This document shows positions 1 to 64,000 of a stretch of DNA of 64,000 nucleotides, one piece after another. The DNA lies in assembly GCF_001046635.1 (NCBI RefSeq), contig NZ_KQ130452.1, forward strand, positions 422,668 to 486,667. The letters run 5' to 3'. The DNA is from Novosphingobium barchaimii LL02. GTDB lineage: Bacteria > Pseudomonadota > Alphaproteobacteria > Sphingomonadales > Sphingomonadaceae. Numbering within the stretch: the stretch's first letter is position 1; each line of letters starts with the position of its first letter. Under the pieces are notes generated by a model, which saw nothing but the letters and a program-made list of their open reading frames with translations, was not told the DNA's origin and did not search any database. The position numbers and the translations under genes were made by a program.

Positions 1-576
1 GCGGTCTACCGCAAGCGAGCCTTGCCATACCTGACAAAGAGCGAATGCATCCTCGGCTGTCCCGTCCGTCCAGCGCGACCAGTCCTTGGGCGCCAGGATA
101 GTCGGCATGCGGTCGTGGACATCGGACATCTGCTCGCAGCCGTCGACCATGACCATCGAATAGGCTTCGCCCCATTCCGCAGTCGGTCGCCAGACACCCG
201 CGACCGCGAACACATCCTGATCCGGCAGTGAATACCATGTGCGCGTCATGGTGCCCTGGTCGCCCTCCGCCTCGGCCCAGGCCGTCACCGGGATCAGGCA
301 GCGCCGGTTGACGAAGCTGTCGCGCCAGAACGCTGTGTGTAGCTTGTCCTCGCGGGCATTGTTGATGGGCTTAGGTTTGAGGGGCGCGCCGGTCTTCTTG
401 CTCTTCAGAATCAGAGGGAAGCCCCAGGACATAGCCCGGACGCTATCCCCGGCTGCGACGAGACCGGGATAGCCGGGATAGACCTCAGCGGCGAAGTTTG
501 CGCCGGGGGTGGCGGTGCGGCGAAACAGGTTCGCGATCTCGGCCCCGGCCCGGTTCATGCGGTAGAGGTTGCACAT
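1..576 (-). CDS. SRAP (SOS response-associated peptidase/YedK) family protein, partial
   Basis: Reading leftward from the ATG at 576, the frame is open to the window edge and so is cut at its C-terminus. It starts MCNLY, giving the catalytic Cys2 exposed after Met removal, and has an NNARE motif (N73-E76), a Glu in the AWAE segment (E102) and an HDRMP motif (H154). These are the known SRAP/HMCES residues that bind abasic sites in single-stranded DNA through a thiazolidine link. SRAP proteins are widespread in bacteria and are also carried by phages. This copy lies in an accessory block next to a prophage, so it may be phage cargo rather than the host housekeeping copy. Confidence 0.93.
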   Translation of the reverse strand, partial: MCNLYRMNRAGAEIANLFRRTATPGANFAAEVYPGYPGLVAAGDSVRAMSWGFPLILKSKKTGAPLKPKPINNAREDKLHTAFWRDSFVNRRCLIPVTAWAEAEGDQGTMTRTWYSLPDQDVFAVAGVWRPTAEWGEAYSMVMVDGCEQMSDVHDRMPTILAPKDWSRWTDGTAEDAFALCQVWQGSLAVDR

Positions 577-676
577 GCCGCATCATGTGCGACCACCAAG
601 CGCGCTGTCAAACGGACTCGCCACGCCGATCTGTTCCGTTTATGTTCTCGGGTGTGATGGTGATTCGGAGCCCCTG

Positions 677-1000
677 ATGAAATGGTCGGAAGGAGGCTTC
701 ATGCTGCCGACCGACATCTTCGAGGCGGCGACCCTGCAATACTCGGTGATGGCGATTTGCGATTGCCAGCATAGCGCGCGGTTCGAGACGAAAACGCTGT
801 GGTGGCATTTCAAGCGCCGCCGCTGGGATGATCGCCTTGGTCCGGCAAAGCAGCGGTTCTGGTGCCGGGTGTGCCGGTCGAAGCTGCGCAAGAAGGTGCG
901 GCCAGTGAGGCTTGAGTTCGTAGCTTGGGCGAAGGGCGATTTCGAACTCGCTTGGCCCGACGAACGGACATGGAAGGAAGCGGTGAGACGGGTGCGATGA
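677..1000 (+). CDS. Hypothetical protein with paired-cysteine motifs
   Basis: I do not recognise the family. The protein is 107 aa from the ATG at 677; an internal ATG at 701 is an alternative start. It is basic and has Cys pairs spaced like a small zinc-binding fold (CDC near residue 28, CRVC near residue 64), with tryptophan- and arginine-rich stretches between them. Its stop overlaps the start of the next gene (ATGA), which suggests translational coupling. It probably binds nucleic acid or zinc, but that is only inferred from composition. Confidence 0.6.
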   Translation: MKWSEGGFMLPTDIFEAATLQYSVMAICDCQHSARFETKTLWWHFKRRRWDDRLGPAKQRFWCRVCRSKLRKKVRPVRLEFVAWAKGDFELAWPDERTWKEAVRRVR

Positions 1001-1380
1001 TGGAGAGAACGATGGACAAGAACGTAGTCGATGATCTTCGCCGCGAGGTCGGCCGCATAGCAGGGGGTGGCGGTGCCTGGCAGGATATTACAAAGCCGAT
1101 GGATCACCGCGCCTTCACGCCTGCCCCGAAGGATGTGAGGCTGCGCGAAACTGGGAGGACGAAAGACTTGGAAGAGCGCGGACCATTCGGCCGCTGGCTC
1201 CTGATGCAGGTCGACCGGGAAGGCTTCATTGGTCGCTTGGCAACCGCAGCCCGCGCAGACCGGTCGTTCCCCCAGAATGGCGACCCTGAGGCGGTGCGCA
1301 AGCGCCTAAGCGAGCAGGGCGCCGATCCCGACATGCATGAGGCGCTCGATGATGCGGAACTTGACTGGTCGAGTTTTTAG
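997..1380 (+). CDS. YozE-type SAM-like domain protein
   Basis: The protein is 127 aa from the ATG at 997, which overlaps the previous stop. The C-terminal ~60 residues (FGRWLLMQVDREG, then RSFPQNGD and LDDAELDWSSF) match the small helical YozE/sterile-alpha-motif-like family, which is common in Firmicutes and in plasmids and phages of alphaproteobacteria. The N-terminal half is charged and looks disordered. No enzymatic residues are apparent. The function of this family is not established; a structural or binding role is inferred. Confidence 0.65.
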   Translation: MMERTMDKNVVDDLRREVGRIAGGGGAWQDITKPMDHRAFTPAPKDVRLRETGRTKDLEERGPFGRWLLMQVDREGFIGRLATAARADRSFPQNGDPEAVRKRLSEQGADPDMHEALDDAELDWSSF

Positions 1381-1484
1381 CTGTGGCGGATCGGTTCCGC
1401 ATAGCTACCTTCAGCGGCTGCACGCGCCTTGGTGATTGACCTTGGATTATGCGAGGGCCGACGCCGTTGCGCTGGAACTTGCGT

Positions 1485-1670
1485 CTAGGTGGCGCGTGAT
1501 GGCATTCGAGTCATGTCGGCGTATTCTGTCATACATTTGGAAACCGCTTCATAACCAGCCTTCGTCAGTTCAAGATTTGCGCGTCTTGCGTCCTTTGGAT
1601 CTTCGTTGCGCAGCAATAGGCCACGGCCTTCGAGTACTGCGATCCATCGCAAGGCCGTCGTTGAGGGAAC
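1485..1670 (-). pseudogene. 3' part of winged-helix (MarR-like) regulator gene split by IS66
   Basis: On the minus strand this codes for the end of a winged-helix protein: VPSTTALRWIAVLEGRGLL, then a DPKDARRANLELT wing and a stop at 1485. It breaks exactly at the IS66 left end. Its other half lies at 4476-4858. Removing the element and one 8-bp duplication joins the halves in frame (383 + 178 nt = 187 codons including stop), so the gene was intact before insertion. MarR-like wing motifs of this kind bind DNA; the target is unknown. Confidence 0.85.
1663..1670. repeat. 8-bp target site duplication, left copy (GAGGGAAC)
   Basis: GAGGGAAC directly abuts the left IS66 end and is repeated at 4476-4483 directly after the right end. 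IS66 elements are known to make 8-bp duplications. Confidence 0.95.
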
Positions 1671-1769
1671 GTAACCGTCCGATTGGTACCGCCTGCCGGA
1701 TGGCGCGATAATCTCTTAGGAGACGGTCATAGCGACGTCGCTAACGACGTCTCTTGATCGGGGATTGCG

Positions 1770-2144
1770 ATGAGGGCGGAGATACTGGGTCAGGAACGAC
1801 GGCGCCGGTGGACGGACCAGCAGAGGCTTGAGATCATCGGATCTGTCGGCGTGAATGGCGCGACGCTGGCAGAGGTAGCCCGGCGCCACGATGTAACCCG
1901 ACAGCAGATTTACACGTGGCGCCATGATTTGAAGAAGCGCGGGTTCTTGCTGGCCTCACCGGAGCCAGCCTTTCTGCCTGTGGAGATTCCTGCCGTTCGG
2001 AGCCCTGGCGTTGCCCACAGCGCTAGCCCAGGCGGGACGTGCATGGTTGAGCTGCGTCTGACGCAAGGGCGGACTTTGCGCTTTGGAAGCGACATCGAGG
2101 CCATCGCTCTGACCCGGCTTATCCGCTGCGTGGAGGCGGCGTGA
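1770..2144 (+). CDS. tnpA: IS66 TnpA (helix-turn-helix accessory protein)
   Basis: This 124-aa protein has an N-terminal IS3/IS66-type helix-turn-helix (RRRWTDQQRLEIIG, then LAEVARRHDVTRQQIYTWR) at about residues 10-52, followed by a variable linker and a C-terminal TLRFGSDIEA segment seen in TnpA proteins. Its stop overlaps the tnpB start by 4 nt. Known role: DNA-binding helper needed with TnpB and TnpC for IS66 transposition. Confidence 0.93.
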   Translation: MRAEILGQERRRRWTDQQRLEIIGSVGVNGATLAEVARRHDVTRQQIYTWRHDLKKRGFLLASPEPAFLPVEIPAVRSPGVAHSASPGGTCMVELRLTQGRTLRFGSDIEAIALTRLIRCVEAA

Positions 2145-2488
2145 TCGGGCCGGGAACTGGCGTGCGGGTTTATCTGGCCTGCGGCGTCACTGATATGCGC
2201 AAAGGCATCTCTGGCCTTGGTCAGCTGGCCCAGACGGTGCTGCGACAGAAACCGACAAGCGGCGCGGTGTTCGCTTTTCGAGGACGTCGCGGGGACAGGG
2301 TGAAGCTGCTGTACTGGGATGGGCAGGGATTTTGCCTGTACTACAAGGTTTTGCAGCGTGGCCGTTTTCCTTGGCCCTCTGCTGCGGACGGGACTGCGCG
2401 GCTGACCTCAGCCCAGCTCGCAATGCTGTGGGAAGGCATCGACTGGAGACGCCCAAATTGGGGCGCGCCGCCTGCCCATGTGGGCTGA
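2141..2488 (+). CDS. tnpB: IS66 TnpB (Orf2)
   Basis: This 115-aa protein carries the diagnostic IS66 Orf2 segments: [17 protein letters not shown] near the start and [18 protein letters not shown] in the middle, ending with the [15 protein letters not shown] block. Length is normal for the family. It overlaps the tnpA stop, which indicates coupling. It is needed for transposition but its biochemical role is not known. Confidence 0.95.
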
Positions 2489-2550
2489 TTTTTGTTCCTG
2501 AATCTACTTGTTTTCATGGATATTCCTGCCCCTGGCTGGTAAGCAGGATC

Positions 2551-4161
2551 ATGCTGAGCGCGGCGCAAAATCTTCCCGAAGACCCGGCTTTGCTGAAGGC
2601 GATAATCGCCGACTTGCAGGCGGAAAACGCGAAGCTGGCGGCAACGGTCCGTGCACATGATCTGGTGGTTCAGGCACTGCGTCTGCGCATTGCAAAACTG
2701 AAGAAACAAGCCTTCGGCAAATCCTCGGAAAAGATCGAACGCGAGATCGAGCAGCTGGAACTGGCGCTAGAGGACATTCTGGTCGCTGCGGCACAAACCG
2801 TCGCTTTGCCGAGTGATGTCGAAGAGGATGAAGCCACTGCGCATGTAGACAGCGCACGGGCCATGGCCCGGCGTCCGCGCGTTGCGTCCGACACGCCGCG
2901 CGAGCGAAAAGAACTCGACCCGGGCAGCGCTTGTCCCGATTGCGGGGGCGAGTTACGCCTCGTCGGCGAGGACGTGAGCGAAATCCTCGAGATGATCACA
3001 GCCAGGCTGAAGGTGATCGAGGTAGCGCGGCCGAAAAAGTCCTGCCGCAGCTGTGAGAAAATGGTGCAGGTGCCGGCTCCGAGCCGCCCGATCCCCGGCA
3101 GCATGGCCGGAAGCAGCCTGCTGGCCTACGTGCTCGTCTCAAAATTCGACGATCACTTGCCGCTGTACCGGCAGAACGAAATCCTTGCCCGCATGGGCGC
3201 TGACATTCCCCGCAGCACGCTGGCTGACTGGTGCGGCAAGGCGATGCGAAGCCTCCAGCCCCTGATCGAGCGTATTGAGGCTTCGGTTCTGGCCAGCACC
3301 GTCATCCACGCCGATGATACACCGATCCAGGTGCTGGACCACACAAGGCGAGCCAAGGGGCTCGGCAAGGGCGTAAAGCAAGGCAGGATCTGGGGTTATG
3401 TCTGCGATCAGCGCCCGTGGAACGGGCCGGCACCGCCGGGTGTGGTCTATCGCTTTGCCCCCAACTGGAAGGCGGAGCACGTGCAAAACCACCTTTGCAA
3501 TGCGAGCGGCATTCTCCAGGCCGACGCCTACAAGGGATATGCGAAGCTCTATGAGCCCGGCGCGGACGGCGAACCGCGCTTCCGGGAAGCTGCCTGCTTC
3601 GCCCATTGGCGGCGTGACTTCCACGACATCTGGAAAGCGAACAAATCCCCGATAGCGCGAGAAGCCCTCGATCGCATCGGCCAGTTGTATGACATTGAAC
3701 GCGAAATCGCCGGGAAGCCTGCCGATGTTCGGCGTGCCGTCCGCCAGGAGCATAGCAAACCCAAACTCGAGGCGTTGCGCGCCTGGGCCGAGCAGCAACT
3801 CACCCGCATCCCCGTCAAGGGCGACTTGGCCAGCGCTATTCGTTACGGCTTGGGTCGCTGGCAAGCCTTCTCATTGTTCACCGAGGATGGGCGCGTCGCC
3901 ATCGATAACAATGCCGCTGAGCGAGCCGTGAGACCTATTGGTCTAGGAAGACGCAACTGGCTCTTCGCCGGCTCCGAAGCAGGCGCTGAAACCCTGGCGC
4001 GGGCCATGACGCTTATTGAAAGTGCCAAGATGAGCGGACTCGATCCGCAGGCTTATCTCGCCGACGTGCTCGGCCGTATCCATGATCATAAGATCAACCG
4101 GATCGAGGAATTGCTGCCTTGGAACTGGGTGCCCTTGGTGCCGTTGGCAGAGGTAGCCTGA
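2551..4161 (+). CDS. tnpC: IS66 transposase TnpC (DDE enzyme)
   Basis: The protein is 536 aa from the ATG at 2551; the frame is open further upstream but only as a shadow of tnpB. Domains in order are a leucine-rich coiled coil (about 15-75), a zinc-finger-like region (CPDCGGEL, then CRSCEK), the DDE core with [11 protein letters not shown], an [11 protein letters not shown] segment and a [20 protein letters not shown] block, and the short C-terminal IS66 domain. All are full length, so it should be active. The stop overlaps the next start (TGATG). Confidence 0.96.
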
Positions 4162-4460
4162 TGGCCACGATCACCCATGTGCACACACTGGCCTATGCTG
4201 CCGAAATGCTCGGCGAGGACGTGGAGCTATTGCAAGCTATCGTCTGGAACGACGACAATCTGACATACGGCAGCATCATCACCGTTTACACTGGCCCGGA
4301 TGAGACCATTACGGCGCTCACCGACGACGGCGTCGACGAATTGTCAGATATGCTTCGAGAAGCACGCCGCACCACCCAGACCTGGCACGGCTTCCTCGAC
4401 GACGACTTCGTTGACGATCCAGAACTCGCCACTCGCTTCAAGGCCCAACCACTGCGGTAA
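4161..4460 (+). CDS. IS66-associated small accessory protein
   Basis: This 99-aa acidic protein ([20 protein letters not shown]...) starts on the tnpC stop, and its TAA lies inside the right terminal repeat, so it clearly belongs to the element. No known catalytic motif is visible. Similar small frames occur after tnpC in some alphaproteobacterial IS66 elements; a role in regulation or in DNA mimicry (high Asp/Glu) is only a guess. Confidence 0.75.
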   Translation: MATITHVHTLAYAAEMLGEDVELLQAIVWNDDNLTYGSIITVYTGPDETITALTDDGVDELSDMLREARRTTQTWHGFLDDDFVDDPELATRFKAQPLR

Positions 4461-4475
4461 CAATCGGACGGTTAC

Positions 4476-4483
4476 GAGGGAAC
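4476..4483. repeat. 8-bp target site duplication, right copy (GAGGGAAC)
   Basis: Identical to the copy at 1663-1670 and directly after the right IS66 end. Confidence 0.95.
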
Positions 4484-4858
4484 GCAGGCACCGATACATG
4501 CGCTTGTGACGCTGGTCTTCTTCCCGTCAATTTGGCGAACATAAAGGTCCAGCAACATGTCCCATGCCGGCTCGCCCATCAGATCTATACTCACGTGGCG
4601 ATCGCGTTTTCGCCGACATTCATATATTCCAGCAGCAATGTCCCTCAATTCGGAAGTTGTGGGAGTAAATTTGACGTTTTTGTTAGTCGTTCTAGCTGGT
4701 TCTGCGTCTTGGCGTTGGGAAAGGATTTCAAGCGCCTGAGTGAGCTGGGCTGCTTGAATTGAAAGTTGCTCCAGAATTTCTTGCTGCAAAGCGGGGGACG
4801 GTTTTTTGCCCGAAAACGTCTTAACACTCTGCATCGCCATCCAACTCCGAATCATCAT
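4476..4858 (-). pseudogene. 5' part of winged-helix (MarR-like) regulator gene split by IS66
   Basis: From ATG ATG at 4858/4855 the minus strand codes for about 127 residues: a Gln/Leu-rich N-terminus, then EPAWDMLLDLYVRQIDGK and the start of the recognition helix (SACIGACVPS), where the IS66 element interrupts it. The rest is at 1485-1670. The DNA here is visibly richer in A and T than its neighbours, which suggests recent acquisition. A truncated product lacking the wing is unlikely to work. Confidence 0.85.
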
Positions 4859-4998
4859 TAATAATTTGATGATTTGAGTGTATTCACTGAGTTAGCATGT
4901 GCAGCATTAACGTTTTGAAACTATTAAAAACATAGCTTCAAAATGGTGATAATTTATGCCGGATCGTGATTGACTCTGTGATCTAAGCTGGCGAATCG

Positions 4999-5142
4999 TT
5001 ACTGTGGCATGTCGAGCATTCCCCGGACTGCATCCAGTCCAGCCTGCACGTGGGCGGCGGCTAGCTCTAACTTGAGGGCGTCGAGCTGAGCGAGGACCTT
5101 CTCCAGATTGGCGACAACTTCGAGAATTTCTTCGATGACCAT
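4999..5142 (-). CDS. Small coiled-coil hypothetical protein (47 aa)
   Basis: This is a 47-aa frame below the usual length cut-off: MVIEEILEVVANLEKVL, continuing as a regular leucine heptad pattern and ending RGMLDMPQ. A GAGG ribosome-binding site lies 10 nt before the ATG. The even heptads with Glu/Lys at flanking positions look like a real short coiled coil rather than chance. Function is unknown. It is the last gene before the prophage lysis cassette and shares its orientation. Confidence 0.55.
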   Translation of the reverse strand: MVIEEILEVVANLEKVLAQLDALKLELAAAHVQAGLDAVRGMLDMPQ

Positions 5143-5337
5143 CACGTTCAACCTCATTGAAGGTACTCACTTGCCACGCATGTTAACAAATTTTCATACC
5201 GGGTTATACGTAGTAAAAATCAGGATTGCCGACCAGATGGAGATGGCGATTTCGGCGCAGATACGGCGCTAATGGAAACGCGTGGGCAGCCGATAATCGC
5301 CTTCCATGCCGACAATCCAAGACGTCCATCAAAGCGT

Positions 5338-5607
5338 TTATTGGCCGCGCGCCTCTGTATCATGCGCCCTAATCGCATCGACCCGCGCCGCGCAGACCTT
5401 GAACGCCGCGATGTAAATACCGCGGCTTTCGATCACCGACGCGATCGTCTCCTGCGGCACGTCCTGCACCGTGCAGCGCGCCATCAGCCCGGCCGGGATG
5501 CCCTGATAGGCAGGCAGCGGCGCAGAGGCGATCTCACCTCTGCTGTTCGAGCAGGCGCCTAAGGTCAGCAGGCAGGCGGCGAGCCATGAGTTCGCGAACT
5601 TCCGCAT
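5338..5607 (-). CDS. Outer-membrane spanin (Rz1-like lipoprotein)
   Basis: This 89-aa protein begins with a basic residue, a hydrophobic stretch and a lipobox, LLTLGAC (Cys19), so it should be lipidated and sorted to the outer membrane. Its start lies inside the Rz-like gene in another frame (74-nt overlap), the arrangement typical of Rz/Rz1 pairs. Known role: together with the inner-membrane spanin it fuses the two membranes in the last step of lysis. Unlike classical Rz1 it is not very proline-rich and has a small Cys-containing domain after the lipobox. Confidence 0.8.
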   Translation of the reverse strand: MRKFANSWLAACLLTLGACSNSRGEIASAPLPAYQGIPAGLMARCTVQDVPQETIASVIESRGIYIAAFKVCAARVDAIRAHDTEARGQ

Positions 5608-5926
5608 TGCTTGTCTCCAGGTCTTTGAGCTGCGCGGCGGCAGCAGTGTTCTGTGCCTCGATCAGGGCGAGCTTGTCCTCCAGCAGCAAGACGTTGCGCT
5701 GCTCCAGGTCGCGAAGGCGGTTCTGCTCGGCGGCGTGTGCGGCCCAGCCTTTGTTCGCGGACACCAGCCCGTCGATCTGGACCTCCTTCGCGGCGATCTG
5801 ATCGTTCTGGCGCTGGATGTGCAGATAACCGGCAATGGTGGCGCCGATTCCGCAGACGGCCAGCACACCCACCATGGCGAACAGTTCGGACTTGAACGGT
5901 GCGATCAGACTGAGCAGCCACCTCAT
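5534..5926 (-). CDS. Inner-membrane spanin (Rz-like)
   Basis: This 130-aa protein has one N-terminal membrane segment (about residues 15-36, MVGVLAVCGIGATIAGYL) followed by a long periplasmic coiled coil rich in Gln, Glu and Leu. That is the i-spanin layout. It overlaps the holin-like gene by 4 nt upstream and carries the start of the Rz1-like gene within it. The product should sit in the inner membrane and pair with the lipoprotein. Confidence 0.82.
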   Translation of the reverse strand: MRWLLSLIAPFKSELFAMVGVLAVCGIGATIAGYLHIQRQNDQIAAKEVQIDGLVSANKGWAAHAAEQNRLRDLEQRNVLLLEDKLALIEAQNTAAAAQLKDLETSNAEVRELMARRLPADLRRLLEQQR

Positions 5927-6288
5927 GGCCGGTCCTCCTCTTGAGCTTTTGCGGCCGCGACCCTTTTGTCGGTATTGGCGCGCAGTTTGACCCCCAGCTT
6001 TTCGTAGACGATGCGCTCAATCATACGGATGGTGACGTTTGCCCCGAGCCATCCGAACAAGCCGACGATGGGCCCGGTCCAAAGCGGATCGAGATTCATC
6101 GCGAGGCACAGGAGCATGACGAGGAAACCGACGAAGCCGGACGACACCGCCTCGGTCGTCGCCCGCAGCCAGTTCATCTCGTTGCCCTTGTCGTGCTCGC
6201 GCATGGCATAGCCGAGCAGGCCGCCGACTGCCGCCAGCAGGGTATAGCCCGCCGCGCTGAGCCAGTCGGAGAGGGAGAAGTGTTCCAT
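5923..6288 (-). CDS. Phage holin-like membrane protein
   Basis: This 121-aa protein has at least two membrane segments (YTLLAAVGGLLGYAM and FVGFLVMLLCLAMNL, with a further hydrophobic run at IVGLFGWLGANV) and a charged C-terminal tail (KAQEEDRP). Its place between endolysin and spanins fits a holin, which forms holes in the inner membrane to time lysis. The class is judged from position and topology rather than from a sequence motif. Confidence 0.78.
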   Translation of the reverse strand: MEHFSLSDWLSAAGYTLLAAVGGLLGYAMREHDKGNEMNWLRATTEAVSSGFVGFLVMLLCLAMNLDPLWTGPIVGLFGWLGANVTIRMIERIVYEKLGVKLRANTDKRVAAAKAQEEDRP

Positions 6289-6302
6289 GTGCCTCGCTTA
6301 CG

Positions 6303-6980
6303 TCATGCAATCGTCAGGAACTGATCGTTCACCCAGGCATCGCGGCCTTGGTAGACGAAGCGCACCCAATCGCCGGTATCTTCCAGCACTGTGATCGCGG
6401 TGCCGCGCGACAGGCCGCCCAGCTTCGTTGCAGAGGCCGAGGGCTTGGCGCGGACATTGAGGCCCGAGCCGGCGTTCACCACGCGCACGTCGGCCGCCGC
6501 GACTGGCACCGGCTGCTTGACGACGATCGGCGCGGCGCTCTGGTACAGAGCAGCCTCGTCGGCCCGCCGCGACTTGAGCCCGTTCATCGCCTTGCCATCG
6601 TTGTAGATCCACTTGCCGAACTGGCCCGCCGCATCATCGAACCGGCCCGCCTTGTGGAGCTTGCCCAGCGTGGACGAGGCGATGGCGCCGGTGTTGTAGT
6701 GGAACGATACCAGCGCGTCGAACTGCGCCTGGCTGGTGGGGGTGTCACCGATGAACTTCGACACCATCGCCGCGTACTTCACCAGGTCCTGCTCGAAACG
6801 TGCATCGGCCTGTGCCTGCGTCCAGACCACTCCCTTCGCGATGCCGGGGCCGGTGGCGCCGTAGCCAATGGTCCACGGCTTGCCATCCTTGCTGCCGGGG
6901 TCGGGGTAGGCGGCCAGCTCGCAGCCTTCCCACTTATGCATCAAGGCGATGCCGGACGTGCCGACTTTGGTGGGGTTCAT
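6303..6980 (-). CDS. Endolysin: GH24 (T4-type) lysozyme with C-terminal SH3 domain
   Basis: This 225-aa protein has the T4-lysozyme catalytic set: E18 (HKWEG), D27 (AAYPDPG) and T37 (WTIGYG), in a domain covering about residues 1-145. A linker rich in Pro/Val leads to a bacterial SH3 domain (about 160-225: LNVRAKPSASATKLG, WVNDQFL) expected to bind peptidoglycan. No signal peptide is evident, so it needs the holin for release. The 99-bp gap before its start holds only two very short overlapping frames (11 and 21 codons) that I do not call as genes. Confidence 0.93.
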   Translation of the reverse strand: MNPTKVGTSGIALMHKWEGCELAAYPDPGSKDGKPWTIGYGATGPGIAKGVVWTQAQADARFEQDLVKYAAMVSKFIGDTPTSQAQFDALVSFHYNTGAIASSTLGKLHKAGRFDDAAGQFGKWIYNDGKAMNGLKSRRADEAALYQSAAPIVVKQPVPVAAADVRVVNAGSGLNVRAKPSASATKLGGLSRGTAITVLEDTGDWVRFVYQGRDAWVNDQFLTIA

Positions 6981-7079
6981 TATGGAGTCCCATTCGTGGC
7001 CTGCAACACGGCTTCGGCAGCAGGAACGATGTCGGTTGCGTCCATCAGTCGGCCCAATGGTCGGGGGTGGCGAAAGTCA

Positions 7080-7373
7080 TTAGGAGCTCGCGGTTTCTTG
7101 CGCCGCGACCAGCGCCTCGATGCGCGAGATTTCGCCATCAACCAGGTTGCGCGTACCGGTCACCACGCTGATCACGTTCATGGCCTGCTGATAGGCTACG
7201 CTTTGCGTGAAAAGGCTGGGCAGCAGCGCTTCCAGGTCGGCCGCCAGCGTGGCGACCTTGCCGGTGGCGAGGACGGACTTTACCGACTTGGAACCGTCGA
7301 GCGAGGCGATGTCGCGCTCACGCTTCAGGTCGGCGATCTGGGCGTCGATATCGGAGATAGTACGTTCGGTCAT
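7080..7373 (-). CDS. Phage hypothetical protein, helical
   Basis: This is a 97-aa acidic helical protein (MTERTISDIDAQIADLKRER...) lying between the endolysin and tail genes in the late operon. It is unrecognised. The N-terminal 25 residues look like a short coiled coil. It starts 2 nt after the upstream gene ends, so it is part of the same transcript. It may be a small structural or lysis accessory protein. Confidence 0.65.
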   Translation of the reverse strand: MTERTISDIDAQIADLKRERDIASLDGSKSVKSVLATGKVATLAADLEALLPSLFTQSVAYQQAMNVISVVTGTRNLVDGEISRIEALVAAQETASS

Positions 7374-7375
7374 GG

Positions 7376-7837
7376 TCAGGCTCCTTCGGTGGTAGAGGGA
7401 ATAGCGACGGGCGCGGGATCAACGCCGTCCATTTCGTCGAGGGTATCGGCGACGTTGATCGTCATCGGCTTGCCGAACAGATCGACGAACAGCTTGGCCC
7501 GGATGCCAGCAGGATCGTCGATCACTTCGCGACGGCCGGTGATGCGCGAACGCGCGCAGAACAGCTTGCCCTCGGCCATGACCGGGGCGGCTTCACCATC
7601 GGCCGGCGGCACCGGCTCGACGATGCGAAGCTCGATCGCGTTCACCATCGCCATGCCGTCGACCGCGGCTTTCTTGACGAAGCCGTACTGGTCGGAGAGC
7701 TGGTCGACTAGCGGGCCCGCGCCAGCGTCGAAGATGATCGAGCACGGGTTCGCGCCATCGCACGGTTTCATCACGGCGATGATGCAGGCAGCAGGGATCT
7801 CCAACCGCTCACCAGCGGCTGTTTTCAGATGCAACAT
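7376..7837 (-). CDS. Phage hypothetical protein downstream of tail fibre genes
   Basis: This 153-aa protein is unrecognised. It opens MLHLKTAAGERLEIPAA and has a proline-rich middle (EPVPPADGEAAP). A clear Shine-Dalgarno (AAAGGAGC) lies before the ATG at 7837. The recurrent GACGGCGGTAA element sits upstream, overlapping the stop of the preceding gene. It is possibly a tail-fibre chaperone or virion accessory protein; that is inferred from position only. Confidence 0.65.
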   Translation of the reverse strand: MLHLKTAAGERLEIPAACIIAVMKPCDGANPCSIIFDAGAGPLVDQLSDQYGFVKKAAVDGMAMVNAIELRIVEPVPPADGEAAPVMAEGKLFCARSRITGRREVIDDPAGIRAKLFVDLFGKPMTINVADTLDEMDGVDPAPVAIPSTTEGA

Positions 7838-7890
7838 AGAGGCTCCTTTGAGAGCAGGGTGTCAGGGAAAAGAGACGGGGATTACCGCCG

Positions 7891-8601
7891 TCAGTAGTTG
7901 GTCACGTCGAGGATCGCCCAGGAATACTGGGTCATCCTTCTGTCGTATGCAGCAGGAGGCGGAGGTCCCGGAGGCACGGGAATGAACGTGCTGTTATAGT
8001 AGGTCTGGATGCTCTGTGAGGAGACGGCACCGCCGGAAATGCTGACCCCGAAAGCCCAGGAGGCCATACCATCGGTGTAGCCCTGTTGAGTACCGCCTTG
8101 CTGGATGATCGTGCGGGTCTGCCGCCCGGTCATGTTCCCCATCACGACAGCGTAAGCCTTGCCTGCCGGCAGACTGACGCCGGGGCCGGTGGAGGCTGTA
8201 GCATCAAGATCACCCCTCAACGTCGTCACGATCCGGGCATAACGATGCCGGCTATCGTATTTGACGACACCGCCACGCTTGATCCGCGTGCCCCAGCCTG
8301 GGCCCAGGGCCGGCGGGTCGCCAAATTCGTAGCAGGTGATGCTGGCCGATCCGCCTGCGGTATTCGTGCGAAGATTGAATATCCATGCGTTTGCGGCGTC
8401 GTCCCTTCTTACATAGTTCACGAACGTCGGACTGGCGCACGCGATGGCTATCACCGGCATATTCGCGCCGTAATAAGTCCACTCTGTGGTTCCAGTCGTT
8501 GTCTGGGTGGCTTTCGACCGCATGGCCATGTTCGCATACAGATCGTCGATCTGGACCGAGCCCGTCGCTCTGTTCTTTAGCCTCGCGCCAAACCTCGCCA
8601 T
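7891..8601 (-). CDS. Phage tail-tip/fibre-associated protein
   Basis: The 236-aa product starts at the ATG at 8601, which overlaps the stop of the next gene upstream (TGATG); an in-frame ATG further up is less likely. The sequence is rich in Gly, Thr and Ser with aromatic residues, as in beta-rich receptor-binding or fibre-tip proteins, and ends in a proline-rich tail (PVPPGPPPPAAYDRR). It follows the large tail protein, so a host-recognition role is plausible. Confidence 0.65.
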   Translation of the reverse strand: MARFGARLKNRATGSVQIDDLYANMAMRSKATQTTTGTTEWTYYGANMPVIAIACASPTFVNYVRRDDAANAWIFNLRTNTAGGSASITCYEFGDPPALGPGWGTRIKRGGVVKYDSRHRYARIVTTLRGDLDATASTGPGVSLPAGKAYAVVMGNMTGRQTRTIIQQGGTQQGYTDGMASWAFGVSISGGAVSSQSIQTYYNSTFIPVPPGPPPPAAYDRRMTQYSWAILDVTNY

Positions 8602-8891
8602 CAGCGCACCCAGTAGGTGATGATGCAGGGAATCCATGTCCCTGCCGTTTGATAGGTCCACGTCAGCACGTTGCCGGAGACGCTAACGCTGGGCGCCGCG
8701 AAGCCGGAGCTGGGCGGTACGTTGATGATGGTGATCTGCCACTCGACCGCGCCGGATAAAAGGCCGTCGTCGGTGACGGAGCCGTTTGCCCCGTTGGTAC
8801 TCACCCTGCCGATGATCCGGCCCATGTTGGTGAACGGGTCGATCTCCGTCACGCCGTTGCGCTTTACGCGCATTCCCCACTCGCCGGCCAT
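8601..8891 (-). CDS. Small phage tail-associated beta protein
   Basis: This 96-aa protein (MAGEWGMRVKRNGVTEIDPF...) overlaps the stop of the large tail gene and the start of the following gene. Its alternating hydrophobic pattern and the repeated SVSGNVLTWTYQTAG-like strands suggest a compact beta domain. It is unrecognised. Tight coupling to both neighbours suggests a complex with the fibre proteins. Confidence 0.65.
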   Translation of the reverse strand: MAGEWGMRVKRNGVTEIDPFTNMGRIIGRVSTNGANGSVTDDGLLSGAVEWQITIINVPPSSGFAAPSVSVSGNVLTWTYQTAGTWIPCIITYWVR

Positions 8892-11800
8892 TACGCGAGA
8901 TACCCTAGCTCAATCGTGACGCCGGCAGCGTCGTCACCGATGGTCTGTGTCGGTCGCCCCGCACCGTCAAAGGTGACCTGCCAGTATCCGCCCAAGCCGG
9001 ATGGTGTGACCATGCGCACCTTGTCCATCCGCAGGGTCATGTCCGCCCGGCTTCCATTGTTGTTCAGCTTCACACCGCTCACGTAGCCGTTGACGTCCAA
9101 CTCCACGCCCCACTGGCCCATCAGGGTCGAGACGTTGTTCTGCACGGTGGTGATCGCGGTCTGCTGCGTCGTGATCGTCACGCCCTGAGTGCCGACCGTG
9201 TTCGAAAGCGAGGCGTACTGCGTGTTGAGCGCGGAGAGCGCCTGGAACTGCTGGACCACGCTCGCTTCGGCCGAAAACGGGGTTGCCACGCCGCCGCGCT
9301 CGAACTTGACCTGCCGGATGTGAAAGTTGCTGACCGTACCGCTCTGCTTGAACCAAACAGCATAGATACGCGCCGTCGCGGTGCTCGCAGGCGCGAGCAA
9401 GCTGACCTTCAGTTGCTCCCGGCCAGCGCCCGTCGCGTCGAAGCTCACGCCGCTGGGCCGCGGGGTGCCGTTGCTGAACCCCACCTGATTGCCTGCGGCA
9501 TTTAAGTACTCAATTTGCAGGTAGTGCACTCCGGTGCCACCGGTGATGATCTGCCCCATGTCAGCAGACAGAGTGTAAATGGCCCCACCGCTCGCCGGCA
9601 TTTCCCGGTACAGGATCCTGTTCCCGCCATCCGCCAACGCGGTGTTGCTGGAGACATAGGCACCCCACCCGTCCGCAAGAGGGCCCGGTCCAAATGTACC
9701 GTTGGAGGTCCAGCCTGCGATGCCGTTCTCGAACCCACCGTTCTCGGCAAGGTTCGGGTTGCTTGCGGTAACCCGAGTGGTGAGCGTGGCGGCCTGACTT
9801 TGCAGGGTCGAGATGGCTTGCTGGGCCTGCGTGATCGAAGACCCTTGTGCAGAAACCGTGCTCGAAAGGCCCGCGATATTCTGGTTCGCGCTGGTGATCG
9901 CCGTGGCGTTCTGCCCGACACTCGCATTGGCGGTAGCAAGATCAATGCTGAACTGCGCGATCTGGCCCGCGTGGCTGGACGATGCCGACTGCAACGACGT
10001 GATCGAAGATCCCTGCGCCGACACCGTGCTCGACAGCGAAGCTAGGTTGCCCTGCAAGCCGGTAATGGCCGTCGCGTTCTGGGCGACAGTGGCGCCTTGC
10101 GTGCTGACCATGTTCGACAGCGAGGCGTACTGAGTGTCCAGGGTAGACAGCGCCTGGAACGACTGCACAACCGTCGCTTCCTGAGAGTAGGGTGTGGCCA
10201 CCGTTCCACGCTCCAGCTTGATCTGGCGGGCATGGAAGTTTTGAGTGGTGCCGCTTTGCTTGAGCCAAATCGCATAGATGCGCAGCTTCGCAGTGCTGGC
10301 GGGAGCGATCAGGCTGACCTTCAGCTGCTCGCGGCTTGCGCCGGTGGCATCGAAGCTGACACCACTTCCACGAGACGGTCCATTCGCGGCGGGACCGATT
10401 GGGTTCCCGGCGCCGTCAAGCGGCTCGATCACGAAGTAGTGCACTCCGGTGCCGCCAGTGATGATCTGCCCCAGGTCGCCAGTGAGTGTATAAGCGATAC
10501 CGGCCAGCGCCGGGACCTCCCGATACAAGATGACCGATGTGCCGTTCGTGACGGCCGAGCTCGTGACGACGTAAGGCCCCCAGCCATCCGTCACCGGGCC
10601 GGGGTAGAAGGTGGTGTTGGATGACCAGCCTGCCGTTCCGTTCTCGAACCCCGGCGTCAGATTCGGGTTACCTGCCGTGACTTTGCTGGTCAGCGTGGCG
10701 ATGTTCTGGCTCGCGGCCGTTACCGCCGTGGCGTTCTGGCTGATGCTGGCGTTGGCGGTCGCCAGATCGGTGCGCAGCTGCGCGATGTCCCCGGCGGCAG
10801 TAGAAGATGCTGATTGCAACGACGTTATGGACGAGCCCTGCGACGAAACCGTGCCCGACAGACTGGCAAGGTTGCCCTGCGCGGTGCTGATCGCCTGCGC
10901 ATTCTGGGTGATCGAACTTTCCGTAGTGCCGACGCGTGCGCCCAGGCTCGCGAGGCCTTCGTTCGCCGTGCTGACGGCGCTGGCGTTCAAGCTGATATTG
11001 GCGTTTGCCGTCGAAAGGTCCGTCTTCAGCGTGACGATATCGCCTGTCGCTGTCGACACTGCCTGTGCCAGCGACGAAATCGACGAACCCTGCGCGCTCA
11101 CGGTGCTTTCCAGCGTCGCCGTTCGTCCGGTCACACCTGTGATCGCTGTCGCGTTCTGGCTGATCGACGCGCCCTGAGTGCCGACGGTGGTGCCCAACTG
11201 GGCTACCTGCGTGTCGAGCATCGTTAATGCCTGGAACGACTGCACAACCGTCGCTTCCTGGGTGAACGGCGTCGGAATGGTGCCCCGTTCCAACTTCATC
11301 TGCCGAACGTGACAGTTGTTTGCAGTGCCACTTTGCTTGAACCACACCGCGTAGACGCGCAGCTTCGTAGTCCCGGCGGGAGCGATCAGGCTGACCTTCA
11401 GCTGCTCGCGGCTTGCGCCCGTGAAATCGAAGCTGACACTGCTCTGGCGAGCAGGGCCGTTCGCAGGCGGGCCAGCCTGATCGCCCGCGGCATTCAGAGG
11501 CTCGATCACAAAATAGTGTGACCCGGCACCGGCGGTGATGATCTGCCCCAGATCGCCGGTCAGCGTGTATGCGGCGCCGGCCAACGCAGGTACTTCTCGA
11601 TAAAGGACGATCTCGGCCCCGTCAGCTATGACCGAGTTGGACACAAGGTACGGTCCCCATCCGTCCGACGTTGGGCCGGGGTAGAAGGCGGCGTTTGCAG
11701 ACCATCCGGCAGCACCGCCTTCGAACCCGCCGTAGGGCAAGATGTTCGGGTTGCCGGCAGTCACCTTCAGGGTAAGGGCAGCGATATCGCCAGCCTGGGT

Positions 11801-14458
11801 GGACGACGCCGTTTGCAGCGAAGTGATTGACGCGCCTTGCGTGCCGACCGTATTCGACAGCGAGGCAATGTCACCGGACGCGGTGGACACAGCTTGTGCC
11901 AGTGATGAAATCGACGAACCCTGCGAAACCACAACCTGAGAGATTGAGGCGATGTCGCCCTGCGCCGTCGAGATCGCCGTAGCGTTCTGGGAAATCGACG
12001 CGCCCTGCGTCGATACCGTGCTCTCCACCGTTGCAAGGCGGCCAGTGTGGTTGCTGACCGTCTGCGACAGGCTGGTGATCGAGGCGTCTTGGTCGCCCAG
12101 CGCCTGCTCGACAGTCGTGATCCGGCCGCCGGTCGCGATGATGTCGGCCTGCGCCTGCTGGATGGAGGCGCCCTGCGCTGCAAGGTCGGACTGGGCCTGG
12201 GTTACGGTAGCCTGCAGCGCGGTCGCGTCCTGCTGAATCTGCGCGGCTGTCTGCTCCAGGCCGGCGATGTCGCCTTCCAGTGCAGCCTTCGTCGCCGCCG
12301 CGTCCTGCTGTATCTGCGCGGCCGTGCCCTGGAGCGCGGTGACCTCCGCCTGCACCACGGCGGTGGCTGCCGCCGCATCGGTCCTGATCTGATCCGCCTC
12401 CGCGCCCAGCGCCGCGATGTCCTGCTCGAACCCGGCCCGGACGGAGTCGGCATCGGCCTGAATTTGCGTGATGGTGCTCTGCGCGGCGGCGATGGCCGTC
12501 TCAGCGGCGGCAATGTCGAGGTCGAGCTGGGCGAGATCCTGATCTATGCCGCCCAACTGATCTTCAATAATCGTGATCTTGCCTTGGCCGGTGACCACGT
12601 TGGCGAAGATCGTGAAGCTGCCCAGGATGCTCTCGACACGGTAGCCGATCCGCACGTCATAAGCGGTCGTGCTTTCGAGCGGCGCGATCACATGACTGAC
12701 GGGGTCGACCGCAGACAGGATAGCAGAACTGGTCCACTCCTCGGTGCCGGACAGGCGATAGTCGATCACCACCGCATCGGCTGATGGCAATTCGCTCTCG
12801 CCAACCACCAGCAGCGCGGGGAAGCCTTCACCCGAAGTCGCCCCGGAGACCGACCAGCTCGTTTCGACCGGCGCGGCGGGTTTCAGGTCGGGCGCGGACA
12901 GCTGGAATGGCGCCGGCGGCGTGGTGGACTGCCCGAGAGCATAGGCGTGCTTCGAGTAGGTTTCCGTCTCGGCCGAGAACGACACCTTGCCGGTGGCGGG
13001 GTCGATCGCGCGCCGGTTGATGAGCACAGGCTGATTGATCAGGCCTTCTTCGGGGACGTTGAGGTAGATCACGTCGCCGGTCTTGAGGCCGATCCATTCC
13101 GGCCCGGTCGTCCACGTGAAAGGCCCGGCCTCCCGGCTGTCGACGATCGCATAGGCGGCGAGCTGGCCCGGCTGCGCGGCGTTGGCGCCGGAGAATACCT
13201 GCACCAGCGGGAAGTCGATTTCCTTGTTGCGCTGGCCCTTGTCGGCAGTGACATAGGCGGGCTCGGTCACCGCCGTGCCGCTGATCACCGCCCAGTCGCT
13301 ATCCTCGTCGACATAGCGCGGGATGACGGTGTTGAACCGGTCGCGGCGGCTTTTCGTCGCGGCGATCGAGAGGCTGTCCAGCAGATGCCGGCTCTCGATG
13401 GTGGCGATGGCGGTGCGCGGCGCCGAGACGAGGCAGCCGATCATCGCTCCGGTCTGCGTCGGGCGCGCGCCGCCGGCCTGCAGGATGCGCTTCAGCGTGT
13501 CCCACTTGCTGTCCGTGGTCCATTCGACGCCGCCGACCTTCCAGACGTTGGCCTCGCACACGTTGGCGCACTCGACGAACTCGGCCACGCGAATGTTCGC
13601 CACCGGCGCGCCGATACCGCAGGTGCGCTTGCCGTTCTGCCAGCGGCCCAGCGCCCAGGTGAGTGCGTGCAGGCCGGGATTGTCCGACCAGACGTAGGTG
13701 GTTTCGTCCAGCGCGCGGCAGGGGCCGGAGCCGCCGGGATAGGTGCTGTCGAGGCGCGGGTCGTAGACTTTGACCCACTTGCCGATCCACGCAGGTTCCG
13801 GTGCGCCGGCGCCATACATCTCGCCCTGTTTGTTGTAGCGCAGGCACCACATGGCATGAGTGATGCCGGAAAGGCGGTGCGGAGCGGTCCAGCCCGGGGC
13901 GGTTCCTCCCTCCAGGTTAAGGGCAATAGCGCTAGCTTGTGAGCCGCCTAGATGGATTTTTTGACCCATGTAGTTTCGGAAGTTGCCAATGGCCTCGCCG
14001 CTACCATCGAAGGTCACCACTTCGTTGTCGGCGGTGAATTTCTCGATGCCTTCGATCTGCCCGCCGATGCTGAGCAGCGCGCCGAACCACAGTAGATCGT
14101 TGAACTTGGTGTAGCCCGGCCGGGTGTTGGTGTCTGCGAACATGCGCAGGCCCGACATGCGGGTCCGGCCCATGGCATACGGCAGGCCGCTTTGCGGGTT
14201 GGTCTGGAAAGTGGTCGCGCTGCCTTGCGTGGACATGCCGGGGGCGGTCGCGCCAGCTACGGCGGAGAGAACGCCCGCCGCAAGCCCGCCATAGGCACCG
14301 ATGGTGCCGAGGGTGGCGGCGGAAACACCCGCTATACCGCCCGCACTGGCGGCGGTCGTGCCAACCGCGGCAACTGCCGGTGCGGCGAGTCCCGCCGTGG
14401 TTGCGACCAGCGCGACGGCGGCGACGACCATGCCCACGGTGCGGAAAGCCTTGGCCAT
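8891..14458 (-). CDS. Large tail tip / host-specificity protein (gpJ-like) with three tandem modules
   Basis: This 1855-aa protein is built of several parts. Residues 1-75 are a hydrophobic Ala/Gly-rich N-terminus. About 90-600 is the tail-hub part (TNPQSGLPYAMGRTR), then a fibronectin-like stretch. About 640-900 is a long helical coiled coil full of Gln/Ala heptads. Three related modules of ~155 residues, starting near 902, 1263 and 1566, each begin NPN and end RQxKxERG and are separated by coiled coils. The C-terminal domain (WGVELDVNGYVSGVKL) resembles the DUF1983-type end of gpJ proteins. It should form the central fibre and recognise the host; the modules resemble carbohydrate-binding sandwiches. 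Confidence 0.88.
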   Translation of the reverse strand: MAKAFRTVGMVVAAVALVATTAGLAAPAVAAVGTTAASAGGIAGVSAATLGTIGAYGGLAAGVLSAVAGATAPGMSTQGSATTFQTNPQSGLPYAMGRTRMSGLRMFADTNTRPGYTKFNDLLWFGALLSIGGQIEGIEKFTADNEVVTFDGSGEAIGNFRNYMGQKIHLGGSQASAIALNLEGGTAPGWTAPHRLSGITHAMWCLRYNKQGEMYGAGAPEPAWIGKWVKVYDPRLDSTYPGGSGPCRALDETTYVWSDNPGLHALTWALGRWQNGKRTCGIGAPVANIRVAEFVECANVCEANVWKVGGVEWTTDSKWDTLKRILQAGGARPTQTGAMIGCLVSAPRTAIATIESRHLLDSLSIAATKSRRDRFNTVIPRYVDEDSDWAVISGTAVTEPAYVTADKGQRNKEIDFPLVQVFSGANAAQPGQLAAYAIVDSREAGPFTWTTGPEWIGLKTGDVIYLNVPEEGLINQPVLINRRAIDPATGKVSFSAETETYSKHAYALGQSTTPPAPFQLSAPDLKPAAPVETSWSVSGATSGEGFPALLVVGESELPSADAVVIDYRLSGTEEWTSSAILSAVDPVSHVIAPLESTTAYDVRIGYRVESILGSFTIFANVVTGQGKITIIEDQLGGIDQDLAQLDLDIAAAETAIAAAQSTITQIQADADSVRAGFEQDIAALGAEADQIRTDAAAATAVVQAEVTALQGTAAQIQQDAAATKAALEGDIAGLEQTAAQIQQDATALQATVTQAQSDLAAQGASIQQAQADIIATGGRITTVEQALGDQDASITSLSQTVSNHTGRLATVESTVSTQGASISQNATAISTAQGDIASISQVVVSQGSSISSLAQAVSTASGDIASLSNTVGTQGASITSLQTASSTQAGDIAALTLKVTAGNPNILPYGGFEGGAAGWSANAAFYPGPTSDGWGPYLVSNSVIADGAEIVLYREVPALAGAAYTLTGDLGQIITAGAGSHYFVIEPLNAAGDQAGPPANGPARQSSVSFDFTGASREQLKVSLIAPAGTTKLRVYAVWFKQSGTANNCHVRQMKLERGTIPTPFTQEATVVQSFQALTMLDTQVAQLGTTVGTQGASISQNATAITGVTGRTATLESTVSAQGSSISSLAQAVSTATGDIVTLKTDLSTANANISLNASAVSTANEGLASLGARVGTTESSITQNAQAISTAQGNLASLSGTVSSQGSSITSLQSASSTAAGDIAQLRTDLATANASISQNATAVTAASQNIATLTSKVTAGNPNLTPGFENGTAGWSSNTTFYPGPVTDGWGPYVVTSSAVTNGTSVILYREVPALAGIAYTLTGDLGQIITGGTGVHYFVIEPLDGAGNPIGPAANGPSRGSGVSFDATGASREQLKVSLIAPASTAKLRIYAIWLKQSGTTQNFHARQIKLERGTVATPYSQEATVVQSFQALSTLDTQYASLSNMVSTQGATVAQNATAITGLQGNLASLSSTVSAQGSSITSLQSASSSHAGQIAQFSIDLATANASVGQNATAITSANQNIAGLSSTVSAQGSSITQAQQAISTLQSQAATLTTRVTASNPNLAENGGFENGIAGWTSNGTFGPGPLADGWGAYVSSNTALADGGNRILYREMPASGGAIYTLSADMGQIITGGTGVHYLQIEYLNAAGNQVGFSNGTPRPSGVSFDATGAGREQLKVSLLAPASTATARIYAVWFKQSGTVSNFHIRQVKFERGGVATPFSAEASVVQQFQALSALNTQYASLSNTVGTQGVTITTQQTAITTVQNNVSTLMGQWGVELDVNGYVSGVKLNNNGSRADMTLRMDKVRMVTPSGLGGYWQVTFDGAGRPTQTIGDDAAGVTIELGYLA

Positions 14459-14874
14459 TACAGGACGCTCCAGGCGCGGACGATGCTGGTGGGCATGAAC
14501 GTCACCAGCCCAGGGTGATCTTCATGGAAGCAGAACAGGTTGCCGTTGCCGGCGTAGAGGCCGATGGCACCGGGGCCTTCCCCCTCGATCTCGGCAATAT
14601 CGCCCAGCAGCATTCGCGACGGCGCGATCTGGGCCAGGCCCAGGCCATCCGCCATGTCCGCAAGCGAGGCGTACCCGAGGCGCTGAAGTGCGCGCGTGGC
14701 GCCCAGCATGGACGAGTAGGACCCGGCCTTGCTGATCGCGATCTTGTAGCCGAGCTGCTTGAGGTGGAACGCGGCGACCCGTGCGCAGTCCACCTTCCCC
14801 CAGGCGAACGGCTTGTCACGGTACTTGGCCATGGTCGCCTCGATCGCGGCGTGGCGGCGCTCCAGCGGTGTCAT
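14458..14874 (-). CDS. Tail-tip NlpC/P60-like (DUF6950-type) protein
   Basis: This 138-aa protein carries FAWGKVDCARVAAFHLKQLG near residue 23, the Cys-containing motif of NlpC/P60-like cell-wall peptidases, and a later LLGDIAEIEG and GNLFCFHEDH segment supplying a His. Gene order (before the large hub protein) is the same as in siphoviruses and gene transfer agents, where this peptidase sits at the tail tip and opens peptidoglycan at infection. It overlaps both neighbours by one or a few bases. Confidence 0.82.
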   Translation of the reverse strand: MTPLERRHAAIEATMAKYRDKPFAWGKVDCARVAAFHLKQLGYKIAISKAGSYSSMLGATRALQRLGYASLADMADGLGLAQIAPSRMLLGDIAEIEGEGPGAIGLYAGNGNLFCFHEDHPGLVTFMPTSIVRAWSVL

Positions 14875-15509
14875 CAGGAAGCAGCCCTTGATCGGTCGAA
14901 CACAGCAGCCAGGGCGCCGCTCTTTGCAGTGCTACCCTTCGGCGGCTTGACGCCCCAGTAGAGGTTTACGTCGGTGCCGGTCATGAACTCCAGCCCCAGC
15001 TCGCCGGGCCAGATCGACTGATGCCAGCCATTGGAGGCGCGCTGGCCTTCCTCGACCTCGAACAGCCGCTCGAACACGCTCACAGCGCTCAACTCCAGCG
15101 TCCGAAGCCCACTCTGGTCGATGCTGATCGTGGGCACGTCGATCTCGCCCAGAAACAGCGTCTCGGGCGTGCCGATGGCGATCCCCGAGATTGGATCGAC
15201 GGCTCCAGCCATCAGGTGGATGACGCAGCCCTGCATGGCTGGATTGGAAAGCGCCGCCGCGGCGCTCACGTCAGGCGGATTGAGAGTGATGGTGATCTCA
15301 GGCGCGCTGTCGCCGATCTCTTCCGCCAGTTCGGAAATGTCCGAAATCGTGCCGAACGTCGGGTCCAGGCCGATATACGTCTCGCCGTTCACTACCACGA
15401 CGCCAGACCCGTCCAGCAGGCGCAGCGTGTATCCGGGTAGTTCGATCTTGAGTGCGCCGAACAGCAACACCGATGGCAGGCCAAGGGCGGCTCTAAGTGC
15501 GGGGTCCAT
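14874..15509 (-). CDS. Tail-tip protein (hub component)
   Basis: Started at the ATG at 15509, which overlaps the previous stop by one base; the longer upstream frame lies inside the neighbour. The product is 211 aa. The middle (EEIGDSAPEITITLNPPD) and the end (GWHQSIWPGELGLEFMTG) fit proteins found between the distal tail protein and the NlpC/P60 protein in siphovirus tail tips (position of GTA gp13). It has no recognisable enzyme motif. Confidence 0.75.
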   Translation of the reverse strand: MDPALRAALGLPSVLLFGALKIELPGYTLRLLDGSGVVVVNGETYIGLDPTFGTISDISELAEEIGDSAPEITITLNPPDVSAAAALSNPAMQGCVIHLMAGAVDPISGIAIGTPETLFLGEIDVPTISIDQSGLRTLELSAVSVFERLFEVEEGQRASNGWHQSIWPGELGLEFMTGTDVNLYWGVKPPKGSTAKSGALAAVFDRSRAAS

Positions 15510-16108
15510 CAGGCGGCCTCCATCACGGAGAACGAGAACTCGCGGGCGTTGTCGAGCCCGATTTGCCACGAAAGCTCATCGCCCGGCGAGACGAGGCCTT
15601 CGATCATGGGCCGGGCGATTTCCAGCACATCGTTGACCGACAGCGGGGTGCGCAACAGGGGGAAGATCGACGCGGTGAGGTCGCCGCTGCTGTTCGCCGC
15701 GCCATCGGCGGTGAACATGTAGATGTAGCGCCGGCCCGAATGGATCAGGCTGAAGAACTGGCCTTCCTTGACAGTGTAGCCCGCAATCAGGCCCTTGATC
15801 GGTATCGACGTGCCACTGGTGACCGCAGCGCTCACGAGGGGGGCGCCGGGAGTGCCGGGATCGAAGTCGAGCAGGGGCCATGGCAGGATCACCGAGGATT
15901 GCCGGCCTTGGAGAAGGCGCGACAGGTAGATCATGCCGCCATCCTCGATGTCGAGGCCGGGCATCTCAAGGCGCAGGCCAAACCGGGTGCCGAGCCGGTT
16001 GACGCGCTGCTCCGGGCCACCGAGGAATGGCGTCAGTATCCCGCCGAAGTCCCGCAGCAGGACTGTGTAGTCGGTGGGCATCGGGCAGGTGGGCAGGGCG
16101 ATAGGCAT
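15509..16108 (-). CDS. Distal tail-type protein
   Basis: This 199-aa protein (a second possible start, MPTDYTVLL, is 9 codons in) directly follows the tape measure gene, the usual place of the distal tail protein. A beta-rich pattern runs throughout (IYLSRLLQGRQSSVILPW, RRYIYMFTADG). The recurrent minus-strand GATGGCGGTAA element lies 34 nt before the ATG, and no clear Shine-Dalgarno is present. The assignment is by position. Confidence 0.75.
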   Translation of the reverse strand: MPIALPTCPMPTDYTVLLRDFGGILTPFLGGPEQRVNRLGTRFGLRLEMPGLDIEDGGMIYLSRLLQGRQSSVILPWPLLDFDPGTPGAPLVSAAVTSGTSIPIKGLIAGYTVKEGQFFSLIHSGRRYIYMFTADGAANSSGDLTASIFPLLRTPLSVNDVLEIARPMIEGLVSPGDELSWQIGLDNAREFSFSVMEAA

Positions 16109-16150
16109 CGGCGGGAGCGTGCCTCGCCGCCACGCTTTGGTTTACCGCCA

Positions 16151-18694
16151 TCAGCGGCCCGGGATGCGGCGGCGGGCCGCGCGGGCCGCGTCCTTACCTG
16201 CCCCGGTCTGGGCTTGCACACCGGATGCCATCGCTATCGGCGCGGCAACGGCAGCAGCGCCTTGCTTTACCTTGGCGTCGAAATAATCGTTTGCCTGCAC
16301 CTGGACGACCACCGTTTGCTGGACAGCACGAGGGGAGGCGCCCGCAGCCGATACGCCCGTCATCGCCGCTGCGGCGCGTCCGTTCGCCATGGCGGCGAGG
16401 TTCTGCACACCCAGGCGCTTCACCGCGTTCGCCGGGATGACGTACTCGCCCTTGTGGACGATCCCCGCAGGCTCGTTCACTGGGCCGTCGCCGGTGTAGC
16501 CGCCCGAAGCGAAGCCGAGAGCGCCGCCGCGCGTGACAGTAATTTGCGAGGCCGAGGAAGCCGCAGCACCGCCACCAACTCCCAGCAACCCGCCAATCCC
16601 TCCCAGGATGCCGCCAAGGCCGCCGCCACCCGAACCACCGAAGATCGCCTGCTTGATCTGCAGTTTGATCAGGTCGGCGATGATCTGATTGATCACCTGA
16701 CCCGCGATGCCGCCCATCTTGATGAATTCAGCGCTGGCGTCGGCTATGCCATCAGCCAGATTGTCTACCGCATCGAGTTCAATGCTCTCGATCGCGTCGT
16801 TCATGTTTGCAGCGGTCTCGCGGACTTGCTGGCGCCGCTGTTCTAGGGGGGAGGCGGCAGCGCGGTTGGTGCTTTCCGTTTCCGCCGATTGGCGCCGGCG
16901 CAAGTTCGCCAAGGCCTCATCCAGATCTGCAATCTCGCCATTGGCAGCTGCGCGGCGGATTGCAGCCTCCTCCTCCTTGTAAGCAAGATCGAGGATGCGC
17001 AATTCAACGTCACGGCGGGCCTCGCGCGAATCAAGCAGCTGTGCCTCGACCTGCAAGGTGCTGGCCTCATCACGGGAGCGTGCTGCTTCCTGGGCTGCCT
17101 TGACCTCGGTAGCGCGGCGCTTAACCAGCTCGTTGCGCAGGCCGGCGAGCTCGCTGTCGACCAGGATGCGGCGGTCAGCCTCCTCCCGGCCCAGTTTGCC
17201 GAGCTTCACCTGAGTTTCGATGTCGTCGACCTGCTGCTTGCGTTCGCTCTCGATTGCGTCGAGCTGGAATCGCAGCACGTCCTCAGTCGCAGTGGCCAAG
17301 GCAGACTTCGCCGCATTGATGTCGTCCTGCAGCTGGGCAGAATCGCGGGCGCTGGTGGCGTCATCGCGGATCGCGCGTAGGCGTTCTTGTTCTGCCTTGC
17401 GGGCTTCGGTGGCGGCTTTGTTGGCTGCGCTCGCGCCGCCGGTCTTTTTGCCAGAGGCTGCTGGCTGCGCGCGAGGGGTAAGCGCGGCAATACCAGCTTG
17501 GCGTGCCTGATTAGCTAATTCGAACGCGGATCGAGTGGGAGCGAGCGTTAGTCCGTTCTCGCGGCGCAAACGCAGGTCTGCAGCATCCCTGTCGCGACGA
17601 TAGCGCCCTTGAAAGTCGCTGCCGTCGATGTCGAACTGCGTTCCGTTCAGTTTTTGGCCGAGGTAAGACTTGTTGGCCAGCCAGTTGGTGACAGAGTCGA
17701 TCTGTCCCAACGACTTATCGACGTCCCGGCCAAGATCGACCTTCGCCGACTGGCCATTCACATATTCGAAGAAGCGCCTGGCCTCGTCAAATATCGGGCC
17801 GAACGCACCTACAAGGCCCTCGATGCTGGCGCGGACAGCGATGCCCATATCAACGGCATCCTGCTCCAGCTCCTTGAAGCCATCGCTGCCGTCTGTGATG
17901 AAGTTGGCAAGCGCGGTCGAGAACTGGCCGCCGCGATCGAAGGCCCCGAACGTGATGATCGCCGCGTTCTCAACCTGCGTCATAGCGTCCCCGAAGGTCA
18001 CCGGAAGTTCACGGAACTCGCTGTCGATGCCTTCGGTGAATTTCTTGTTGGTCAGCGCGTTGAGCAGCTTGTCGGAGGTGAGTTCGCCAGCTTCGCCAAG
18101 TGCCTTGATCTCGCCCTTGCTCTTGCCCATGCTGTCGGTGAGCAATGTGGCGAGGCGAGGTGCCGCCTCCAGTACGCTGTTCAGTTCGTCGCCGCGCAGG
18201 GCGCCTGACGCTAAGGCTTGACCGAATTGCAGGGTGGCGGATGCTGCTTGGTTTGCATCGGCGCCGCTGATCTTGAGCGTTTTCGAGAAGGTTTCAGTCG
18301 CCCGAGCGACATCATTCTGGGTCGCGCCCAGGTCTTTGCCGGCCCTTGCGAAGTTGCCGTAAAGCGCGGTCGTTTCAGTCAGGCCAGAGCGGGTGTCGGC
18401 GGCGATCCGCCGGGCGTCCTCCTGGGCTTTGGCGAAAGTGCCGAACCCCGCCGTCGCAAGCCGAAGCTGAGCGTCGATCGTCTTGGATGCGTCGGCCAGC
18501 TGCAGGAACTCGCCGACCAGCGCCGCCGCAGAGACGCCAGCGAACAGCCCGCTCAACGTGCTGGCGAACTTGCGCACTCGGCTTTCGATACCACCAAGCT
18601 GCCGGTCGGTGTCACGGCCGGCGCGGCGCATCTCGCGTTCGAGGGAATCGACGCGCCCAAGAACTTCGATGATGACCTGTTCGGAAACTGCCAT
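16151..18694 (-). CDS. Tail tape measure protein
   Basis: This 847-aa protein has an N-terminal coiled coil, then the tape-measure core (ARRIAADTRSGLTETTALYG, GQALASGALRGDELNSVLE) at about residues 90-230, long Ala/Arg/Glu-rich helices at 430-640, and a Gly-rich hydrophobic segment (GGGGLGGILGGIGGLLG) near 720 that could insert into the membrane. Known role: sets tail length and helps eject DNA. The frameshifted chaperone gene is upstream, separated by two small tail genes and two opposite-strand morons. Confidence 0.94.
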   Translation of the reverse strand: MAVSEQVIIEVLGRVDSLEREMRRAGRDTDRQLGGIESRVRKFASTLSGLFAGVSAAALVGEFLQLADASKTIDAQLRLATAGFGTFAKAQEDARRIAADTRSGLTETTALYGNFARAGKDLGATQNDVARATETFSKTLKISGADANQAASATLQFGQALASGALRGDELNSVLEAAPRLATLLTDSMGKSKGEIKALGEAGELTSDKLLNALTNKKFTEGIDSEFRELPVTFGDAMTQVENAAIITFGAFDRGGQFSTALANFITDGSDGFKELEQDAVDMGIAVRASIEGLVGAFGPIFDEARRFFEYVNGQSAKVDLGRDVDKSLGQIDSVTNWLANKSYLGQKLNGTQFDIDGSDFQGRYRRDRDAADLRLRRENGLTLAPTRSAFELANQARQAGIAALTPRAQPAASGKKTGGASAANKAATEARKAEQERLRAIRDDATSARDSAQLQDDINAAKSALATATEDVLRFQLDAIESERKQQVDDIETQVKLGKLGREEADRRILVDSELAGLRNELVKRRATEVKAAQEAARSRDEASTLQVEAQLLDSREARRDVELRILDLAYKEEEAAIRRAAANGEIADLDEALANLRRRQSAETESTNRAAASPLEQRRQQVRETAANMNDAIESIELDAVDNLADGIADASAEFIKMGGIAGQVINQIIADLIKLQIKQAIFGGSGGGGLGGILGGIGGLLGVGGGAAASSASQITVTRGGALGFASGGYTGDGPVNEPAGIVHKGEYVIPANAVKRLGVQNLAAMANGRAAAAMTGVSAAGASPRAVQQTVVVQVQANDYFDAKVKQGAAAVAAPIAMASGVQAQTGAGKDAARAARRRIPGR

Positions 18695-18697
18695 GGT

Positions 18698-19108
18698 TTA
18701 ACGCTCCTGCGCGGCGCGACGAACGCCTCGCTTCACTGCTCGATTGACAAGTTTTTCAACTTCGGCGCGTTTCGCGTTGGCGGCAGGCGCCATGAACGGC
18801 CTGGCAGCAACTTTGCTGGTCCCAAACTCAAGCGCCGCCGAGTATTCCGCGTTCGACGAAACTTCGACTTTGAAGCGCCCTTTGTGGATGTTGTAGATAT
18901 GCCCAGCCAAGCCGCCCGTGTCGTTGTTCGGGGGTGAACCCGGGGCGGAAGGTGTGTGGTTGGCGCCACTGACGGCGCCCGACGTGATTGAGATTTGAGC
19001 CTCGACTTTGATCGCGTCCCCGCCTGCGAATAAAGCTTGGTCGACTTCGCGCGCCGTCTCAGCGGTCATACGGCCCAACAACGACGAAATGGATCTACGC
19101 CGTGCCAT
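18698..19108 (-). CDS. HK97 gp10-like head-tail/tail component
   Basis: This 136-aa protein starts at the ATG at 19108 (MARRRSISSLLGRM); the longer frame upstream is the shadow of the overlapping gene. HK97-gp10 family features are seen in VEVSSNAEYSAALEFGTSK and ARPFMAPAANA, the usual 'YA..vEfGT..m.arPF' pattern. These proteins act in joining head and tail or in tail completion. Its place after the chaperone genes is unusual but seen in some siphoviruses. Confidence 0.82.
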   Translation of the reverse strand: MARRRSISSLLGRMTAETAREVDQALFAGGDAIKVEAQISITSGAVSGANHTPSAPGSPPNNDTGGLAGHIYNIHKGRFKVEVSSNAEYSAALEFGTSKVAARPFMAPAANAKRAEVEKLVNRAVKRGVRRAAQER

Positions 19109-19367
19109 GGACGCCCTCCGCATTCGGGCGCAGGACAAGTGCACACACGATATCGAGGGCGGGCCCGGAGCCGACTTCCTTTTCCAAACCCCGGAAGGTT
19201 GCGCCGATATGGGTTTTGGAGCGGCGGAAGCGGCGGTAAACCGCTTCACGGTCGCTAGGATTGATGGCGACGTGTTTGTCGCTGACGCGCTCGACGTTGC
19301 GAGCTGACGCCATTGTGGTGGTCGCTGCGGCAAAGCGGCTCAACGTGGCGGGATCGACCTCGGGCAT
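19095..19367 (-). CDS. Small phage protein upstream of gp10-like gene
   Basis: A 90-aa frame overlapping the gp10-like start by 14 nt. Sequence MPEVDPATLSRFAAATTTM then basic and mixed alpha/beta; no recognised domain. The start has no strong ribosome-binding site but is preceded at 33 nt by the recurrent GACAACGGTAA element shared with other late genes, which supports the call. Confidence 0.6.
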   Translation of the reverse strand: MPEVDPATLSRFAAATTTMASARNVERVSDKHVAINPSDREAVYRRFRRSKTHIGATFRGLEKEVGSGPALDIVCALVLRPNAEGVHGTA

Positions 19368-19424
19368 TGCAGCAGGCTATGCGCTGGCGCTATGCAGCCT
19401 TACCGTTGTCGGTGGGGTGGTACG

Positions 19425-19886
19425 ATGAAGCGTTGTCCAAAATGCGCAGAGAAAATCCAGGACAAAGCCTCTGTGTGTCGTTTCTGCGGGGTCGATCAAC
19501 CAGCGCTACCGAAGGGCGACAACAAAGCGCTTTATGTAGTGTGCACGGTCATCGTCGTGCTTCTGTTTGTTGCCAGTCAAGGCAGGGAAAAAACTGCTGC
19601 AGGGTCAGGAATCGACGCACAGGTGCCCGCCGACCCCCACGGCGGATGCCTCCTTCGTGGCATTGGGGGGCAGTCCCTGAACTTCGCCGGGTTGGTCGAA
19701 AACCGCCTTCGTAACCCCAGCAGTTTCGAACACGTTGCCACCGTAGCGGGGCCAGTAGTCGATGGGGTTTTTCCGGTGACCATGAAATATCGGGCCACGA
19801 ACGGTTTCGGCGCGATCGATACCTATGTCGCCATTGGCGAGGTGCGCGTCGAAGGATGTGGGGCGAGGGTTATCACGACGGAATGA
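19425..19886 (+). CDS. Moron: zinc-ribbon membrane protein
   Basis: Opposite in strand to the whole structural operon. The 153-aa product starts at the ATG at 19425 and has an N-terminal zinc ribbon (CPKC...CRFCG), then one membrane segment at about residues 32-50 (ALYVVCTVIVVLLFVASQ), then a beta-rich domain (VFPVTMKYRATNGFGA). Such insertions in late operons are typical morons, expressed in the lysogen and often affecting superinfection or host fitness. The function is not known. Confidence 0.75.
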   Translation: MKRCPKCAEKIQDKASVCRFCGVDQPALPKGDNKALYVVCTVIVVLLFVASQGREKTAAGSGIDAQVPADPHGGCLLRGIGGQSLNFAGLVENRLRNPSSFEHVATVAGPVVDGVFPVTMKYRATNGFGAIDTYVAIGEVRVEGCGARVITTE

Positions 19887-19962
19887 GGGCGGCACCGCAG
19901 AGCCGCCCATCGACTCCCCCGATCCTCCCGCGCCATAGTGCGGCGCGAATCGAGGGGGTGAT

Positions 19963-20298
19963 ATGGCTGATGATCCGGTGCCGCAGCGCATTGAAATACC
20001 AAAGCGCGCGAAGCAGAGGCGGTTCGAGCAGTTCGAACGAATGGGCGAGGCTCGCGTGCGAGAGTTAATCCTGATCGGGCGTTATACCGGTCAGACCTTG
20101 GAGTGGGCGCGGGAATGGCTCTCGCGCTTTGATAACGCCTCCCGTGAAGAGCGTATGGAGGCTTCCAATCGGGAAAGCAGCCAAACCGCTCGCAGCGCAA
20201 AAAATGCGGCGTGGGCAGCGGCAATCGCAGCGGTGATGGCGGTGATAGTTCCGATAGTCATGCCGTTCATCTTTCGATATTTTGGGATCAAACCCTAA
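19963..20298 (+). CDS. Moron: small membrane protein
   Basis: A 111-aa protein, again against the operon. A basic, helical N-terminal half (IEIPKRAKQRRFEQFERMG) is followed by a C-terminal membrane segment (about residues 82-105, AAIAAVMAVIVPIVMPFIF). A ribosome-binding site (GAGGGGG) precedes the ATG. It converges with the frameshifted chaperone extension, overlapping it by 4 nt. It is probably membrane-anchored with a cytoplasmic head; a superinfection role is only inferred. Confidence 0.7.
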   Translation: MADDPVPQRIEIPKRAKQRRFEQFERMGEARVRELILIGRYTGQTLEWAREWLSRFDNASREERMEASNRESSQTARSAKNAAWAAAIAAVMAVIVPIVMPFIFRYFGIKP

Positions 20299-20513
20299 CT
20301 GGCCCTGTGAGTGTCCATGAACCGTCGAAGCCTGTCAGGATCGACCGACCCATTGCCCGATCCCTCAGACTGATGCGCCTCGTTGTGGGCCTCCAGGGCC
20401 TCAAGGTACTCGCCCAGCGACAGATCCCGGTAATCCAGGCCCATGCCGCCGCAATTCGCAATCACTTGGCCCCGGCGAAACGGCGTTGGCGCTTCGGCTT
20501 TACGGGGTCGGCT
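20295..20513 (-). CDS. Tail assembly chaperone T-domain, made by -1 frameshift
   Basis: This frame has no sensible start of its own. It continues the upstream chaperone frame after a -1 slip on a run of nine A (minus strand, positions 20521-20513). The 72 added residues include GMGLDYRDLSLGEYLEALEA, a pattern typical of the T part of gpG/gpGT-type chaperones. The full fusion would be ~211 residues. In lambda the equivalent gpGT ties the chaperone to the tail tube; the ratio of the two products matters. Confidence 0.82.
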   Translation of the reverse strand, partial: SRPRKAEAPTPFRRGQVIANCGGMGLDYRDLSLGEYLEALEAHNEAHQSEGSGNGSVDPDRLRRFMDTHRAS

Positions 20514-20929
20514 TTTTTTTTGAGCGAAACGCCCTTGATCGTGGCGTGAAGGATATCCCACGCCAGCAGCGCGCATCCTTCGAAGTTGCGCAGCAGGTTT
20601 TCGTTGACCAGGCGGGCGGCCAGCTTGGTGTCGACCTCAAACTGGTCGCCATCCTTCTCGCCTGAGTTCCCGCCGATCAGCGCTCGCTCGATGATGTTGT
20701 GCAGGTCGCCAGCGAATATGCTGCCACCGGGCACGCGCACCAGACTGCCGTCCGGGTCAACCGCGATGCCGGCAGATAGCTCGTCGTAGAGCTGGAACAT
20801 CGAGACGGGATATTCGCGGTTACGCAAGGCCGGGGTGACCGGCCCCTTTTCTACCGCCAGCACTGCTGGAAGCGGGAGGTAGAAGGTGAACCGGCCGCCG
20901 GCGAAATCCCGCTCGATAGCCGTGTCCAT
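20462..20929 (-). CDS. Tail assembly chaperone (gpG-like)
   Basis: This 155-aa protein follows the tail tube gene with a one-base overlap. It starts MDTAIERDFAGGRFTFYLPL, and its position and length fit tail assembly chaperones. Its 3' part carries the slippery run CTC-AAA-AAA-AAA-GCC, where A AAA AAA G is the classical -1 signal; the zero-frame product ends ADPVKPKRQRRFAGAK. It should coat the tape measure protein during tail assembly. Confidence 0.82.
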   Translation of the reverse strand: MDTAIERDFAGGRFTFYLPLPAVLAVEKGPVTPALRNREYPVSMFQLYDELSAGIAVDPDGSLVRVPGGSIFAGDLHNIIERALIGGNSGEKDGDQFEVDTKLAARLVNENLLRNFEGCALLAWDILHATIKGVSLKKKADPVKPKRQRRFAGAK

Positions 20930-21390
20930 CAGGCAGCAGCTACCCAGACCAATTCACCTTCACCTTCAAGGGTGATGTCGGCCGTGCCTCCAGTGTCACC
21001 CTCGACCGCGAAAGCCTGGTTGCGCGCGGTCATCATGGCGATGCCGCTGTAGGTGCCCATCAGTTCGCCCGCGTCGGTGTCATCGTCTCGGTACAACTCG
21101 ATATCGTATTCCTTCTTCACGCCGAACGCGTTGGAATAGGCCGTCTCGATATCGATGTTGTCTTCGCCAGACCCGCTGACGTTCCAAGAATTGCCGTTGT
21201 TGCGGATCTTGCGGGTGCCGGGGCGATTAGGCTTGGCGCAGTCGCGGCGGTAGCGCTCGCTCATGTTGACGCTGCGGTTGATCGTCACGTTCTCGATGCC
21301 GCATAGGAGCGTCATCACGACGGGCGGGCCGTCTGCGGTCTTGATCTTGAGTAGGGCGAAATCGGCGCTATTCGGCTCGGACACGGGCAA
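20929..21390 (-). CDS. Major tail tube protein
   Basis: This 153-aa protein is beta-rich, with the conserved-looking NVTINRSVNMSERYRRDC, then NSWNVSGSGEDNIDIETAYS, then ending EGEGELVWVAAA. These fit tail tube subunits of siphoviruses/GTAs, and the gene stands directly before the chaperone pair, as expected. It would be the most abundant tail protein. Confidence 0.8.
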   Translation of the reverse strand: MPVSEPNSADFALLKIKTADGPPVVMTLLCGIENVTINRSVNMSERYRRDCAKPNRPGTRKIRNNGNSWNVSGSGEDNIDIETAYSNAFGVKKEYDIELYRDDDTDAGELMGTYSGIAMMTARNQAFAVEGDTGGTADITLEGEGELVWVAAA

Positions 21391-21423
21391 TTCTCCAGCA
21401 AGTTTGCCAGAGACTAAGGCCCG

Positions 21424-21522
21424 TCAGTCTTCTGCTTTACCGCCCTCTATGGCGTGGAAGCGATTGCGCCTGCGCTCGGCTTCCCATTCTGCTTTTGGTG
21501 GCTCCTGGGCCATGATAATCAT
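21424..21522 (-). CDS. Very small phage frame (32 aa)
   Basis: Starts with an ATG overlapping the stop of the upstream small gene (ATGA) and reads MIIMAQEPPKAEWEAERRRN then a short charged end. Both position and overlap fit the coupling seen across this operon, but with 32 codons it could be spurious. The same frame is open further upstream, so a frameshift product from the previous gene is possible too. Confidence 0.35.
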   Translation of the reverse strand: MIIMAQEPPKAEWEAERRRNRFHAIEGGKAED

Positions 21523-21677
21523 TGCGCGCATGACGCGGGCGGCAACCTCGTCGCCATCCTCTTCAAGATCTCGGCGGCGGCCATAACGTCGTTGATGGGG
21601 ATCATGTTGGACCGGATCATCTGCGTGAGCAGCGCAGTCACAACCCGTTCGGAAACCGGCACTTCATCGTCATCCAT
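21519..21677 (-). CDS. Small phage protein between head-tail and tail tube genes (52 aa)
   Basis: MDDDEVPVSERVVTALLTQM followed by a helical stretch ending PPASCAQ. It fills the gap between the DUF3168-type gene and the tail tube gene and is otherwise the only plausible coding use of that stretch. No family recognised. Confidence 0.5.
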   Translation of the reverse strand: MDDDEVPVSERVVTALLTQMIRSNMIPINDVMAAAEILKRMATRLPPASCAQ

Positions 21678-21689
21678 TCCGGTGACGTA

Positions 21690-22151
21690 TCAGCCTTGGT
21701 AGGCCCGCGCAACGATGGCCGCGATGCCGTGGTATGCGTCAGCTTCCGCGCCGTCCTGCATCAGATCGGCGGACGAGACGATGAAGCGGTAGCGTCGGCC
21801 AGCGACCTCGTAGGCATGGCTGTGGATCGCTTCGACCACCGCGTCATTGAGGCGGCCGGCGTGATCCTTTGCAGTTTCAATGATCTGCGAGGACGAATTG
21901 AAGCGCGGCTTGGCGAATGAGTGCAAGCGAAACCTCACCTCCGACCGGGCGGTACATCCTCGGCCGCGCGGGATTGCTTGGGATGCGTCGAGCCGGACGA
22001 AGGGCCACACTGGCGCGCCCTGCGCATCAAAGCCCGCAGTTTTTGGCTGGGGGTCGATCGAAGTCTTCGGGAGAATGGCGATAAGCGGTGCATAGGCCTT
22101 CAACGTGATGATGGCGGCGCGTTCAGTCTCGCGGATCAGGACGGATGCCAT
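21690..22151 (-). CDS. Tail completion protein (DUF3168-like)
   Basis: Start taken at ATG 22151, overlapping the previous stop by one base; the longer open frame upstream is a shadow. The 153-aa product has PVWPFVRLDASQAIPR, RSEVRFRLHSFAK and HSHAYEVAGRRYRFIV, in the order of the DUF3168/tail-terminator family. Position before the tail tube supports this. Confidence 0.82.
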   Translation of the reverse strand: MASVLIRETERAAIITLKAYAPLIAILPKTSIDPQPKTAGFDAQGAPVWPFVRLDASQAIPRGRGCTARSEVRFRLHSFAKPRFNSSSQIIETAKDHAGRLNDAVVEAIHSHAYEVAGRRYRFIVSSADLMQDGAEADAYHGIAAIVARAYQG

Positions 22152-22528
22152 TACCCCTGCCTCCCACGCAGTTCGAACCCGGCGGCGCCTGTGTCTCGGT
22201 CCACGCTCTCGATGCCCCAGAGCCCGGCGAACGGTCCCTGCAGTAGCTCGATGCGATCCTCGGTGGAGATTTCGCCGGTGAGCGTATCTGCCAGCACGAT
22301 GATGCGGCGGTCCTTCTCGATGAATCCCTCGGCCTGGCGCATCGACAGCGTGGCGGCATCGACCTGGGCCATGCAGTCTCGACGCGTTGGTTCGCCGCTG
22401 CCGGGAATGATCGACCCGCCGTCGTCGTATTCGATCTCGCCTTGAGTGATGATCTGCGCGGGCCAGTACGGTCCGCCGAATACCGCTGAGAATGCGAGGC
22501 CGATGTCGGCGAAGGCTGCATCGAGCAT
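22151..22528 (-). CDS. Head-closure / head-tail joining protein
   Basis: A 125-aa beta-rich protein; the segment RDCMAQVDAATLSMRQAEGF and EGFIEKDRRIIVLADTL fit head-closure proteins placed between the connector and tail terminator. One-base overlap with the following gene. Assigned by position and general pattern. Confidence 0.7.
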   Translation of the reverse strand: MLDAAFADIGLAFSAVFGGPYWPAQIITQGEIEYDDGGSIIPGSGEPTRRDCMAQVDAATLSMRQAEGFIEKDRRIIVLADTLTGEISTEDRIELLQGPFAGLWGIESVDRDTGAAGFELRGRQG

Positions 22529-22923
22529 CAGCAGGGCGTCCCGGTAAAGCCCATAAGCACCGGCCCACTAAACAGGCGGCTCTGGATAGCCTGAAACTCG
22601 ACGCCGTATGGGGTAGATCCGTACCCACCCTTGGCGCGCTGGGCGACGACGCTTTCGGCGATCGAGGCAGAAAATGTGCCCGATTTGAAACTGGTCGCCC
22701 CGGTCGCCAGGAGCATCGCGCTACCAGCAGCGCCGCCGATTCCTTGCGACGCCAGATAGTGCGCCGTGAGGAACTCGGTCGCGTCCTGCTGCTCGTCGCC
22801 GTAGTTCTCGCCGACCTTCGCCTCTGCCTTCGTGGCCCAGGCGGCATAGGGCGCTTCGGTGAGCGTGGAGAAGGCAGGGAACAGGGCTTGGAAATCGGCT
22901 AGGGGGAGGCGGGTGTAGGGCAA
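22528..22923 (-). CDS. DUF4054-type head-tail connector
   Basis: This 131-aa protein has FQALFPAFSTLTEAPYAAW near the start and ATEFLTAHYLASQG in the middle, the DUF4054 pattern (helical adaptor of gp6-like connectors). It follows the capsid region. The product should form the ring between portal and tail. Confidence 0.82.
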   Translation of the reverse strand: MPYTRLPLADFQALFPAFSTLTEAPYAAWATKAEAKVGENYGDEQQDATEFLTAHYLASQGIGGAAGSAMLLATGATSFKSGTFSASIAESVVAQRAKGGYGSTPYGVEFQAIQSRLFSGPVLMGFTGTPC

Positions 22924-22994
22924 GGATAGGTCCTTACGAAAAGTGCCGCCACCCTGGTGAGTAGCGGCCCGTATGCGTGACGAAGGCGGGAAGG

Positions 22995-23303
22995 TTAGAA
23001 CTTCGGTTCGTTCGCCAGTTCGATGGCGGCGAGGATGTCGTCCTTCTTGGTCGCTTCGCCCAGGTCGATGCCGTTCGTCTCGGCAAAGGTCTTGAGCTCC
23101 GCCACCGTCATCTTGGTGATGTCCGGCGCATCCATTTCCTCGTAGCCCTCACCGTCGAGCAGTTCGGCTTTCAGCCCCTCGACTTCGCCGATCGGCTGCG
23201 AAACGTGGACGGTGGCCGTATCGCCCGGCGCGACGAGCTTCACGCCATCCGGGGTCTGGAAGGCCTTCGTGCGGAAGTCGTTGTTGGTGACCTTGTACTT
23301 CAT
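22995..23303 (-). CDS. Small head-region protein with C-terminal HeH/SAP-like motif
   Basis: A 102-aa protein: a beta-rich N-terminal half (VKLVAPGDTATVHVSQPIG) and a C-terminal helix-extended-loop-helix (MTVAELKTFAETNGIDLG, KKDDILAAIE), as often found in short phage head proteins after the major capsid gene. It may stabilise DNA or the head surface. The motif is clear, the role inferred. Confidence 0.72.
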   Translation of the reverse strand: MKYKVTNNDFRTKAFQTPDGVKLVAPGDTATVHVSQPIGEVEGLKAELLDGEGYEEMDAPDITKMTVAELKTFAETNGIDLGEATKKDDILAAIELANEPKF

Positions 23304-23306
23304 GGC

Positions 23307-24323
23307 TTACGTCCTCGTGCCGGTGCGGAGAAGGTCGGGGCGCTGGTTGAAGTACAGCGGGTAGCTGTACAGTTCGCCACGGGTCCAAGCTGCGCGCTGC
23401 AGATCAGGGATGTTCAGGGCGTACACGTCCTGGCCGGGGGTGTTGACGTAGGGGCCGAACTCAGCCGGTGCCATCGCCTTCTTGAACACGTCCTGCGCGC
23501 CCACGGGGAAGAAGATGGCGTTGTCCACGCCCACCGCGACGGTCGAATTGTCGTCGGTGCCCTGGTAGTTATGCCAGGTGATGCCGCCATATTCGAAATC
23601 ACCGAAGCTGTTGTTGCCGCGCAGATCGGCGGCAGCGGACCAGTTCAGATAGGTGGTGCGGACCTGCGGGTGGTTGATCAGCGCGTCATAGAAGGCATCG
23701 CCGACCAGTGCGTGAACCTTCGTTGCCGGGGTCCATGCGCCCTTGGAGGTGCGCTTCATCGAGCGGATCACCTGCGCGCACTTGCCGCGAACGTCGGTGG
23801 TGTCGACGTTCAGTGCGAAGCTGATGGCGTCGGGCGCGGTCACGCCGAACGCGGTGAAGTAGTTGTAGATCACCGTCGTGCCATCGGCATCGAGAAGGAG
23901 GCCCTGCAGCGCGCCCAGACGATGGAACTCGTGGGTCAGTTCCATGTCGTTGCGGACGCGCGAGAGGCGGCGCAGGTACTCAGTCTGGACCGACTGCAGT
24001 TCGCTCTGCGACCCGAAGGCGCGGATGCCTTGCACCTCTTCGGCGTAGATCGTGAAGCCCTTTGCAAGACGCGTGGTCTTGAGGGGCACTGCGTCACGCT
24101 GATCGCGCACCAGTTCGGCAGGCGGTGCGCCGACCGGCGACGAGGGGATGAGCGCCAGCGTCGAGCCGCGACGATCGACCCAGATGTCCCGCGTGGTCAC
24201 GGCCATCGAGTCGAACAGGCCGAGCTGCCCCAGAAGCTGCGGAACGTAGTCCATCTTGTCGACCGCGCCGGTGAGCGAGGTCATCGAGAAGGCCGACGAG
24301 TTGAAGATATCCATTCCAGCCAT
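23307..24323 (-). CDS. Major capsid protein (lambda gpE-like family)
   Basis: This 338-aa protein has the layout of the lambda gpE family (MDIFNSSAFSMTSLTGAVDK at the N-terminus, an extended middle VRNDMELTHEFHRLGALQG, and a C-terminal NTPGQDVYALNIPDLQRA). A gpD-like decoration gene precedes it and a protease/scaffold gene precedes that, the order of lambda-type heads. It has the HK97 fold by family. Met4 is an alternative start. Confidence 0.92.
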   Translation of the reverse strand: MAGMDIFNSSAFSMTSLTGAVDKMDYVPQLLGQLGLFDSMAVTTRDIWVDRRGSTLALIPSSPVGAPPAELVRDQRDAVPLKTTRLAKGFTIYAEEVQGIRAFGSQSELQSVQTEYLRRLSRVRNDMELTHEFHRLGALQGLLLDADGTTVIYNYFTAFGVTAPDAISFALNVDTTDVRGKCAQVIRSMKRTSKGAWTPATKVHALVGDAFYDALINHPQVRTTYLNWSAAADLRGNNSFGDFEYGGITWHNYQGTDDNSTVAVGVDNAIFFPVGAQDVFKKAMAPAEFGPYVNTPGQDVYALNIPDLQRAAWTRGELYSYPLYFNQRPDLLRTGTRT

Positions 24324-24334
24324 TGTCGGGCCCC

Positions 24335-24700
24335 TTATCGAACGATGATGCCGAGCGCCGCGAGTGCAGCGTTGGCGGTTGCAATGGCTGCGGCGTCTGC
24401 GCCGGCAGAGTAGGTGAGGTTCGCGCCCACGACCTGGGCGTCACGCGAAACGATGGTGCGCTTGGCGGTGCCGATGACGCCTTCGAACAGAATGCCCGCG
24501 ACGGTCTGCGAGCCGTCCGAGGCGCCGGGCGCGTGCCGCACGAAATTGCCGCCAGCGGTGATCTTGCCAAGCAGCGTGCCGGCGACAAGGCCGGGTGCAG
24601 CACCGCCGGCGACGGTCACCTGGTCGCGCGAACGGTACATGCCCTGCGCTTCCGAGATCAGGAAGCCGGCGGTGTGAATGCCTTCGGTCAGAATGGCCAT
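24335..24700 (-). CDS. Head decoration protein (lambda gpD-like)
   Basis: This 121-aa protein is rich in Ala and Gly, with LVAGTLLGKIT and VAGILFEGVIG segments typical of the gpD trimer family. It stands between the protease/scaffold and capsid genes. Known role: trimers cement the expanded capsid surface. Confidence 0.88.
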   Translation of the reverse strand: MAILTEGIHTAGFLISEAQGMYRSRDQVTVAGGAAPGLVAGTLLGKITAGGNFVRHAPGASDGSQTVAGILFEGVIGTAKRTIVSRDAQVVGANLTYSAGADAAAIATANAALAALGIIVR

Positions 24701-24703
24701 GTC

Positions 24704-25840
24704 TTAGGCTCCCTTCTTCACGGCCACGCCGGCCGACTGGAATACGTTGTCGTTCCACGCGGATGCGCCGTCCGAGACGTTGATAGGCGAACCGATCGGC
24801 TGCACCGCCTGGTCGTCGACCTTCATGTCCCGGGTCAGCGAGTCGAACGCGATCTGGACGTGATCACCGGCGTAAGTGTTGCCCGGCATCATCTTGTCTA
24901 CGACCGCCTTGATGATGGTGGCCTCGTCCATGGCGTCGGTGACGGGGATGCCGGCCGACTTGCCCTTGGCGACGACGACCGCGAACTGGCGGGCAGCATC
25001 GCGCAGCTGGGCCGGGGTCGGCTTGGCCGCTTCCAGCGCCTGCTTGTCGGCGGTCAGCTTGGCGATCTCCGCATCCTTCGCGACGATGGTCGCGGCGTCG
25101 GTGACGGACTGCGCCTGTGCGGTGGTGAGGCTCGCGGTGGCAGTGTCGCGGGCGGCGATAAGGGTGGCGATCGTCCGTTCGGCGATCTCTGGGTTGGCGA
25201 TATCGACGGAATACCCGTCAACCGTCAGCAGCTTAGGCACGGGCATCTCCTGAGTAAGGGAATCGAGGATGTTGGAGGGGAGGGCGTCACAGACGGCGAA
25301 ACCGTCCTTGATGGCGCATTCGGAACCAGCGCGGCCGCGATCGACCAGCGCAACATGGTTTCCGGCGATGGAAGTCTGGCGCGCCTGGCACTTGGTGCCG
25401 TCCGCTGCGGTGAAATCGCCGAACTCAAGGTCAGCGCTGTAGCCGTTGCTTAGTTCGCGCTTGCCTGCGTCCACTTTGGCGATGGCGCTGGCGTCGGTCA
25501 GGAGGAGGTCGAAGGCGAGATAATCACCGTCGCGCATCGCGCCCATGACGGTCCCGCGCGCGTGATCGCGCCAGTTGGCGGTGGTGACCGGGGCGGCAGG
25601 GTGGTCGTCGGTGACCGGCTTACCGATGAAGGAGCGGACTGCCTTTTCGTCGAAGACGGTGCGGTCGTCGCGGAGCACGTTGACCAGCGCAGTGTCGCGC
25701 AGCCCGTGCTTGTTGTCGGGGTCTACCTCGGAGCCGCCGTACTGGTAGACGCCGATGCGCGCCGCCCGTGCGCGGACAGCCATCGCGCCGCCCTCAATGC
25801 GGCGGGGTGCGTCTAGCGTGAGGCTGTCCCGAAATTGCAT
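24704..25840 (-). CDS. DUF2213 capsid maturation protease/scaffold
   Basis: This 378-aa protein has an N-terminal DUF2213 domain (about 1-190: YQYGGSEVDPDNKHGLRDTA, FIGKPVTDDHP, ELSNGYSADLEF, NHVALVDRGRAG), where the His and Ser residues suit a prohead-protease fold. A coiled-coil scaffold-like region rich in Ala and Thr (about 215-285) follows, and a C-terminal tail. A protease fused to its scaffold is common in phage heads. The start lies 34 nt from the recurrent GACGGCGGTAA element and has AAGG as ribosome-binding site. Confidence 0.85.
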   Translation of the reverse strand: MQFRDSLTLDAPRRIEGGAMAVRARAARIGVYQYGGSEVDPDNKHGLRDTALVNVLRDDRTVFDEKAVRSFIGKPVTDDHPAAPVTTANWRDHARGTVMGAMRDGDYLAFDLLLTDASAIAKVDAGKRELSNGYSADLEFGDFTAADGTKCQARQTSIAGNHVALVDRGRAGSECAIKDGFAVCDALPSNILDSLTQEMPVPKLLTVDGYSVDIANPEIAERTIATLIAARDTATASLTTAQAQSVTDAATIVAKDAEIAKLTADKQALEAAKPTPAQLRDAARQFAVVVAKGKSAGIPVTDAMDEATIIKAVVDKMMPGNTYAGDHVQIAFDSLTRDMKVDDQAVQPIGSPINVSDGASAWNDNVFQSAGVAVKKGA

Positions 25841-25909
25841 GACACCTTGAATAAGGCAGCGAATTATTTGAGTTTACCGCCGTCACACGAAAACGATTCG
25901 GGGGTAAAA

Positions 25910-26188
25910 ATGGCAAATAATCTGCACGTGTCGTACGACCTCAACTCGCCGGGCCAAAACTACGAAAAGGTCATTGGTGCGATCAAGACTTTAGGCGATT
26001 GGGGGAAAATTCATAAATCTTACTTCTATGTAACATCCAACTATACGTCGTCTCAGGCTGCGGACATTGTTTGGGCCGCAATGGATTCCAGTGACACGGT
26101 TTATGTCGTAGATGCGACTAACAACACGGCCCACTGGTACAACGTAGATACTGAGGTGACCTCGTTCATCAAGGAACGGTGGGCCTAA
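25910..26188 (+). CDS. Moron: Cas2/VapD-like small protein
   Basis: A 92-aa protein facing against the head operon, started at ATG 25910 after GGGGG; the frame is open upstream but without a better start. The pattern is beta-alpha-beta: HVSYDLNSPGQNYEKVIGAI, then KSYFYVTSNYTSSQAADIVW, then TVYVVDATNNTAHWYN. The YDL-PG-NYEKV start and ferredoxin-like order recall the Cas2/VapD group and so-called SinR-like small proteins. A nuclease or toxin-like role is possible but not shown; no clear catalytic residue besides the Asp after strand 1 (D9). Confidence 0.72.
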   Translation: MANNLHVSYDLNSPGQNYEKVIGAIKTLGDWGKIHKSYFYVTSNYTSSQAADIVWAAMDSSDTVYVVDATNNTAHWYNVDTEVTSFIKERWA

Positions 26189-26988
26189 TCGAACGCAACC
26201 ACCGCCTGCGATCGACACCCGCAGTAGGGCAACCGCCCAGGTAGATCCTGCGGCGCCGTTGCGTCGGTGTAATCCTTGCCGTCCCGCGCCGCGTGCTCGG
26301 GGCGGTAGTGGAGTTTATGACTCGATCGCCACTTCCACGTATCGATGCCCGCCTCGCGCCGACGCTCATCCGCGAGCGCGCTGGTCAGCTTGGTGAGCTG
26401 GTCCGAGGCGATCCGAACCGATCGGTCGCGACCCATCCCCGTCTTCTCGCGGATCGTCTTCGCCACCTCGCGCGCCGGGGTACGGTTGGTCAAGCCGTCG
26501 AATACCGCGGCGCTGATGCGCTGGCGCACCTGATCGGACACGTCTGCCACGAGAGCAGCATTCCACTGGATCGTCGTCTCCAGGCTGGCGCGCACGTCCT
26601 CGGGTCCAAGCATGGTCTGCAAGTCAACGCCGGTGGCCGACAGCACAGCGCCGCGCCACTTGCCGCGCTGCCACTGCTCGACGCGCAACGCCCACTCCCG
26701 CAGCGCCGGGGTCAGCATCAGCACAAGGCGGTTCACCTCGCCGGCGGCCGTGTCGATCTCGGCCTTCACGTCGGCCGCGCTGTCGGTGGTCATCTCGCCG
26801 ATGGTGCGGGCGTATTCGGCCTCGATGCGGGGAAGGGCGCTTATCCACGCTTCGACCACAGGCTTATACACAGCCCGATAGAGGTCGGTCGCCAGCACAG
26901 CCGGGGGCACAATATCGCGCAGGACTATGCTCGACCGGCGGACATTGCGCTGCCGGCGGGCGAGGATGGCTAGGTCGAAGCGGGGCAC
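26185..26988 (-). CDS. Head morphogenesis protein (MuF/SPP1 gp7-like)
   Basis: Start chosen at GTG 26988 (VPRFDLAILARRQ), just after the stop of the small upstream gene; the longer frame is a shadow. The 267-aa product has the MuF C-terminal block: REVAKTIREKTGMGRDRSVR, IASDQLTKLTSALADERR, then TWKWRSSHKLHYRPEHAARDG and LPYCGCRSQA. The minor head protein enters the capsid with the portal in related phages. Confidence 0.88.
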   Translation of the reverse strand: MPRFDLAILARRQRNVRRSSIVLRDIVPPAVLATDLYRAVYKPVVEAWISALPRIEAEYARTIGEMTTDSAADVKAEIDTAAGEVNRLVLMLTPALREWALRVEQWQRGKWRGAVLSATGVDLQTMLGPEDVRASLETTIQWNAALVADVSDQVRQRISAAVFDGLTNRTPAREVAKTIREKTGMGRDRSVRIASDQLTKLTSALADERRREAGIDTWKWRSSHKLHYRPEHAARDGKDYTDATAPQDLPGRLPYCGCRSQAVVAFD

Positions 26989-26989
26989 G

Positions 26990-27169
26990 TCATCCCTCAA
27001 TCGGCGGCAGCGGCTTAATCGTAACCACCACCTCGAAATCTTTCCCGCCGGGCTTACCGACCCATCCCGTCGACCTCGATCCTTCGAGACGCACATCGTA
27101 TGAGCCGTTGATACCCATGGCCTTCATGGCGGCCTGGATGGCATCGGATGCGTCGAGGACGGATTTCAT
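26990..27169 (-). CDS. Small phage protein between portal and MuF (59 aa)
   Basis: MKSVLDASDAIQAAMKAMG, then a short beta-rich part ending KPLPPIEG. Its ATG overlaps the portal stop (ATGA) and its stop lies next to the MuF GTG start, so it is coupled on both sides. Not recognised. Confidence 0.6.
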   Translation of the reverse strand: MKSVLDASDAIQAAMKAMGINGSYDVRLEGSRSTGWVGKPGGKDFEVVVTIKPLPPIEG

Positions 27170-29073
27170 GCCTCAACCACCTTGGATTTCCAGTCGAGGT
27201 CCAGCGGCTCGAACAGCTCAGGCCCGAACTCCAGCGCACCGGTGAACGGCTTGAGCGCATCGAGGTCGAAGTCGGCCGGCACGTCGTACGAGATGGTGAC
27301 GTGCGGCTGATAATCGGGGAAGTCGTGGGACCCGCCAGCCTCAACCATGGAGCGGTGCCGGCCCTCAATGTCGTAGGACGCGAACAGCAGCACGACGGCG
27401 CTCTCGCCCAGGCGCTCGATCGCGCGCGGGCCACCGGGCTTCACGCGCACATTTCCCTTGTCGTCACCGCTCCAGCCTTCGCCCATCTTCATCGGGTCCA
27501 CGGCGGTGCGCGAATAGAGCACGGTGACGTGCATGTCGTCGGCGGGCAGGGTGCTGGTGAAGCCATTGGCCTTCGCCCAAGCGATCAGGTCCGCGCCGTT
27601 CAGCAGCTTGCGCTGGACGTAGAGCGGGCGCGGCGTGGCATCGACGAAGAACGCGGCAGCATCGTTGGCGGCACGGCGGGCGGGGACGCTGCCCCCGCCA
27701 CCGGCAGATGGTACGATCACCTCCTTTCCAGATTGGAGCGCATTGGGATCGTCGTCGTTATCGGCCGGCGGCTTGGGGTTGAGGCCGAAGCGCTCATCCT
27801 CAGGGATCTCGGAAAGCGCCTGGTCGAGACCGGGAATGTACTCCCGCTCCGACATGAGGTTCTGCACGCCCTTGGCGAACGCCTCGTCAGGTATAGTGCC
27901 CGTGGCCTGCACAAGGGTGACCGCCTCCATGGTGGTCTTGAAGGTCGTTGCTTCCTCTGCCTCGCTGGGTACGGACAAGGGCGCGAACTTCCACGTCACC
28001 TTCGCTGGATCGACGCCTGCCGAGCGCAACAGGAACGGGTCCAACTTCTCCAGGCAGGGGCGGGTTTCCAGCTTCTGGCCGGAGACGACCATCTTGTTCC
28101 AGTTGTCATCGTCAGACTTGCCCGTGGCGTTCATGCCAGCGGGCGAGCGGCCCATCAGACGGGTGAACGGGATATCCGACACGGCGGCAACGCGCTGGTC
28201 GAACGCGTCCATCATCGCGGGTATGCCGTTCCAGGTGACCTGATAGTCGGTGATCGTCTCGCCTGCGTCGTCGGCGCCACCGGATGAGCGGTAGACCGTT
28301 GCGTTCAGGCTGCTCTCGCCCAGGCCGATGACCTCGATGCGCTTGTTCAGTTCCTCGACGTCGCGGCTATCAAGATCGGGGATGCCGATGCGCAGGAGCT
28401 TGGCCTTGCGAACCAGCGCCGCGAACCATGCCTGCGTCTCGTCGGATCGCGAGACCTCGGTGTAGACGCGCAGCAGCCGGGAATCGCCCCAGAATGCTTC
28501 TTCGTCGCCAACGGCGGAACCGGCGGGGATGCGCGCGCCCCGGAAGCAGATGACGCGGCTCGGGTGGATATTAACCGCGGCGCCCGTCTCGCCCTTCATC
28601 TCCCACATCGTCGGCTCACCATACTGCGGCGAAGTGAGTTCCTTGATCCATTCCTTGCCGGTGATCTGCCAGCGCGAGACGACGTTGATGGCGACGATGC
28701 CGCCCTTGGTGATCTGTTCGGGCTTGAGTTCTTGGCTGTGATCGCCGGCAGTGATGATGAGCAGCGCGCCGCCGCCGATCCCGCGAAGGTTCTCGGCTTC
28801 CTGCACCTTGGCGGTCAGGGCAAGCCGGGCCTCTTCCTTCTCGATTGCCTCAATGGCCTTGGCATCAGCCTGCCAGTCACGCCACTCGCGCACACGATCC
28901 TCGGCGGGGATCGAAATCACCTTCTTCATCATGCCCGACGCCATGTAGGCGGCAGTGGCCAGTTCGTGGGAGAAAATGCCGGAGAGGGCGGTAGATGTCG
29001 CGCCACGTCCGAATGGGTTCAGGCGACCGGCCGCCTCGATAGCGCCGCGCAGACTGTCGGTGATCCAGGCCAT
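27166..29073 (-). CDS. Phage portal protein fused to a C-terminal 2H-phosphoesterase (Acb1-like) domain
   Basis: The 635-aa protein is a portal of the DUF1073 type over about residues 1-450 (SVVGDEEAFWGDS-like crown/clip region, SDIPFTRLMGRSPAGMNATG). After an Asp/Pro-rich linker (about 430-470) comes a separate domain (about 480-635) with two HxT motifs, H515-V-T517 in DDMHVTVLYS and H591-V-T593 in YQPHVTISYD, 76 residues apart. Two HxT motifs define 2H phosphoesterases; Acb1 of T4, which destroys CBASS cyclic nucleotides, is of this class. The portal sits at one head vertex. The fused domain could act during infection against CBASS signals; that is inferred. Confidence 0.88.
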   Translation of the reverse strand: MAWITDSLRGAIEAAGRLNPFGRGATSTALSGIFSHELATAAYMASGMMKKVISIPAEDRVREWRDWQADAKAIEAIEKEEARLALTAKVQEAENLRGIGGGALLIITAGDHSQELKPEQITKGGIVAINVVSRWQITGKEWIKELTSPQYGEPTMWEMKGETGAAVNIHPSRVICFRGARIPAGSAVGDEEAFWGDSRLLRVYTEVSRSDETQAWFAALVRKAKLLRIGIPDLDSRDVEELNKRIEVIGLGESSLNATVYRSSGGADDAGETITDYQVTWNGIPAMMDAFDQRVAAVSDIPFTRLMGRSPAGMNATGKSDDDNWNKMVVSGQKLETRPCLEKLDPFLLRSAGVDPAKVTWKFAPLSVPSEAEEATTFKTTMEAVTLVQATGTIPDEAFAKGVQNLMSEREYIPGLDQALSEIPEDERFGLNPKPPADNDDDPNALQSGKEVIVPSAGGGGSVPARRAANDAAAFFVDATPRPLYVQRKLLNGADLIAWAKANGFTSTLPADDMHVTVLYSRTAVDPMKMGEGWSGDDKGNVRVKPGGPRAIERLGESAVVLLFASYDIEGRHRSMVEAGGSHDFPDYQPHVTISYDVPADFDLDALKPFTGALEFGPELFEPLDLDWKSKVVEA

Positions 29074-29130
29074 GCGGGGAGGGTATGCGGCGGATCGGCT
29101 TTAGATTACCGCTGTCGGAGGAGGTATTGC

Positions 29131-29649
29131 ATGACCGAAGAACAACTCAAAGAGTTCGCAGAGCAGGGTATGAGTGAGCGCGGTTGGATAGCTAATTCCT
29201 ATGCTCAAATTGAATACCTGCTCGGAGATCTCATTGTGCATTGCCGGGAATTCCCGCTCTACATTACTCAGACGGGCACGGTCAGCCACAGTGCTGCAAA
29301 GCGGGTGAAGAAGGTTCGTGACATGCTGGCCCTAGATGGCCCGTTATCTCCGTACTCCGAAATCCTCACAAGTGTTCTCGACGCTTTCGAGGGCAATCAC
29401 GAAGTGCGAAATCTCTTGGCCCATGGGTTTTGCGTGATCCACCACACACCTACAGGTGATGCCGGTTTTGTATTTCGGAAGTTCGACCGCGATGCAGCCA
29501 CCGAACTTGGCGACGACGCGGCTGCCGTCATCAGGACCTTTCGATTAGTGGATCTCCAATACCACCGCGCCCAAATGGTCGATCAAGCGCAACAGGCACT
29601 CGCCGCCTTCGTCGGCATGTACAACGCTCTGGGCTGGGCTGGCCCTTAA
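29131..29649 (+). CDS. Moron: HEPN-like protein (candidate abortive-infection RNase)
   Basis: A 172-aa helical protein in the opposite strand between the terminase and portal genes, started at ATG 29131 after GGAGGAGG. It contains R93-N-L-L-A-H98 (RNLLAHGF), an Rx4H motif with polar residue after the Arg, the signature of HEPN ribonucleases and of many anti-phage systems. Helix 1 (ANSYAQIEYLLGDLIVHC) fits the HEPN first helix. Ends overlapping the terminase gene tail to tail by 4 nt. No partner nucleotidyltransferase is seen beside it. An abortive-infection function is inferred. Confidence 0.75.
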   Translation: MTEEQLKEFAEQGMSERGWIANSYAQIEYLLGDLIVHCREFPLYITQTGTVSHSAAKRVKKVRDMLALDGPLSPYSEILTSVLDAFEGNHEVRNLLAHGFCVIHHTPTGDAGFVFRKFDRDAATELGDDAAAVIRTFRLVDLQYHRAQMVDQAQQALAAFVGMYNALGWAGP

Positions 29650-31052
29650 AGCAGGTTATCCATCGAATACCCTGCCTTGCCCATCATCAGCTCAGTCATC
29701 GCCCAAACCAGCGCATCAGCCCTGTCCGGCGATCCCTCACCGACGTAGCCCGATGCGGTGAAGTTGCACATCTGATCCTCCAGGTCGGGCAGGTTGCCGA
29801 CGTGACTGACCTTACCCTGCTCGTACAGCGCGGCGATTGGTTCGGCGCGGATCACCTTGCCGCGCGTGGCGGTGACCTCCTTGAACCGGGCCTTGATCCC
29901 CGCTGCTCGCAGCACGGCGCCGACCATCGCGCCGCCGAAGTTGCGTTCGGCCACGATGCAGTCGGCGTTCCAGTGAGCCGCGCGGTCATTGACGCGCCGG
30001 CCCCAGCCCTCCGGCGATAGCTGGCAGGTCGCATCCTCCAGCACATAGGCCCGGCCATCCACGCCCTTGCCAGCGACCACGATGCCGATGTCATCCCCGC
30101 CGCCGTCGCCCTTGGTGCCTGATGGATCGACCGCGACGACGATGCGCTGCATGTCCGGCAGGCCGTTCTTCGCCACTCGGAAGCGATCGATGCCCGGTAT
30201 CTCGCCGCCTTCGGTAACGCGATCCTCGATCGTCCACAGCGCGCCGTTGACGTCGCTCGCCCATTCGCCCTTCTCGAAGCGCAGGCGCTGCGCCGCGCTC
30301 ATGTTGGCGAGGATCTCGAAATACTTGGGCGGCAGGTTGGCGGCGTTGTCCGAGGGGTTCACCAGCATCTCGGCGTAATCGTCGGGATCGGCCAGCTTCT
30401 CCTTGGTGCCCGGCTTCATCTTCGCGCGGAACAGCACATAGGACCAGTGCAGCTTGGAAGGCGGGTTGCAATCGAAGTAGGCTTTGAGCGACAGGTGCGT
30501 GCGGCCGGTTGCCGCGGCAATCGCGGGATCAAGCGGCACGTTCTGCGCCAGGCGAGACATCGCCATTTCGACTGACGACCACGCGATCTGCGAGGACTCG
30601 TTGAAGTAGAGCGTCACATACTCGGCGCCGAGGATCTTCTCGACGCGCTCCTTGTCGTCGAGGCCCCCGATCCAGATTTGCGATCCGTTCGGAAACTCGA
30701 TGTAGAAGTCGGTCTTGTTCCAGGTCACCGCCAGGCCCGGGAAGCATAGCTTGAGAACCTTGGGCAGCGTGTCGGACCAGATCGAGGTCTTCGCGTGGTT
30801 GAACCGGAAACGGAAGATTGCATGCCGCCCGCCGGGCGCGTTGATGGCGCGTTGACAGATGGCGCGGATGAGCAGGAACGTCTTGCCCGAGCGCGAGCCG
30901 CCCCGGAGCATGATGTTCGTGGCAGCACTGGCGAGGAGGTCGCGCGCCTCTTCCTGCTTCGGGGTCAGCTTGGCGATCGACGGGCCGCCGTTGTGGCCTA
31001 TGCCGGGTCGTTCAGCAGTAATCTCGGAGGTGAAGCCGGTGGCTGGGCTCAT
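29646..31052 (-). CDS. Terminase large subunit
   Basis: Start at ATG 31052 overlapping the DUF4031 stop. The 468-aa protein has the ATPase Walker A GGSRSGKT (51-58), a Walker B-like VTLYFNESS, and the nuclease part with VAVDPSGTKGDGGGDD and the final SPDRADALVWAMTEL. An N-terminal IGHNGGPS (18-25) matches a short motif also found in another gene of this phage. It packages DNA into the head through the portal. Confidence 0.95.
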   Translation of the reverse strand: MSPATGFTSEITAERPGIGHNGGPSIAKLTPKQEEARDLLASAATNIMLRGGSRSGKTFLLIRAICQRAINAPGGRHAIFRFRFNHAKTSIWSDTLPKVLKLCFPGLAVTWNKTDFYIEFPNGSQIWIGGLDDKERVEKILGAEYVTLYFNESSQIAWSSVEMAMSRLAQNVPLDPAIAAATGRTHLSLKAYFDCNPPSKLHWSYVLFRAKMKPGTKEKLADPDDYAEMLVNPSDNAANLPPKYFEILANMSAAQRLRFEKGEWASDVNGALWTIEDRVTEGGEIPGIDRFRVAKNGLPDMQRIVVAVDPSGTKGDGGGDDIGIVVAGKGVDGRAYVLEDATCQLSPEGWGRRVNDRAAHWNADCIVAERNFGGAMVGAVLRAAGIKARFKEVTATRGKVIRAEPIAALYEQGKVSHVGNLPDLEDQMCNFTASGYVGEGSPDRADALVWAMTELMMGKAGYSMDNLL

Positions 31053-31420
31053 GCGCTCACGACATTCCGCATGCCGCGGCAATTTGCCACCATCTCCATC
31101 ATCTTCCGGCCGCGCGTTTCACGTGCCGGGTCGCCGGAAGCAATGTCGAGGCGAGAGGTATGCTCTACCGGACCGTATCGATCGGTCAGGATCGCGCCAT
31201 AGCGCTGAGCTTCGGCCTTCTTGCTCAGGCTGATGTCGAAGTGGACCCACGACGCGTTGCGGTGCTTGCCAAATGACAGCGTGGGGTGGCCTTGTATCCA
31301 CTTCCGCTGCACGCCGATCGTGTCGACCATGGACAGCAACTCTTCCAAGGTGTCGGCCCACAGGTGGCACATGACCATGTTGCCGAAGCGGTGGCGCACA
31401 TCGTCGACGTAGACGGTCAT
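31049..31420 (-). CDS. DUF4031 protein
   Basis: A 123-aa protein with the DUF4031 pattern: MTVYVDDVRHRFGNMVMCHL, WADTLEELLSMVDTIGV, WVHFDISLSKKAEAQRYGA. The family is common in phages and actinobacteria; function is not known. It lies between the two terminase genes with 4-nt overlaps on both sides. Confidence 0.88.
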   Translation of the reverse strand: MTVYVDDVRHRFGNMVMCHLWADTLEELLSMVDTIGVQRKWIQGHPTLSFGKHRNASWVHFDISLSKKAEAQRYGAILTDRYGPVEHTSRLDIASGDPARETRGRKMMEMVANCRGMRNVVSA

Positions 31421-31920
31421 AGCGCAGCGTCCTTCGCATCCACCACGACGGTAAGCCCGCCGGTGTGCTCGATCTTTTCCTTGAAGGCCTGCACGTCGAT
31501 GTGCTTGCCGATCAGCTCAACGCGCTTAATGCGGTCGGACAGTTTGACCTTGCGGACGCTGCCGATGACCACGCCCTCGACGCGCAGTTCCTCGACGTCG
31601 ACGCCAGCGACAAGGCCCTGCCTCCAGATGAGCGGCCAGTCATGGACCTTCTTCAGGGTGCCCTCAGCGTCGTACAGGTCGGCAAGGTCAGCATCGGCTT
31701 CCAGGGCAAGGCGTTGCAGCACCCAATCGGAGTTGACCTGCGTTCGCTCCGATCGCGCCGACTGACCCGCCGTTACCGCTCTCTGCACGTCAACATTCGT
31801 CAACAGGCGTTGGCCCTGCTGTTTCGCTGTCTTCGCGCTGTAGCCTGCCCGAATGGCTGCCTGAGTGGCATTAAGGTCGACAAGGTACTCGGCGGCGAAA
31901 CGGCGCTGCTTGTCGTTCAC
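31417..31920 (-). CDS. Terminase small subunit
   Basis: The 167-aa product opens MNDKQRRFAAEYLVDLNATQ then AAIRAGYSAKTAKQQGQRLL, the exact N-terminal DNA-binding helix pattern of the Terminase_2 family, and later DRIKRVELIGKHIDVQAF. It recognises the pac/cos site and loads the large subunit. Confidence 0.94.
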   Translation of the reverse strand: MNDKQRRFAAEYLVDLNATQAAIRAGYSAKTAKQQGQRLLTNVDVQRAVTAGQSARSERTQVNSDWVLQRLALEADADLADLYDAEGTLKKVHDWPLIWRQGLVAGVDVEELRVEGVVIGSVRKVKLSDRIKRVELIGKHIDVQAFKEKIEHTGGLTVVVDAKDAAL

Positions 31921-32117
31921 TTCGCATGCTCCCGCAAATACCGCTTCCGCGCCTCGGCCATCCGCTTAGCCCCCAGCGCCTTGCGCCAGGCCATGACAGT
32001 GGACCGCCCCCAGATGTTCTCTACCCGGCGCCAGCCATGTGCAGCGAACTTCTCAAGGAACTCCGGGGGGATCGGCTTGGGCGCGGAGGTGGGCAGCAGC
32101 TTACGCGTCATGTTCAC
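31917..32117 (-). CDS. Small phage protein upstream of terS (66 aa)
   Basis: A basic 66-aa protein (LEKFAAHGWRRVENIWGRST, KALGAKRMAEARKRYLREHAK) that looks DNA-binding by charge and helix content. It overlaps terS by 4 nt. Family unrecognised; possibly a terminase accessory or regulator. Confidence 0.6.
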   Translation of the reverse strand: MNMTRKLLPTSAPKPIPPEFLEKFAAHGWRRVENIWGRSTVMAWRKALGAKRMAEARKRYLREHAK

Positions 32118-32289
32118 ATACCTCTGCGCTAGGCAGTATTGCGATCGAAAGGCTATCGATCGCGTGCGGGTATTTGTGCTGGAACGCCTTGCCGCAGGGC
32201 AGGCACGTCACTGCGTCGATGGACCGAGTGCGCAGGCGAATTTCCGCGTCTTGCTCGCACTCTGTCGAAATATTGAGTTGGCACCTCAT
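32101..32289 (-). CDS. Small phage protein with Cys motif (62 aa)
   Basis: MRCQLNISTECEQDAEIRLR, then TCLPCGKAF. The CxxC pair and early Cys residues suggest a zinc-binding treble-clef-like peptide. Overlaps neighbours on both sides (17 nt and 4 nt). Function unknown. Confidence 0.55.
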   Translation of the reverse strand: MRCQLNISTECEQDAEIRLRTRSIDAVTCLPCGKAFQHKYPHAIDSLSIAILPSAEVCEHDA

Positions 32290-32846
32290 GCTCTCGTCTC
32301 GTCCTCGTCGATGATGCTAAACCCTTTGCCGGCCGCGATCTTGAAATCCTCGTAGGCTTCACGGCGGGCCTGCTCGGTTGCACGGTTCCATGCCCGGCGG
32401 ATCAGGGTCGCCAGCGTCGTGTCGGTGTCCTCGTCATCGAAACGCTGGCCCGTCTCGTACCGGCGCTGGGTCACCACCTCCCGGCAGTCGTTCACGCTCA
32501 GGTGTTCGCGGGCTGCGCGCTTGAGCAGCGGCAGGGCCTCGTCCTTGGGCAGGCTGGCGACAGCGGCGTGGTGCTCTACCGACAGGGTGCTGTCGCGCAG
32601 GGCGGGCGGGAACGTCGTCGCTGCCTTCAAGGCATCCTTCAAGCGCTTCGGGGCCAGCCCGAGGTTGTCCTGCAGGAAGTCGAACTTCGCCTGCGTCAGG
32701 TGGCCGGCGGTCTTGCCCTCTGCCATCCAGTCGGCAATCCGCCAGTCATTGTCGAGGCGTTGGGCGACGAGGGCGCGGCCTTGGGCGATCCAATCTTCTA
32801 GGGTGGCAGGGGTAGGCGCCGCCTCGATGATGGTGATGGCGTTCAT
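32286..32846 (-). CDS. Phage protein, possibly ParB-like DNA-binding
   Basis: Start at ATG 32846. This 186-aa helical, charged protein contains LSVEHHAAVASLPKDEALPL and REHLSVNDCREVVTQRRYE, reminiscent of the helix-turn-helix part of ParB-like proteins ('s.ghh.alaklpd'). Preceded by the N-terminal DWIAQGRALVAQRLDNDWRI segment. DNA binding is inferred, not shown. Confidence 0.6.
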   Translation of the reverse strand: MNAITIIEAAPTPATLEDWIAQGRALVAQRLDNDWRIADWMAEGKTAGHLTQAKFDFLQDNLGLAPKRLKDALKAATTFPPALRDSTLSVEHHAAVASLPKDEALPLLKRAAREHLSVNDCREVVTQRRYETGQRFDDEDTDTTLATLIRRAWNRATEQARREAYEDFKIAAGKGFSIIDEDETRA

Positions 32847-33073
32847 GCTGGGTCCTTGAGCGAACTGAAGTTGGCGGCAGCGCCGAGCCAAAAGGGGCCG
32901 ATTTGCAGGGCCACGCCCCTACCGAAGCCGGTAAGAAGCTCTGCGCCGATTGAGAAGTGCGTCGGGCAGAACGCTATGGCGACGATCCAGCAGCTATCCC
33001 GCCAGCGCCAGGCCTTGAAGCGATGCCACTTTTCCGGCGTGCTAATGTCGATGGGCGCCCAAGCCATGATCAT
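32843..33073 (-). CDS. Small phage hypothetical protein (76 aa)
   Basis: MIMAWAPIDISTPEKWHRFK, rich in Trp and aromatic residues, ending FSSLKDPA. Couples by ATGA overlaps to both neighbours. It has a hydrophobic central part (CWIVAIAFCP) that could contact the membrane. No family recognised. Confidence 0.55.
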   Translation of the reverse strand: MIMAWAPIDISTPEKWHRFKAWRWRDSCWIVAIAFCPTHFSIGAELLTGFGRGVALQIGPFWLGAAANFSSLKDPA

Positions 33074-33330
33074 TCCCCCTCATGGTAATTGCAGTACCGG
33101 CGGCGGTGGGCGTGAATGCGCCTACGCTCCTTCGACAGTACGGTGATGATGGAGCCGTCGTTGATGACGAGCCGCTGGCCGGTGCCCAGGGTCACAGCGA
33201 TCGCGCCGAACTCGACAGCCTTGTGGATCGCGTCGGTCGACAGGATGGCGCGGGCCTTCGCCTCAGACGTGACGCCGGGTATCCGCTGCATGGCGCGCTC
33301 TATGGCGTGGACGGTCACGTGGAGCGTCAT
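33070..33330 (-). CDS. Small phage hypothetical protein (86 aa)
   Basis: Start chosen at ATG 33330 (MTLHVTVHAIERAMQRIPGV), overlapping the stop of the gene before; the longer frame is a shadow. Helical N-terminus, a beta hairpin (GQRLVINDGSIITVLS) and a basic C-terminus. It may be nucleic-acid binding. Unrecognised. Confidence 0.6.
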   Translation of the reverse strand: MTLHVTVHAIERAMQRIPGVTSEAKARAILSTDAIHKAVEFGAIAVTLGTGQRLVINDGSIITVLSKERRRIHAHRRRYCNYHEGE

Positions 33331-33500
33331 GACCGAATTCCGATCAGCGCCAGATACACTGGGTGCGCATCGGGATAGCGGCCCTCGCGGTGGTTGCGGG
33401 CCATATCTAATTTGCTCATCCCGTTTGCGAGGTGGCCAAGCAGGGTTCCGTTTCCGGTGCCGGCCTTGGCGCGGGGCGCGGCGGTGAAAAGATCGGTCAT
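33327..33500 (-). CDS. Small phage hypothetical protein (57 aa)
   Basis: MTDLFTAAPRAKAGTGNGTL continues to LALIGIRS and overlaps both neighbouring genes by 4 nt (ATGA pattern), which supports reality despite its size. No domain seen. Confidence 0.55.
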   Translation of the reverse strand: MTDLFTAAPRAKAGTGNGTLLGHLANGMSKLDMARNHREGRYPDAHPVYLALIGIRS

Positions 33501-34285
33501 TCCGCTGCCTCCGCAATGTGATCAGCGGGCACGCAGTCCCGACAATCAACCTCATCGCCTTCCAGGCTGAGGACGCGCCCGAGGTCGTGGCATTTGCGGC
33601 AAGCTGGACCGGCGTGCCCGGGCGTTTCGTCTGCGGCATCGGGGTATCGCACCGTCTCGCCACCCGGCAGGATGCGCGCGATGTACGTGCCGTCGTCTTT
33701 CGGCCAGAGGTAACCGCGCGTCTCACCGACAGCCTTCCAGCTATCCGGCAGTGCGTCGATCTGGTCCTGAGTGAACGTGCCAGCGGCAAGATGCGCCATC
33801 ACACCATCGAACCGCCGCTGACGATCCCAAAGCACCATGCTCTTGGCTCGGTCCTGAAGCAGCAGCGGCGCGTCGTTGCGCTTCCATTCGCTGATGATGG
33901 CCAAGCACTGGGCGATGGTCGGAAACCACTCGCAGCGCTCAAGGGCGCGGTCAGTCAGGTAGCCAATCTGGCCTTCAGAAAACCCGCCGAGCTTGCCGGC
34001 ATAGGCCCGTATCAGAAGCTCGCCGCTCAGGTCGTCCGAATTGCGCTTGGGCAACGTGGCCATCATCAGGCGCAAGCACTCGTCAAAGCGGGATTCAGAA
34101 CAGGCTTCGAGGACCGGCAGCGGCGCGTCCGCGATCTTGCGAGCCTGAGCGATCGTCATGGTAGCGGGGTTCACCCGGGCCACGGTCCAATCCCATTTTT
34201 CGGTCAAGTGCTGCGATTGCACCGTCCTTGGGCCTTCCATTGCTGCCGGAAGAGCGCGGTCCAGAATTCGTCCGAGAGTTTCCAT
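33497..34285 (-). CDS. Phage replication-region protein with C-terminal zinc motif
   Basis: Start at ATG 34285 (METLGRILDRALPA), preceded by a good AAGGAAGG site 7 nt away; a start at 34159 is possible but without such a site. The 262-aa product is helical (ERCEWFPTIAQCLAIISEWK) and ends with CRKCHDLGRVLSLEG and CRDC, a zinc ribbon. It overlaps the upstream gene by about 190 nt in another frame. A helicase-loader/replication role is guessed from position. Confidence 0.68.
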   Translation of the reverse strand: METLGRILDRALPAAMEGPRTVQSQHLTEKWDWTVARVNPATMTIAQARKIADAPLPVLEACSESRFDECLRLMMATLPKRNSDDLSGELLIRAYAGKLGGFSEGQIGYLTDRALERCEWFPTIAQCLAIISEWKRNDAPLLLQDRAKSMVLWDRQRRFDGVMAHLAAGTFTQDQIDALPDSWKAVGETRGYLWPKDDGTYIARILPGGETVRYPDAADETPGHAGPACRKCHDLGRVLSLEGDEVDCRDCVPADHIAEAAE

Positions 34286-34802
34286 TTCCGTACCTTCCTT
34301 CGTCATGTGCTTTTCGGAGCCAGTTGCGCCACGTGGCATCCCAATCCGATTTCACCCCCTTCGTGCCGGGCGCTGACTTGGCCCAATCTCGGAACTTCGA
34401 CAGTTCTCGCTCCATCGCACCGGCAGGCCAGGTTTCGATCTCGGCCAGCGTCACCGCATCCAGCGAAGCGGGCTGCCAATCGACCGGGAGCCGGGTGCCC
34501 TTACGCGTACGCGGTGATTGTTTTTCCGGGTGGGTAGGGGTGGAGGGGTTAGATTTATTTTCATTGGGGAGGCGGGGAAGGGAGGGGTTGTCCTGTGACG
34601 TCCCGGCTTGTCCCGTGCCGTCACGTGACGTCACGTGACATTCCACATCTTCCACATGCCCGGCGCGTTGCTTAGCTTTGCGCTCCCGCTCATTGGCGCG
34701 GCGGTTTTCCAGCACCTTTTGCTCGGCGAGCAGCATCGCCACCTCGCCCACCAGTTCGGCGGGGGTGCCAGCTTCAATAAGGCGGGCGAGGAGATTGCTC
34801 AC
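34095..34802 (-). CDS. Phage replication-region protein (basic, disordered middle)
   Basis: GTG start at 34802 overlapping the RusA stop (VSNLLARLIEAGTPAEL). N-terminal helical part with ERERKAKQRAG, a disordered Ser/Pro/Asn middle, then LPVDWQPASLDAVTLAEIE and SDWDATWRNWLRKAHDEG. The last block is common in phage replication-initiator-type proteins of alphaproteobacteria. Its 3' third overlaps the following gene out of phase. Confidence 0.68.
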   Translation of the reverse strand: MSNLLARLIEAGTPAELVGEVAMLLAEQKVLENRRANERERKAKQRAGHVEDVECHVTSRDGTGQAGTSQDNPSLPRLPNENKSNPSTPTHPEKQSPRTRKGTRLPVDWQPASLDAVTLAEIETWPAGAMERELSKFRDWAKSAPGTKGVKSDWDATWRNWLRKAHDEGRYGNGNSRTNSGPRSSGSNGRPKDGAIAALDRKMGLDRGPGEPRYHDDRSGSQDRGRAAAGPRSLF

Positions 34803-35158
34803 AGCGTGATCTCGATCCTGCCGGGCGTGCATGGCTCGGCAATGGTGTACTTCGGCCGGAACTTGCGATCATCGACGCCCAGGGCATCGGCAATGCCGTC
34901 ACGGGCGGCCTTGAAGCTGGCGATCATGTTGTCGTCGTCGCGGTGCCGGCGGTCGGGCGGGTAGAACGTCACCGTCATTTCGATGCTTCCCGCCTCGGCC
35001 AGCGCGGCGCCGATGGCCTTGATGGTCGGCCCGAGGGCGGCGCGGGCGAGCAGCGCCGCTTCCTGGCGAGCGTTGCGCTTGATGCGCGACGAGGCCATCC
35101 GATGGACGCGGGCATTCGGTGAAAGCCGCTTGTTGGGCCAAGGCAGGGTGATAATCAC
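34799..35158 (-). CDS. RusA-type Holliday junction resolvase
   Basis: GTG start at 35158, overlapping the previous stop. The 119-aa product has the RusA core: LPWPNKRLSPNARVHRMA at the start, then TFYPPDRRHRDDDNMIASFK with the acidic active-site residues and GIADALGVDD. Length matches RusA. It cuts four-way junctions, useful for replication intermediates and packaging. Confidence 0.9.
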   Translation of the reverse strand: MIITLPWPNKRLSPNARVHRMASSRIKRNARQEAALLARAALGPTIKAIGAALAEAGSIEMTVTFYPPDRRHRDDDNMIASFKAARDGIADALGVDDRKFRPKYTIAEPCTPGRIEITL

Positions 35159-35313
35159 TGGCGCGCCACCCCTGGCTTTTCGACCAGATCGTCCAGACCG
35201 AGGCGCAGGGCCTTGCGCTCCAGGAACTCGACCTTGGCGCGCGCTGCGGCAAGCTGCCGGGGCAGGTAGTACCGCTGAGTGTATTCCTGAACTGGGGTCA
35301 CAGCGCAGGCCAT
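35155..35313 (-). CDS. Small phage protein upstream of rusA (52 aa)
   Basis: MACAVTPVQEYTQRYYLPRQ, then a helix with a heptad-like pattern ending VEKPGVARQ. Overlaps rusA and the gene before. Too short for the usual cut-off but coupled on both sides. Unrecognised. Confidence 0.5.
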   Translation of the reverse strand: MACAVTPVQEYTQRYYLPRQLAAARAKVEFLERKALRLGLDDLVEKPGVARQ

Positions 35314-35495
35314 TCGAGAGGCGGGCAGTCCTTGCCCTTAGCGCGCAGGTCGGCGCGGATCTGGTCGGCCATGTCACGGCGGCGCTGGCGGTCGGCATCG
35401 GCGCGCTTGCGGGCGCCATGGACGGCAAGCGTTGATGCGGCGACCTGGGCAGGCGCGGCCGATGGCCGGCGGCGGTTGAGGATGAAGCCCAGCAT
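35298..35495 (-). CDS. Small basic phage protein (65 aa)
   Basis: MLGFILNRRRPSAAPAQVAA with a very Arg-rich helix (ARKRADADRQRRRDMADQIR). Likely nucleic-acid binding from charge alone. Adjacent to the GapR-like gene and overlapping its last base. Confidence 0.55.
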   Translation of the reverse strand: MLGFILNRRRPSAAPAQVAASTLAVHGARKRADADRQRRRDMADQIRADLRAKGKDCPPLEWPAL

Positions 35496-35782
35496 CAGTC
35501 GATCCCCAGCGCGGACTTGTAGGTGTCCAGCAGGGATTCCATTTCGCGGCGATCGTCGGGCTTCATCTTGCGGATGCGAACGATCTGGCGGGCGATCTTC
35601 ACGTCGTATCCGACAGCCTTCAATTCGTTGTAGACGTCGCGGATATCGTCGCTGATGCCCTTCTTCTCGTCCTCCAAGCGCTCGACGCGCTCGATCAAAA
35701 GGCGAAGGCGGTCATCAACCGACCGATGCTCTACGCGCTCGGTGCCGGGGATGGTGATCTGGTCAGGGTCGGATACGGGCAT
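35495..35782 (-). CDS. DUF2312 / GapR-like DNA-binding protein
   Basis: This 95-aa protein has the full GapR/DUF2312 pattern: LRLLIERVERLEDEKKGISD, DIRDVYNELKAVGYDVKIAR and VRIRKMKPDDRREMESLLDT. GapR is known in Caulobacter to bind over-twisted A/T-rich DNA ahead of replication forks. Its presence in the phage replication region suggests help with topology of phage DNA. Confidence 0.92.
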   Translation of the reverse strand: MPVSDPDQITIPGTERVEHRSVDDRLRLLIERVERLEDEKKGISDDIRDVYNELKAVGYDVKIARQIVRIRKMKPDDRREMESLLDTYKSALGID

Positions 35783-35832
35783 GTCGTGATCCCTTGAAAA
35801 TGAAGGCAGTTGATGGGTGCAGGGGTGCCGGG

Positions 35833-36246
35833 TCAGGCCACCGCTCGCAGCTTGGCGGCCTTGCGGTTCAGGCTGGCGATCTCGCAGGCTGAAAGCTCGC
35901 GCCCGCCAGGGCTGGAGGGATGGTGCGCCTCGCCCTTGGCGGCGAGGAAGTCGCGCGCGGCCTTCTCGATCTCATCGTGGCAGATGCCGTCGGGCACGGT
36001 CACGATCGCGTGGCCGGCGGGCAGGAGCAGAGAAAGCAAATCGTCAGGCAGAACACCGATGAGGGCGTCCAGCGCTGACATCGGCATTTCCGTTTCGCCA
36101 GCGGCATAGTTGCGCACCGACTGGAGGTTCAGGTCGGCATCGGCGGCGATCATCTTGAGCGTCAGGCCTATGCGGGTCGGGTCTTGGGCGATGCGAAACA
36201 TGCGCTTCTGACGATCAAGGATTTGCTCTTTGCGAGACAGGATCAT
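35833..36246 (-). CDS. Phage helix-turn-helix regulator
   Basis: The 137-aa product contains LTLKMIAADADLNLQSVRNY with AAGETEMPMSALDALIGVLP, an HTH pattern for DNA binding, and an amphipathic C-terminus. It lies between cro-like genes and the replication region, so early-gene control is plausible. It overlaps the upstream gene by 4 nt. Confidence 0.75.
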   Translation of the reverse strand: MILSRKEQILDRQKRMFRIAQDPTRIGLTLKMIAADADLNLQSVRNYAAGETEMPMSALDALIGVLPDDLLSLLLPAGHAIVTVPDGICHDEIEKAARDFLAAKGEAHHPSSPGGRELSACEIASLNRKAAKLRAVA

Positions 36247-36494
36247 TGTTGCACCTGCGAAGTAGAGGAAGCGGCATGGAAACCGCGATCAAGAGAAAGG
36301 CCCGAGCCGCACACGTTGGAGGGCTGCGGCTCGGGCAGGTGGCTGGGCAGGGTTCCCAGCGGAGAGATGCGGCCGACGCGCGGGGTTGTCGCGTCGTCGG
36401 CCGGGCGACCGTCAGGGACGGCGGGGGAAACAAGGCCTGCATAAGCGAGGTCGCTATGGTCGCAGGTGGGACGGTGGCAGACAGCGCAAGTCAT
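36243..36494 (-). CDS. Phage hypothetical protein with N-terminal Cys motif
   Basis: An 83-aa protein: MTCAVCHRPTCDHSDLAYAG gives a CxxC...C..H cluster likely to bind zinc; the rest is Pro/Ser rich. Coupled to its neighbours by short overlaps. Function unknown. Confidence 0.5.
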   Translation of the reverse strand: MTCAVCHRPTCDHSDLAYAGLVSPAVPDGRPADDATTPRVGRISPLGTLPSHLPEPQPSNVCGSGLSLDRGFHAASSTSQVQQ

Positions 36495-36812
36495 TCACGC
36501 GGCCTTCGGAATGGAGCGGCGGCGGTTGATCTCGGCCTGCAGCTGGTAGTCCGACGCCAGCGTCAGCGCGTGGGCGACGTCCTGGCGGCGGTCACCGTCG
36601 CGAATGATCTCAATGGCGCGGGCCCGGTTCGGGATGCGGCGGATGTAGGCGCGCTCTTCCAAGGCCGAGAGCAAGCGGTGCACAGCGCTCTTGGAGGTCA
36701 GACCGACTGCAGCGCCCATCTCGGCGAAGGTCGGCGCGACGCTGCCTGGGCCAGACATGTAGCCCTCAAGGTAACGGAACAACTGGGACTGCTTGGGGGT
36801 GAGGCCGATCAT
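36495..36812 (-). CDS. LexA N-terminal-like DNA-binding protein
   Basis: A 105-aa protein resembling only the DNA-binding domain of LexA: MIGLTPKQSQLFRYLEGYMS, TFAEMGAAVGLTSKSAVHRL, LSALEERAYIRRIPNRARAI. The protease half of LexA is absent. Placed directly after the cro-like gene, it probably controls early genes and cannot be self-cleaved in the SOS response. Confidence 0.82.
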   Translation of the reverse strand: MIGLTPKQSQLFRYLEGYMSGPGSVAPTFAEMGAAVGLTSKSAVHRLLSALEERAYIRRIPNRARAIEIIRDGDRRQDVAHALTLASDYQLQAEINRRRSIPKAA

Positions 36813-37024
36813 GCGGCGCGACCAGTTTGGCGCGCTGCCACGATCCCGAAAAAGTCGTTGGGCGTGACTTGGCCGCCCGTTCTTTCAGAGATGACCCGCA
36901 TCAACTCAGGCGAGGGAATGCGGCCGGCGATGAAGCGGCTCACGGTCGGCTGTTCGCATCCGATGGTGTCGGCGAACTGCTTGTGGGTGATGCTGTGCTT
37001 TTTGAGATAGGCTTCGAGCGTCAT
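36809..37024 (-). CDS. Cro-like helix-turn-helix repressor
   Basis: A 71-aa protein started at ATG 37024, the first gene leftward from the switch. HTH: MTLEAYLKKHSITHKQFADT, IGCEQPTVSRFIAGRIPSPE. Size and position fit a Cro protein. The ATATACC-N5-GGTATAT operator lies 9 nt before the start codon, so it should regulate itself and compete with the CI-like protein. Confidence 0.85.
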   Translation of the reverse strand: MTLEAYLKKHSITHKQFADTIGCEQPTVSRFIAGRIPSPELMRVISERTGGQVTPNDFFGIVAARQTGRAA

Positions 37025-37032
37025 AACGAGGC

Positions 37033-37051
37033 ATATACCACCACGGTATAT
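37033..37051. promoter_or_regulatory. Operator in the cro/CI switch: ATATACC-ACCAC-GGTATAT
   Basis: Perfect 7-bp inverted repeat around a 5-bp spacer between the divergent cro-like and CI-like genes. On the minus strand TATATG, at the operator edge, sits 18 bp after TTGCGC and could be the leftward promoter. The same half-site ATACC/GGTAT with the same 5-bp spacer recurs at 39151-39205. Confidence 0.85.
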
Positions 37052-37111
37052 TCCGGCGCAAGCGTTTATTCCGCTGACGACGTTCCGCTTTCTCGCTGCC
37101 CGGCGCAAATT

Positions 37112-37549
37112 ATGCCGATGCGGTATTCTTTCGAATTCAAAGCCCTGCGGAAACGCAGCCGGCTAACCCAAGGCCAGCTAGCGGAGAGGGTCGGGGTTGA
37201 GCAGCCGACCATCCAACGGTGGGAGGCGGGCAAGCAAAAGCCCAACCTTGAGGATTTGGATAAGCTGGCGAACGCTCTCGGCGTGCATCCTGGCGAACTG
37301 TTTCGCGATCAGCAATTGACCACCGATCCTGTAACTACTGAGGCCGCCCTCCGCGAGTTGGCCTCCGCAGCGATCCGAAGCGCTGGCGGCAATGTGCCGG
37401 CGTCAAGCGTTCGGCCGATCGTTCATGGTCTGCAACTCGGACTTGAGCTGCTGCTACGGAATCCAACCATTCGGTCCAACGCGGATGCGCTCGCGGTGGC
37501 TGTTCACGCAATCGAGTCTCCGTCTCCCGAAGCCACGCCGCAACCATGA
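37112..37549 (+). CDS. CI-like phage repressor
   Basis: Started at ATG 37112; the much longer open frame upstream overlaps cro and is a shadow. The 145-aa protein has an XRE helix-turn-helix (RKRSRLTQGQLAERVGVEQP, TIQRWEAGKQKPNLEDLDKL) and a C-terminal part likely to dimerise, but no S24 peptidase, so RecA-driven self-cleavage is not expected. It faces cro across the operator. It should keep both phage arms silent. Confidence 0.85.
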   Translation: MPMRYSFEFKALRKRSRLTQGQLAERVGVEQPTIQRWEAGKQKPNLEDLDKLANALGVHPGELFRDQQLTTDPVTTEAALRELASAAIRSAGGNVPASSVRPIVHGLQLGLELLLRNPTIRSNADALAVAVHAIESPSPEATPQP

Positions 37550-37707
37550 TCCGCTGCATAGCGCAGTCGAGGAAGCAAGGTGCACTGCCGCGCTCGCATT
37601 CTGGGTTCGGCAGTATAATCCGTTCCATCGAATCGCCCTTTTGTTCCACTTCTGTTCCATGCCATAAATGGGCTGAGGCTTGTAGGAAAATTATCTTTTC
37701 GCGAAAG

Positions 37708-38028
37708 ATGGGAAGCTATTTTCCTATACGGTATAGGATAATTCCTACGGTTGCGCTGTCCGCTCTTGCCCTGGGTTTGAGCGGATGCGGGCAGGGCGAT
37801 AACAGCAGTGTAAAGGGATACGACGCGCTGGTTTCCCACGTTGAGGGCGAGAAGGTCGGCGCCGACATCGATCAATGGATCGAGATGAAAAACATGGCTG
37901 GTGAGTGGGAGAAGACCGGCCTGATTTTCGGCTACATCGGTGATTACGATGAGTGCGTGAAGGCGATCGATGGCTTCAAGCGCGCCAATGACGCACGGGA
38001 ATACCGATGCGTTCCGGCGCAGAAATGA
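37708..38028 (+). CDS. Lysogeny-associated lipoprotein
   Basis: Start taken at ATG 37708. The 106-aa product has a signal of ~27 residues (IPTVALSALALGLSGCGQG) with lipobox LSGC, so it is lipidated; Gly after Cys favours the outer membrane. The mature part is small and acidic (GEWEKTGLIFGYIGDYDECV). Located just behind the repressor in a place often used for genes expressed in the lysogen, such as superinfection exclusion. That role is inferred. Confidence 0.7.
   Translation: MGSYFPIRYRIIPTVALSALALGLSGCGQGDNSSVKGYDALVSHVEGEKVGADIDQWIEMKNMAGEWEKTGLIFGYIGDYDECVKAIDGFKRANDAREYRCVPAQK
37723..37737. promoter_or_regulatory. Palindrome CCTATA-CGG-TATAGG near the lipoprotein start
   Basis: A perfect 6-bp inverted repeat with a 3-bp centre, lying a few codons into the lipoprotein gene. 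It contains ATAC/GTAT like the phage operators but with different spacing. It could be a variant operator or part of a hidden promoter. Confidence 0.4.
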
Positions 38029-38258
38029 TCCTCGCCCAACTCTTCGTCCACGGCGGCGGCGGGCGGAAGGTAAATTGGGGCTTTCGCAAGTTCGCTGCGG
38101 TGCCGTCACCGGGCGATCTGGTGCAGGCGACGGGGCCGGATGGGAAGATCCATTACGCGACCGTGAGGCACGTTGAGTTCGAGGCATTGGCGCCTGATTC
38201 GCCGGAAGAGCCTCAGGTGATCGTCGTTGCGGATTGGAAGGTGGCTTATGAGGGGTGA
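38025..38258 (+). CDS. Small phage protein with beta-barrel look
   Basis: ATG at 38025 overlaps the lipoprotein stop. A 77-aa protein: MILAQLFVHGGGGRKVNWGF, PSPGDLVQATGPDGKIHYAT, VIVVADWKVAYEG. The strand pattern suggests a small SH3-like barrel. Lysogenic cargo by position; function unknown. Confidence 0.55.
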   Translation: MILAQLFVHGGGGRKVNWGFRKFAAVPSPGDLVQATGPDGKIHYATVRHVEFEALAPDSPEEPQVIVVADWKVAYEG

Positions 38259-38295
38259 GGGTAGAGTGCCCACGCATGAATTGAGGGGTGATTGA

Positions 38296-38538
38296 ATGTC
38301 ACTGACCAAGCAAGAAAAGTTGAATATGCGGCTCTGTGTCTGGCACTTGGCCCAAGCATCTCGCCAAAATTCAATGGCTATGCGCTATCTGGCCCTCCAC
38401 CAGCTTTACTCAGATGATGATCGAGGGGAAGACGCGGCTAAGGCGCTCGACGATTTTCGCGACAGCTTGGAAAAAAGCGATGTTGAGGTAAGCGCAGCTC
38501 AAGATGCAATTACTACAGCTTTAGGCCTGGAAGAATGA
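38296..38538 (+). CDS. Small phage hypothetical protein, helical
   Basis: An 80-aa helical protein (MSLTKQEKLNMRLCVWHLAQ, ALHQLYSDDDRGEDAAKALD), AT-richer than its neighbours. It overlaps the next gene by 4 nt, so the two are probably co-expressed. No family recognised. Confidence 0.55.
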   Translation: MSLTKQEKLNMRLCVWHLAQASRQNSMAMRYLALHQLYSDDDRGEDAAKALDDFRDSLEKSDVEVSAAQDAITTALGLEE

Positions 38539-38882
38539 TGTCATCGCCGGACACCATCGCCGCAATCATCCGTGATTTGGAGCAAATGAAAAGTGGCCAG
38601 CACGAACCGCCGCCGCCACCCACCTTGCCGCCATCGCAGGGCGATGGTAATGACGGAGGTATGGAGCGCCGCATCAACACCTTAGAAGGCAAGGTCGATA
38701 AACTCGTCGATCGCACTGTCGCAATAGAGGTTGGAATCGCTACGCTTACTGAGCGCATGGCGCACTTGCCGAGCAAGGAATATCTGGACGACAAGTTCGG
38801 GAAGATGTTGACGCGCACCGGTATAATGGTGGCCATCATAGGGGGCATTGTCGGATTAGCCGTGAGATTTATTCCGGCCTGA
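38535..38882 (+). CDS. Coiled-coil membrane protein (XhlA-like)
   Basis: A 115-aa protein with a proline-rich N-terminal segment (EPPPPPTLPPSQGDG), a coiled coil (MERRINTLEGKVDKLVDRTV) and a C-terminal membrane span (TGIMVAIIGGIVGLAVRFIP). The layout matches small tail-anchored coiled-coil proteins such as XhlA. It is the last gene before the terminators, so it likely belongs to the repressor-side transcript. Confidence 0.65.
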   Translation: MMSSPDTIAAIIRDLEQMKSGQHEPPPPPTLPPSQGDGNDGGMERRINTLEGKVDKLVDRTVAIEVGIATLTERMAHLPSKEYLDDKFGKMLTRTGIMVAIIGGIVGLAVRFIPA

Positions 38883-38921
38883 CCTGCCCCGCCGACCGCG
38901 AACCAGCCTCATCTAACCAGT

Positions 38922-38942
38922 GGGGCTTTTTCATGCCCCAAA
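38922..38942 (+). terminator. Possible terminator (TGGGGC hairpin)
   Basis: TGGGGC and GCCCCA pair around a T-rich loop just after the coiled-coil gene. The T-run is inside the loop, so it is a weak candidate. Confidence 0.35.
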
Positions 38943-39024
38943 CCCGATTGACCGACTCACCCCTGATTAGATAATCTCACGTCGCGCCTACTCCGCGATC
39001 TGTCGGCGCCCTGTACTTCACTGG

Positions 39025-39052
39025 CCCCGCCCCCTCCAAGGCGGGGCTTTTT
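39025..39052 (+). terminator. Rho-independent terminator CCCCGCC/GGCGGGG + T-run
   Basis: Seven-bp perfect GC stem (39025-39031 with 39040-39046) followed by CTTTTTC. It closes the CI-side transcript before the rightward promoter. Confidence 0.8.
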
Positions 39053-39150
39053 CGTGCTTGAAATAGCGGCGCGGTCTCGCGCGGTGGGGTCGGCGTAGCG
39101 TAAGACGATGGGTAGTTTAACTACCACCAATGTTGAGCAAGACTGACAAG

Positions 39151-39173
39151 AAAAATACCATCGCGGTATTTTT
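39151..39173. promoter_or_regulatory. Operator 1 of rightward arm: AAAAATACC-N5-GGTATTTTT
   Basis: Perfect 9-bp inverted repeat with 5-bp spacer ATCGC, just upstream of the -35 of the rightward promoter. Same core as the operator at 37033. Confidence 0.85.
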
Positions 39174-39176
39174 GGC

Positions 39177-39206
39177 TTGACGCAAGAAATACCATAGCGG
39201 TATATA
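39177..39206 (+). promoter_or_regulatory. Rightward promoter of recombination operon
   Basis: TTGACG at 39177-39182 and TATATA at 39201-39206, 18 bp apart, directly ahead of the first gene at 39246. Operator 2 lies between the two boxes. Confidence 0.8.
39189..39203. promoter_or_regulatory. Operator 2 of rightward arm: ATACC-ATAGC-GGTAT
   Basis: Same core and spacer length as the other two operators, placed in the promoter spacer and overlapping the -10, so bound repressor would block transcription. Confidence 0.8.
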
Positions 39207-39245
39207 TGACCTCGACAGCAGCACACGGCTGCTTCGGAGGTCCCG

Positions 39246-39497
39246 ATGAAAATCACACTCCAGACCCGATACCAAGACGGCAGCGTGGCGCATCAGCGCG
39301 ACGTTGACGCCGATGACCTGAACGCCGCTCTCGCCTGGGCGGTCGCCAGCTGGGCGCCTGCACAGGGCCCGCGCTGCGTCGACGGCCCCGGTCGCTACCT
39401 CAACCGCAACCTCATGGTGTCGATCGACGGCGCTGAGTTTGAACCGGCATATGCCGCTCTCGCTCGCGCCTGCACTCCGGTGGGTTTGGCGGCATGA
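39246..39497 (+). CDS. First gene of rightward early operon, hypothetical (83 aa)
   Basis: MKITLQTRYQDGSVAHQRDV, then a helix (DLNAALAWAVASWAPAQG). An AGG site precedes the ATG. It lies first behind the repressed promoter, so it is among the earliest genes made on induction. No family recognised. Confidence 0.6.
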   Translation: MKITLQTRYQDGSVAHQRDVDADDLNAALAWAVASWAPAQGPRCVDGPGRYLNRNLMVSIDGAEFEPAYAALARACTPVGLAA

Positions 39498-39775
39498 CTG
39501 GTCTTGCTCAGCAGGCGCGCGTTCTTGACGCTGCCGTCGCAGATGCCTCACTCCCGGCCTTCGCGCAGAGCCAGGCCGATTTCGACTTCGCCATGTGGAA
39601 GGATGCGCTGGATCGCCTTGACGCGACCCGGGGTGATTTCCGCGATGCCATCGGTCTGCTCAGCCAGTTCCTGACGGCCATGCGCATGGAAGGCGCGAGC
39701 GGCCCGCTCACCAACTACGCGTGGCGCCGCACTGAAACGGCGATGCGCGACTGGGGGCTGGAGACAGCACAGTGA
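39494..39775 (+). CDS. Early hypothetical protein (93 aa), helical
   Basis: MTGLAQQARVLDAAVADASL, then FAMWKDALDRLDATRGDFRD and a long helix ending GLETAQ. Coupled to both neighbours by 4-nt overlaps. Function unknown. Confidence 0.55.
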   Translation: MTGLAQQARVLDAAVADASLPAFAQSQADFDFAMWKDALDRLDATRGDFRDAIGLLSQFLTAMRMEGASGPLTNYAWRRTETAMRDWGLETAQ

Positions 39776-39942
39776 ACCATTCCGAAGCTATGGGCAACGT
39801 AGCCCCGCCGCTGATCAGTGAAGCCGCAGAGGAAGCGCGGAAGGAGCGTATCACTTGGATCGCGCTGGGCGCGTTCGGGCTTCTGACCGGCTGCATCGTG
39901 TTCGTCGCTCTGTGCCACGCTCTCGGCCCGGTGCCCGCATGA
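39772..39942 (+). CDS. Small early membrane protein (56 aa)
   Basis: GTG start overlapping the previous stop. Acidic/basic N-terminal helix (SEAAEEARKERITW) followed by a membrane segment (IALGAFGLLTGCIVFVALC). Too short for standard cut-offs but coupled on both sides and clearly membrane-like. Confidence 0.55.
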   Translation: MNHSEAMGNVAPPLISEAAEEARKERITWIALGAFGLLTGCIVFVALCHALGPVPA

Positions 39943-40118
39943 GCGCGCACCCGCACTTCCGCCTTTCAGTCGGCCTGATTGCCCTCGCGTTTATCGTGCT
40001 GGTCGCAGCTGCCGTCTCCGCTCTCCCCGCCGTCGCACCCACCGGTTCCCCTGCCGGTCCGACGTCTCCCCACAACCTCGGCACGGGTGCTGCCGAGGCA
40101 ACGGGAGATCGCCCGTGA
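39939..40118 (+). CDS. Small early protein with signal/membrane segment (59 aa)
   Basis: MSAHPHFRLSVGLIALAFIV begins a hydrophobic segment ending near residue 31, then a Pro/Gly/Ser-rich tail. It overlaps the previous stop (ATGA) and the annealase start. Possibly exported or anchored; unknown. Confidence 0.5.
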   Translation: MSAHPHFRLSVGLIALAFIVLVAAAVSALPAVAPTGSPAGPTSPHNLGTGAAEATGDRP

Positions 40119-40942
40119 ATGCTGTGTCGAGGATCGATGTCCCCGTAGAGGAAAAGCTGACTGGTCTTGCGCTGTTGCGCGCGCCGTTTCCGCCGAACCA
40201 AATCAGCAAGCTTCCCAAGGAAACGAAGAACCAGATCGACGCCCGGAAGGCGAACAAGAACCTGATGGTCTGGAAGTGCCCGGAATGCGGCGGGCCGCAC
40301 CATAAGGACGCGGTTCACCTTGATTACGTCGGACACGCCGCGCTGACGGATCGCCTTCTCGATTGCGACCCACAATGGAATTGGGAGCCGGTCATCCTCC
40401 CCGGCCTGCCGAACCCCGGCAACGGTATGTGGATCAGGCTCACCGTGTGCGGTGTTTCCCGCATCGGCTTCGGTGACGCAGGCACGAAGCAAGGTGGAGA
40501 CGCGATCAAGGAAGTGATCGGCGATGCGATGCGTAATGCCGCGATGCGCTTCGGGGCCGCGCTGGACCTCTGGCATAAGGGCGACCTTCACGCCGACGAG
40601 GCGGAAGAGGGCGAGACCGCCGCGCAGCCCACGCGTCAGCAGCAGGACCAGCGCGATGAGCCCCGCATCATCAGCCAGCACCAGTGGGCCAAGATCACGG
40701 AACTGTTACGTGCCACCGGCGCTCAGGCAAAACCGATCCTCGACCACTACAAGGTCGCGGACCTGAAAGACCTGAACGAGCGGCAGGCCATGAAGGCCAT
40801 CAACCAGCTGGAAGACAAGCTGGCCGAACTTGCAAAGGCCGACACCAATCGCGCCGGCCAGAGCGGCAGCCGCCCGGCTGAACGCGGCGGCGCGCCGTCT
40901 GGCGAGTACGGCGACATCGCCGACACCGACATCCCTTTCTGA
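40115..40942 (+). CDS. Rad52/Sak-like single-strand annealing protein with SSB-type acidic tip
   Basis: This 275-aa protein has a Zn pair (CPECGGPHH) and a core YVGHAALTDRLLDCDPQWNW, GMWIRLTVCGVSRIGFGDAG, IKEVIGDAMRNAAMRFGAAL, typical of phage Rad52-superfamily annealases. After a Gln-rich linker and a helical part it ends in DIADTDIPF, like the C-terminal acidic tip by which SSB recruits partners. It should drive homologous recombination together with the SSB two genes downstream. Confidence 0.78.
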   Translation: MNAVSRIDVPVEEKLTGLALLRAPFPPNQISKLPKETKNQIDARKANKNLMVWKCPECGGPHHKDAVHLDYVGHAALTDRLLDCDPQWNWEPVILPGLPNPGNGMWIRLTVCGVSRIGFGDAGTKQGGDAIKEVIGDAMRNAAMRFGAALDLWHKGDLHADEAEEGETAAQPTRQQQDQRDEPRIISQHQWAKITELLRATGAQAKPILDHYKVADLKDLNERQAMKAINQLEDKLAELAKADTNRAGQSGSRPAERGGAPSGEYGDIADTDIPF

Positions 40943-40952
40943 GGAGCATCCC

Positions 40953-41905
40953 ATGGAATACCAGTCCAGCAAGGGCGCCGTCGAGATTTCGACGATGCCG
41001 CTCTCCTACGCCAAGAACGCCTTGAACAAGCTGGTCCGCAGTGGCGAAGCCGGCCGCAAGGCCGAGGTCGATGCGCTCCAGGCCCACGTCGACAAACTCA
41101 CAGCCGAAGCCGAAGCCGCAACGCTTTCTGCCCCAGCGCCGCGCGAGGCCGTGATCGGCGACAACGGCCCACCGGCCGACGAAGCCCCGCCCGAGGTCGC
41201 GCCCAAGTGGGAAGTCGTTCAGATCCACATGGATGACTTGCTCACTGAGGCATCCAACTGGGCGGATGGCGTCGAGATCGTGAGCCAGTCGCAGGCCGAT
41301 ACCGTCGCCGCGCTGCGTGAGAAGCTGCAGACATCGCGGACGAGGCGCGCAAGGTAGAAAAGGCCCCGCTCGACATCGCGGTGGGTGAGATTCAGGACCG
41401 CTACAACGCGTACATCGCCCCCATGAAGAACCGGAAGCCCGGTTCGGTGATGAAGGCGAAGTTCGCGCTCGGCAACCTGCTGACGCCTTGGCTCAACAAG
41501 ATCGAGAGTGAGAAGCGCGAACGCGAGAAGGCCGCGCGCGAAGCTGAGGAAGCTGCCCGCAAGGCGGCATAGGCCGCGCACCAGGAAACTGCCGGTTCGT
41601 CCGACTTGGGCGCGATCGAGGACGCGGCGGCTCTGATGGAGAAGGCCGAACAGGCTACCGCCGCCGCCCGCGCCGTCGAGCGCGAAAAGGTCCAGGCGCG
41701 GGGCGAAGTGCGCGCCGTCAGTATGCGCTCGTACTGGCGCGCCGAGATGATCGAGGGGCAGGGTGCCGCCGTCGTCCGGCACTACATCGAACGCCACCCC
41801 GACCGCTTCAAGGCAGCGCTCAAGCGCCTGGTCGACGAGGACGTTGCTGCCGGCGTCCGCGGTATCCCCGGCGTCAACATCATCGAAGACCGGAAGGTCG
41901 CGTAA
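40953..41905 (+). pseudogene. Broken phage recombination-region gene (1-nt deletion + amber stop)
   Basis: Three frames form one interrupted protein. Part 1 (40953-41357, MEYQSSKGAVEIS..., with IGDNGPP at residues 68-74) slips after LREKLQ; a one-base loss near 41328-41331 moves the rest one frame, where it reads IADEARKVEKAPLDIAVGEI. A TAG at 41570-41572 (RKAA-stop-AAHQETA, likely once CAG) interrupts it again before the end at 41905 (PGVNIIEDRKVA). The full protein would be ~316 residues, helical. Both lesions together suggest real decay, unless one is a sequencing error. Original function not recognised. Confidence 0.82.
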
Positions 41906-42453
41906 TGTCGGACATCAACATCTGCACGTTCACCGGCCGCTTGGGCGCTGACCCTGAGGTCAAATCGTTCCAGTCTGGAGGGCGTATCTGCAACCTCCGC
42001 ATGGCCGTCGGCCAGCAGTGGAAGGATAAGGCCTCGGGCGAGCGCAAGGAGCGCACCGAGTGGGTACAGGTCACCATCCAGAACGATGGCCTGGTCGGCG
42101 TGGCCGAACGCTTCCTTCGCAAGGGCAGCCGCATCGCGATCAGCGGCGAGTTCAGGACAAGGAAGTGGCAGGACCAGAACGGCAACGATCGCTATTCCAC
42201 CGAGATTGTTCTGTCGCCGTTCGGCGGCACCCTGACGATGCTCGACGGGAAACCCGAGGGTGAGCAGCAGGGCCGGGCGCGCGGCAATGACCAGCGCAAC
42301 GGGGACGATCGCGGCGGCGAACGCAGCACCGGAAGCTGGGGCCGCGAGCCCGACGGTTCGCGCGGCGGCAGTTCGTGGGGCAGCGGTGCCGGCGGCTTTG
42401 GCGATGACCTCGACGACGATATCCCGTTCATCACCAACGCGAGTGCTTGGTAA
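41905..42453 (+). CDS. ssb: Single-stranded DNA-binding protein
   Basis: A 182-aa SSB: OB fold in residues 1-110 (FTGRLGADPEVKSF, RMAVGQQWKDKASGERKERT, EWVQVTIQNDGLVGVAERFL, GSRIAISGEFRTRKWQDQNG), a Gly/Arg/Asp-rich linker, and the acidic motif DDLDDDIPF. The tip is not terminal: it is followed by ITNASAW before the stop. Its ATG overlaps the previous stop. It binds phage ssDNA in replication and recombination. Confidence 0.95.
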   Translation: MSDINICTFTGRLGADPEVKSFQSGGRICNLRMAVGQQWKDKASGERKERTEWVQVTIQNDGLVGVAERFLRKGSRIAISGEFRTRKWQDQNGNDRYSTEIVLSPFGGTLTMLDGKPEGEQQGRARGNDQRNGDDRGGERSTGSWGREPDGSRGGSSWGSGAGGFGDDLDDDIPFITNASAW

Positions 42454-42806
42454 TGGCCCTCCCGCGTCGGATACCGAAAGAGCGTAACCGTTCGGAGCGC
42501 TGGCGATCGCAGGCGCACTGCACCTTCGTGCGGTCGCACCAGTGCTGCGTTCCTGGCTGTCAGGAAATGCCCATTGAGGTTGCGCACGTCCGCTCCGGTT
42601 CCGACGCCGGGATGGGTCGCAAGCCTTCAGACTGGTTCACCGTCAGCCTGTGCCGGGGTCACCATTCCGAACAGCACCGCATCGGGGAGGCCCCGTTCGG
42701 CCGGGCGCACGGCATAGACCTGCATGCGCTCGCAGCCGAGTTCGCCGCAGCAAGCCCCAAGGCCGCTGACATCCGCAACGAACAGAGGGAGCGTCACTGT
42801 GGCTAA
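42453..42806 (+). CDS. HNH-like (DUF968-type) protein
   Basis: A 117-aa protein: CCVPGCQEMPIEVAHVRSGS and DWFTVSLCRGHHSEQHRIG carry the Cys/His set of small HNH proteins encoded in phage nin-type regions. It is probably a zinc-bound nuclease or recombination helper. Starts on the SSB stop (TAATG). Confidence 0.78.
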   Translation: MALPRRIPKERNRSERWRSQAHCTFVRSHQCCVPGCQEMPIEVAHVRSGSDAGMGRKPSDWFTVSLCRGHHSEQHRIGEAPFGRAHGIDLHALAAEFAAASPKAADIRNEQRERHCG

Positions 42807-43206
42807 GCAAGGCGGCCAGACCCTCATCCTCGCTAACCCGGCTGTCCGCGCTCGCGCGCATCAGTTGATCGAGATAGCCCCTCCCGGCGCCGTTCTCAAC
42901 ATCAAGGAGGCGGCCCGGACCAGCGACCAGAACGCGAAGATGTGGGCGATGCTCTCCGACATTGCCCGCGCCAAGCCGATGGGCCGCACGCTCTCCACCG
43001 AAGTCTGGAAGGCGCTCTTCATGAATGCCGCCGGGTTCACCTGCACGTTTGAGCCGACGCTCGATGGCCGGGGTGTGATCCCGCTCGGGTTCAAGTCGAG
43101 CCGCCTATCGAAGTCCGAATTCTCCGATCTGATCGAGTGCATGCACGCCTTCGCGGCTGAGCACGACATCACGTTCACCGATCCCGTAGAAAGGAAAGCT
43201 GCATGA
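42799..43206 (+). CDS. ninB: NinB-type recombination protein
   Basis: GTG start at 42799 overlaps the HNH gene by 8 nt. The 135-aa product has the NinB pattern NQ-K-WAML-DI (DQNAKMWAMLSDIARAKP), WKALFMNAAG, PLGFKSSRLSKSEFSDLIEC. In lambda NinB (Orf) binds ssDNA and replaces RecFOR functions. Fits the annealase/SSB neighbours. Confidence 0.88.
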   Translation: MAKQGGQTLILANPAVRARAHQLIEIAPPGAVLNIKEAARTSDQNAKMWAMLSDIARAKPMGRTLSTEVWKALFMNAAGFTCTFEPTLDGRGVIPLGFKSSRLSKSEFSDLIECMHAFAAEHDITFTDPVERKAA

Positions 43207-44321
43207 GCTGGTCCCCGCAACAGGACGCGGCCATTCGTGATGTCAGCGAATGGCTTGCCGACCCAAGCGGCCAGCAGGTCTTCCGCCTGTTCGGCTACGC
43301 CGGCACCGGCAAGACGACGCTCGCCAAGGAACTCGCCTCCAAGGTGAAGGGCACCGTGCTCTATGCCACCTTCACCGGCAAGGCCGCCCTGGTCCTGCGC
43401 AAAAAGGGCTGCAAGGACGCCTCGACGATCCACTCGCTGATCTACAGCGTCGAGATCGATTCGAAGACCGGCGCCGCGGAATTCAAGCTCAACGAGCAAA
43501 GTGACCTCAGCGAGGCCGAACTCCTGATCGTGGACGAGGTGTCCATGGTCGGCGAGGATCTGGCGCGCGATCTGCTCAGCTTCGGCAAGCGCATCCTCGT
43601 CCTCGGCGATCCCGCGCAGCTGCCACCGGTGAAGGGCGAGGGCTTCTTCATCAACGGCGAACCCGACGTGATGTTGACCGAGGTCCACCGCCAGGCGCAG
43701 GACAACCCGATCATCCGCATGTCGATGGACATTCGCCAAGGTAAGCAACTGCAGGTCGGCACGCACGGCAGTAGCCTTGTAACCCGCAGCAGCGCGCTTG
43801 GAAGGGATCGCCTCGGTGAACTCGTCCTTGGTGCCGACCAACTGCTTTGCGGCCTGAACCGCACCCGCGTCTCCTACAACCACCGCATCCGCGCAATGAT
43901 GGGCCTGCGGGGCGTTGCCCAGCCTTGGCACCCGACCATCGGCGACCGCTTGATCTGCCTCCGTAACGACAAGGAGAAGCACATCTTCAACGGCGGCCTG
44001 TGGGACACGGAGAAGGTCGAGGAATTGGGCGACGGCAAGCTGGGCATCCGGGTCCGCTCGCTCGATGAGAAGCGCGATCCGATCAAGGTCGAGGTGTTCG
44101 AGCATTTCTTCAATGGCACTGAGCAGACCATCGACTGGAAGGCCAAGCGCGGCACGCAGGAGTTCACCTTCGGGTGGGCGATCACCTGCCACAAATCGCA
44201 GGGCTCGCAGTGGGACAACGTGATCATCTTCGATGAAAGCGGCTCGTTCCGCGATGCGAAGCGCAACTGGCTTTATACAGCCGTCACGCGCGCCGCCGAA
44301 CAAGTCACGGTGATCGTATGA
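43203..44321 (+). CDS. Dda/RecD-like SF1 DNA helicase
   Basis: This 372-aa helicase has Walker A GYAGTGKTT (31-39), ELLIVDEVSMV (II), LVLGDPAQLPPV (III), then FGWAITCHKSQGSQWDNV (V) and NWLYTAVTRA (VI). It is short, like T4 Dda. Likely unwinds DNA for phage replication or recombination. Confidence 0.93.
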   Translation: MSWSPQQDAAIRDVSEWLADPSGQQVFRLFGYAGTGKTTLAKELASKVKGTVLYATFTGKAALVLRKKGCKDASTIHSLIYSVEIDSKTGAAEFKLNEQSDLSEAELLIVDEVSMVGEDLARDLLSFGKRILVLGDPAQLPPVKGEGFFINGEPDVMLTEVHRQAQDNPIIRMSMDIRQGKQLQVGTHGSSLVTRSSALGRDRLGELVLGADQLLCGLNRTRVSYNHRIRAMMGLRGVAQPWHPTIGDRLICLRNDKEKHIFNGGLWDTEKVEELGDGKLGIRVRSLDEKRDPIKVEVFEHFFNGTEQTIDWKAKRGTQEFTFGWAITCHKSQGSQWDNVIIFDESGSFRDAKRNWLYTAVTRAAEQVTVIV

Positions 44322-44935
44322 GCCAGAACACCAGCACCGCCGTCATGCAGCGCCGGGTGGAAGCGCACGATTCCCTCGACGACTTCCCGACGCCGCCCTG
44401 GGCCACGCGCGCCTTGTGTGAATGGATCGGCGAGAACACGCACCACGACCTGAGCATCCAGACGTGCCGCGAGCCAGCTGCCAATCGGGGCCACATGGTC
44501 AAGCCGCTGCGGGAATACTTCGCGAGCGTCGACGCTGCCGATGTGCACGACTACGGCGCCGGCTTCCCGGTGGAGGACTACCTGTTCGGCCCGGCGCCCT
44601 CGCGCGTCGTCTGGACCATCACCAACCCGCCGTTCAAGCTGGCCGAGCAGTTCATCGAACGCGCGCTGGCGACCAGCACCGGCGTTGCCGTGATCGTGCG
44701 GGCCGCGTTCCTTGAAGGGCAAGGCCGGTTCGATCGGCTGTTCTCCAAGTCGCCGCCCAGCCACGTCCTGCAGTTCACAGAGCGCGTCGTGATGCACAAG
44801 GGCCGTTTGGCGCCGGAAGGCTCGACCGCGACCGCATACGCCTGGCTGGTTTGGGCTGACCGGGCCGCCGACACGAAGCTCCGCTGGATTCCCCCATGCC
44901 GCAAGCGCCTTGAGCGCGAGGGAGATTACGCATGA
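44318..44935 (+). CDS. DNA adenine methyltransferase-like protein
   Basis: A 205-aa protein with a degenerate motif I (REPAANRGHM), a VHDYGAGFPVEDYL block and the catalytic motif IV NPPF (about residue 108), the N6-adenine/amino-methyltransferase signature. No restriction partner is near. Modifying phage DNA against host restriction is the likely purpose. Confidence 0.78.
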   Translation: MSQNTSTAVMQRRVEAHDSLDDFPTPPWATRALCEWIGENTHHDLSIQTCREPAANRGHMVKPLREYFASVDAADVHDYGAGFPVEDYLFGPAPSRVVWTITNPPFKLAEQFIERALATSTGVAVIVRAAFLEGQGRFDRLFSKSPPSHVLQFTERVVMHKGRLAPEGSTATAYAWLVWADRAADTKLRWIPPCRKRLEREGDYA

Positions 44936-45024
44936 CCATACAAGAACGCCTTGCGGACTGGACCCCGGCCCGCACCGACTCCCAGCACGGCGACCAGTTC
45001 GATGGCAGCGAGCAGGGGGAGTGA
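44932..45024 (+). CDS. Tiny phage frame (30 aa)
   Basis: MTIQERLADWTPARTDSQHG and 10 more residues, overlapping the methyltransferase stop (ATGA) and ending 2 nt before the next ATG. Coupling argues for it, length against. Confidence 0.35.
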   Translation: MTIQERLADWTPARTDSQHGDQFDGSEQGE

Positions 45025-45026
45025 GC

Positions 45027-45446
45027 ATGGAAATCTCAGTCATTCGCACCGAGAAAGTGCAGGTCAAGTCGCTCAAGGTTGAAGCCGGCGTGCGATATTG
45101 GGAGGATGCCGAGGTCAACGGGACCACGGACGAAACCGGCGAGGCTATCCCTTGCCGCGTCGGGGATGCATGGTGCCCGGTGATCGACCTTGAAACGGGC
45201 GCCATTGCTGGATGGCCCGAGAACACCCTTGCTCGCATCCACTACAAGGTTTGCGATGCGGGCCGGTACGCCTTGCTCGACAATGATGGGCAGGAAGTCG
45301 CCGTCAAGGATGGCTATGTCCCCGGCATCATGTCGCCAGGCGGTCAGGGATACGGCGACTACATCATCATGAATGTCGGGCCGACCGGAGTTATCGAGAA
45401 TTGGGATAGCCGCGACATTGAGGAATTTGAAGGGGCTGGGGAATGA
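45027..45446 (+). CDS. Phage hypothetical protein (139 aa)
   Basis: MEISVIRTEKVQVKSLKVEA, beta-rich and acidic, with YALLDNDGQEVAVKDGYVPG and GDYIIMNVGPTGVI. Start follows a GGGGGAG site. Not recognised; conserved-looking accessory gene of the rightward operon. Confidence 0.6.
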   Translation: MEISVIRTEKVQVKSLKVEAGVRYWEDAEVNGTTDETGEAIPCRVGDAWCPVIDLETGAIAGWPENTLARIHYKVCDAGRYALLDNDGQEVAVKDGYVPGIMSPGGQGYGDYIIMNVGPTGVIENWDSRDIEEFEGAGE

Positions 45447-46087
45447 CCCACGCCCCGCACCAGAGCAGCGGCGAAAACATCGCCCGCGCAATCCGCGATG
45501 AAACTGACCGCTGGCACTGCCTGACTGGCGGCGTCGATCTGGAGGACGTTATCGTTCGTGACGACGATGACGGCGAGCCGGTAGAGGTGTCCCGGCACCC
45601 CCAAGGCGACGGCCAGATGTATTTCATCGACACTATGGACCGAGCGGTTGCGCATGTCGTCATGGATATGCTGGGCATCAAGGTTCGCGGCACCACGCCA
45701 TCTGGCTCGGCCAACCTCGAAAGCATTGCGGGCGCCGTGGGGGATTCGGCTATCCGTAGCCTGCAAATTCGCAGCCCGCTCAACCGCGCGATCTATCAGG
45801 CCATTCGCAAGCACAACGTCAGCAACATGTGCGACGAAGACGGACACCCGTATCCGCTGGTAGACCTGATGTCGAACCCGGCGCCATCTGACATTGGCAC
45901 TGGCGAGGATGAGATGATCGCGCTGGCCGATGAGGTTTGCTCGGCTGTCGAGGCAATCCAGACCGACCCCACCACCGCCACCAAGACCCTCCACGCCCTC
46001 GGCCTGCTGACCGATGCTGATGTGGGGCGGATTGGGAATACTTTGGCGGCGCGGGAGAGGGGGCGTCAGGGAGGGCAGGGAGCATGA
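45443..46087 (+). CDS. Phage hypothetical protein (214 aa)
   Basis: Acidic protein with SGENIARAIRDETDRWHCLT, AVAHVVMDMLGIKVRG and helical repeats; Arg/Gly-rich C-terminus (ARERGRQGGQGA). Overlaps neighbours by 4 nt. No recognised domain. Confidence 0.6.
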   Translation: MTHAPHQSSGENIARAIRDETDRWHCLTGGVDLEDVIVRDDDDGEPVEVSRHPQGDGQMYFIDTMDRAVAHVVMDMLGIKVRGTTPSGSANLESIAGAVGDSAIRSLQIRSPLNRAIYQAIRKHNVSNMCDEDGHPYPLVDLMSNPAPSDIGTGEDEMIALADEVCSAVEAIQTDPTTATKTLHALGLLTDADVGRIGNTLAARERGRQGGQGA

Positions 46088-46392
46088 AACCCAACCAGCT
46101 AGAACTGCGCGTAGACCCGGCAGACGGGCGCATATTCGCGGTCCACATCCAGCGCGGGAAGCCAGTGCGCAAGATCAAGGACCTTACGGACGAGATCAGC
46201 CTGTGCCTGTGCGCCGACCTGAGCGCCGACAACGTGAGCAAGGTTGTGGAGCGGTCGATCCAGTTCTCAGACGGCATGGTCTGCGAGATTTCCGTCCGCA
46301 TGACCTCGCCGCCCGACCAGGAACTACGGACCCGCCTTGACCGCGAGTATGCGGATGGGCTGGGCAATGGGGTGGAGGTTTTGGCAGCATGA
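46084..46392 (+). CDS. Phage hypothetical protein (102 aa)
   Basis: MKPNQLELRVDPADGRIFAV, then VRKIKDLTDEISLCLCADLS. Mixed alpha/beta, no known motif. Coupled to both neighbours. Confidence 0.55.
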   Translation: MKPNQLELRVDPADGRIFAVHIQRGKPVRKIKDLTDEISLCLCADLSADNVSKVVERSIQFSDGMVCEISVRMTSPPDQELRTRLDREYADGLGNGVEVLAA

Positions 46393-46889
46393 CCCACGAA
46401 CGCCGCGGAAAATCCGACGAGTGGTTCACGCCAAAGTACGTCTTCGACGCGCTCGGCTGCACCTTCGATCTCGATGTTGCTCACCCGCGCGATCATACTC
46501 ACACCAGCGTACCGGCCCGGAGCTTCCTGTACGAAGCCGCGCTCGATAGCGATTGGTCGGGCTTCATCTGGATGAACCCGCCTTTCGGCAACGGCGACCG
46601 AGCCAAGCTTGTCTGGATGAATCGCTTTTTCGATCACGGTAACGGCATTGCCCTGACGCCCGATCGCACCAGCGCGCCTTGGTTCCAGCGGTGCTGGCAG
46701 CGGGCCGATATGGTGATGTTCGTATCGCCTAAGATAAAATTTGTCGCGCCGGATGGGTCGCTTGGCGAACAGCCGGGCAATGGAACGGTTTTGTGGGCTT
46801 CGGGGAAGACCGGCATCAATGCGCTGATCACCGCACAAGCTCGCGGACTGGGCTCGATCGCCAGGCCTATATCACAGGTGGCAGCATGA
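46389..46889 (+). CDS. Phage N6-adenine methyltransferase (Dam/PF05869-like)
   Basis: A 166-aa protein with EWFTPKYVFDALGCTFDLDV (family start), FIWMNPPFGNGDRAKLVWMN with catalytic NPPF, and the C-terminal IKFVAPDGSLGEQPGNGTVLW. This is the compact phage adenine methyltransferase fold. Second methyltransferase in the operon; likely protects phage DNA. Confidence 0.9.
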   Translation: MTHERRGKSDEWFTPKYVFDALGCTFDLDVAHPRDHTHTSVPARSFLYEAALDSDWSGFIWMNPPFGNGDRAKLVWMNRFFDHGNGIALTPDRTSAPWFQRCWQRADMVMFVSPKIKFVAPDGSLGEQPGNGTVLWASGKTGINALITAQARGLGSIARPISQVAA

Positions 46890-47263
46890 CCGACAAGCAA
46901 ACCCTGCTCGCCCTGGCTGCGAGGTGTGAGGCTGCAACGTGCGCAGATTACGCGCTGGATCTGGAAATCGCGGAATACGGCTACCAGAACGATGCCCTGT
47001 TCGGCGTGAACTACGATCCGCGACTGTGGATGGAGCGCAATTGCTGGGAGCCGACTGCCTCGTTGGATGCGGCGATGACGCTGGTGCCCATCGAATGCTA
47101 CTGGCAGGCCGGCCATGATGGCGAGGGGCGCGATCCCTCCATGTTCGCTGCCCGCGTGTTCGACCCCATGATCATGAAGCGACCAGCGACTGCAGTTGCA
47201 GAGACCCCATCCCTCGCCCTCTGCGCCGCCTGCCTCCGCGCCCGAGCAGGAGCCATGCCATGA
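46886..47263 (+). CDS. Phage ABA-sandwich-type protein
   Basis: Started at ATG 46886 on the previous stop. The 125-aa product has MTDKQTLLALAARCEAAT and PTASLDAAMTLVPIECYWQ, the pattern of the phage ABA sandwich family, and a C-terminal CAACLRARAG. Common in phages; function unknown. Confidence 0.7.
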   Translation: MTDKQTLLALAARCEAATCADYALDLEIAEYGYQNDALFGVNYDPRLWMERNCWEPTASLDAAMTLVPIECYWQAGHDGEGRDPSMFAARVFDPMIMKRPATAVAETPSLALCAACLRARAGAMP

Positions 47264-47532
47264 CGGAGCAAGAACGCCTCGCAGGGTGGGAGGGCATGGA
47301 CAGCGCGCCCAAGGATGGCAGCTACATTCTGGCGATCGTAGCCGAGAACGACAGCCGCCACCTTGGCTATATGGCCGGGCGTATGTTTGTGATCCGGCAT
47401 GAAGGCCGCCTTGACGACTACGATCTGGGCTGGGCCGTTTTCCCCGGTTTCGGCGGCGCGCCCGATCGCTACTTCCGATGCTGGCAACCAGCCCCTCCCC
47501 CGCCACCCGCCGTTGTAGGGGAGGGGGGATGA
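47260..47532 (+). CDS. DUF551-like phage protein
   Basis: A 90-aa protein with WEGMDSAPKDGSYILAIVAE near the start and YFRCWQPAPPPPPAVVGEGG at the end, the DUF551 pattern ('W.sm.saPkdg..il'). Widespread small phage protein of unknown role. Confidence 0.75.
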   Translation: MTEQERLAGWEGMDSAPKDGSYILAIVAENDSRHLGYMAGRMFVIRHEGRLDDYDLGWAVFPGFGGAPDRYFRCWQPAPPPPPAVVGEGG

Positions 47533-47888
47533 CCAGACTTCTCACCGCAGAACAGGTCTGCCAGCAATTCGGCATACCATCGACCCGCACGCTTCGCACG
47601 ATGCGACAGAAGGGGCTTACCGCAGTCCGCTTGGGTAAGGCCTTCCTGTTCGACGAATCGGACGTCACCAAGTTCATTGAGAAACAGAAAACATGCCAAG
47701 ACCCAACCGAGGGCCGCGTCTCCATTGGCTCCCAGATCGATCGACCTTCTACATTCTCTGGTACGAGCGTGGGAAGAAGTGCGTTCGGTCAACTGGCACG
47801 GCAGACCGCCGCGAAGCTGAAGCAGCCCTCGCGAAATTCATCGGGGCAAGTCATCAGCATCTCGGGCCGCGAGAACCCGGGCAAATAG
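47529..47888 (+). CDS. Excisionase-like helix-turn-helix protein
   Basis: Start at ATG 47529 on the previous stop. Residues 1-55 are an HTH_17/MerR-like excisionase fold: MTRLLTAEQVCQQFGIPSTR, TLRTMRQKGLTAVRLGKAFL, FDESDVTKFIEK. The rest (to 119 aa) is Ser/Gln rich and overlaps the integrase gene by 196 nt in another frame. Likely directs excision with the integrase. Confidence 0.82.
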   Translation: MTRLLTAEQVCQQFGIPSTRTLRTMRQKGLTAVRLGKAFLFDESDVTKFIEKQKTCQDPTEGRVSIGSQIDRPSTFSGTSVGRSAFGQLARQTAAKLKQPSRNSSGQVISISGRENPGK

Positions 47889-48730
47889 GCGTGGCTGAGG
47901 CGCTCTCATTTTATCTGGAGCATCGGGCGCCGAAAGCTGCCGACCCCACGCGGATCGCCTACGCTGTCGAAGCCTTGCTGCCGTTTTGGGAGCACAACAT
48001 GCTCGACCAGATAACGCCGCTGACATGCGAGGCTTACGGGCGTCACCGGGGCATGGCCCCCGGCACCGTGCGGCGCGAGCTGGCGACGATCACGGCGGCG
48101 CAGAATTTCCTATTCAGGGAGGGCAAGTTGACCCGCGTGGTGGCCGTTCCGCTTCCTGGCAAGCCCGATCCGAAAGACCGCTGGCTGACTGTCAGCGAGG
48201 CTGCGCTTTTGTTGAATGAGGCTCGCCAAGGTGGCCGCGATACCCGGCTTTACCTCCCGCTGTTCGTGCTGATCGCCCTTTATACCGGAGCGCGCAAAGA
48301 GGCGATCCTGTCGCTGAAATGGCCGCAGGTGGACTTGAAGGCAAAGCGCATCGCATTCTCTGTGCCGGGCCGCGCAAAGACGAAGAAGCGCCGGCCAACA
48401 CTGCCTATCCCGCGCCGCCTGCTGACGTTCCTTCATCTGGCGTGGCGCAGGCGGTCGAGCGATATCGGACCCGTCATCCACATCGACGGCAGGCCGATCC
48501 TGCGAATCGACAAAGGGTTCCGGGCTGCTGTCGTCCGCACCGGCCTGAAAGACGTGACACCGCATACCCTGCGGCACACGCGCGGGACCTGGCTGGCGCA
48601 GAACGGGGTGCCCATGTGGGACATTGCTGGGTGGCTCGGACAAGACCCTGAGACGACGGCGCGCATCTACGCGCACCACTCACCAGACTTCATGGACAAG
48701 GCCCTTGAGGCCGCAGATCGGAGGCGATGA
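47693..48730 (+). CDS. int: Tyrosine-recombinase integrase
   Basis: A 345-aa integrase: N-terminal arm-binding part (WYERGKKCVRSTGTADRREA), core-binding helices (about 65-160) and the catalytic domain with TGARKEAILSLKW (Arg I), TPHTLRHTRGTWLA (His-x-x-Arg) and GWLGQDPETTARIYAHHSPD (Tyr). It ends 107 bp before a half tRNA-Pro that marks attR. Confidence 0.95.
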   Translation: MPRPNRGPRLHWLPDRSTFYILWYERGKKCVRSTGTADRREAEAALAKFIGASHQHLGPREPGQIGVAEALSFYLEHRAPKAADPTRIAYAVEALLPFWEHNMLDQITPLTCEAYGRHRGMAPGTVRRELATITAAQNFLFREGKLTRVVAVPLPGKPDPKDRWLTVSEAALLLNEARQGGRDTRLYLPLFVLIALYTGARKEAILSLKWPQVDLKAKRIAFSVPGRAKTKKRRPTLPIPRRLLTFLHLAWRRRSSDIGPVIHIDGRPILRIDKGFRAAVVRTGLKDVTPHTLRHTRGTWLAQNGVPMWDIAGWLGQDPETTARIYAHHSPDFMDKALEAADRRR

Positions 48731-48837
48731 TGCTGTTACCGTTTAGTTTCCGCAACCAACGTCGATTCACGTCATGTTCCGCCATTTACGACTTGCAAGA
48801 ACCGCAGAAATGCGCGATTCTCAATTCGCCGTCAGTC

Positions 48838-48882
48838 TTCGGGAGGCAGGGGCCGGAGGTTCGAATCCTCTTTCCCCGACCA
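48838..48882 (+). other. attR: 3' half of tRNA-Pro(CGG), from anticodon loop to CCA
   Basis: Loop TTCGGGA (anticodon CGG), stem 3' strand GGCAG, T-arm GGAGG-TTCGAAT-CCTCT, acceptor TTCCCCG, A and CCA. The sequence before the loop pairs poorly with it, so only the 3' half is tRNA: exactly what an anticodon-loop integration leaves at one end. The complementary junction is not in the window. Confidence 0.82.
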
Positions 48883-48891
48883 TTTATTCGC

Positions 48892-48919
48892 AAACGGCGC
48901 GTCGCAAGATGCGCCGTTT
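48892..48919 (+). terminator. Terminator-like hairpin after the tRNA-Pro remnant
   Basis: AAACGGCGC pairs with GCGCCGTTT around a 10-nt loop, followed by GTCG. Likely the original tRNA-Pro terminator. Confidence 0.6.
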
Positions 48920-49005
48920 GTCGTTTCAGGCCGGTGCAAGATAGCTCTGGACGACGGGAGAGAAGCGGCTTTCCCTTCCGCCCGCGCGCGGATAAGTTTC
49001 CGCGC

Positions 49006-49971
49006 ATGACGACCACCATAGTCCATGCCGACAGCCTTGCCGCCACTGAAGAGCCGCACTGGGAGCGCCAGTACCTGAACCTCATGCACCGTATCTGGAC
49101 GCAGGGCGACGAACGGGTCGACCGTACCGGCATCGGCACACGGTCGCTGTTCGGCGAAACGATCCGTTTCGACCTATCGGGCGGGGCGATGCCGCTGCTG
49201 ACGACCAAGCGTGTCTACTGGAAGACCGCGACGCGCGAGATGCTGTGGTTCCTCACCGGTGACACTAATATCCGCGCTCTTTGCGCGCAGGGCGTGGAAA
49301 TCTGGACCGACTGGCCGCTGGACCGCTATCGCCGCGAGACGGGCGACCAGATCGAGCGGAAGGATTTCTCCGCGCGAATCGTCGCCGATGAGGCGTTCGC
49401 GCGCCAATGGGGCGATCTTGGCCCGGTCTACGGTAAACAGTGGGTCGACTGGCCAACCTATGAACCGGCAGGCGAGGGCCTGTTCCGGCGCGGGCAGGGG
49501 GTCAATCAGGTCACTCAGGTGGTCGAGAGCCTGAAGACTAATCCGGGCAGCCGCCGCCACATTATCGAAGGCTGGAACGTCGCCGAACTGGACGCGATGG
49601 CGCTGCCGCCGTGCCACAAGACTTATCAGTTCCATGTTTCGCGAGGCCGGCTTTCGTGCCTGCTCTATCAGCGCAGCTGCGACCTTGGCCTGGGTTTTGC
49701 GTTCAACATGTGGTCGCTGGCGCTGCTGACCCGCATGGTCGCGCAGCAATGCAACCTTGAGCCCGGTGAGGCCGTTTGGACAGGCGGTGATGTCCACTTG
49801 TACCTCAACCATGCGTCGCTGGTCGAAGAACAGCTCGCGCGCGAACCTTACGGGGATGCCCATATGGCCATCCTGCGCCGCCCCGATTCGATGTTCGACT
49901 ATCGAATTGAGGACTTCGAAGTCACCGGATATGCGCCTCAATCGCATATCGCCGCGCCGGTTGCAGTGTGA
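49006..49971 (+). CDS. thyA: Thymidylate synthase
   Basis: Start chosen at ATG 49006; the open frame further upstream only reads through the tRNA remnant. The 321-aa protein has RTGIGTRSLFGETIRFDLSG, the catalytic LPPCHKTYQFHVSRGRLSCL with active-site Cys, and RSCDLGLGFAFNMWSLALLT. It methylates dUMP to dTMP with methylene-tetrahydrofolate. The first host gene right of the prophage. Confidence 0.96.
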   Translation: MTTTIVHADSLAATEEPHWERQYLNLMHRIWTQGDERVDRTGIGTRSLFGETIRFDLSGGAMPLLTTKRVYWKTATREMLWFLTGDTNIRALCAQGVEIWTDWPLDRYRRETGDQIERKDFSARIVADEAFARQWGDLGPVYGKQWVDWPTYEPAGEGLFRRGQGVNQVTQVVESLKTNPGSRRHIIEGWNVAELDAMALPPCHKTYQFHVSRGRLSCLLYQRSCDLGLGFAFNMWSLALLTRMVAQQCNLEPGEAVWTGGDVHLYLNHASLVEEQLAREPYGDAHMAILRRPDSMFDYRIEDFEVTGYAPQSHIAAPVAV

Positions 49972-50065
49972 ATTGACATTACCGAAACTTGAAATAATAT
50001 GACCGAACCGTAGAATTTTGATACTCAAGGTTCTCGCGGCCGCACACTGGCGGGAGAGCATGATA

Positions 50066-51376
50066 ATGGCCGAAGGCCCCGTTGAAAAAGGTATCGCGCG
50101 CGGCAATCTGCCGCCGCTGGAACTCTATGTTCCCGAGCCGAAATACCGGCCCGGCGACGTCGTCGATTATTCCCACCTGCCGGTGCCCCCCGCCGGTTTG
50201 CTGGCCCGTCCCGACGAGACCTGCCCTGCCAGCGAGACATGGCCGCTCACCCTCGACATGGTTCGCGTGCTGGACGATGACGATCATGCGGTGGGCGCGT
50301 GGAATCCCGGCCTCGATCCCGAGACCCTGCGCCGGATGCTGCGCACGATGGCGCTGACCCGTGCCTTCGATGACCGGCTCTATCGCAGCCAGCGGCAGGG
50401 CAAGACCAGCTTCTACATGAAGTGCACCGGCGAGGAGGCGATTTCGGTTGCCTGTGCGATGGCGCTGGCCGGCGATGACATGGTGTTCCCCAGCTATCGC
50501 CAGCAGGGGATCCTGATCTCGCGCGGCTATCCGCTGGTGGACATGGTCAACCAGATTTACTCGAACCGGGCCGACCCCCTGAAGGGGCGCCAGTTGCCGA
50601 TCATGTATTCGGCCAAGGATTACGGGTTCTTCTCCATCTCCGGCAACCTTGCCACCCAGTTCCCGCAGGCCGTGGGCTGGGCGATGGCCAGCGCGATCAA
50701 GGGTGATACCCGCATAGCGACGGCTTTCATCGGCGAAGGATCCAGCGCGGAAGGAGATTTCCACGCGGCCATGACTTTCGCGGCGGTCTACAACGCGCCG
50801 GTCGTACTCCACGTCGTCAACAACCAGTGGGCGATCTCCAGCTTCTCCGGCTTCGCCGGCGCCGAGCGCACCACGTTTGCTGCGCGCGCGACCGGCTACG
50901 GCATTGCCGGCCTGCGGGTCGACGGCAACGATGCGCTGGCGGTCTATGCGGCGATGGAGTGGGCCGCCAACCGCGCCCGCGCCAATCAGGGCCCGACCCT
51001 GATCGAACACTTCACGTACCGTGCCGAGGGCCACTCCACCTCGGACGATCCATCCGCTTACCGCTCAGCGCAGGAGCGTGAGGAATGGCCGCTGGGCGAT
51101 CCGATCATGCGCCTCAAGAAGCACCTGATCGCCCTTGGCGAATGGTCAGAGGAGCAGCAGGAAGCGATGGACCGCGAACTGGTCGAACAGGTCAAGGTCG
51201 CCACCAAGGAAGCCGAGAAGAACGGCATCCTCGGCCACGGCATGCACCACCCGTTCCACACCATGTTCGAGGACGTCTTCGAGGAACTGCCCTGGCACCT
51301 TGAGGAACAGGCCGCGCAGGCCATGCGCGAACGCGGCATAAAGTGGCCGGAATGGAAGGAGCGGGACGATGCCTGA
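50066..51376 (+). CDS. bkdA1: Branched-chain 2-oxoacid dehydrogenase E1 alpha subunit
   Basis: Start at ATG 50066, with GGGAG 9 nt before; ATG 50060 is the other choice. The 436-aa protein has the thiamine-diphosphate motif GEGSSAEGDFHAAMTFAAVY ending in VVNN, FPSYRQQGILISRGYPLVDM and HSTSDDPSAYRS. The long N-terminus is typical of the bkd type rather than pyruvate dehydrogenase. First gene of a three-gene operon (8-nt overlap with the next). Confidence 0.93.
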   Translation: MAEGPVEKGIARGNLPPLELYVPEPKYRPGDVVDYSHLPVPPAGLLARPDETCPASETWPLTLDMVRVLDDDDHAVGAWNPGLDPETLRRMLRTMALTRAFDDRLYRSQRQGKTSFYMKCTGEEAISVACAMALAGDDMVFPSYRQQGILISRGYPLVDMVNQIYSNRADPLKGRQLPIMYSAKDYGFFSISGNLATQFPQAVGWAMASAIKGDTRIATAFIGEGSSAEGDFHAAMTFAAVYNAPVVLHVVNNQWAISSFSGFAGAERTTFAARATGYGIAGLRVDGNDALAVYAAMEWAANRARANQGPTLIEHFTYRAEGHSTSDDPSAYRSAQEREEWPLGDPIMRLKKHLIALGEWSEEQQEAMDRELVEQVKVATKEAEKNGILGHGMHHPFHTMFEDVFEELPWHLEEQAAQAMRERGIKWPEWKERDDA

Positions 51377-52442
51377 GGAAACGATCTCCAAGGACAATCC
51401 CTTGACCGACACCGGAGCCGGGGCACCTGGGCGCCAGATGAACATGATCGAGGCGATCAACGACGCCCTCGACATCATGATGGCCCGGGATCCAGACATC
51501 GTCATTCTGGGCGAGGACGTGGGCTATTTCGGCGGCGTTTTCCGCGCGACCGCGGGCCTGCAGAAGAAGTTCGGCCGCAACCGGGTGTTCGATGCGCCGA
51601 TCAACGAATGCGGCATCATCGGCGCGGCGGTGGGCATGGCCGCCTATGGCCTGCGTCCGGTGCCCGAAATCCAGTTCGCCGACTACATCTACCCCGGCCT
51701 CGACCAACTCGTTTCTGAGGCGGCGCGTATGCGCTACCGCTCGGCGGGGGAGTTCACCTCTCCGATCACGATCCGCTCGCCCTTCGGCGGCGGCATCTTC
51801 GGCGGGCAGACCCATAGCCAGAGCCCCGAGGCGATGTTCACTCACGTCGCCGGCCTGAAAACGATCATCCCGGCCACGCCCCACGACGCCAAGGGCCTGC
51901 TGATTGCCGCGATCGAAGACAATGACCCGGTCATGTTCTTCGAACCCAAGCGCATCTACAACGGCCCCTTCGGCGGCGACTACGACAAGCCGTCGCGCAC
52001 CTGGAAGGGTCATCCCGGCGGCGAAGTGCCCGAGGGGTATTACAAGATCCCGCTCGGCAAGGCGCGTATCGTGCGCGAGGGCGAGGCGCTGACGGTGCTG
52101 TGCTACGGCACGATGGTCCACGTCGCCGAAGCGGTGCTGGCCGACAAGGGCGTCGATGCCGAAATCATCGACCTGCGCAGCCTCGTTCCGCTGGACATAG
52201 AGACTGTGGAAAAGTCTGTGCAGAAGACGGGCAAATGTCTGGTGATACACGAGGCGACCCGCACCTCCGGCTTCGGCGCCGAACTTGTTACGCTCGTTCA
52301 GGAGCGGTGCTTCTACCATCTCGAAGCGCCGGTGGAGCGCGTGACCGGGTTCGACACGCCTTATCCGCACAGCCTCGAGTGGGCCTATTTTCCTGGTCCC
52401 GTTCGCATTGGCGAAGCGGTCGACCGTCTGATGAAGGACTGA
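51369..52442 (+). CDS. bkdA2: Branched-chain 2-oxoacid dehydrogenase E1 beta subunit
   Basis: A 357-aa transketolase-like beta subunit: MNMIEAINDALDIMMARDPD, ILGEDVGYFGGVFRATAGLQ, RVFDAPINECGIIGAAVGMA, QFADYIYPGLDQLVSEAARM, SPFGGGIFGGQTHSQSPEAM and the C-terminal HEATRTSGFGAE. Pairs with the alpha subunit as a heterotetramer; decarboxylates branched 2-oxoacids. Confidence 0.94.
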   Translation: MPEETISKDNPLTDTGAGAPGRQMNMIEAINDALDIMMARDPDIVILGEDVGYFGGVFRATAGLQKKFGRNRVFDAPINECGIIGAAVGMAAYGLRPVPEIQFADYIYPGLDQLVSEAARMRYRSAGEFTSPITIRSPFGGGIFGGQTHSQSPEAMFTHVAGLKTIIPATPHDAKGLLIAAIEDNDPVMFFEPKRIYNGPFGGDYDKPSRTWKGHPGGEVPEGYYKIPLGKARIVREGEALTVLCYGTMVHVAEAVLADKGVDAEIIDLRSLVPLDIETVEKSVQKTGKCLVIHEATRTSGFGAELVTLVQERCFYHLEAPVERVTGFDTPYPHSLEWAYFPGPVRIGEAVDRLMKD

Positions 52443-52446
52443 TCCG

Positions 52447-53766
<1,320 letters not shown>

Positions 53767-53871
53767 AAGGGGCAGGACGTCGACCGGGATGCGTGCGGAT
53801 GACTGCCGTATTGCTCCCGGCTCCTGTGCTGATCGAACGCGTGCTGTCCGGATCTGACTGCGAGCTGCACG

Positions 53872-54249
53872 ATGCCTGCCACCTCTCGCGGGGAGCAATC
53901 CATTAGCCGGGATGCGCGTGTCGACGACTACATCGCCAATACGGCCGGATTAGCGCGCTTTCGTACATGCCCCGGCGAATCGGAGGTCGCGCAGAAGCTG
54001 CTGATGACGCAGGGCCGAGTCGAGACTGCGGGCGGCTCGAAAACCGGAAGCGCCTGGCAGGCCCAGGGCAGCAATCGCCATGCCGGATGATTTCGCTGCG
54101 GTTCCGCGAGCGCATGATGTCTTCGATGCCTTCCCCCCAAGGCGCAGCAGCGGGACTGTCTCGAATGGATGAGCGAGCAGGCGCATGGCGCAGTTCGCTG
54201 CATGGCTGCAAGGGGACGAAGCGCATCTTGAAGTACGAGAAGCGCTGAT
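53872..54249 (+). pseudogene. Decayed YdeI/DUF1801-OmdA-like gene
   Basis: Pieces of a YdeI-type protein lie in order but in different frames: SISRDARVDDYIANTAGLARF (family N-terminus, from 53899), MPDDFAAVPRAHDVFDAFPP (54078 on), QRDCLEWMSEQ, and a final KYEKR before the stop. The intact family is ~190 residues; here the middle is missing and at least two frame changes are needed. Nothing else coding is seen between the E2 gene and the tRNAs. Confidence 0.5.
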
Positions 54250-54384
54250 CTTCATCGCATGAACTCAGCCCGGGCAAGCAGGCGGCGTACTCGCTTAATC
54301 GGGGTTTACTCTGCCCGAAAGGCGCTCGTTCGGGGCCTGTTTGCGGGGCCGGCGAAAAAAGTCAAAAAGGCTCTGGCTAGGCGG

Positions 54385-54413
54385 TTGACAGCCCCCGGTG
54401 GCTGGCCTAGTGG
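54385..54413 (+). promoter_or_regulatory. Promoter of first tRNA-Asp
   Basis: TTGACA at 54385-54390, 17-bp spacer, TAGTGG at 54408-54413, 36 bp ahead of the tRNA. Strong -35, weak -10, as is usual for tRNA promoters in this group. Confidence 0.65.
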
Positions 54414-54449
54414 CGGCGCTCCCAAGCGGACGCAACCGCCGCAAAGTAC

Positions 54450-54526
54450 GCGGGTGTAGCTCAGTTGGTTAGAGTGCCGGCCTGTCACGCCGGAGGTCGC
54501 GGGTTCGAGCCCCGTCACTCGCGCCA
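54450..54526 (+). tRNA. tRNA-Asp (GTC), copy 1
   Basis: 77 nt; acceptor GCGGGTG/CACTCGC, D-arm with AGTTGGTTA, anticodon stem CCGGC/GCCGG with loop CTGTCAC (anticodon GTC at 54484-54486), T-arm GCGGGTTCGAGCCCCGT, encoded CCA. Confidence 0.97.
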
Positions 54527-54644
54527 CTTGGGATCCTTCTTGCATGAGAAGGATATGTTCCATGCCTGTGACAAGGCAGGGAATTTTCCGGGAAGCCGGA
54601 AGTATATTCTAGGCCGAGTTGTTCTTGGTCTTTTTCATCGCTGC

Positions 54645-54721
54645 GCGGGTGTAGCTCAGTTGGTTAGAGTGCCGGCCTGTCACGCCGGAGGTCGCGGGTT
54701 CGAGCCCCGTCACTCGCGCCA
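54645..54721 (+). tRNA. tRNA-Asp (GTC), copy 2
   Basis: Identical to the copy at 54450 over all 77 nt (anticodon at 54679-54681). The 118-nt spacer differs from other flanks; probably one transcript. Confidence 0.97.
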
Positions 54722-54762
54722 CTTCTCTTCAAGGGAGGTGGTAACCGCACAGGATGAAGACG

Positions 54763-54788
54763 AGGCCGGGCTTAGTCCCGGCCTTTTT
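54763..54788 (+). terminator. Terminator after the tRNA-Asp pair
   Basis: AGGCCGGG/CCCGGCCT stem with 6-nt loop followed by TTTT. Confidence 0.85.
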
Positions 54789-54838
54789 CGTTTCAGCACA
54801 ATCAGGACAAGTCCGGCGCGGCCCGTGCGAAGCCGCGG

Positions 54839-55078
54839 CTACTTCGCTGCGGAGTCCACCGGTGCGGTCCAGCGACCGGTTTCCATCCACATCAGGTATC
54901 GCCGCAAGGGCATGATCCACACGATCCCGAGCACCACATAGACGGGTGTCTGAGCCAGCGCATTCCACCCACCGATCAGCGGCGGGACAAGGCTGGCTAC
55001 GGCGATTCCATAGACCATCAGCGCCAGAACCAGCGCAAGGACGCCGAATGGTATCCGCCAGGTCGGGGTTTCGCGCAT
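54839..55078 (-). CDS. DUF2842 membrane protein
   Basis: A 79-aa protein with two membrane segments (VLALVLALMVYGIAVAS and TPVYVVLGIVWIMPL) and the PLRRYLMWMETGRW end of the DUF2842 family of alphaproteobacteria. Overlaps the cyclo-ligase stop by one base. Function unknown. Confidence 0.88.
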   Translation of the reverse strand: MRETPTWRIPFGVLALVLALMVYGIAVASLVPPLIGGWNALAQTPVYVVLGIVWIMPLRRYLMWMETGRWTAPVDSAAK

Positions 55079-55710
55079 CAGTTTCGCTCCAGCGGCTGCA
55101 CTTGGTAGATTCGCGTGGGCGTGACCACGGCGGCCAGGGCGCGGTCGTGGCTCTCTACAGGAAGCTCGTCAGCGATTTGGCAGTCCCACGCAAGGCCGAT
55201 GGCCGTTACCTGCGGGTGCGCCGCAAGCCAGCGGTCGTAATGGCCGCCGCCTTGTCCCAGACGGTGCCCGCTGGTGGTGAACGCCAGCAGCGGCACCACG
55301 ACGAGGTCGGGGATTGCTGCTTCGCTATCCTTGCCCGGTTGCAATGCGCGCCAAGGGCCTGCTTCGAGCTGGCTTTCATCCCAGGGGTTTGCCCAGATGC
55401 GAAACTCCATCGGGCTGCCGCGCGAAGCGAACCAGGGCAGGGCGACCTGCCGGCCGTTCTCGGCCAGCCATCGCGCCCAGCCGAGCGCGGAGGCCTCGGA
55501 GCCGGCAGGGTGATAGACGCCCACGGTCGCGCCTTCGGCGATTATCTCCACCAGAGGAGCTGGCGGCCTGCTCAGCATGAGAGCGCGCAGACCTGCCGGC
55601 AACGCATCGACATGCTCGGCCCGGGCCTGGCGATAGGTCCGCCTGAGGGCGGCCTTCCTGTCAGCGAACTGGATAGGGCCAGAAGAAATGGGGGGTGACG
55701 GGTCCACCAT
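55078..55710 (-). CDS. fau: 5-formyltetrahydrofolate cyclo-ligase
   Basis: This 210-aa protein has RKAALRRTYRQARAEH at the start, LVVVPLLAFTTSGHRLGQGG and GGHYDRWLAAHP, the ATP/folate-binding signature of the YgfA/MTHFS family. Converts 5-formyl- to methenyl-THF. Lies downstream of zapA and 6S RNA, the widely conserved arrangement. Confidence 0.94.
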   Translation of the reverse strand: MVDPSPPISSGPIQFADRKAALRRTYRQARAEHVDALPAGLRALMLSRPPAPLVEIIAEGATVGVYHPAGSEASALGWARWLAENGRQVALPWFASRGSPMEFRIWANPWDESQLEAGPWRALQPGKDSEAAIPDLVVVPLLAFTTSGHRLGQGGGHYDRWLAAHPQVTAIGLAWDCQIADELPVESHDRALAAVVTPTRIYQVQPLERN

Positions 55711-55727
55711 GGGTCGTTTCCTAGAAA

Positions 55728-55845
55728 TCCTCTGACGCGTTTGACGTCAGGTGGGAACCATGTGCATCGGACCAGGATCCGGGCAGGGACAGCCCCCAAA
55801 GGATTTGCTTATAGCCTCAGGGATGTTCGAACGGCACGTGCCGGG
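55728..55845 (-). ncRNA. ssrS: 6S RNA
   Basis: In the zapA-fau gap, the classic 6S locus. Minus strand shows GTTCGAACATCCCTGAGGCT near the 5' side, GGGGGCTGTCCCTGCCCGG, ATGGTTCCCACCTGACG, and a CTGACG...CGTCAG 3' hairpin. These are features of alphaproteobacterial 6S RNA, which binds RNA polymerase holoenzyme. Ends are approximate. Confidence 0.75.
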
Positions 55846-55866
55846 CAGATCCCGTCACGCACCTAT

Positions 55867-56175
55867 CTAGGCGCTCGCGGCGTCACTCTCAAGGAGGGAT
55901 GCAAGATTTTCGACATGCGATGCGATCCTGCCGAGCCTTTCGGTGAAATCGGGCGAGATTTCGGCCGTTTTTGGGCGCTTTCGCAGTTCGTCGAGTTCGT
56001 CGGCCATCATCAATGCGGCGAAAAGCAGCATCCGCGTCTCGGTCTGCCCCTCGGCGCCGGAGGCCGCCGCCTTGTCGTCGATCAAGCGGCCCAGGCGGGT
56101 GACATGCGTTTCCTCGCCGTCCGCGCAGGCCAGTGTGAAACTGCGGCCGCCGATCGATAGGGTGACGTTACCCAT
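55867..56175 (-). CDS. zapA: Cell division protein ZapA
   Basis: Started at ATG 56175 (MGNVTLSIGGRSF). The 102-aa product has the ZapA head (TLACADGEETHVTRLGRLID) and a C-terminal coiled coil. It bundles FtsZ filaments at mid-cell. Two nt separate it from the upstream gene. Confidence 0.93.
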   Translation of the reverse strand: MGNVTLSIGGRSFTLACADGEETHVTRLGRLIDDKAAASGAEGQTETRMLLFAALMMADELDELRKRPKTAEISPDFTERLGRIASHVENLASLLESDAASA

Positions 56176-56176
56176 G

Positions 56177-56368
56177 TTACCGGGTGCCTTTACTTGCGAG
56201 CAGGTCGTCAAGCCCGGCCAGCGACTGGGCGACGCAGGCCTTCAGATCGTTGTGACGGCGGCGTAGGTCCGCGTCCTCACCGGCCTTGATGTGGTGTGCG
56301 GCGCTCTCGATACGCGCCAGTGCTTGCTCGATCCGGTCGAGCGCCAGCAGGGCAGGAGCCTCGTTCAT
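56177..56368 (-). CDS. Small coiled-coil protein upstream of zapA (63 aa)
   Basis: MNEAPALLALDRIEQALARI, helical with Leu/Ala heptads, ending LLASKGTR. A similar short gene commonly precedes zapA in sphingomonads; its place suggests a division-related role, not proven. Confidence 0.75.
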   Translation of the reverse strand: MNEAPALLALDRIEQALARIESAAHHIKAGEDADLRRRHNDLKACVAQSLAGLDDLLASKGTR

Positions 56369-56627
56369 GCAGTCTCGCTGGTCGCATAGTGGTCAACTGG
56401 CAAGCACTTGCGCGGTGTTGTTCACAATCTTGTCACTTGCATCGGCTCGATTGGTGCCTGACATGCGACAGGCCGACCATGACATGCGTTTATTATGCGG
56501 GGAGGGGGTGGAATTGGCCCAGGCCCTTTGGAATTGGGGCGGTAAACTTGACGCGCCGCCGCCTCTCCCTAAAGGGGATCGCAAGTTACGAATCGTCCCA
56601 TAAACTTCGCCTACCCGGAGCAGATCC

Positions 56628-58616
56628 ATGACCCTTTCTTCCGACCGTCTCGCGCCGATGGCCAACGCCATCAGGGCACTGTCGATGGATGCGGTCCAGG
56701 CTGCCAACAGCGGCCACCCGGGTATGCCGATGGGCATGGCCGACGTCGCCACCGTGTTGTTCGCGAAGTTCCTCAAGTTCGATCCGGCTGCCCCCAAGTG
56801 GGCGGACCGCGACCGCTTCGTGCTGTCGGCCGGTCACGGCTCGATGCTTATCTACTCGCTGCTGCACCTCACCGGCTATGCCAGCCCCACGCTGGATGAT
56901 ATCCGCAACTTCCGCCAGATGGGTTCGGTCTGTGCCGGTCACCCTGAGAACTTCCTGATCGAAGGCGTGGAATGCACCACTGGCCCGCTGGGCCAGGGTG
57001 TGGCGATGGCCGTCGGCATGGCGATGGCAGAGCGGCACCTCAACGCCACGTTTGGCGACGATCTGGTTGATCACAACACCTGGGTGATTGCCGGCGACGG
57101 CTGCCTGATGGAAGGCATCAACCACGAAGCTATCGGCCTCGCCGGTACGCTGAAGCTGGGCCGTCTCAAGGTTTTGTGGGACAACAACAAGATCACCATC
57201 GACGGCGACACCTCGCTGTCGACCACCGAAGACATTGCCGCCCGCTACCGCGCTTCGGGCTGGGACGTGTTCGACTGTGACGGCCACGATTTCGCCGATA
57301 TCGAGCGCGCGCTGGCCGAAGCCGCCGCCTCGGACAAGCCGAGCCTCGTTTCCTGCCGCACGCTGATCGGCAAGGGCGCGCCTAACAAGCAGGGCGGCCA
57401 CGACGTCCACGGCTCGCCGCTGGGCACCGCCGAGATCGAGGCTGCGCGCGAATACCTTGGCTGGACTTCCGCTCCGTTTGAAATCCCCGCCGAGATCGCC
57501 GGTGACTGGCACCTGATTGGCAAGCGCGGCACAGCCGTCCGGGCCGACTGGGAAGCGCGTCTCGCAGTGAACGACCAAGCCGCCGAATTTACCCGCCGCA
57601 TGACTGGCGAACTGCCCGAAATGGACGGCATCCGCGCCGCGCTGGCCGAATGGGTTGCCGGCGATTCCAACGTCGCCACCCGCAAGGCTTCGGAAAACTG
57701 GCTCAACGTGCTGGCGCCGGCGATCCCGGAAATGGTCGGCGGTTCGGCCGATCTCACCGGTTCGAACAACACCAAGGCCAAGTGCCAGGACCCGTTCACG
57801 CCGACCGACTATGCGGGCCGCTACGTCTATTACGGCATCCGCGAATTCGGCATGGCTGCCGCGATGAACGGCATGGCACTGCACGGCGGCGTGATCCCTT
57901 ACGGCGGCACCTTCCTGATCTTCTCGGACTACTGCCGCAATGCGATCCGTCTCTCGGCGCTGCAGCAGACCCGCGCGATCTATGTGCTGACCCATGACAG
58001 CATCGGCCTTGGCGAAGACGGCCCGACCCACCAGCCGGTCGAGCATGTGATGTCGATGCGCCTGATCCCCAACCTCTACGTGTTCCGCCCGGCAGATGCC
58101 GTGGAAACCGCAGAGTGCTGGACCATCGCCCTGGAATCCAGGGAAACGCCTTCGGTTCTCGCGCTGACCCGCCAGAACCTGCCGCAGCTTCGCACTTCGG
58201 GCGATATGCTGTCGGCGCGCGGTGCCTACACGCTGCGCAGCGCCGAAGGAGACCGCAAGGTCATCCTCATCGCGACCGGCTCGGAAGTCGAACTGGCGGT
58301 CAAGGTTCAGGGCGAACTGCATGCACAGGGCATCGGCGCCGATGTCGTCTCGATGCCTTGCATGGAATTGTTCGCGGCCCAGGACGAAGCCTATCAGCGC
58401 GAAGTCCTGCCCAACGATCCCTCCGTTCTGCGCGTCTCGATCGAGGCGGGCATCACGCAGGGCTGGGAACGCTACACTGCCTTCAGCCGCAATGGCGGCC
58501 TGAACATTGGCCTGGACCGCTTCGGCGCGTCCGCACCCGCCAAGGTTCTGTTCGAGCGCTTTGGCTTCACCGCCGAAGCCATCGTGCCCAAGATTCTGGA
58601 AAAGCTCAGCACCTAA
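56628..58616 (+). CDS. tkt: Transketolase
   Basis: This 662-aa protein has [18 protein letters not shown], the ThDP motif [15 protein letters not shown] ending in [21 protein letters not shown] and the C-terminal [14 protein letters not shown]. Full length for the family. Links pentose-phosphate and glycolytic sugar pools; first gene of the sugar-phosphate cluster. Confidence 0.97.
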
Positions 58617-58631
58617 GAGGAGATTAGGATT

Positions 58632-59639
58632 ATGGCGATCAAGGTTGCGATCAACGGTTTCGGACGTATCGGGCGCAATGTCGCCCGCGCCATTCTCGAG
58701 CGTACCGACCATGACCTCGAACTGGTGTCGATCAACGATCTCGCCAGCGCCAAGGCCAACGCTCTCCTGTTCAAGCGCGACAGCGTCCACGGTGCGTTTG
58801 CGGGCACCGTCGACGTTGACGGCGACGACCTGATCGTCAACGGCAAGCGTATCAAGGTGACCGCGGAACGCGATCCCGCGAACCTGCCGCATGCCGCCAA
58901 TGGCATCGACATCGCGCTGGAATGCACCGGCTTCTTCGCCGACAAGGCAAGCGCTTCGAAGCACATCGAAGCAGGCGCCAAGCGCGTGCTGATCTCGGCT
59001 CCTGCAAAGGGCGCGGATCTCACCGTCGTTTACGGCGTGAACCACGACAAGCTGACCGCCGACCACCTGGTCGTCTCGAATGCGTCGTGCACGACCAACT
59101 GCCTGGCCCCCTTCGCCAAGGTCCTGCACGAAGCCATCGGCATCGAGCGCGGCCTGATGACGACGATCCACTCGTATACCAACGACCAGAAGATCCTCGA
59201 TCAGATCCACTCCGACCCGCGCCGTTCGCGCGCGGCAGCGATGAACATGATCCCGACCAGCACCGGCGCCGCCGTTGCCGTAGGCCTCGTGCTCCCGGAC
59301 CTGGCCGGCAAGCTCGACGGTTCGTCGATCCGCGTTCCGACCCCGAACGTCTCGGTCGTTGACCTGACGTTCGTGCCGAGCCGCGACACCACGCTCGAGG
59401 AAGTGAACTCGCTTCTGAAGGCCGCTGCCGAAGGCGAACTGAAGGGCGTTCTCGGGTACACGGACGAACCGCTGGTTTCGATCGACTTCAACCATGACGC
59501 GCACTCCTCGACCATCGACAGCCTTGAGACTTCGGTCCTCGAAGGCAAGCTGGTGCGCGTGCTTTCGTGGTACGACAACGAGTGGGGCTTCTCCAACCGC
59601 ATGGTCGACACGGCCGGCGTAATGGGCGGTCTGCTCTAA
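58632..59639 (+). CDS. gap: Glyceraldehyde-3-phosphate dehydrogenase
   Basis: A 335-aa enzyme: [15 protein letters not shown] (NAD site), [17 protein letters not shown] with the catalytic Cys, and [22 protein letters not shown] site lies before the ATG. Fifteen nt after tkt, so co-transcribed. Confidence 0.98.
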
Positions 59640-59645
59640 GACTTG

Positions 59646-60131
59646 ATGGGGACGGGTCGCCTTATCGGCATCGCGCGACGGGCAAGGCCCCGAGCGCCGA
59701 TGGAGGAATTGCGGTCCGTCGCCGTAACTGCCGCCGCGGGAGTCCAGGGAGACTTTCGCGGCGCGGTGCGTCCGGGCAAGAAGCCGCGCCGGCAGATTTC
59801 CCTGATGGAGATCGAAAGCTGGCGCGCGGCGCTGGGTGACCTGGAGATTTGCGGGGGGCTGTTCGGGTTCGATGAGCCGGCGTGGCATGCGCGGCGGGCG
59901 AACCTGTTGGTCGAGGGACTGCGGTGCCCGCGGGAAACCGGCTATGTCCTGGCGATCGGCCGCACTCTGCGCATCGAAGTCACGATGGAATGCGATCCGT
60001 GCAGCCGCATGGAGGAAGTGGCACAGGGCCTCAAGCATGCGCTTCTGCCGGACTGGCGGGGCGGCGTACTGGGCACCGTGCTGGATGACGGCGAGATCGC
60101 CGTGGGCGACGAGATAAGGATCGAGAGATGA
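59646..60131 (+). CDS. MOSC-domain protein
   Basis: Start ATG 59646 (TTG 59643 possible). The 161-aa protein has MOSC-type features: a core [16 protein letters not shown], then [14 protein letters not shown] and [20 protein letters not shown] with the Cys expected in sulfur-carrier MOSC proteins. Inserted between gap and pgk, overlapping pgk by 4 nt. It may move sulfur or molybdenum-cofactor groups; substrate unknown. Confidence 0.8.
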
Positions 60132-61327
60132 GCGCTTTCAAGACCCTGGACGATCTTGGTGACGTAAATGGCAAGGTCGCGCTTGTGCGCGTCGACCTCA
60201 ACCTGCCTATGCAAGACGGCGCCGTTACCGACGACACCCGCATCCGCGCCGCGCTGCCTACGATCCTCGAACTGTCGGGCAAGGGCGCCAAGGTTCTGCT
60301 GCTCGCGCACTTCGGGCGCCCCAAGGGCGAACGCTCGTCCACCATGTCGCTGTCGATGGTGGTTGGTGCGGTCGAGAAGGTGCTTGGCAAGGAAGTGATG
60401 TTCGTGCCCGAGATTACCGGGCCGGTGGTTGCACAGTCGGTAGGCATCCTGCGTGCCGGCGACATCGCCATCCTCGAAAACACGCGCTTCTGGAAGGGCG
60501 AGGAAAAGAACGACCCCGAACTGGCTCAGGCGATCGCCGCCAACGCCGACTTCTACGTCAACGATGCGTTCTCCGCCGCCCACCGTGCCCACGCCACTAC
60601 CGAGGGCCTTGCCCGCGTGCTGCCCGCGTATGCCGGCCGTTCGATGCAGGCGGAACTCGAAGCGCTCGACAAGGCGCTAGGCAATCCCGAGAAGCCTGTT
60701 GCGGCCGTTGTCGGCGGCGCCAAGGTTTCCTCCAAGCTCGAAGTGCTCAAGCACCTCGTCACTATGGTCGATCACCTCATCATCGGCGGTGGCATGGCCA
60801 ACACCTTCCTCGCCGCCAAGGGCGTGGACGTGGGCAAGTCGCTTTGCGAGCACGACCTGACGGATACCGCCAACGAAATCCTAGCCACGGCTGATGCCTC
60901 GGGTTGCACTGTGCACCTTCCGTACGATGTGGTCGTCTCGAAGGAATTCGCGGCGAACCCGCCGTCACTGCGCACCTGCAACGTGCATGAAGTCGAAGCT
61001 GACGAGATGATTCTCGACGCCGGCCCTGCCGCTGCTGAAACGCTTGGCGACGTGCTCAAGAACTGCCGCACCCTGGTGTGGAATGGCCCGCTCGGCGCCT
61101 TCGAGATGGCGCCTTTCGATGCCGCCACCGTGGCGCTGGCCAAGACCGCTGCGGCGCTGACGGCTGAGGGGTCGCTGGTTTCGGTTGCTGGCGGCGGCGA
61201 TACCGTCGCGGCGCTCAACCACGCGGGTGCGGCTCAGGACTTCACCTATATCTCAACAGCAGGCGGCGCCTTCCTCGAATGGATGGAAGGCAAGGAACTG
61301 CCCGGCGTGGCAGTACTTTCAGCCTGA
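60128..61327 (+). CDS. pgk: Phosphoglycerate kinase
   Basis: This 399-aa enzyme has [41 protein letters not shown] and the C-terminal [13 protein letters not shown] and [17 protein letters not shown]. Length normal. Starts on the MOSC stop. Confidence 0.97.
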
Positions 61328-61339
61328 TTGGCTTGCTTC

Positions 61340-61365
61340 GTCATTCCCGCCTACGCGGGAATGAC
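61340..61365. repeat. Palindrome GTCATTCCCGC-N4-GCGGGAATGAC
   Basis: Perfect 11-bp inverted repeat just after pgk, of the 'CATTCCCGCgNNNGCGGGAATG' type dispersed in many bacterial genomes. May serve as a terminator or REP-like element. Confidence 0.75.
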
Positions 61366-61434
61366 AAGTTGTTGGTTTGAGACCTGTGCGAATGGCACGA
61401 AGAGAAGGCGAGAAAGACCTCAGTATGTGCCCGC

Positions 61435-62526
61435 ATGACCCAGTCTGACCATGCGGGCACCGCGCCCTGGCAAGGGCGGCATATCACGCTTGACGGGATG
61501 CGCGGGATCGCCGCGCTCGCCGTGGCGCTGTTCCACTACAACATTTCGCAGGCCCCGCACGGCTATGTCGCGGTGGACTTTTTCTTTGCGCTGTCGGGCT
61601 TTGTGCTGTGCAAGACCTACTTGCCGCGGTGGCAGGCGGGGCTGACGACCTGGGCTTTCATGAAGCAGCGGGTGATCCGGCTCTATCCTCTGTTCTTCGT
61701 TGGCATCGTCGTCACCACGTTTTCCGCGATTTCGAACCATTTCACCGGGCAGGGCAATTTCTACAGCTACGAGATGATGGCGCAGGCGCTGCCGTTCAAC
61801 CTGCTGATGCTGCCCTCGCCGGTGACGAACACGCTGTTCCCGCTCAACGTGCCGGCATGGTCGCTGTTCTTCGAACTGGTGGCGAACCTGGGCCTTGTGC
61901 TGCTGCTGTTCCGGCTGCCCCGGATCGGACTGCTGGCGCTGACGATGGCGGCGGCGTGGTGGTTTGCGCTGGCGGTACTGAAGAACGACGGGGGCAACCT
62001 CGGCGCGGTGTGGCACCAGCTTGGCATCTCTATGGTGCGCACGACCATGTCGTTCACTGCCGGCGTGCTGCTGGCGCGCTTCCCGATCCCGGAATTCCGC
62101 CCCGCCGGGTGGATGGGCCTCGCCTGTCTCGCTGCGATCGCGGCGATGCTGATGCTCGATATCGGCGCGGTTCCCGATGCGTATTACGACCTTGCCTGCA
62201 GCATCGTCGTCTCGCCGCTGCTGGTCTGGCTCGGCGCGCGCTGTGAGCCGCCCCGCGTCTTGGCGCCGATTGCCTGGTTTTTGGGTGAGGTGTCCTACGC
62301 GGTTTACGCGGTCCACTGGGCGCTGATGGAGCCGCTGCGCTACTTCAAGGATGATCTTGGCTACGACCCGGTGCTGATGGGGGTGGTCTACCTTGCGTGC
62401 TGCGTGGCGCTGGGCTGGGCTGGGGTGCGCTGGGTCGATGCGCCGATGCGCCGGAAGATCGGCGCCATGCTGCGCGAAAGAGCGAGCCGCGCTCCGTCGC
62501 TGAAGGGGAGCGCCGCGACGAACTAA
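61435..62526 (+). CDS. Acyltransferase family 3 membrane protein
   Basis: A 363-aa protein with ~9-10 membrane segments and the family start HITLDGMRGIAALAVALFHY with the catalytic-type His. Such OafA-like proteins acylate surface sugars or lipids. It breaks the run of glycolytic genes and is probably unrelated in function. Confidence 0.88.
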   Translation: MTQSDHAGTAPWQGRHITLDGMRGIAALAVALFHYNISQAPHGYVAVDFFFALSGFVLCKTYLPRWQAGLTTWAFMKQRVIRLYPLFFVGIVVTTFSAISNHFTGQGNFYSYEMMAQALPFNLLMLPSPVTNTLFPLNVPAWSLFFELVANLGLVLLLFRLPRIGLLALTMAAAWWFALAVLKNDGGNLGAVWHQLGISMVRTTMSFTAGVLLARFPIPEFRPAGWMGLACLAAIAAMLMLDIGAVPDAYYDLACSIVVSPLLVWLGARCEPPRVLAPIAWFLGEVSYAVYAVHWALMEPLRYFKDDLGYDPVLMGVVYLACCVALGWAGVRWVDAPMRRKIGAMLRERASRAPSLKGSAATN

Positions 62527-62614
62527 ACCCCCATAAACCCGTGCCGCAGTTGCGAAATAAGGGGTCGCAGCGTAGGCTAGAATTCAAGTGCTGAACAACT
62601 CAGGAGGAGAAACC

Positions 62615-63526
62615 ATGCAGTATTCAGACATGACCGCCAAGATGGCAGACGGCGACGGATTTATCGCCGCGCTTGACCAAAGTGGCGGTTCCACCCCCAA
62701 GGCCCTCGCGGGTTACGGGATTCAGGAAGGTGCATGGTCGAACGAGGAGGAGATGTTCGGCCTGATCCACGAAATGCGCGCGCGGATCATTTCATCGCCC
62801 GTCTTCACCGGTGAAAAGGTCATCGGTGCCATCCTGTTCGAGCGGACCATGGACGGTCTCGTCGACGGCGTACCGACCCCGCAGGCGCTGCTCGCCAAGG
62901 GCATCGTGCCTTTCATCAAGATCGACAAGGGTCTTGAGGACGAAGTTGATGGCTGTCAGCTTATGAAGCCCAACCCCACCCTCGACGGACTGCTTTCGCG
63001 TTCGAAGAAGCTGGGCGTGTTCGGCACCAAGGAGCGTTCGGTCATCAATTCGGCCAATCAGGCTGGTATCGCTGCCGTGGTCAAGCAGCAGTTCGAGATC
63101 GGCCTGCAGGTGCTCAGCCACGAGATGATGCCGATCATCGAGCCGGAAGTGAACATCAAGAGCGACACGCGCGCCGAGTGCGACACGATCCTGCGCGATG
63201 AAATCCTGAAGAACCTGGACGCGCTGCCCGAGGGCAAGACGGTCATGCTCAAGCTCTCGCTGCCGGTGGTGCCGGGCACGTTCGATGCACTGGTCGAGCA
63301 TCCGAAGGTGCTGCGCGTCGTCGCGCTGTCGGGCGGTTTTGCGCGCCCTGAGGCCTGCGTGGAACTGGCGAAGAACAAGGGCATCATCGCCAGCTTCAGC
63401 CGCGCGCTGCTGTCGGACCTGCGCTCGCAGATGAGCGATGCCGAGTTCAACGCTTCGCTTGGTGAAGCCATCGACGCGATCTACGCTGGCTCGACCCAGA
63501 AGGCGCAAGCGGCAGCCGCCGTCTGA
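62615..63526 (+). CDS. fda: Fructose-bisphosphate aldolase, class I
   Basis: Start at ATG 62615 behind a strong AGGAGGAG site. The 303-aa protein shows the class I type seen in alphaproteobacteria: GFIAALDQSGGSTPKALAGY, SPVFTGEKVIGAILFERTMD, VPFIKIDKGLEDEVDG and GKTVMLKLSLPVVPG. It completes the gap-pgk-fda set. Confidence 0.93.
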   Translation: MQYSDMTAKMADGDGFIAALDQSGGSTPKALAGYGIQEGAWSNEEEMFGLIHEMRARIISSPVFTGEKVIGAILFERTMDGLVDGVPTPQALLAKGIVPFIKIDKGLEDEVDGCQLMKPNPTLDGLLSRSKKLGVFGTKERSVINSANQAGIAAVVKQQFEIGLQVLSHEMMPIIEPEVNIKSDTRAECDTILRDEILKNLDALPEGKTVMLKLSLPVVPGTFDALVEHPKVLRVVALSGGFARPEACVELAKNKGIIASFSRALLSDLRSQMSDAEFNASLGEAIDAIYAGSTQKAQAAAAV

Positions 63527-63550
63527 TCTTCGCATCGGTCTGAAAAAGGA

Positions 63551-63579
63551 AAAGGCGGTGCCGGGGGGCGCCGCCTTTT
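63551..63579 (+). terminator. Terminator after the aldolase gene
   Basis: AAAGGCGGTGCC pairs with GGCGCCGCCTTT (one G-T pair) and is followed by T residues; it works in both directions between the convergent genes. Confidence 0.82.
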
Positions 63580-63588
63580 CTTTGGGTT

Positions 63589-64000
63589 TCAGTAACCGCC
63601 CATGAAGCGGAAACCGAAGCGGTAATCGGAAGATCTGATCGCGCCGTTGTTTGCCGCGCCGGCAACCTTGTCTGGCCTTACCTGGACAAGTTCGAGAGTG
63701 CCGTCGGCTATGGTGATCGGCTTGCCCGAAGTGATTTCGATCTCGCCGCCGCGCCCGCTGTCGATCCGCAGGCGCAAGCGAAGCTGTCCGCCCCAGACGC
63801 AGCGCGCGTTCATCGGGCAACGGCTGTCTTCCAGTACAGCCAGTGGAGTCACGCGTGGGCCGTCCACCGTCACAGTCTGGCCTAACGCGGCGAAGGTCAG
63901 CGGGGCGCCGGTTTCGGCAGCCGGCAATTCGGACGGATAGGGCTGCGAGGGCGGTTGAGCCGGGGTTGGCGCCAAAGGCTGGGCCATCGGCACGGGCTCG
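63589..64000 (-). CDS. Hypothetical protein, N-terminus beyond the window
   Basis: The frame is open to the window end; a Met at 63993 is unlikely to be the true start because a Pro/Gln-rich linker surrounds it (APTPAQPPSQPYPSELP), probably after a signal peptide further out. The visible 134+ residues have CPMNARCVWGGQLRLRLRID and ELVQVRPDK, a small beta-rich domain with two Cys seen in exported proteins of sphingomonads. Function unknown. Confidence 0.65.
   Translation of the reverse strand, partial: EPVPMAQPLAPTPAQPPSQPYPSELPAAETGAPLTFAALGQTVTVDGPRVTPLAVLEDSRCPMNARCVWGGQLRLRLRIDSGRGGEIEITSGKPITIADGTLELVQVRPDKVAGAANNGAIRSSDYRFGFRFMGGY

Follow-up and report, generated by a model that had tools for sequence, protein, structure and literature searches.

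The locus studied here raises the question of what a phosphoesterase-like domain may be doing at the end of a phage portal protein, and whether it could serve the phage against the immunity of its host. The window (the whole stretch of 64,000 nucleotides of Novosphingobium barchaimii LL02 DNA that was analysed) encodes a portal protein of 635 amino acids at 27166..29073 on the minus strand, in which a Phage_portal_3 core (residues 40-386; 27916..28956, minus strand) is joined via a flexible linker to a C-terminal Acb1 domain (residues 483-630; 27184..27627, minus strand). The core was matched by Pfam to PF06381 with 330.4 bits (E 1.3e-98), and this score, the portal fold and the adjoining terminase gene together place the protein in the Phage_portal_3 family. 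The C-terminal part was matched to PF23474 with 135.5 bits (E 1.4e-39) against a curated cut-off of 27, hence far beyond chance; the sole other 2H-type model listed by Pfam, 2_5_RNA_ligase2, gave a weak 13.4 bits, below its cut-off of 27, and LigT_PEase gave no match to the portal frame at E up to 0.1. Among PHROGs families, the frame matched phrog_146 (portal family) and phrog_755, the latter labelled RNA ligase, a label also borne by gene 57B in the phage T2 record; 57B is the Acb1 gene of that record and presumably of T4 as well. PADLOC returned nothing for the frame, and NCBIfam TIGR01555 alone, below its cut-off. A preliminary description, drawn from the letters of the window, had proposed an Acb1-like 2H phosphoesterase fused to the portal at 27166-27633 (residues 481-635). 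These limits fit the Acb1 domain well, the reading frame and both HxT motifs lie exactly at the positions it gave, and the fusion itself is upheld by family score, fold, catalytic and ligand residues, and selection. The fusion is real and well preserved.

The first catalytic motif, H515-V-T517 (27523..27531, minus strand), is equivalent to H44/T46 of Acb1 and the second, H591-V-T593 (27295..27303, minus strand), to H113/T115, the HxT/HxT tetrad of H515, T517, H591 and T593 being complete. Across the alignment, the tetrad reads H-T-H-[TS] in 107 of 110 distinct rows, catalytic letters being lost in a few (HxA in L022 and L023, YxT in L038). Five ligand residues of Acb1 are described in passages of PMC9117128, namely Y12, W74, F107 and W147 (stacking, W147 being the lid aromatic) and E141 (adenine contact), of which four are kept in the window portal as Y485 (27619..27621), F585 (27319..27321), W628 (27190..27192) and E622 (27208..27210), respectively for Y12, F107, W147 and E141 and all on the minus strand. 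The exception is W74, which is replaced by I552; tryptophan stands there in only two of 127 alignment rows. A structural comparison with Acb1, as called for in the preliminary description, found the predicted structure of the domain to be a 2H fold like that of solved Acb1, with LigT and, lower, Usb1 also among the matches. The portal of cyanophage Pam3 (8hds) was absent among the matches listed when the domain alone was searched by structure; this is no proof in itself and may be explained by the portal's modelled length of 442 residues. As read from its residues, then, the portal carries an Acb1-family 2H domain with an intact active site and most of the ligand pocket.

According to passages of PMC9117128, Acb1 cleaves cyclic oligonucleotides on the 3' side of adenosine, and the retention of its residues makes the same chemistry likely in the portal domain, for which anti-CBASS activity is a plausible putative function. 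Acb1 as known (PF23474; phage FBB1 structures 7t26 and 7t27; T4 Acb1) is free, whereas the window domain is portal-fused. In a domain tree built by a quick method, with many open forks and long branches, a starred branch separates three free T4-like rows from the remaining 117, which suggests that the substrate of the portal-fused domain may differ; two other free Acb1 rows with long branches (L044 and L045) are not set apart with them.

Residues 435-477 (27643..27771, minus strand), between portal core and Acb1 domain, have pLDDT <50 and are accordingly taken as a flexible linker, with an acidic DNDDD run in the first part and then RRAAND. The acidic linker of the preliminary description is thus present, but it is not special to the fusion, since a similar tail is kept in portal relatives without Acb1, which simply stop there; the domain therefore looks to have been simply added behind it. 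Of 102 fused portal frames, 66 have an (A/V)ND tail motif, as do 17 of 32 unfused ones, the patterns being somewhat different between the sets.

The portal gene lies in a head operon on the minus strand, alongside the large (29646..31082) and small (31417..31920) terminase subunits, a MuF-type head morphogenesis protein (26185..27096; PF04233, phrog_324, no other Pfam domain listed), a DUF2213 protein assigned by PHROG as a head maturation protease (24704..25840; PF09979, phrog_530), a head decoration protein (24335..24700; PF02924) and the major capsid protein E (23307..24323; PF03864). A phage integrase family protein (47693..48730, plus strand; PF00589) adjoins thymidylate synthase and housekeeping genes and is probably near the right end of the element, which, given its head and terminase genes and an integrase so placed, is most likely a prophage. 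A small open reading frame on the plus strand (25835-26188; phrog_1090, E 4.6e-22) is situated between the MuF and protease genes. An IS66 transposase lies near the left end of the window (2332-4161, plus strand), and a closely spaced pair of tRNA-Asp genes (54450-54721, plus strand) is found beyond the integrase and housekeeping genes on the right.

The architecture is not new. Fusions of 2H domains to MuF or portal proteins, with a proposed use against nucleotide-signalling immunity, were reported in PMC5512222 (2017) and PMC9503650 (2022), and passages of the latter propose packaging and injection against SMODS-type signalling; both architecture and proposed use are common to the window portal. 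The passages concerned name the architecture and hold no data on presence and absence, exchange or selection. In the literature searched, which covered few subscription journals, no experimental test of a portal-fused Acb1 was found. The Pam3 portal (8hds) likewise has an Acb1-like C-terminus (residues 464-618, E 4.7e-32), its second motif being HIS, unlike HVT in the window.

In viral contigs, a search with the window domain turned up 41 loci, near copies among them; Acb1 shares a frame with a Phage_portal_3 core in 39 and with a Mu-type portal in one (L038), and the last (L029) is truncated at the end of its contig. Bacterial genomes yielded 63 loci in a profile scan: Acb1 is in frame with Phage_portal_3 in 53, with Portal_Mu in three (L119, L130, L145) and with an HK97-type Phage_portal in two (L114, L126), in a frame of its own next to that of Phage_portal_3 in L110 and L152, and elsewhere in the remainder (L153, L146 and L150). 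Both scans start from portal-fused patterns and so favour that form. Acb1 was also found in five of 246 genomes drawn from the order of one host (G002), the open frames being 610-701 aa long; three of these genomes (G002 itself, G015 and G030) were already known from the scan. Among 385 genomes drawn from the class of G002 there were five matches, two over the cut-off (G002 and a 759-aa frame) and three below. Three portal families (Phage_portal_3, Mu-type and HK97-type) thus carry the domain, and the domain tree places the Mu-type and HK97-type fusions among those of Phage_portal_3. An independent origin of these fusions was considered and set aside, as the starred branches force no more than one origin each.

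Several plasmid and phage Acb1 records bear the label "prohead protein/protease", and a prohead-protease fusion was considered as well; judged from two of them, L044 and L045 (~150 and 138 aa), which are nearly filled by the Acb1 match, the label was taken as a mis-annotation. Other arrangements were met in passing. L153 (1011-9116), from a proteobacterial MAG, is a polyvalent-type frame of 2702 aa with SNase, Acb1 and LPD38 domains, and L146 (4833-5894) has an Acb1 domain and then a Gp49 (DUF891) domain in one frame. In L042 (1540-1680; Synechococcus phage Yong-M3-232), the portal frame enters the beginning of Acb1 and ends there; it is followed by a repeated stretch in a different frame, in which the domain is found, an arrangement that may be real or due to assembly.

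The new contribution of the present analysis is population evidence that the Acb1 domain behaves as an exchangeable cargo cassette under selection. Scanning with the portal core yielded 43 loci, 14 with Acb1 in frame and 29 without, two of the latter (L060 and L089) being cut by contig ends. The core tree, built by a quick method with 13 fragments excluded, has 124 rows, 96 with the domain, 25 without and three uncounted (L060, which the contig end truncates, plus L042 and L110, whose Acb1 is in a separate frame), and the presence or absence of the domain changes at least 13 times on it, 11 of these changes being forced by starred branches. Portals as close as L056 (none) and L061 (Acb1) differ in this respect at 96.1% identity over 387 core residues. 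None of 13 related virus records without the fusion, which may be fragments, holds Acb1 elsewhere, the same search being positive in G001, so the domain seems dispensable. In all 11 chosen pairs of fused portals, the dN/dS of the domain is 0.07-0.17, some of the dS values being near or above 1 and to that extent rough, and the domain is under purifying selection. Its dN is lower than that of the core in nine of the 11 pairs (0.13 versus 0.79 for the window and L003; 0.03 versus 0.56 for L005 and L010), and silent divergence is also much lower in the domain in several of the nine, which points to cassette exchange between portals; the core is the more conserved part in the other two (window and L004; L063 and L064). 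Modular gain, loss and exchange of Acb1 between diverged portals are thereby shown.

The same C-terminal slot is occupied on some portals by PBECR3, a predicted RNase unrelated to Acb1, and PBECR-portal fusions are already in print, in passages of PMC5512222. In L054 (3205-5157), a portal relative with 77% core identity to L004, a PBECR3 nuclease-like domain replaces Acb1; the match is below Pfam's cut-off, and the row is counted among the 25 without Acb1. L036 (1848-4223) combines portal, Acb1 and PBECR3 nuclease in tandem in a single frame of 792 aa. L087 (4001-5230), another portal relative, has 194 residues behind its core, more than in the usual tail, and no Pfam family was matched to them at E up to 0.01; they are possibly another kind of cargo.

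On balance we think it probable that the prophage portal bears a tethered, complete Acb1-type 2H phosphodiesterase which cuts the cyclic oligonucleotides of immune signalling and so blunts host CBASS. Acid-base catalysis via the two HxT pairs would cleave signals such as cAAA or 3'3'-cGAMP, and the loss of signal would in turn blunt CBASS. Weighing against this reading are the apparent dispensability of the domain, the replacement of W74, the altered catalytic letters of L022, L023 and L038, the separate branch of the three free T4-like rows and the two pairs in which the core is the more conserved part. The preliminary description had further held the enzyme to be ready at infection, one copy per portal subunit; its reading of an Acb1-like 2H fusion stands, and delivery was in it an inference only. 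Being in frame with the portal, the domain is encoded as part of a virion protein, and the solved Pam3 relative is a dodecamer of 12 chains, by analogy with which up to 12 copies, one per subunit, would be expected. Portals are not injected and stay in the emptied particle, so that the enzyme would reach a newly infected cell only if freed.

Three structures bear on such a release. The C-terminal barrel of the E217 portal projects into the head (PMC10329688), and by analogy the tail of the window portal would form a flexible tether pointing the same way. The chain of the Pam3 portal, the nearest solved one, has 442 residues in the model of 621 in the sequence, and its Acb1-like part (464-618) thus seems unbuilt. 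In Mu, whose portal gp29 belongs to a family other than that of the window, the last 124 residues of the C-terminal tail are missing from the virion structure and presumed to be removed as the head is assembled, according to passages of PMC11915804; Mu-type portals with Acb1 do exist (L038, L119, L130, L145). These facts allow release in the head, a possible event by analogy, and ejection with the DNA, and they also fit a mobile domain that stays attached, which would act in the producing cell. The chances seem even that some of the domain is released within the head, the maturation protease being one possible agent, and exits together with the DNA; the DUF2213 protein would be the candidate for cutting the linker. 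Bolder, and rather unlikely as a whole, is the picture of the portal C-terminus as a polymorphic cargo bay, holding Acb1, a PBECR nuclease or both in tandem behind a flexible tether inside the head, from which up to 12 anti-CBASS enzymes are freed by the maturation protease, shot in with the DNA and active before any phage gene is read. If the domain is indeed freed and ejected, phages would disarm CBASS at entry using enzymes on the DNA gate itself, and anti-defence enzymes would be worth seeking among prophage structural genes.

The same enzyme might instead act late in the phage-producing cell, as new portals and proheads appear, an account that shares the enzymatic claim, dispenses with delivery in the virion and has a substantial chance of being correct, though somewhat under even. 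It accords with the fact that portals are not injected and with the placing of the portal gene beside terminase and head genes, and in at least one known case CBASS sensing is linked to a protein of head assembly, so a portal-borne enzyme could clear the signal close to where it arises. Against late action, the slot and the domain also occur in the company of typical injected effectors (PBECR3, LPD38); the seemingly unbuilt domain of the Pam3 virion structure also tells against it, yet fits release as well as mobility.

That the enzyme acts on RNA (on 2',3'-cyclic ends or 2'-5' bonds, or as an RNase) and not on immune signals is improbable, the Acb1 model outscoring the RNA-ligase-type model by 135.5 to 13.4 bits and the Acb1 ligand residues being kept, including the adenine contact E141, even though the wider 2H superfamily acts on RNA, LigT and, lower, Usb1 are among the structure matches, phrog_755 is labelled RNA ligase, and RNase action is one of two options for such 2H domains in passages of PMC5512222. 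A structural role in the portal, played by a dead or domesticated domain, would suit the permanent attachment to a structural protein and the catalytic letters lost in a few rows; it is very improbable in view of the near-universal H-T-H-[TS] tetrad (107 of 110 distinct rows), the disordered tether and the outright lack of the domain in portals up to 96% identical.

The Acb1-type reading of the portal domain leads to the hosts. Of 48 host genomes, 12 have a SMODS (CD-NTase) match above the cut-off, the 48 corresponding to the 63 genome loci less 13 MAG loci, L152 and L154 (same organism as L124), with six Sphingomonadales among those set aside. In the 13 hosts that we take to be of the order Sphingomonadales, SMODS was over the cut-off in six versus 14 of 246 in the order draw (Fisher p 1e-4), and at >=45 bits in three versus six of 246 (p 0.007); both comparisons are post hoc, ignore genome size and isolate or MAG status, and have G002, G015 and G030 in both sets, and the six positive hosts comprise three weak matches and two that share one identical operon. 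An association of Acb1-portal hosts with CBASS is hence a hint only. An operon of cyclase, HORMA, TRIP13 and NucC, the last of which answers to cAAA, is present in the genomes of Novosphingobium silvae (L095) and Sphingobium scionense (L098); the domain is in frame with a full portal core in L098 and with only the end of a portal in L095. Hosts with both the prophage and a NucC-type CBASS operon, together with the Pam3 structure, make the delivery idea directly testable. The operon (L159/L160; domains scanned in L159) also includes a PDC-S71 gene, and the six proteins compared are identical between the Novosphingobium and Sphingobium genomes.
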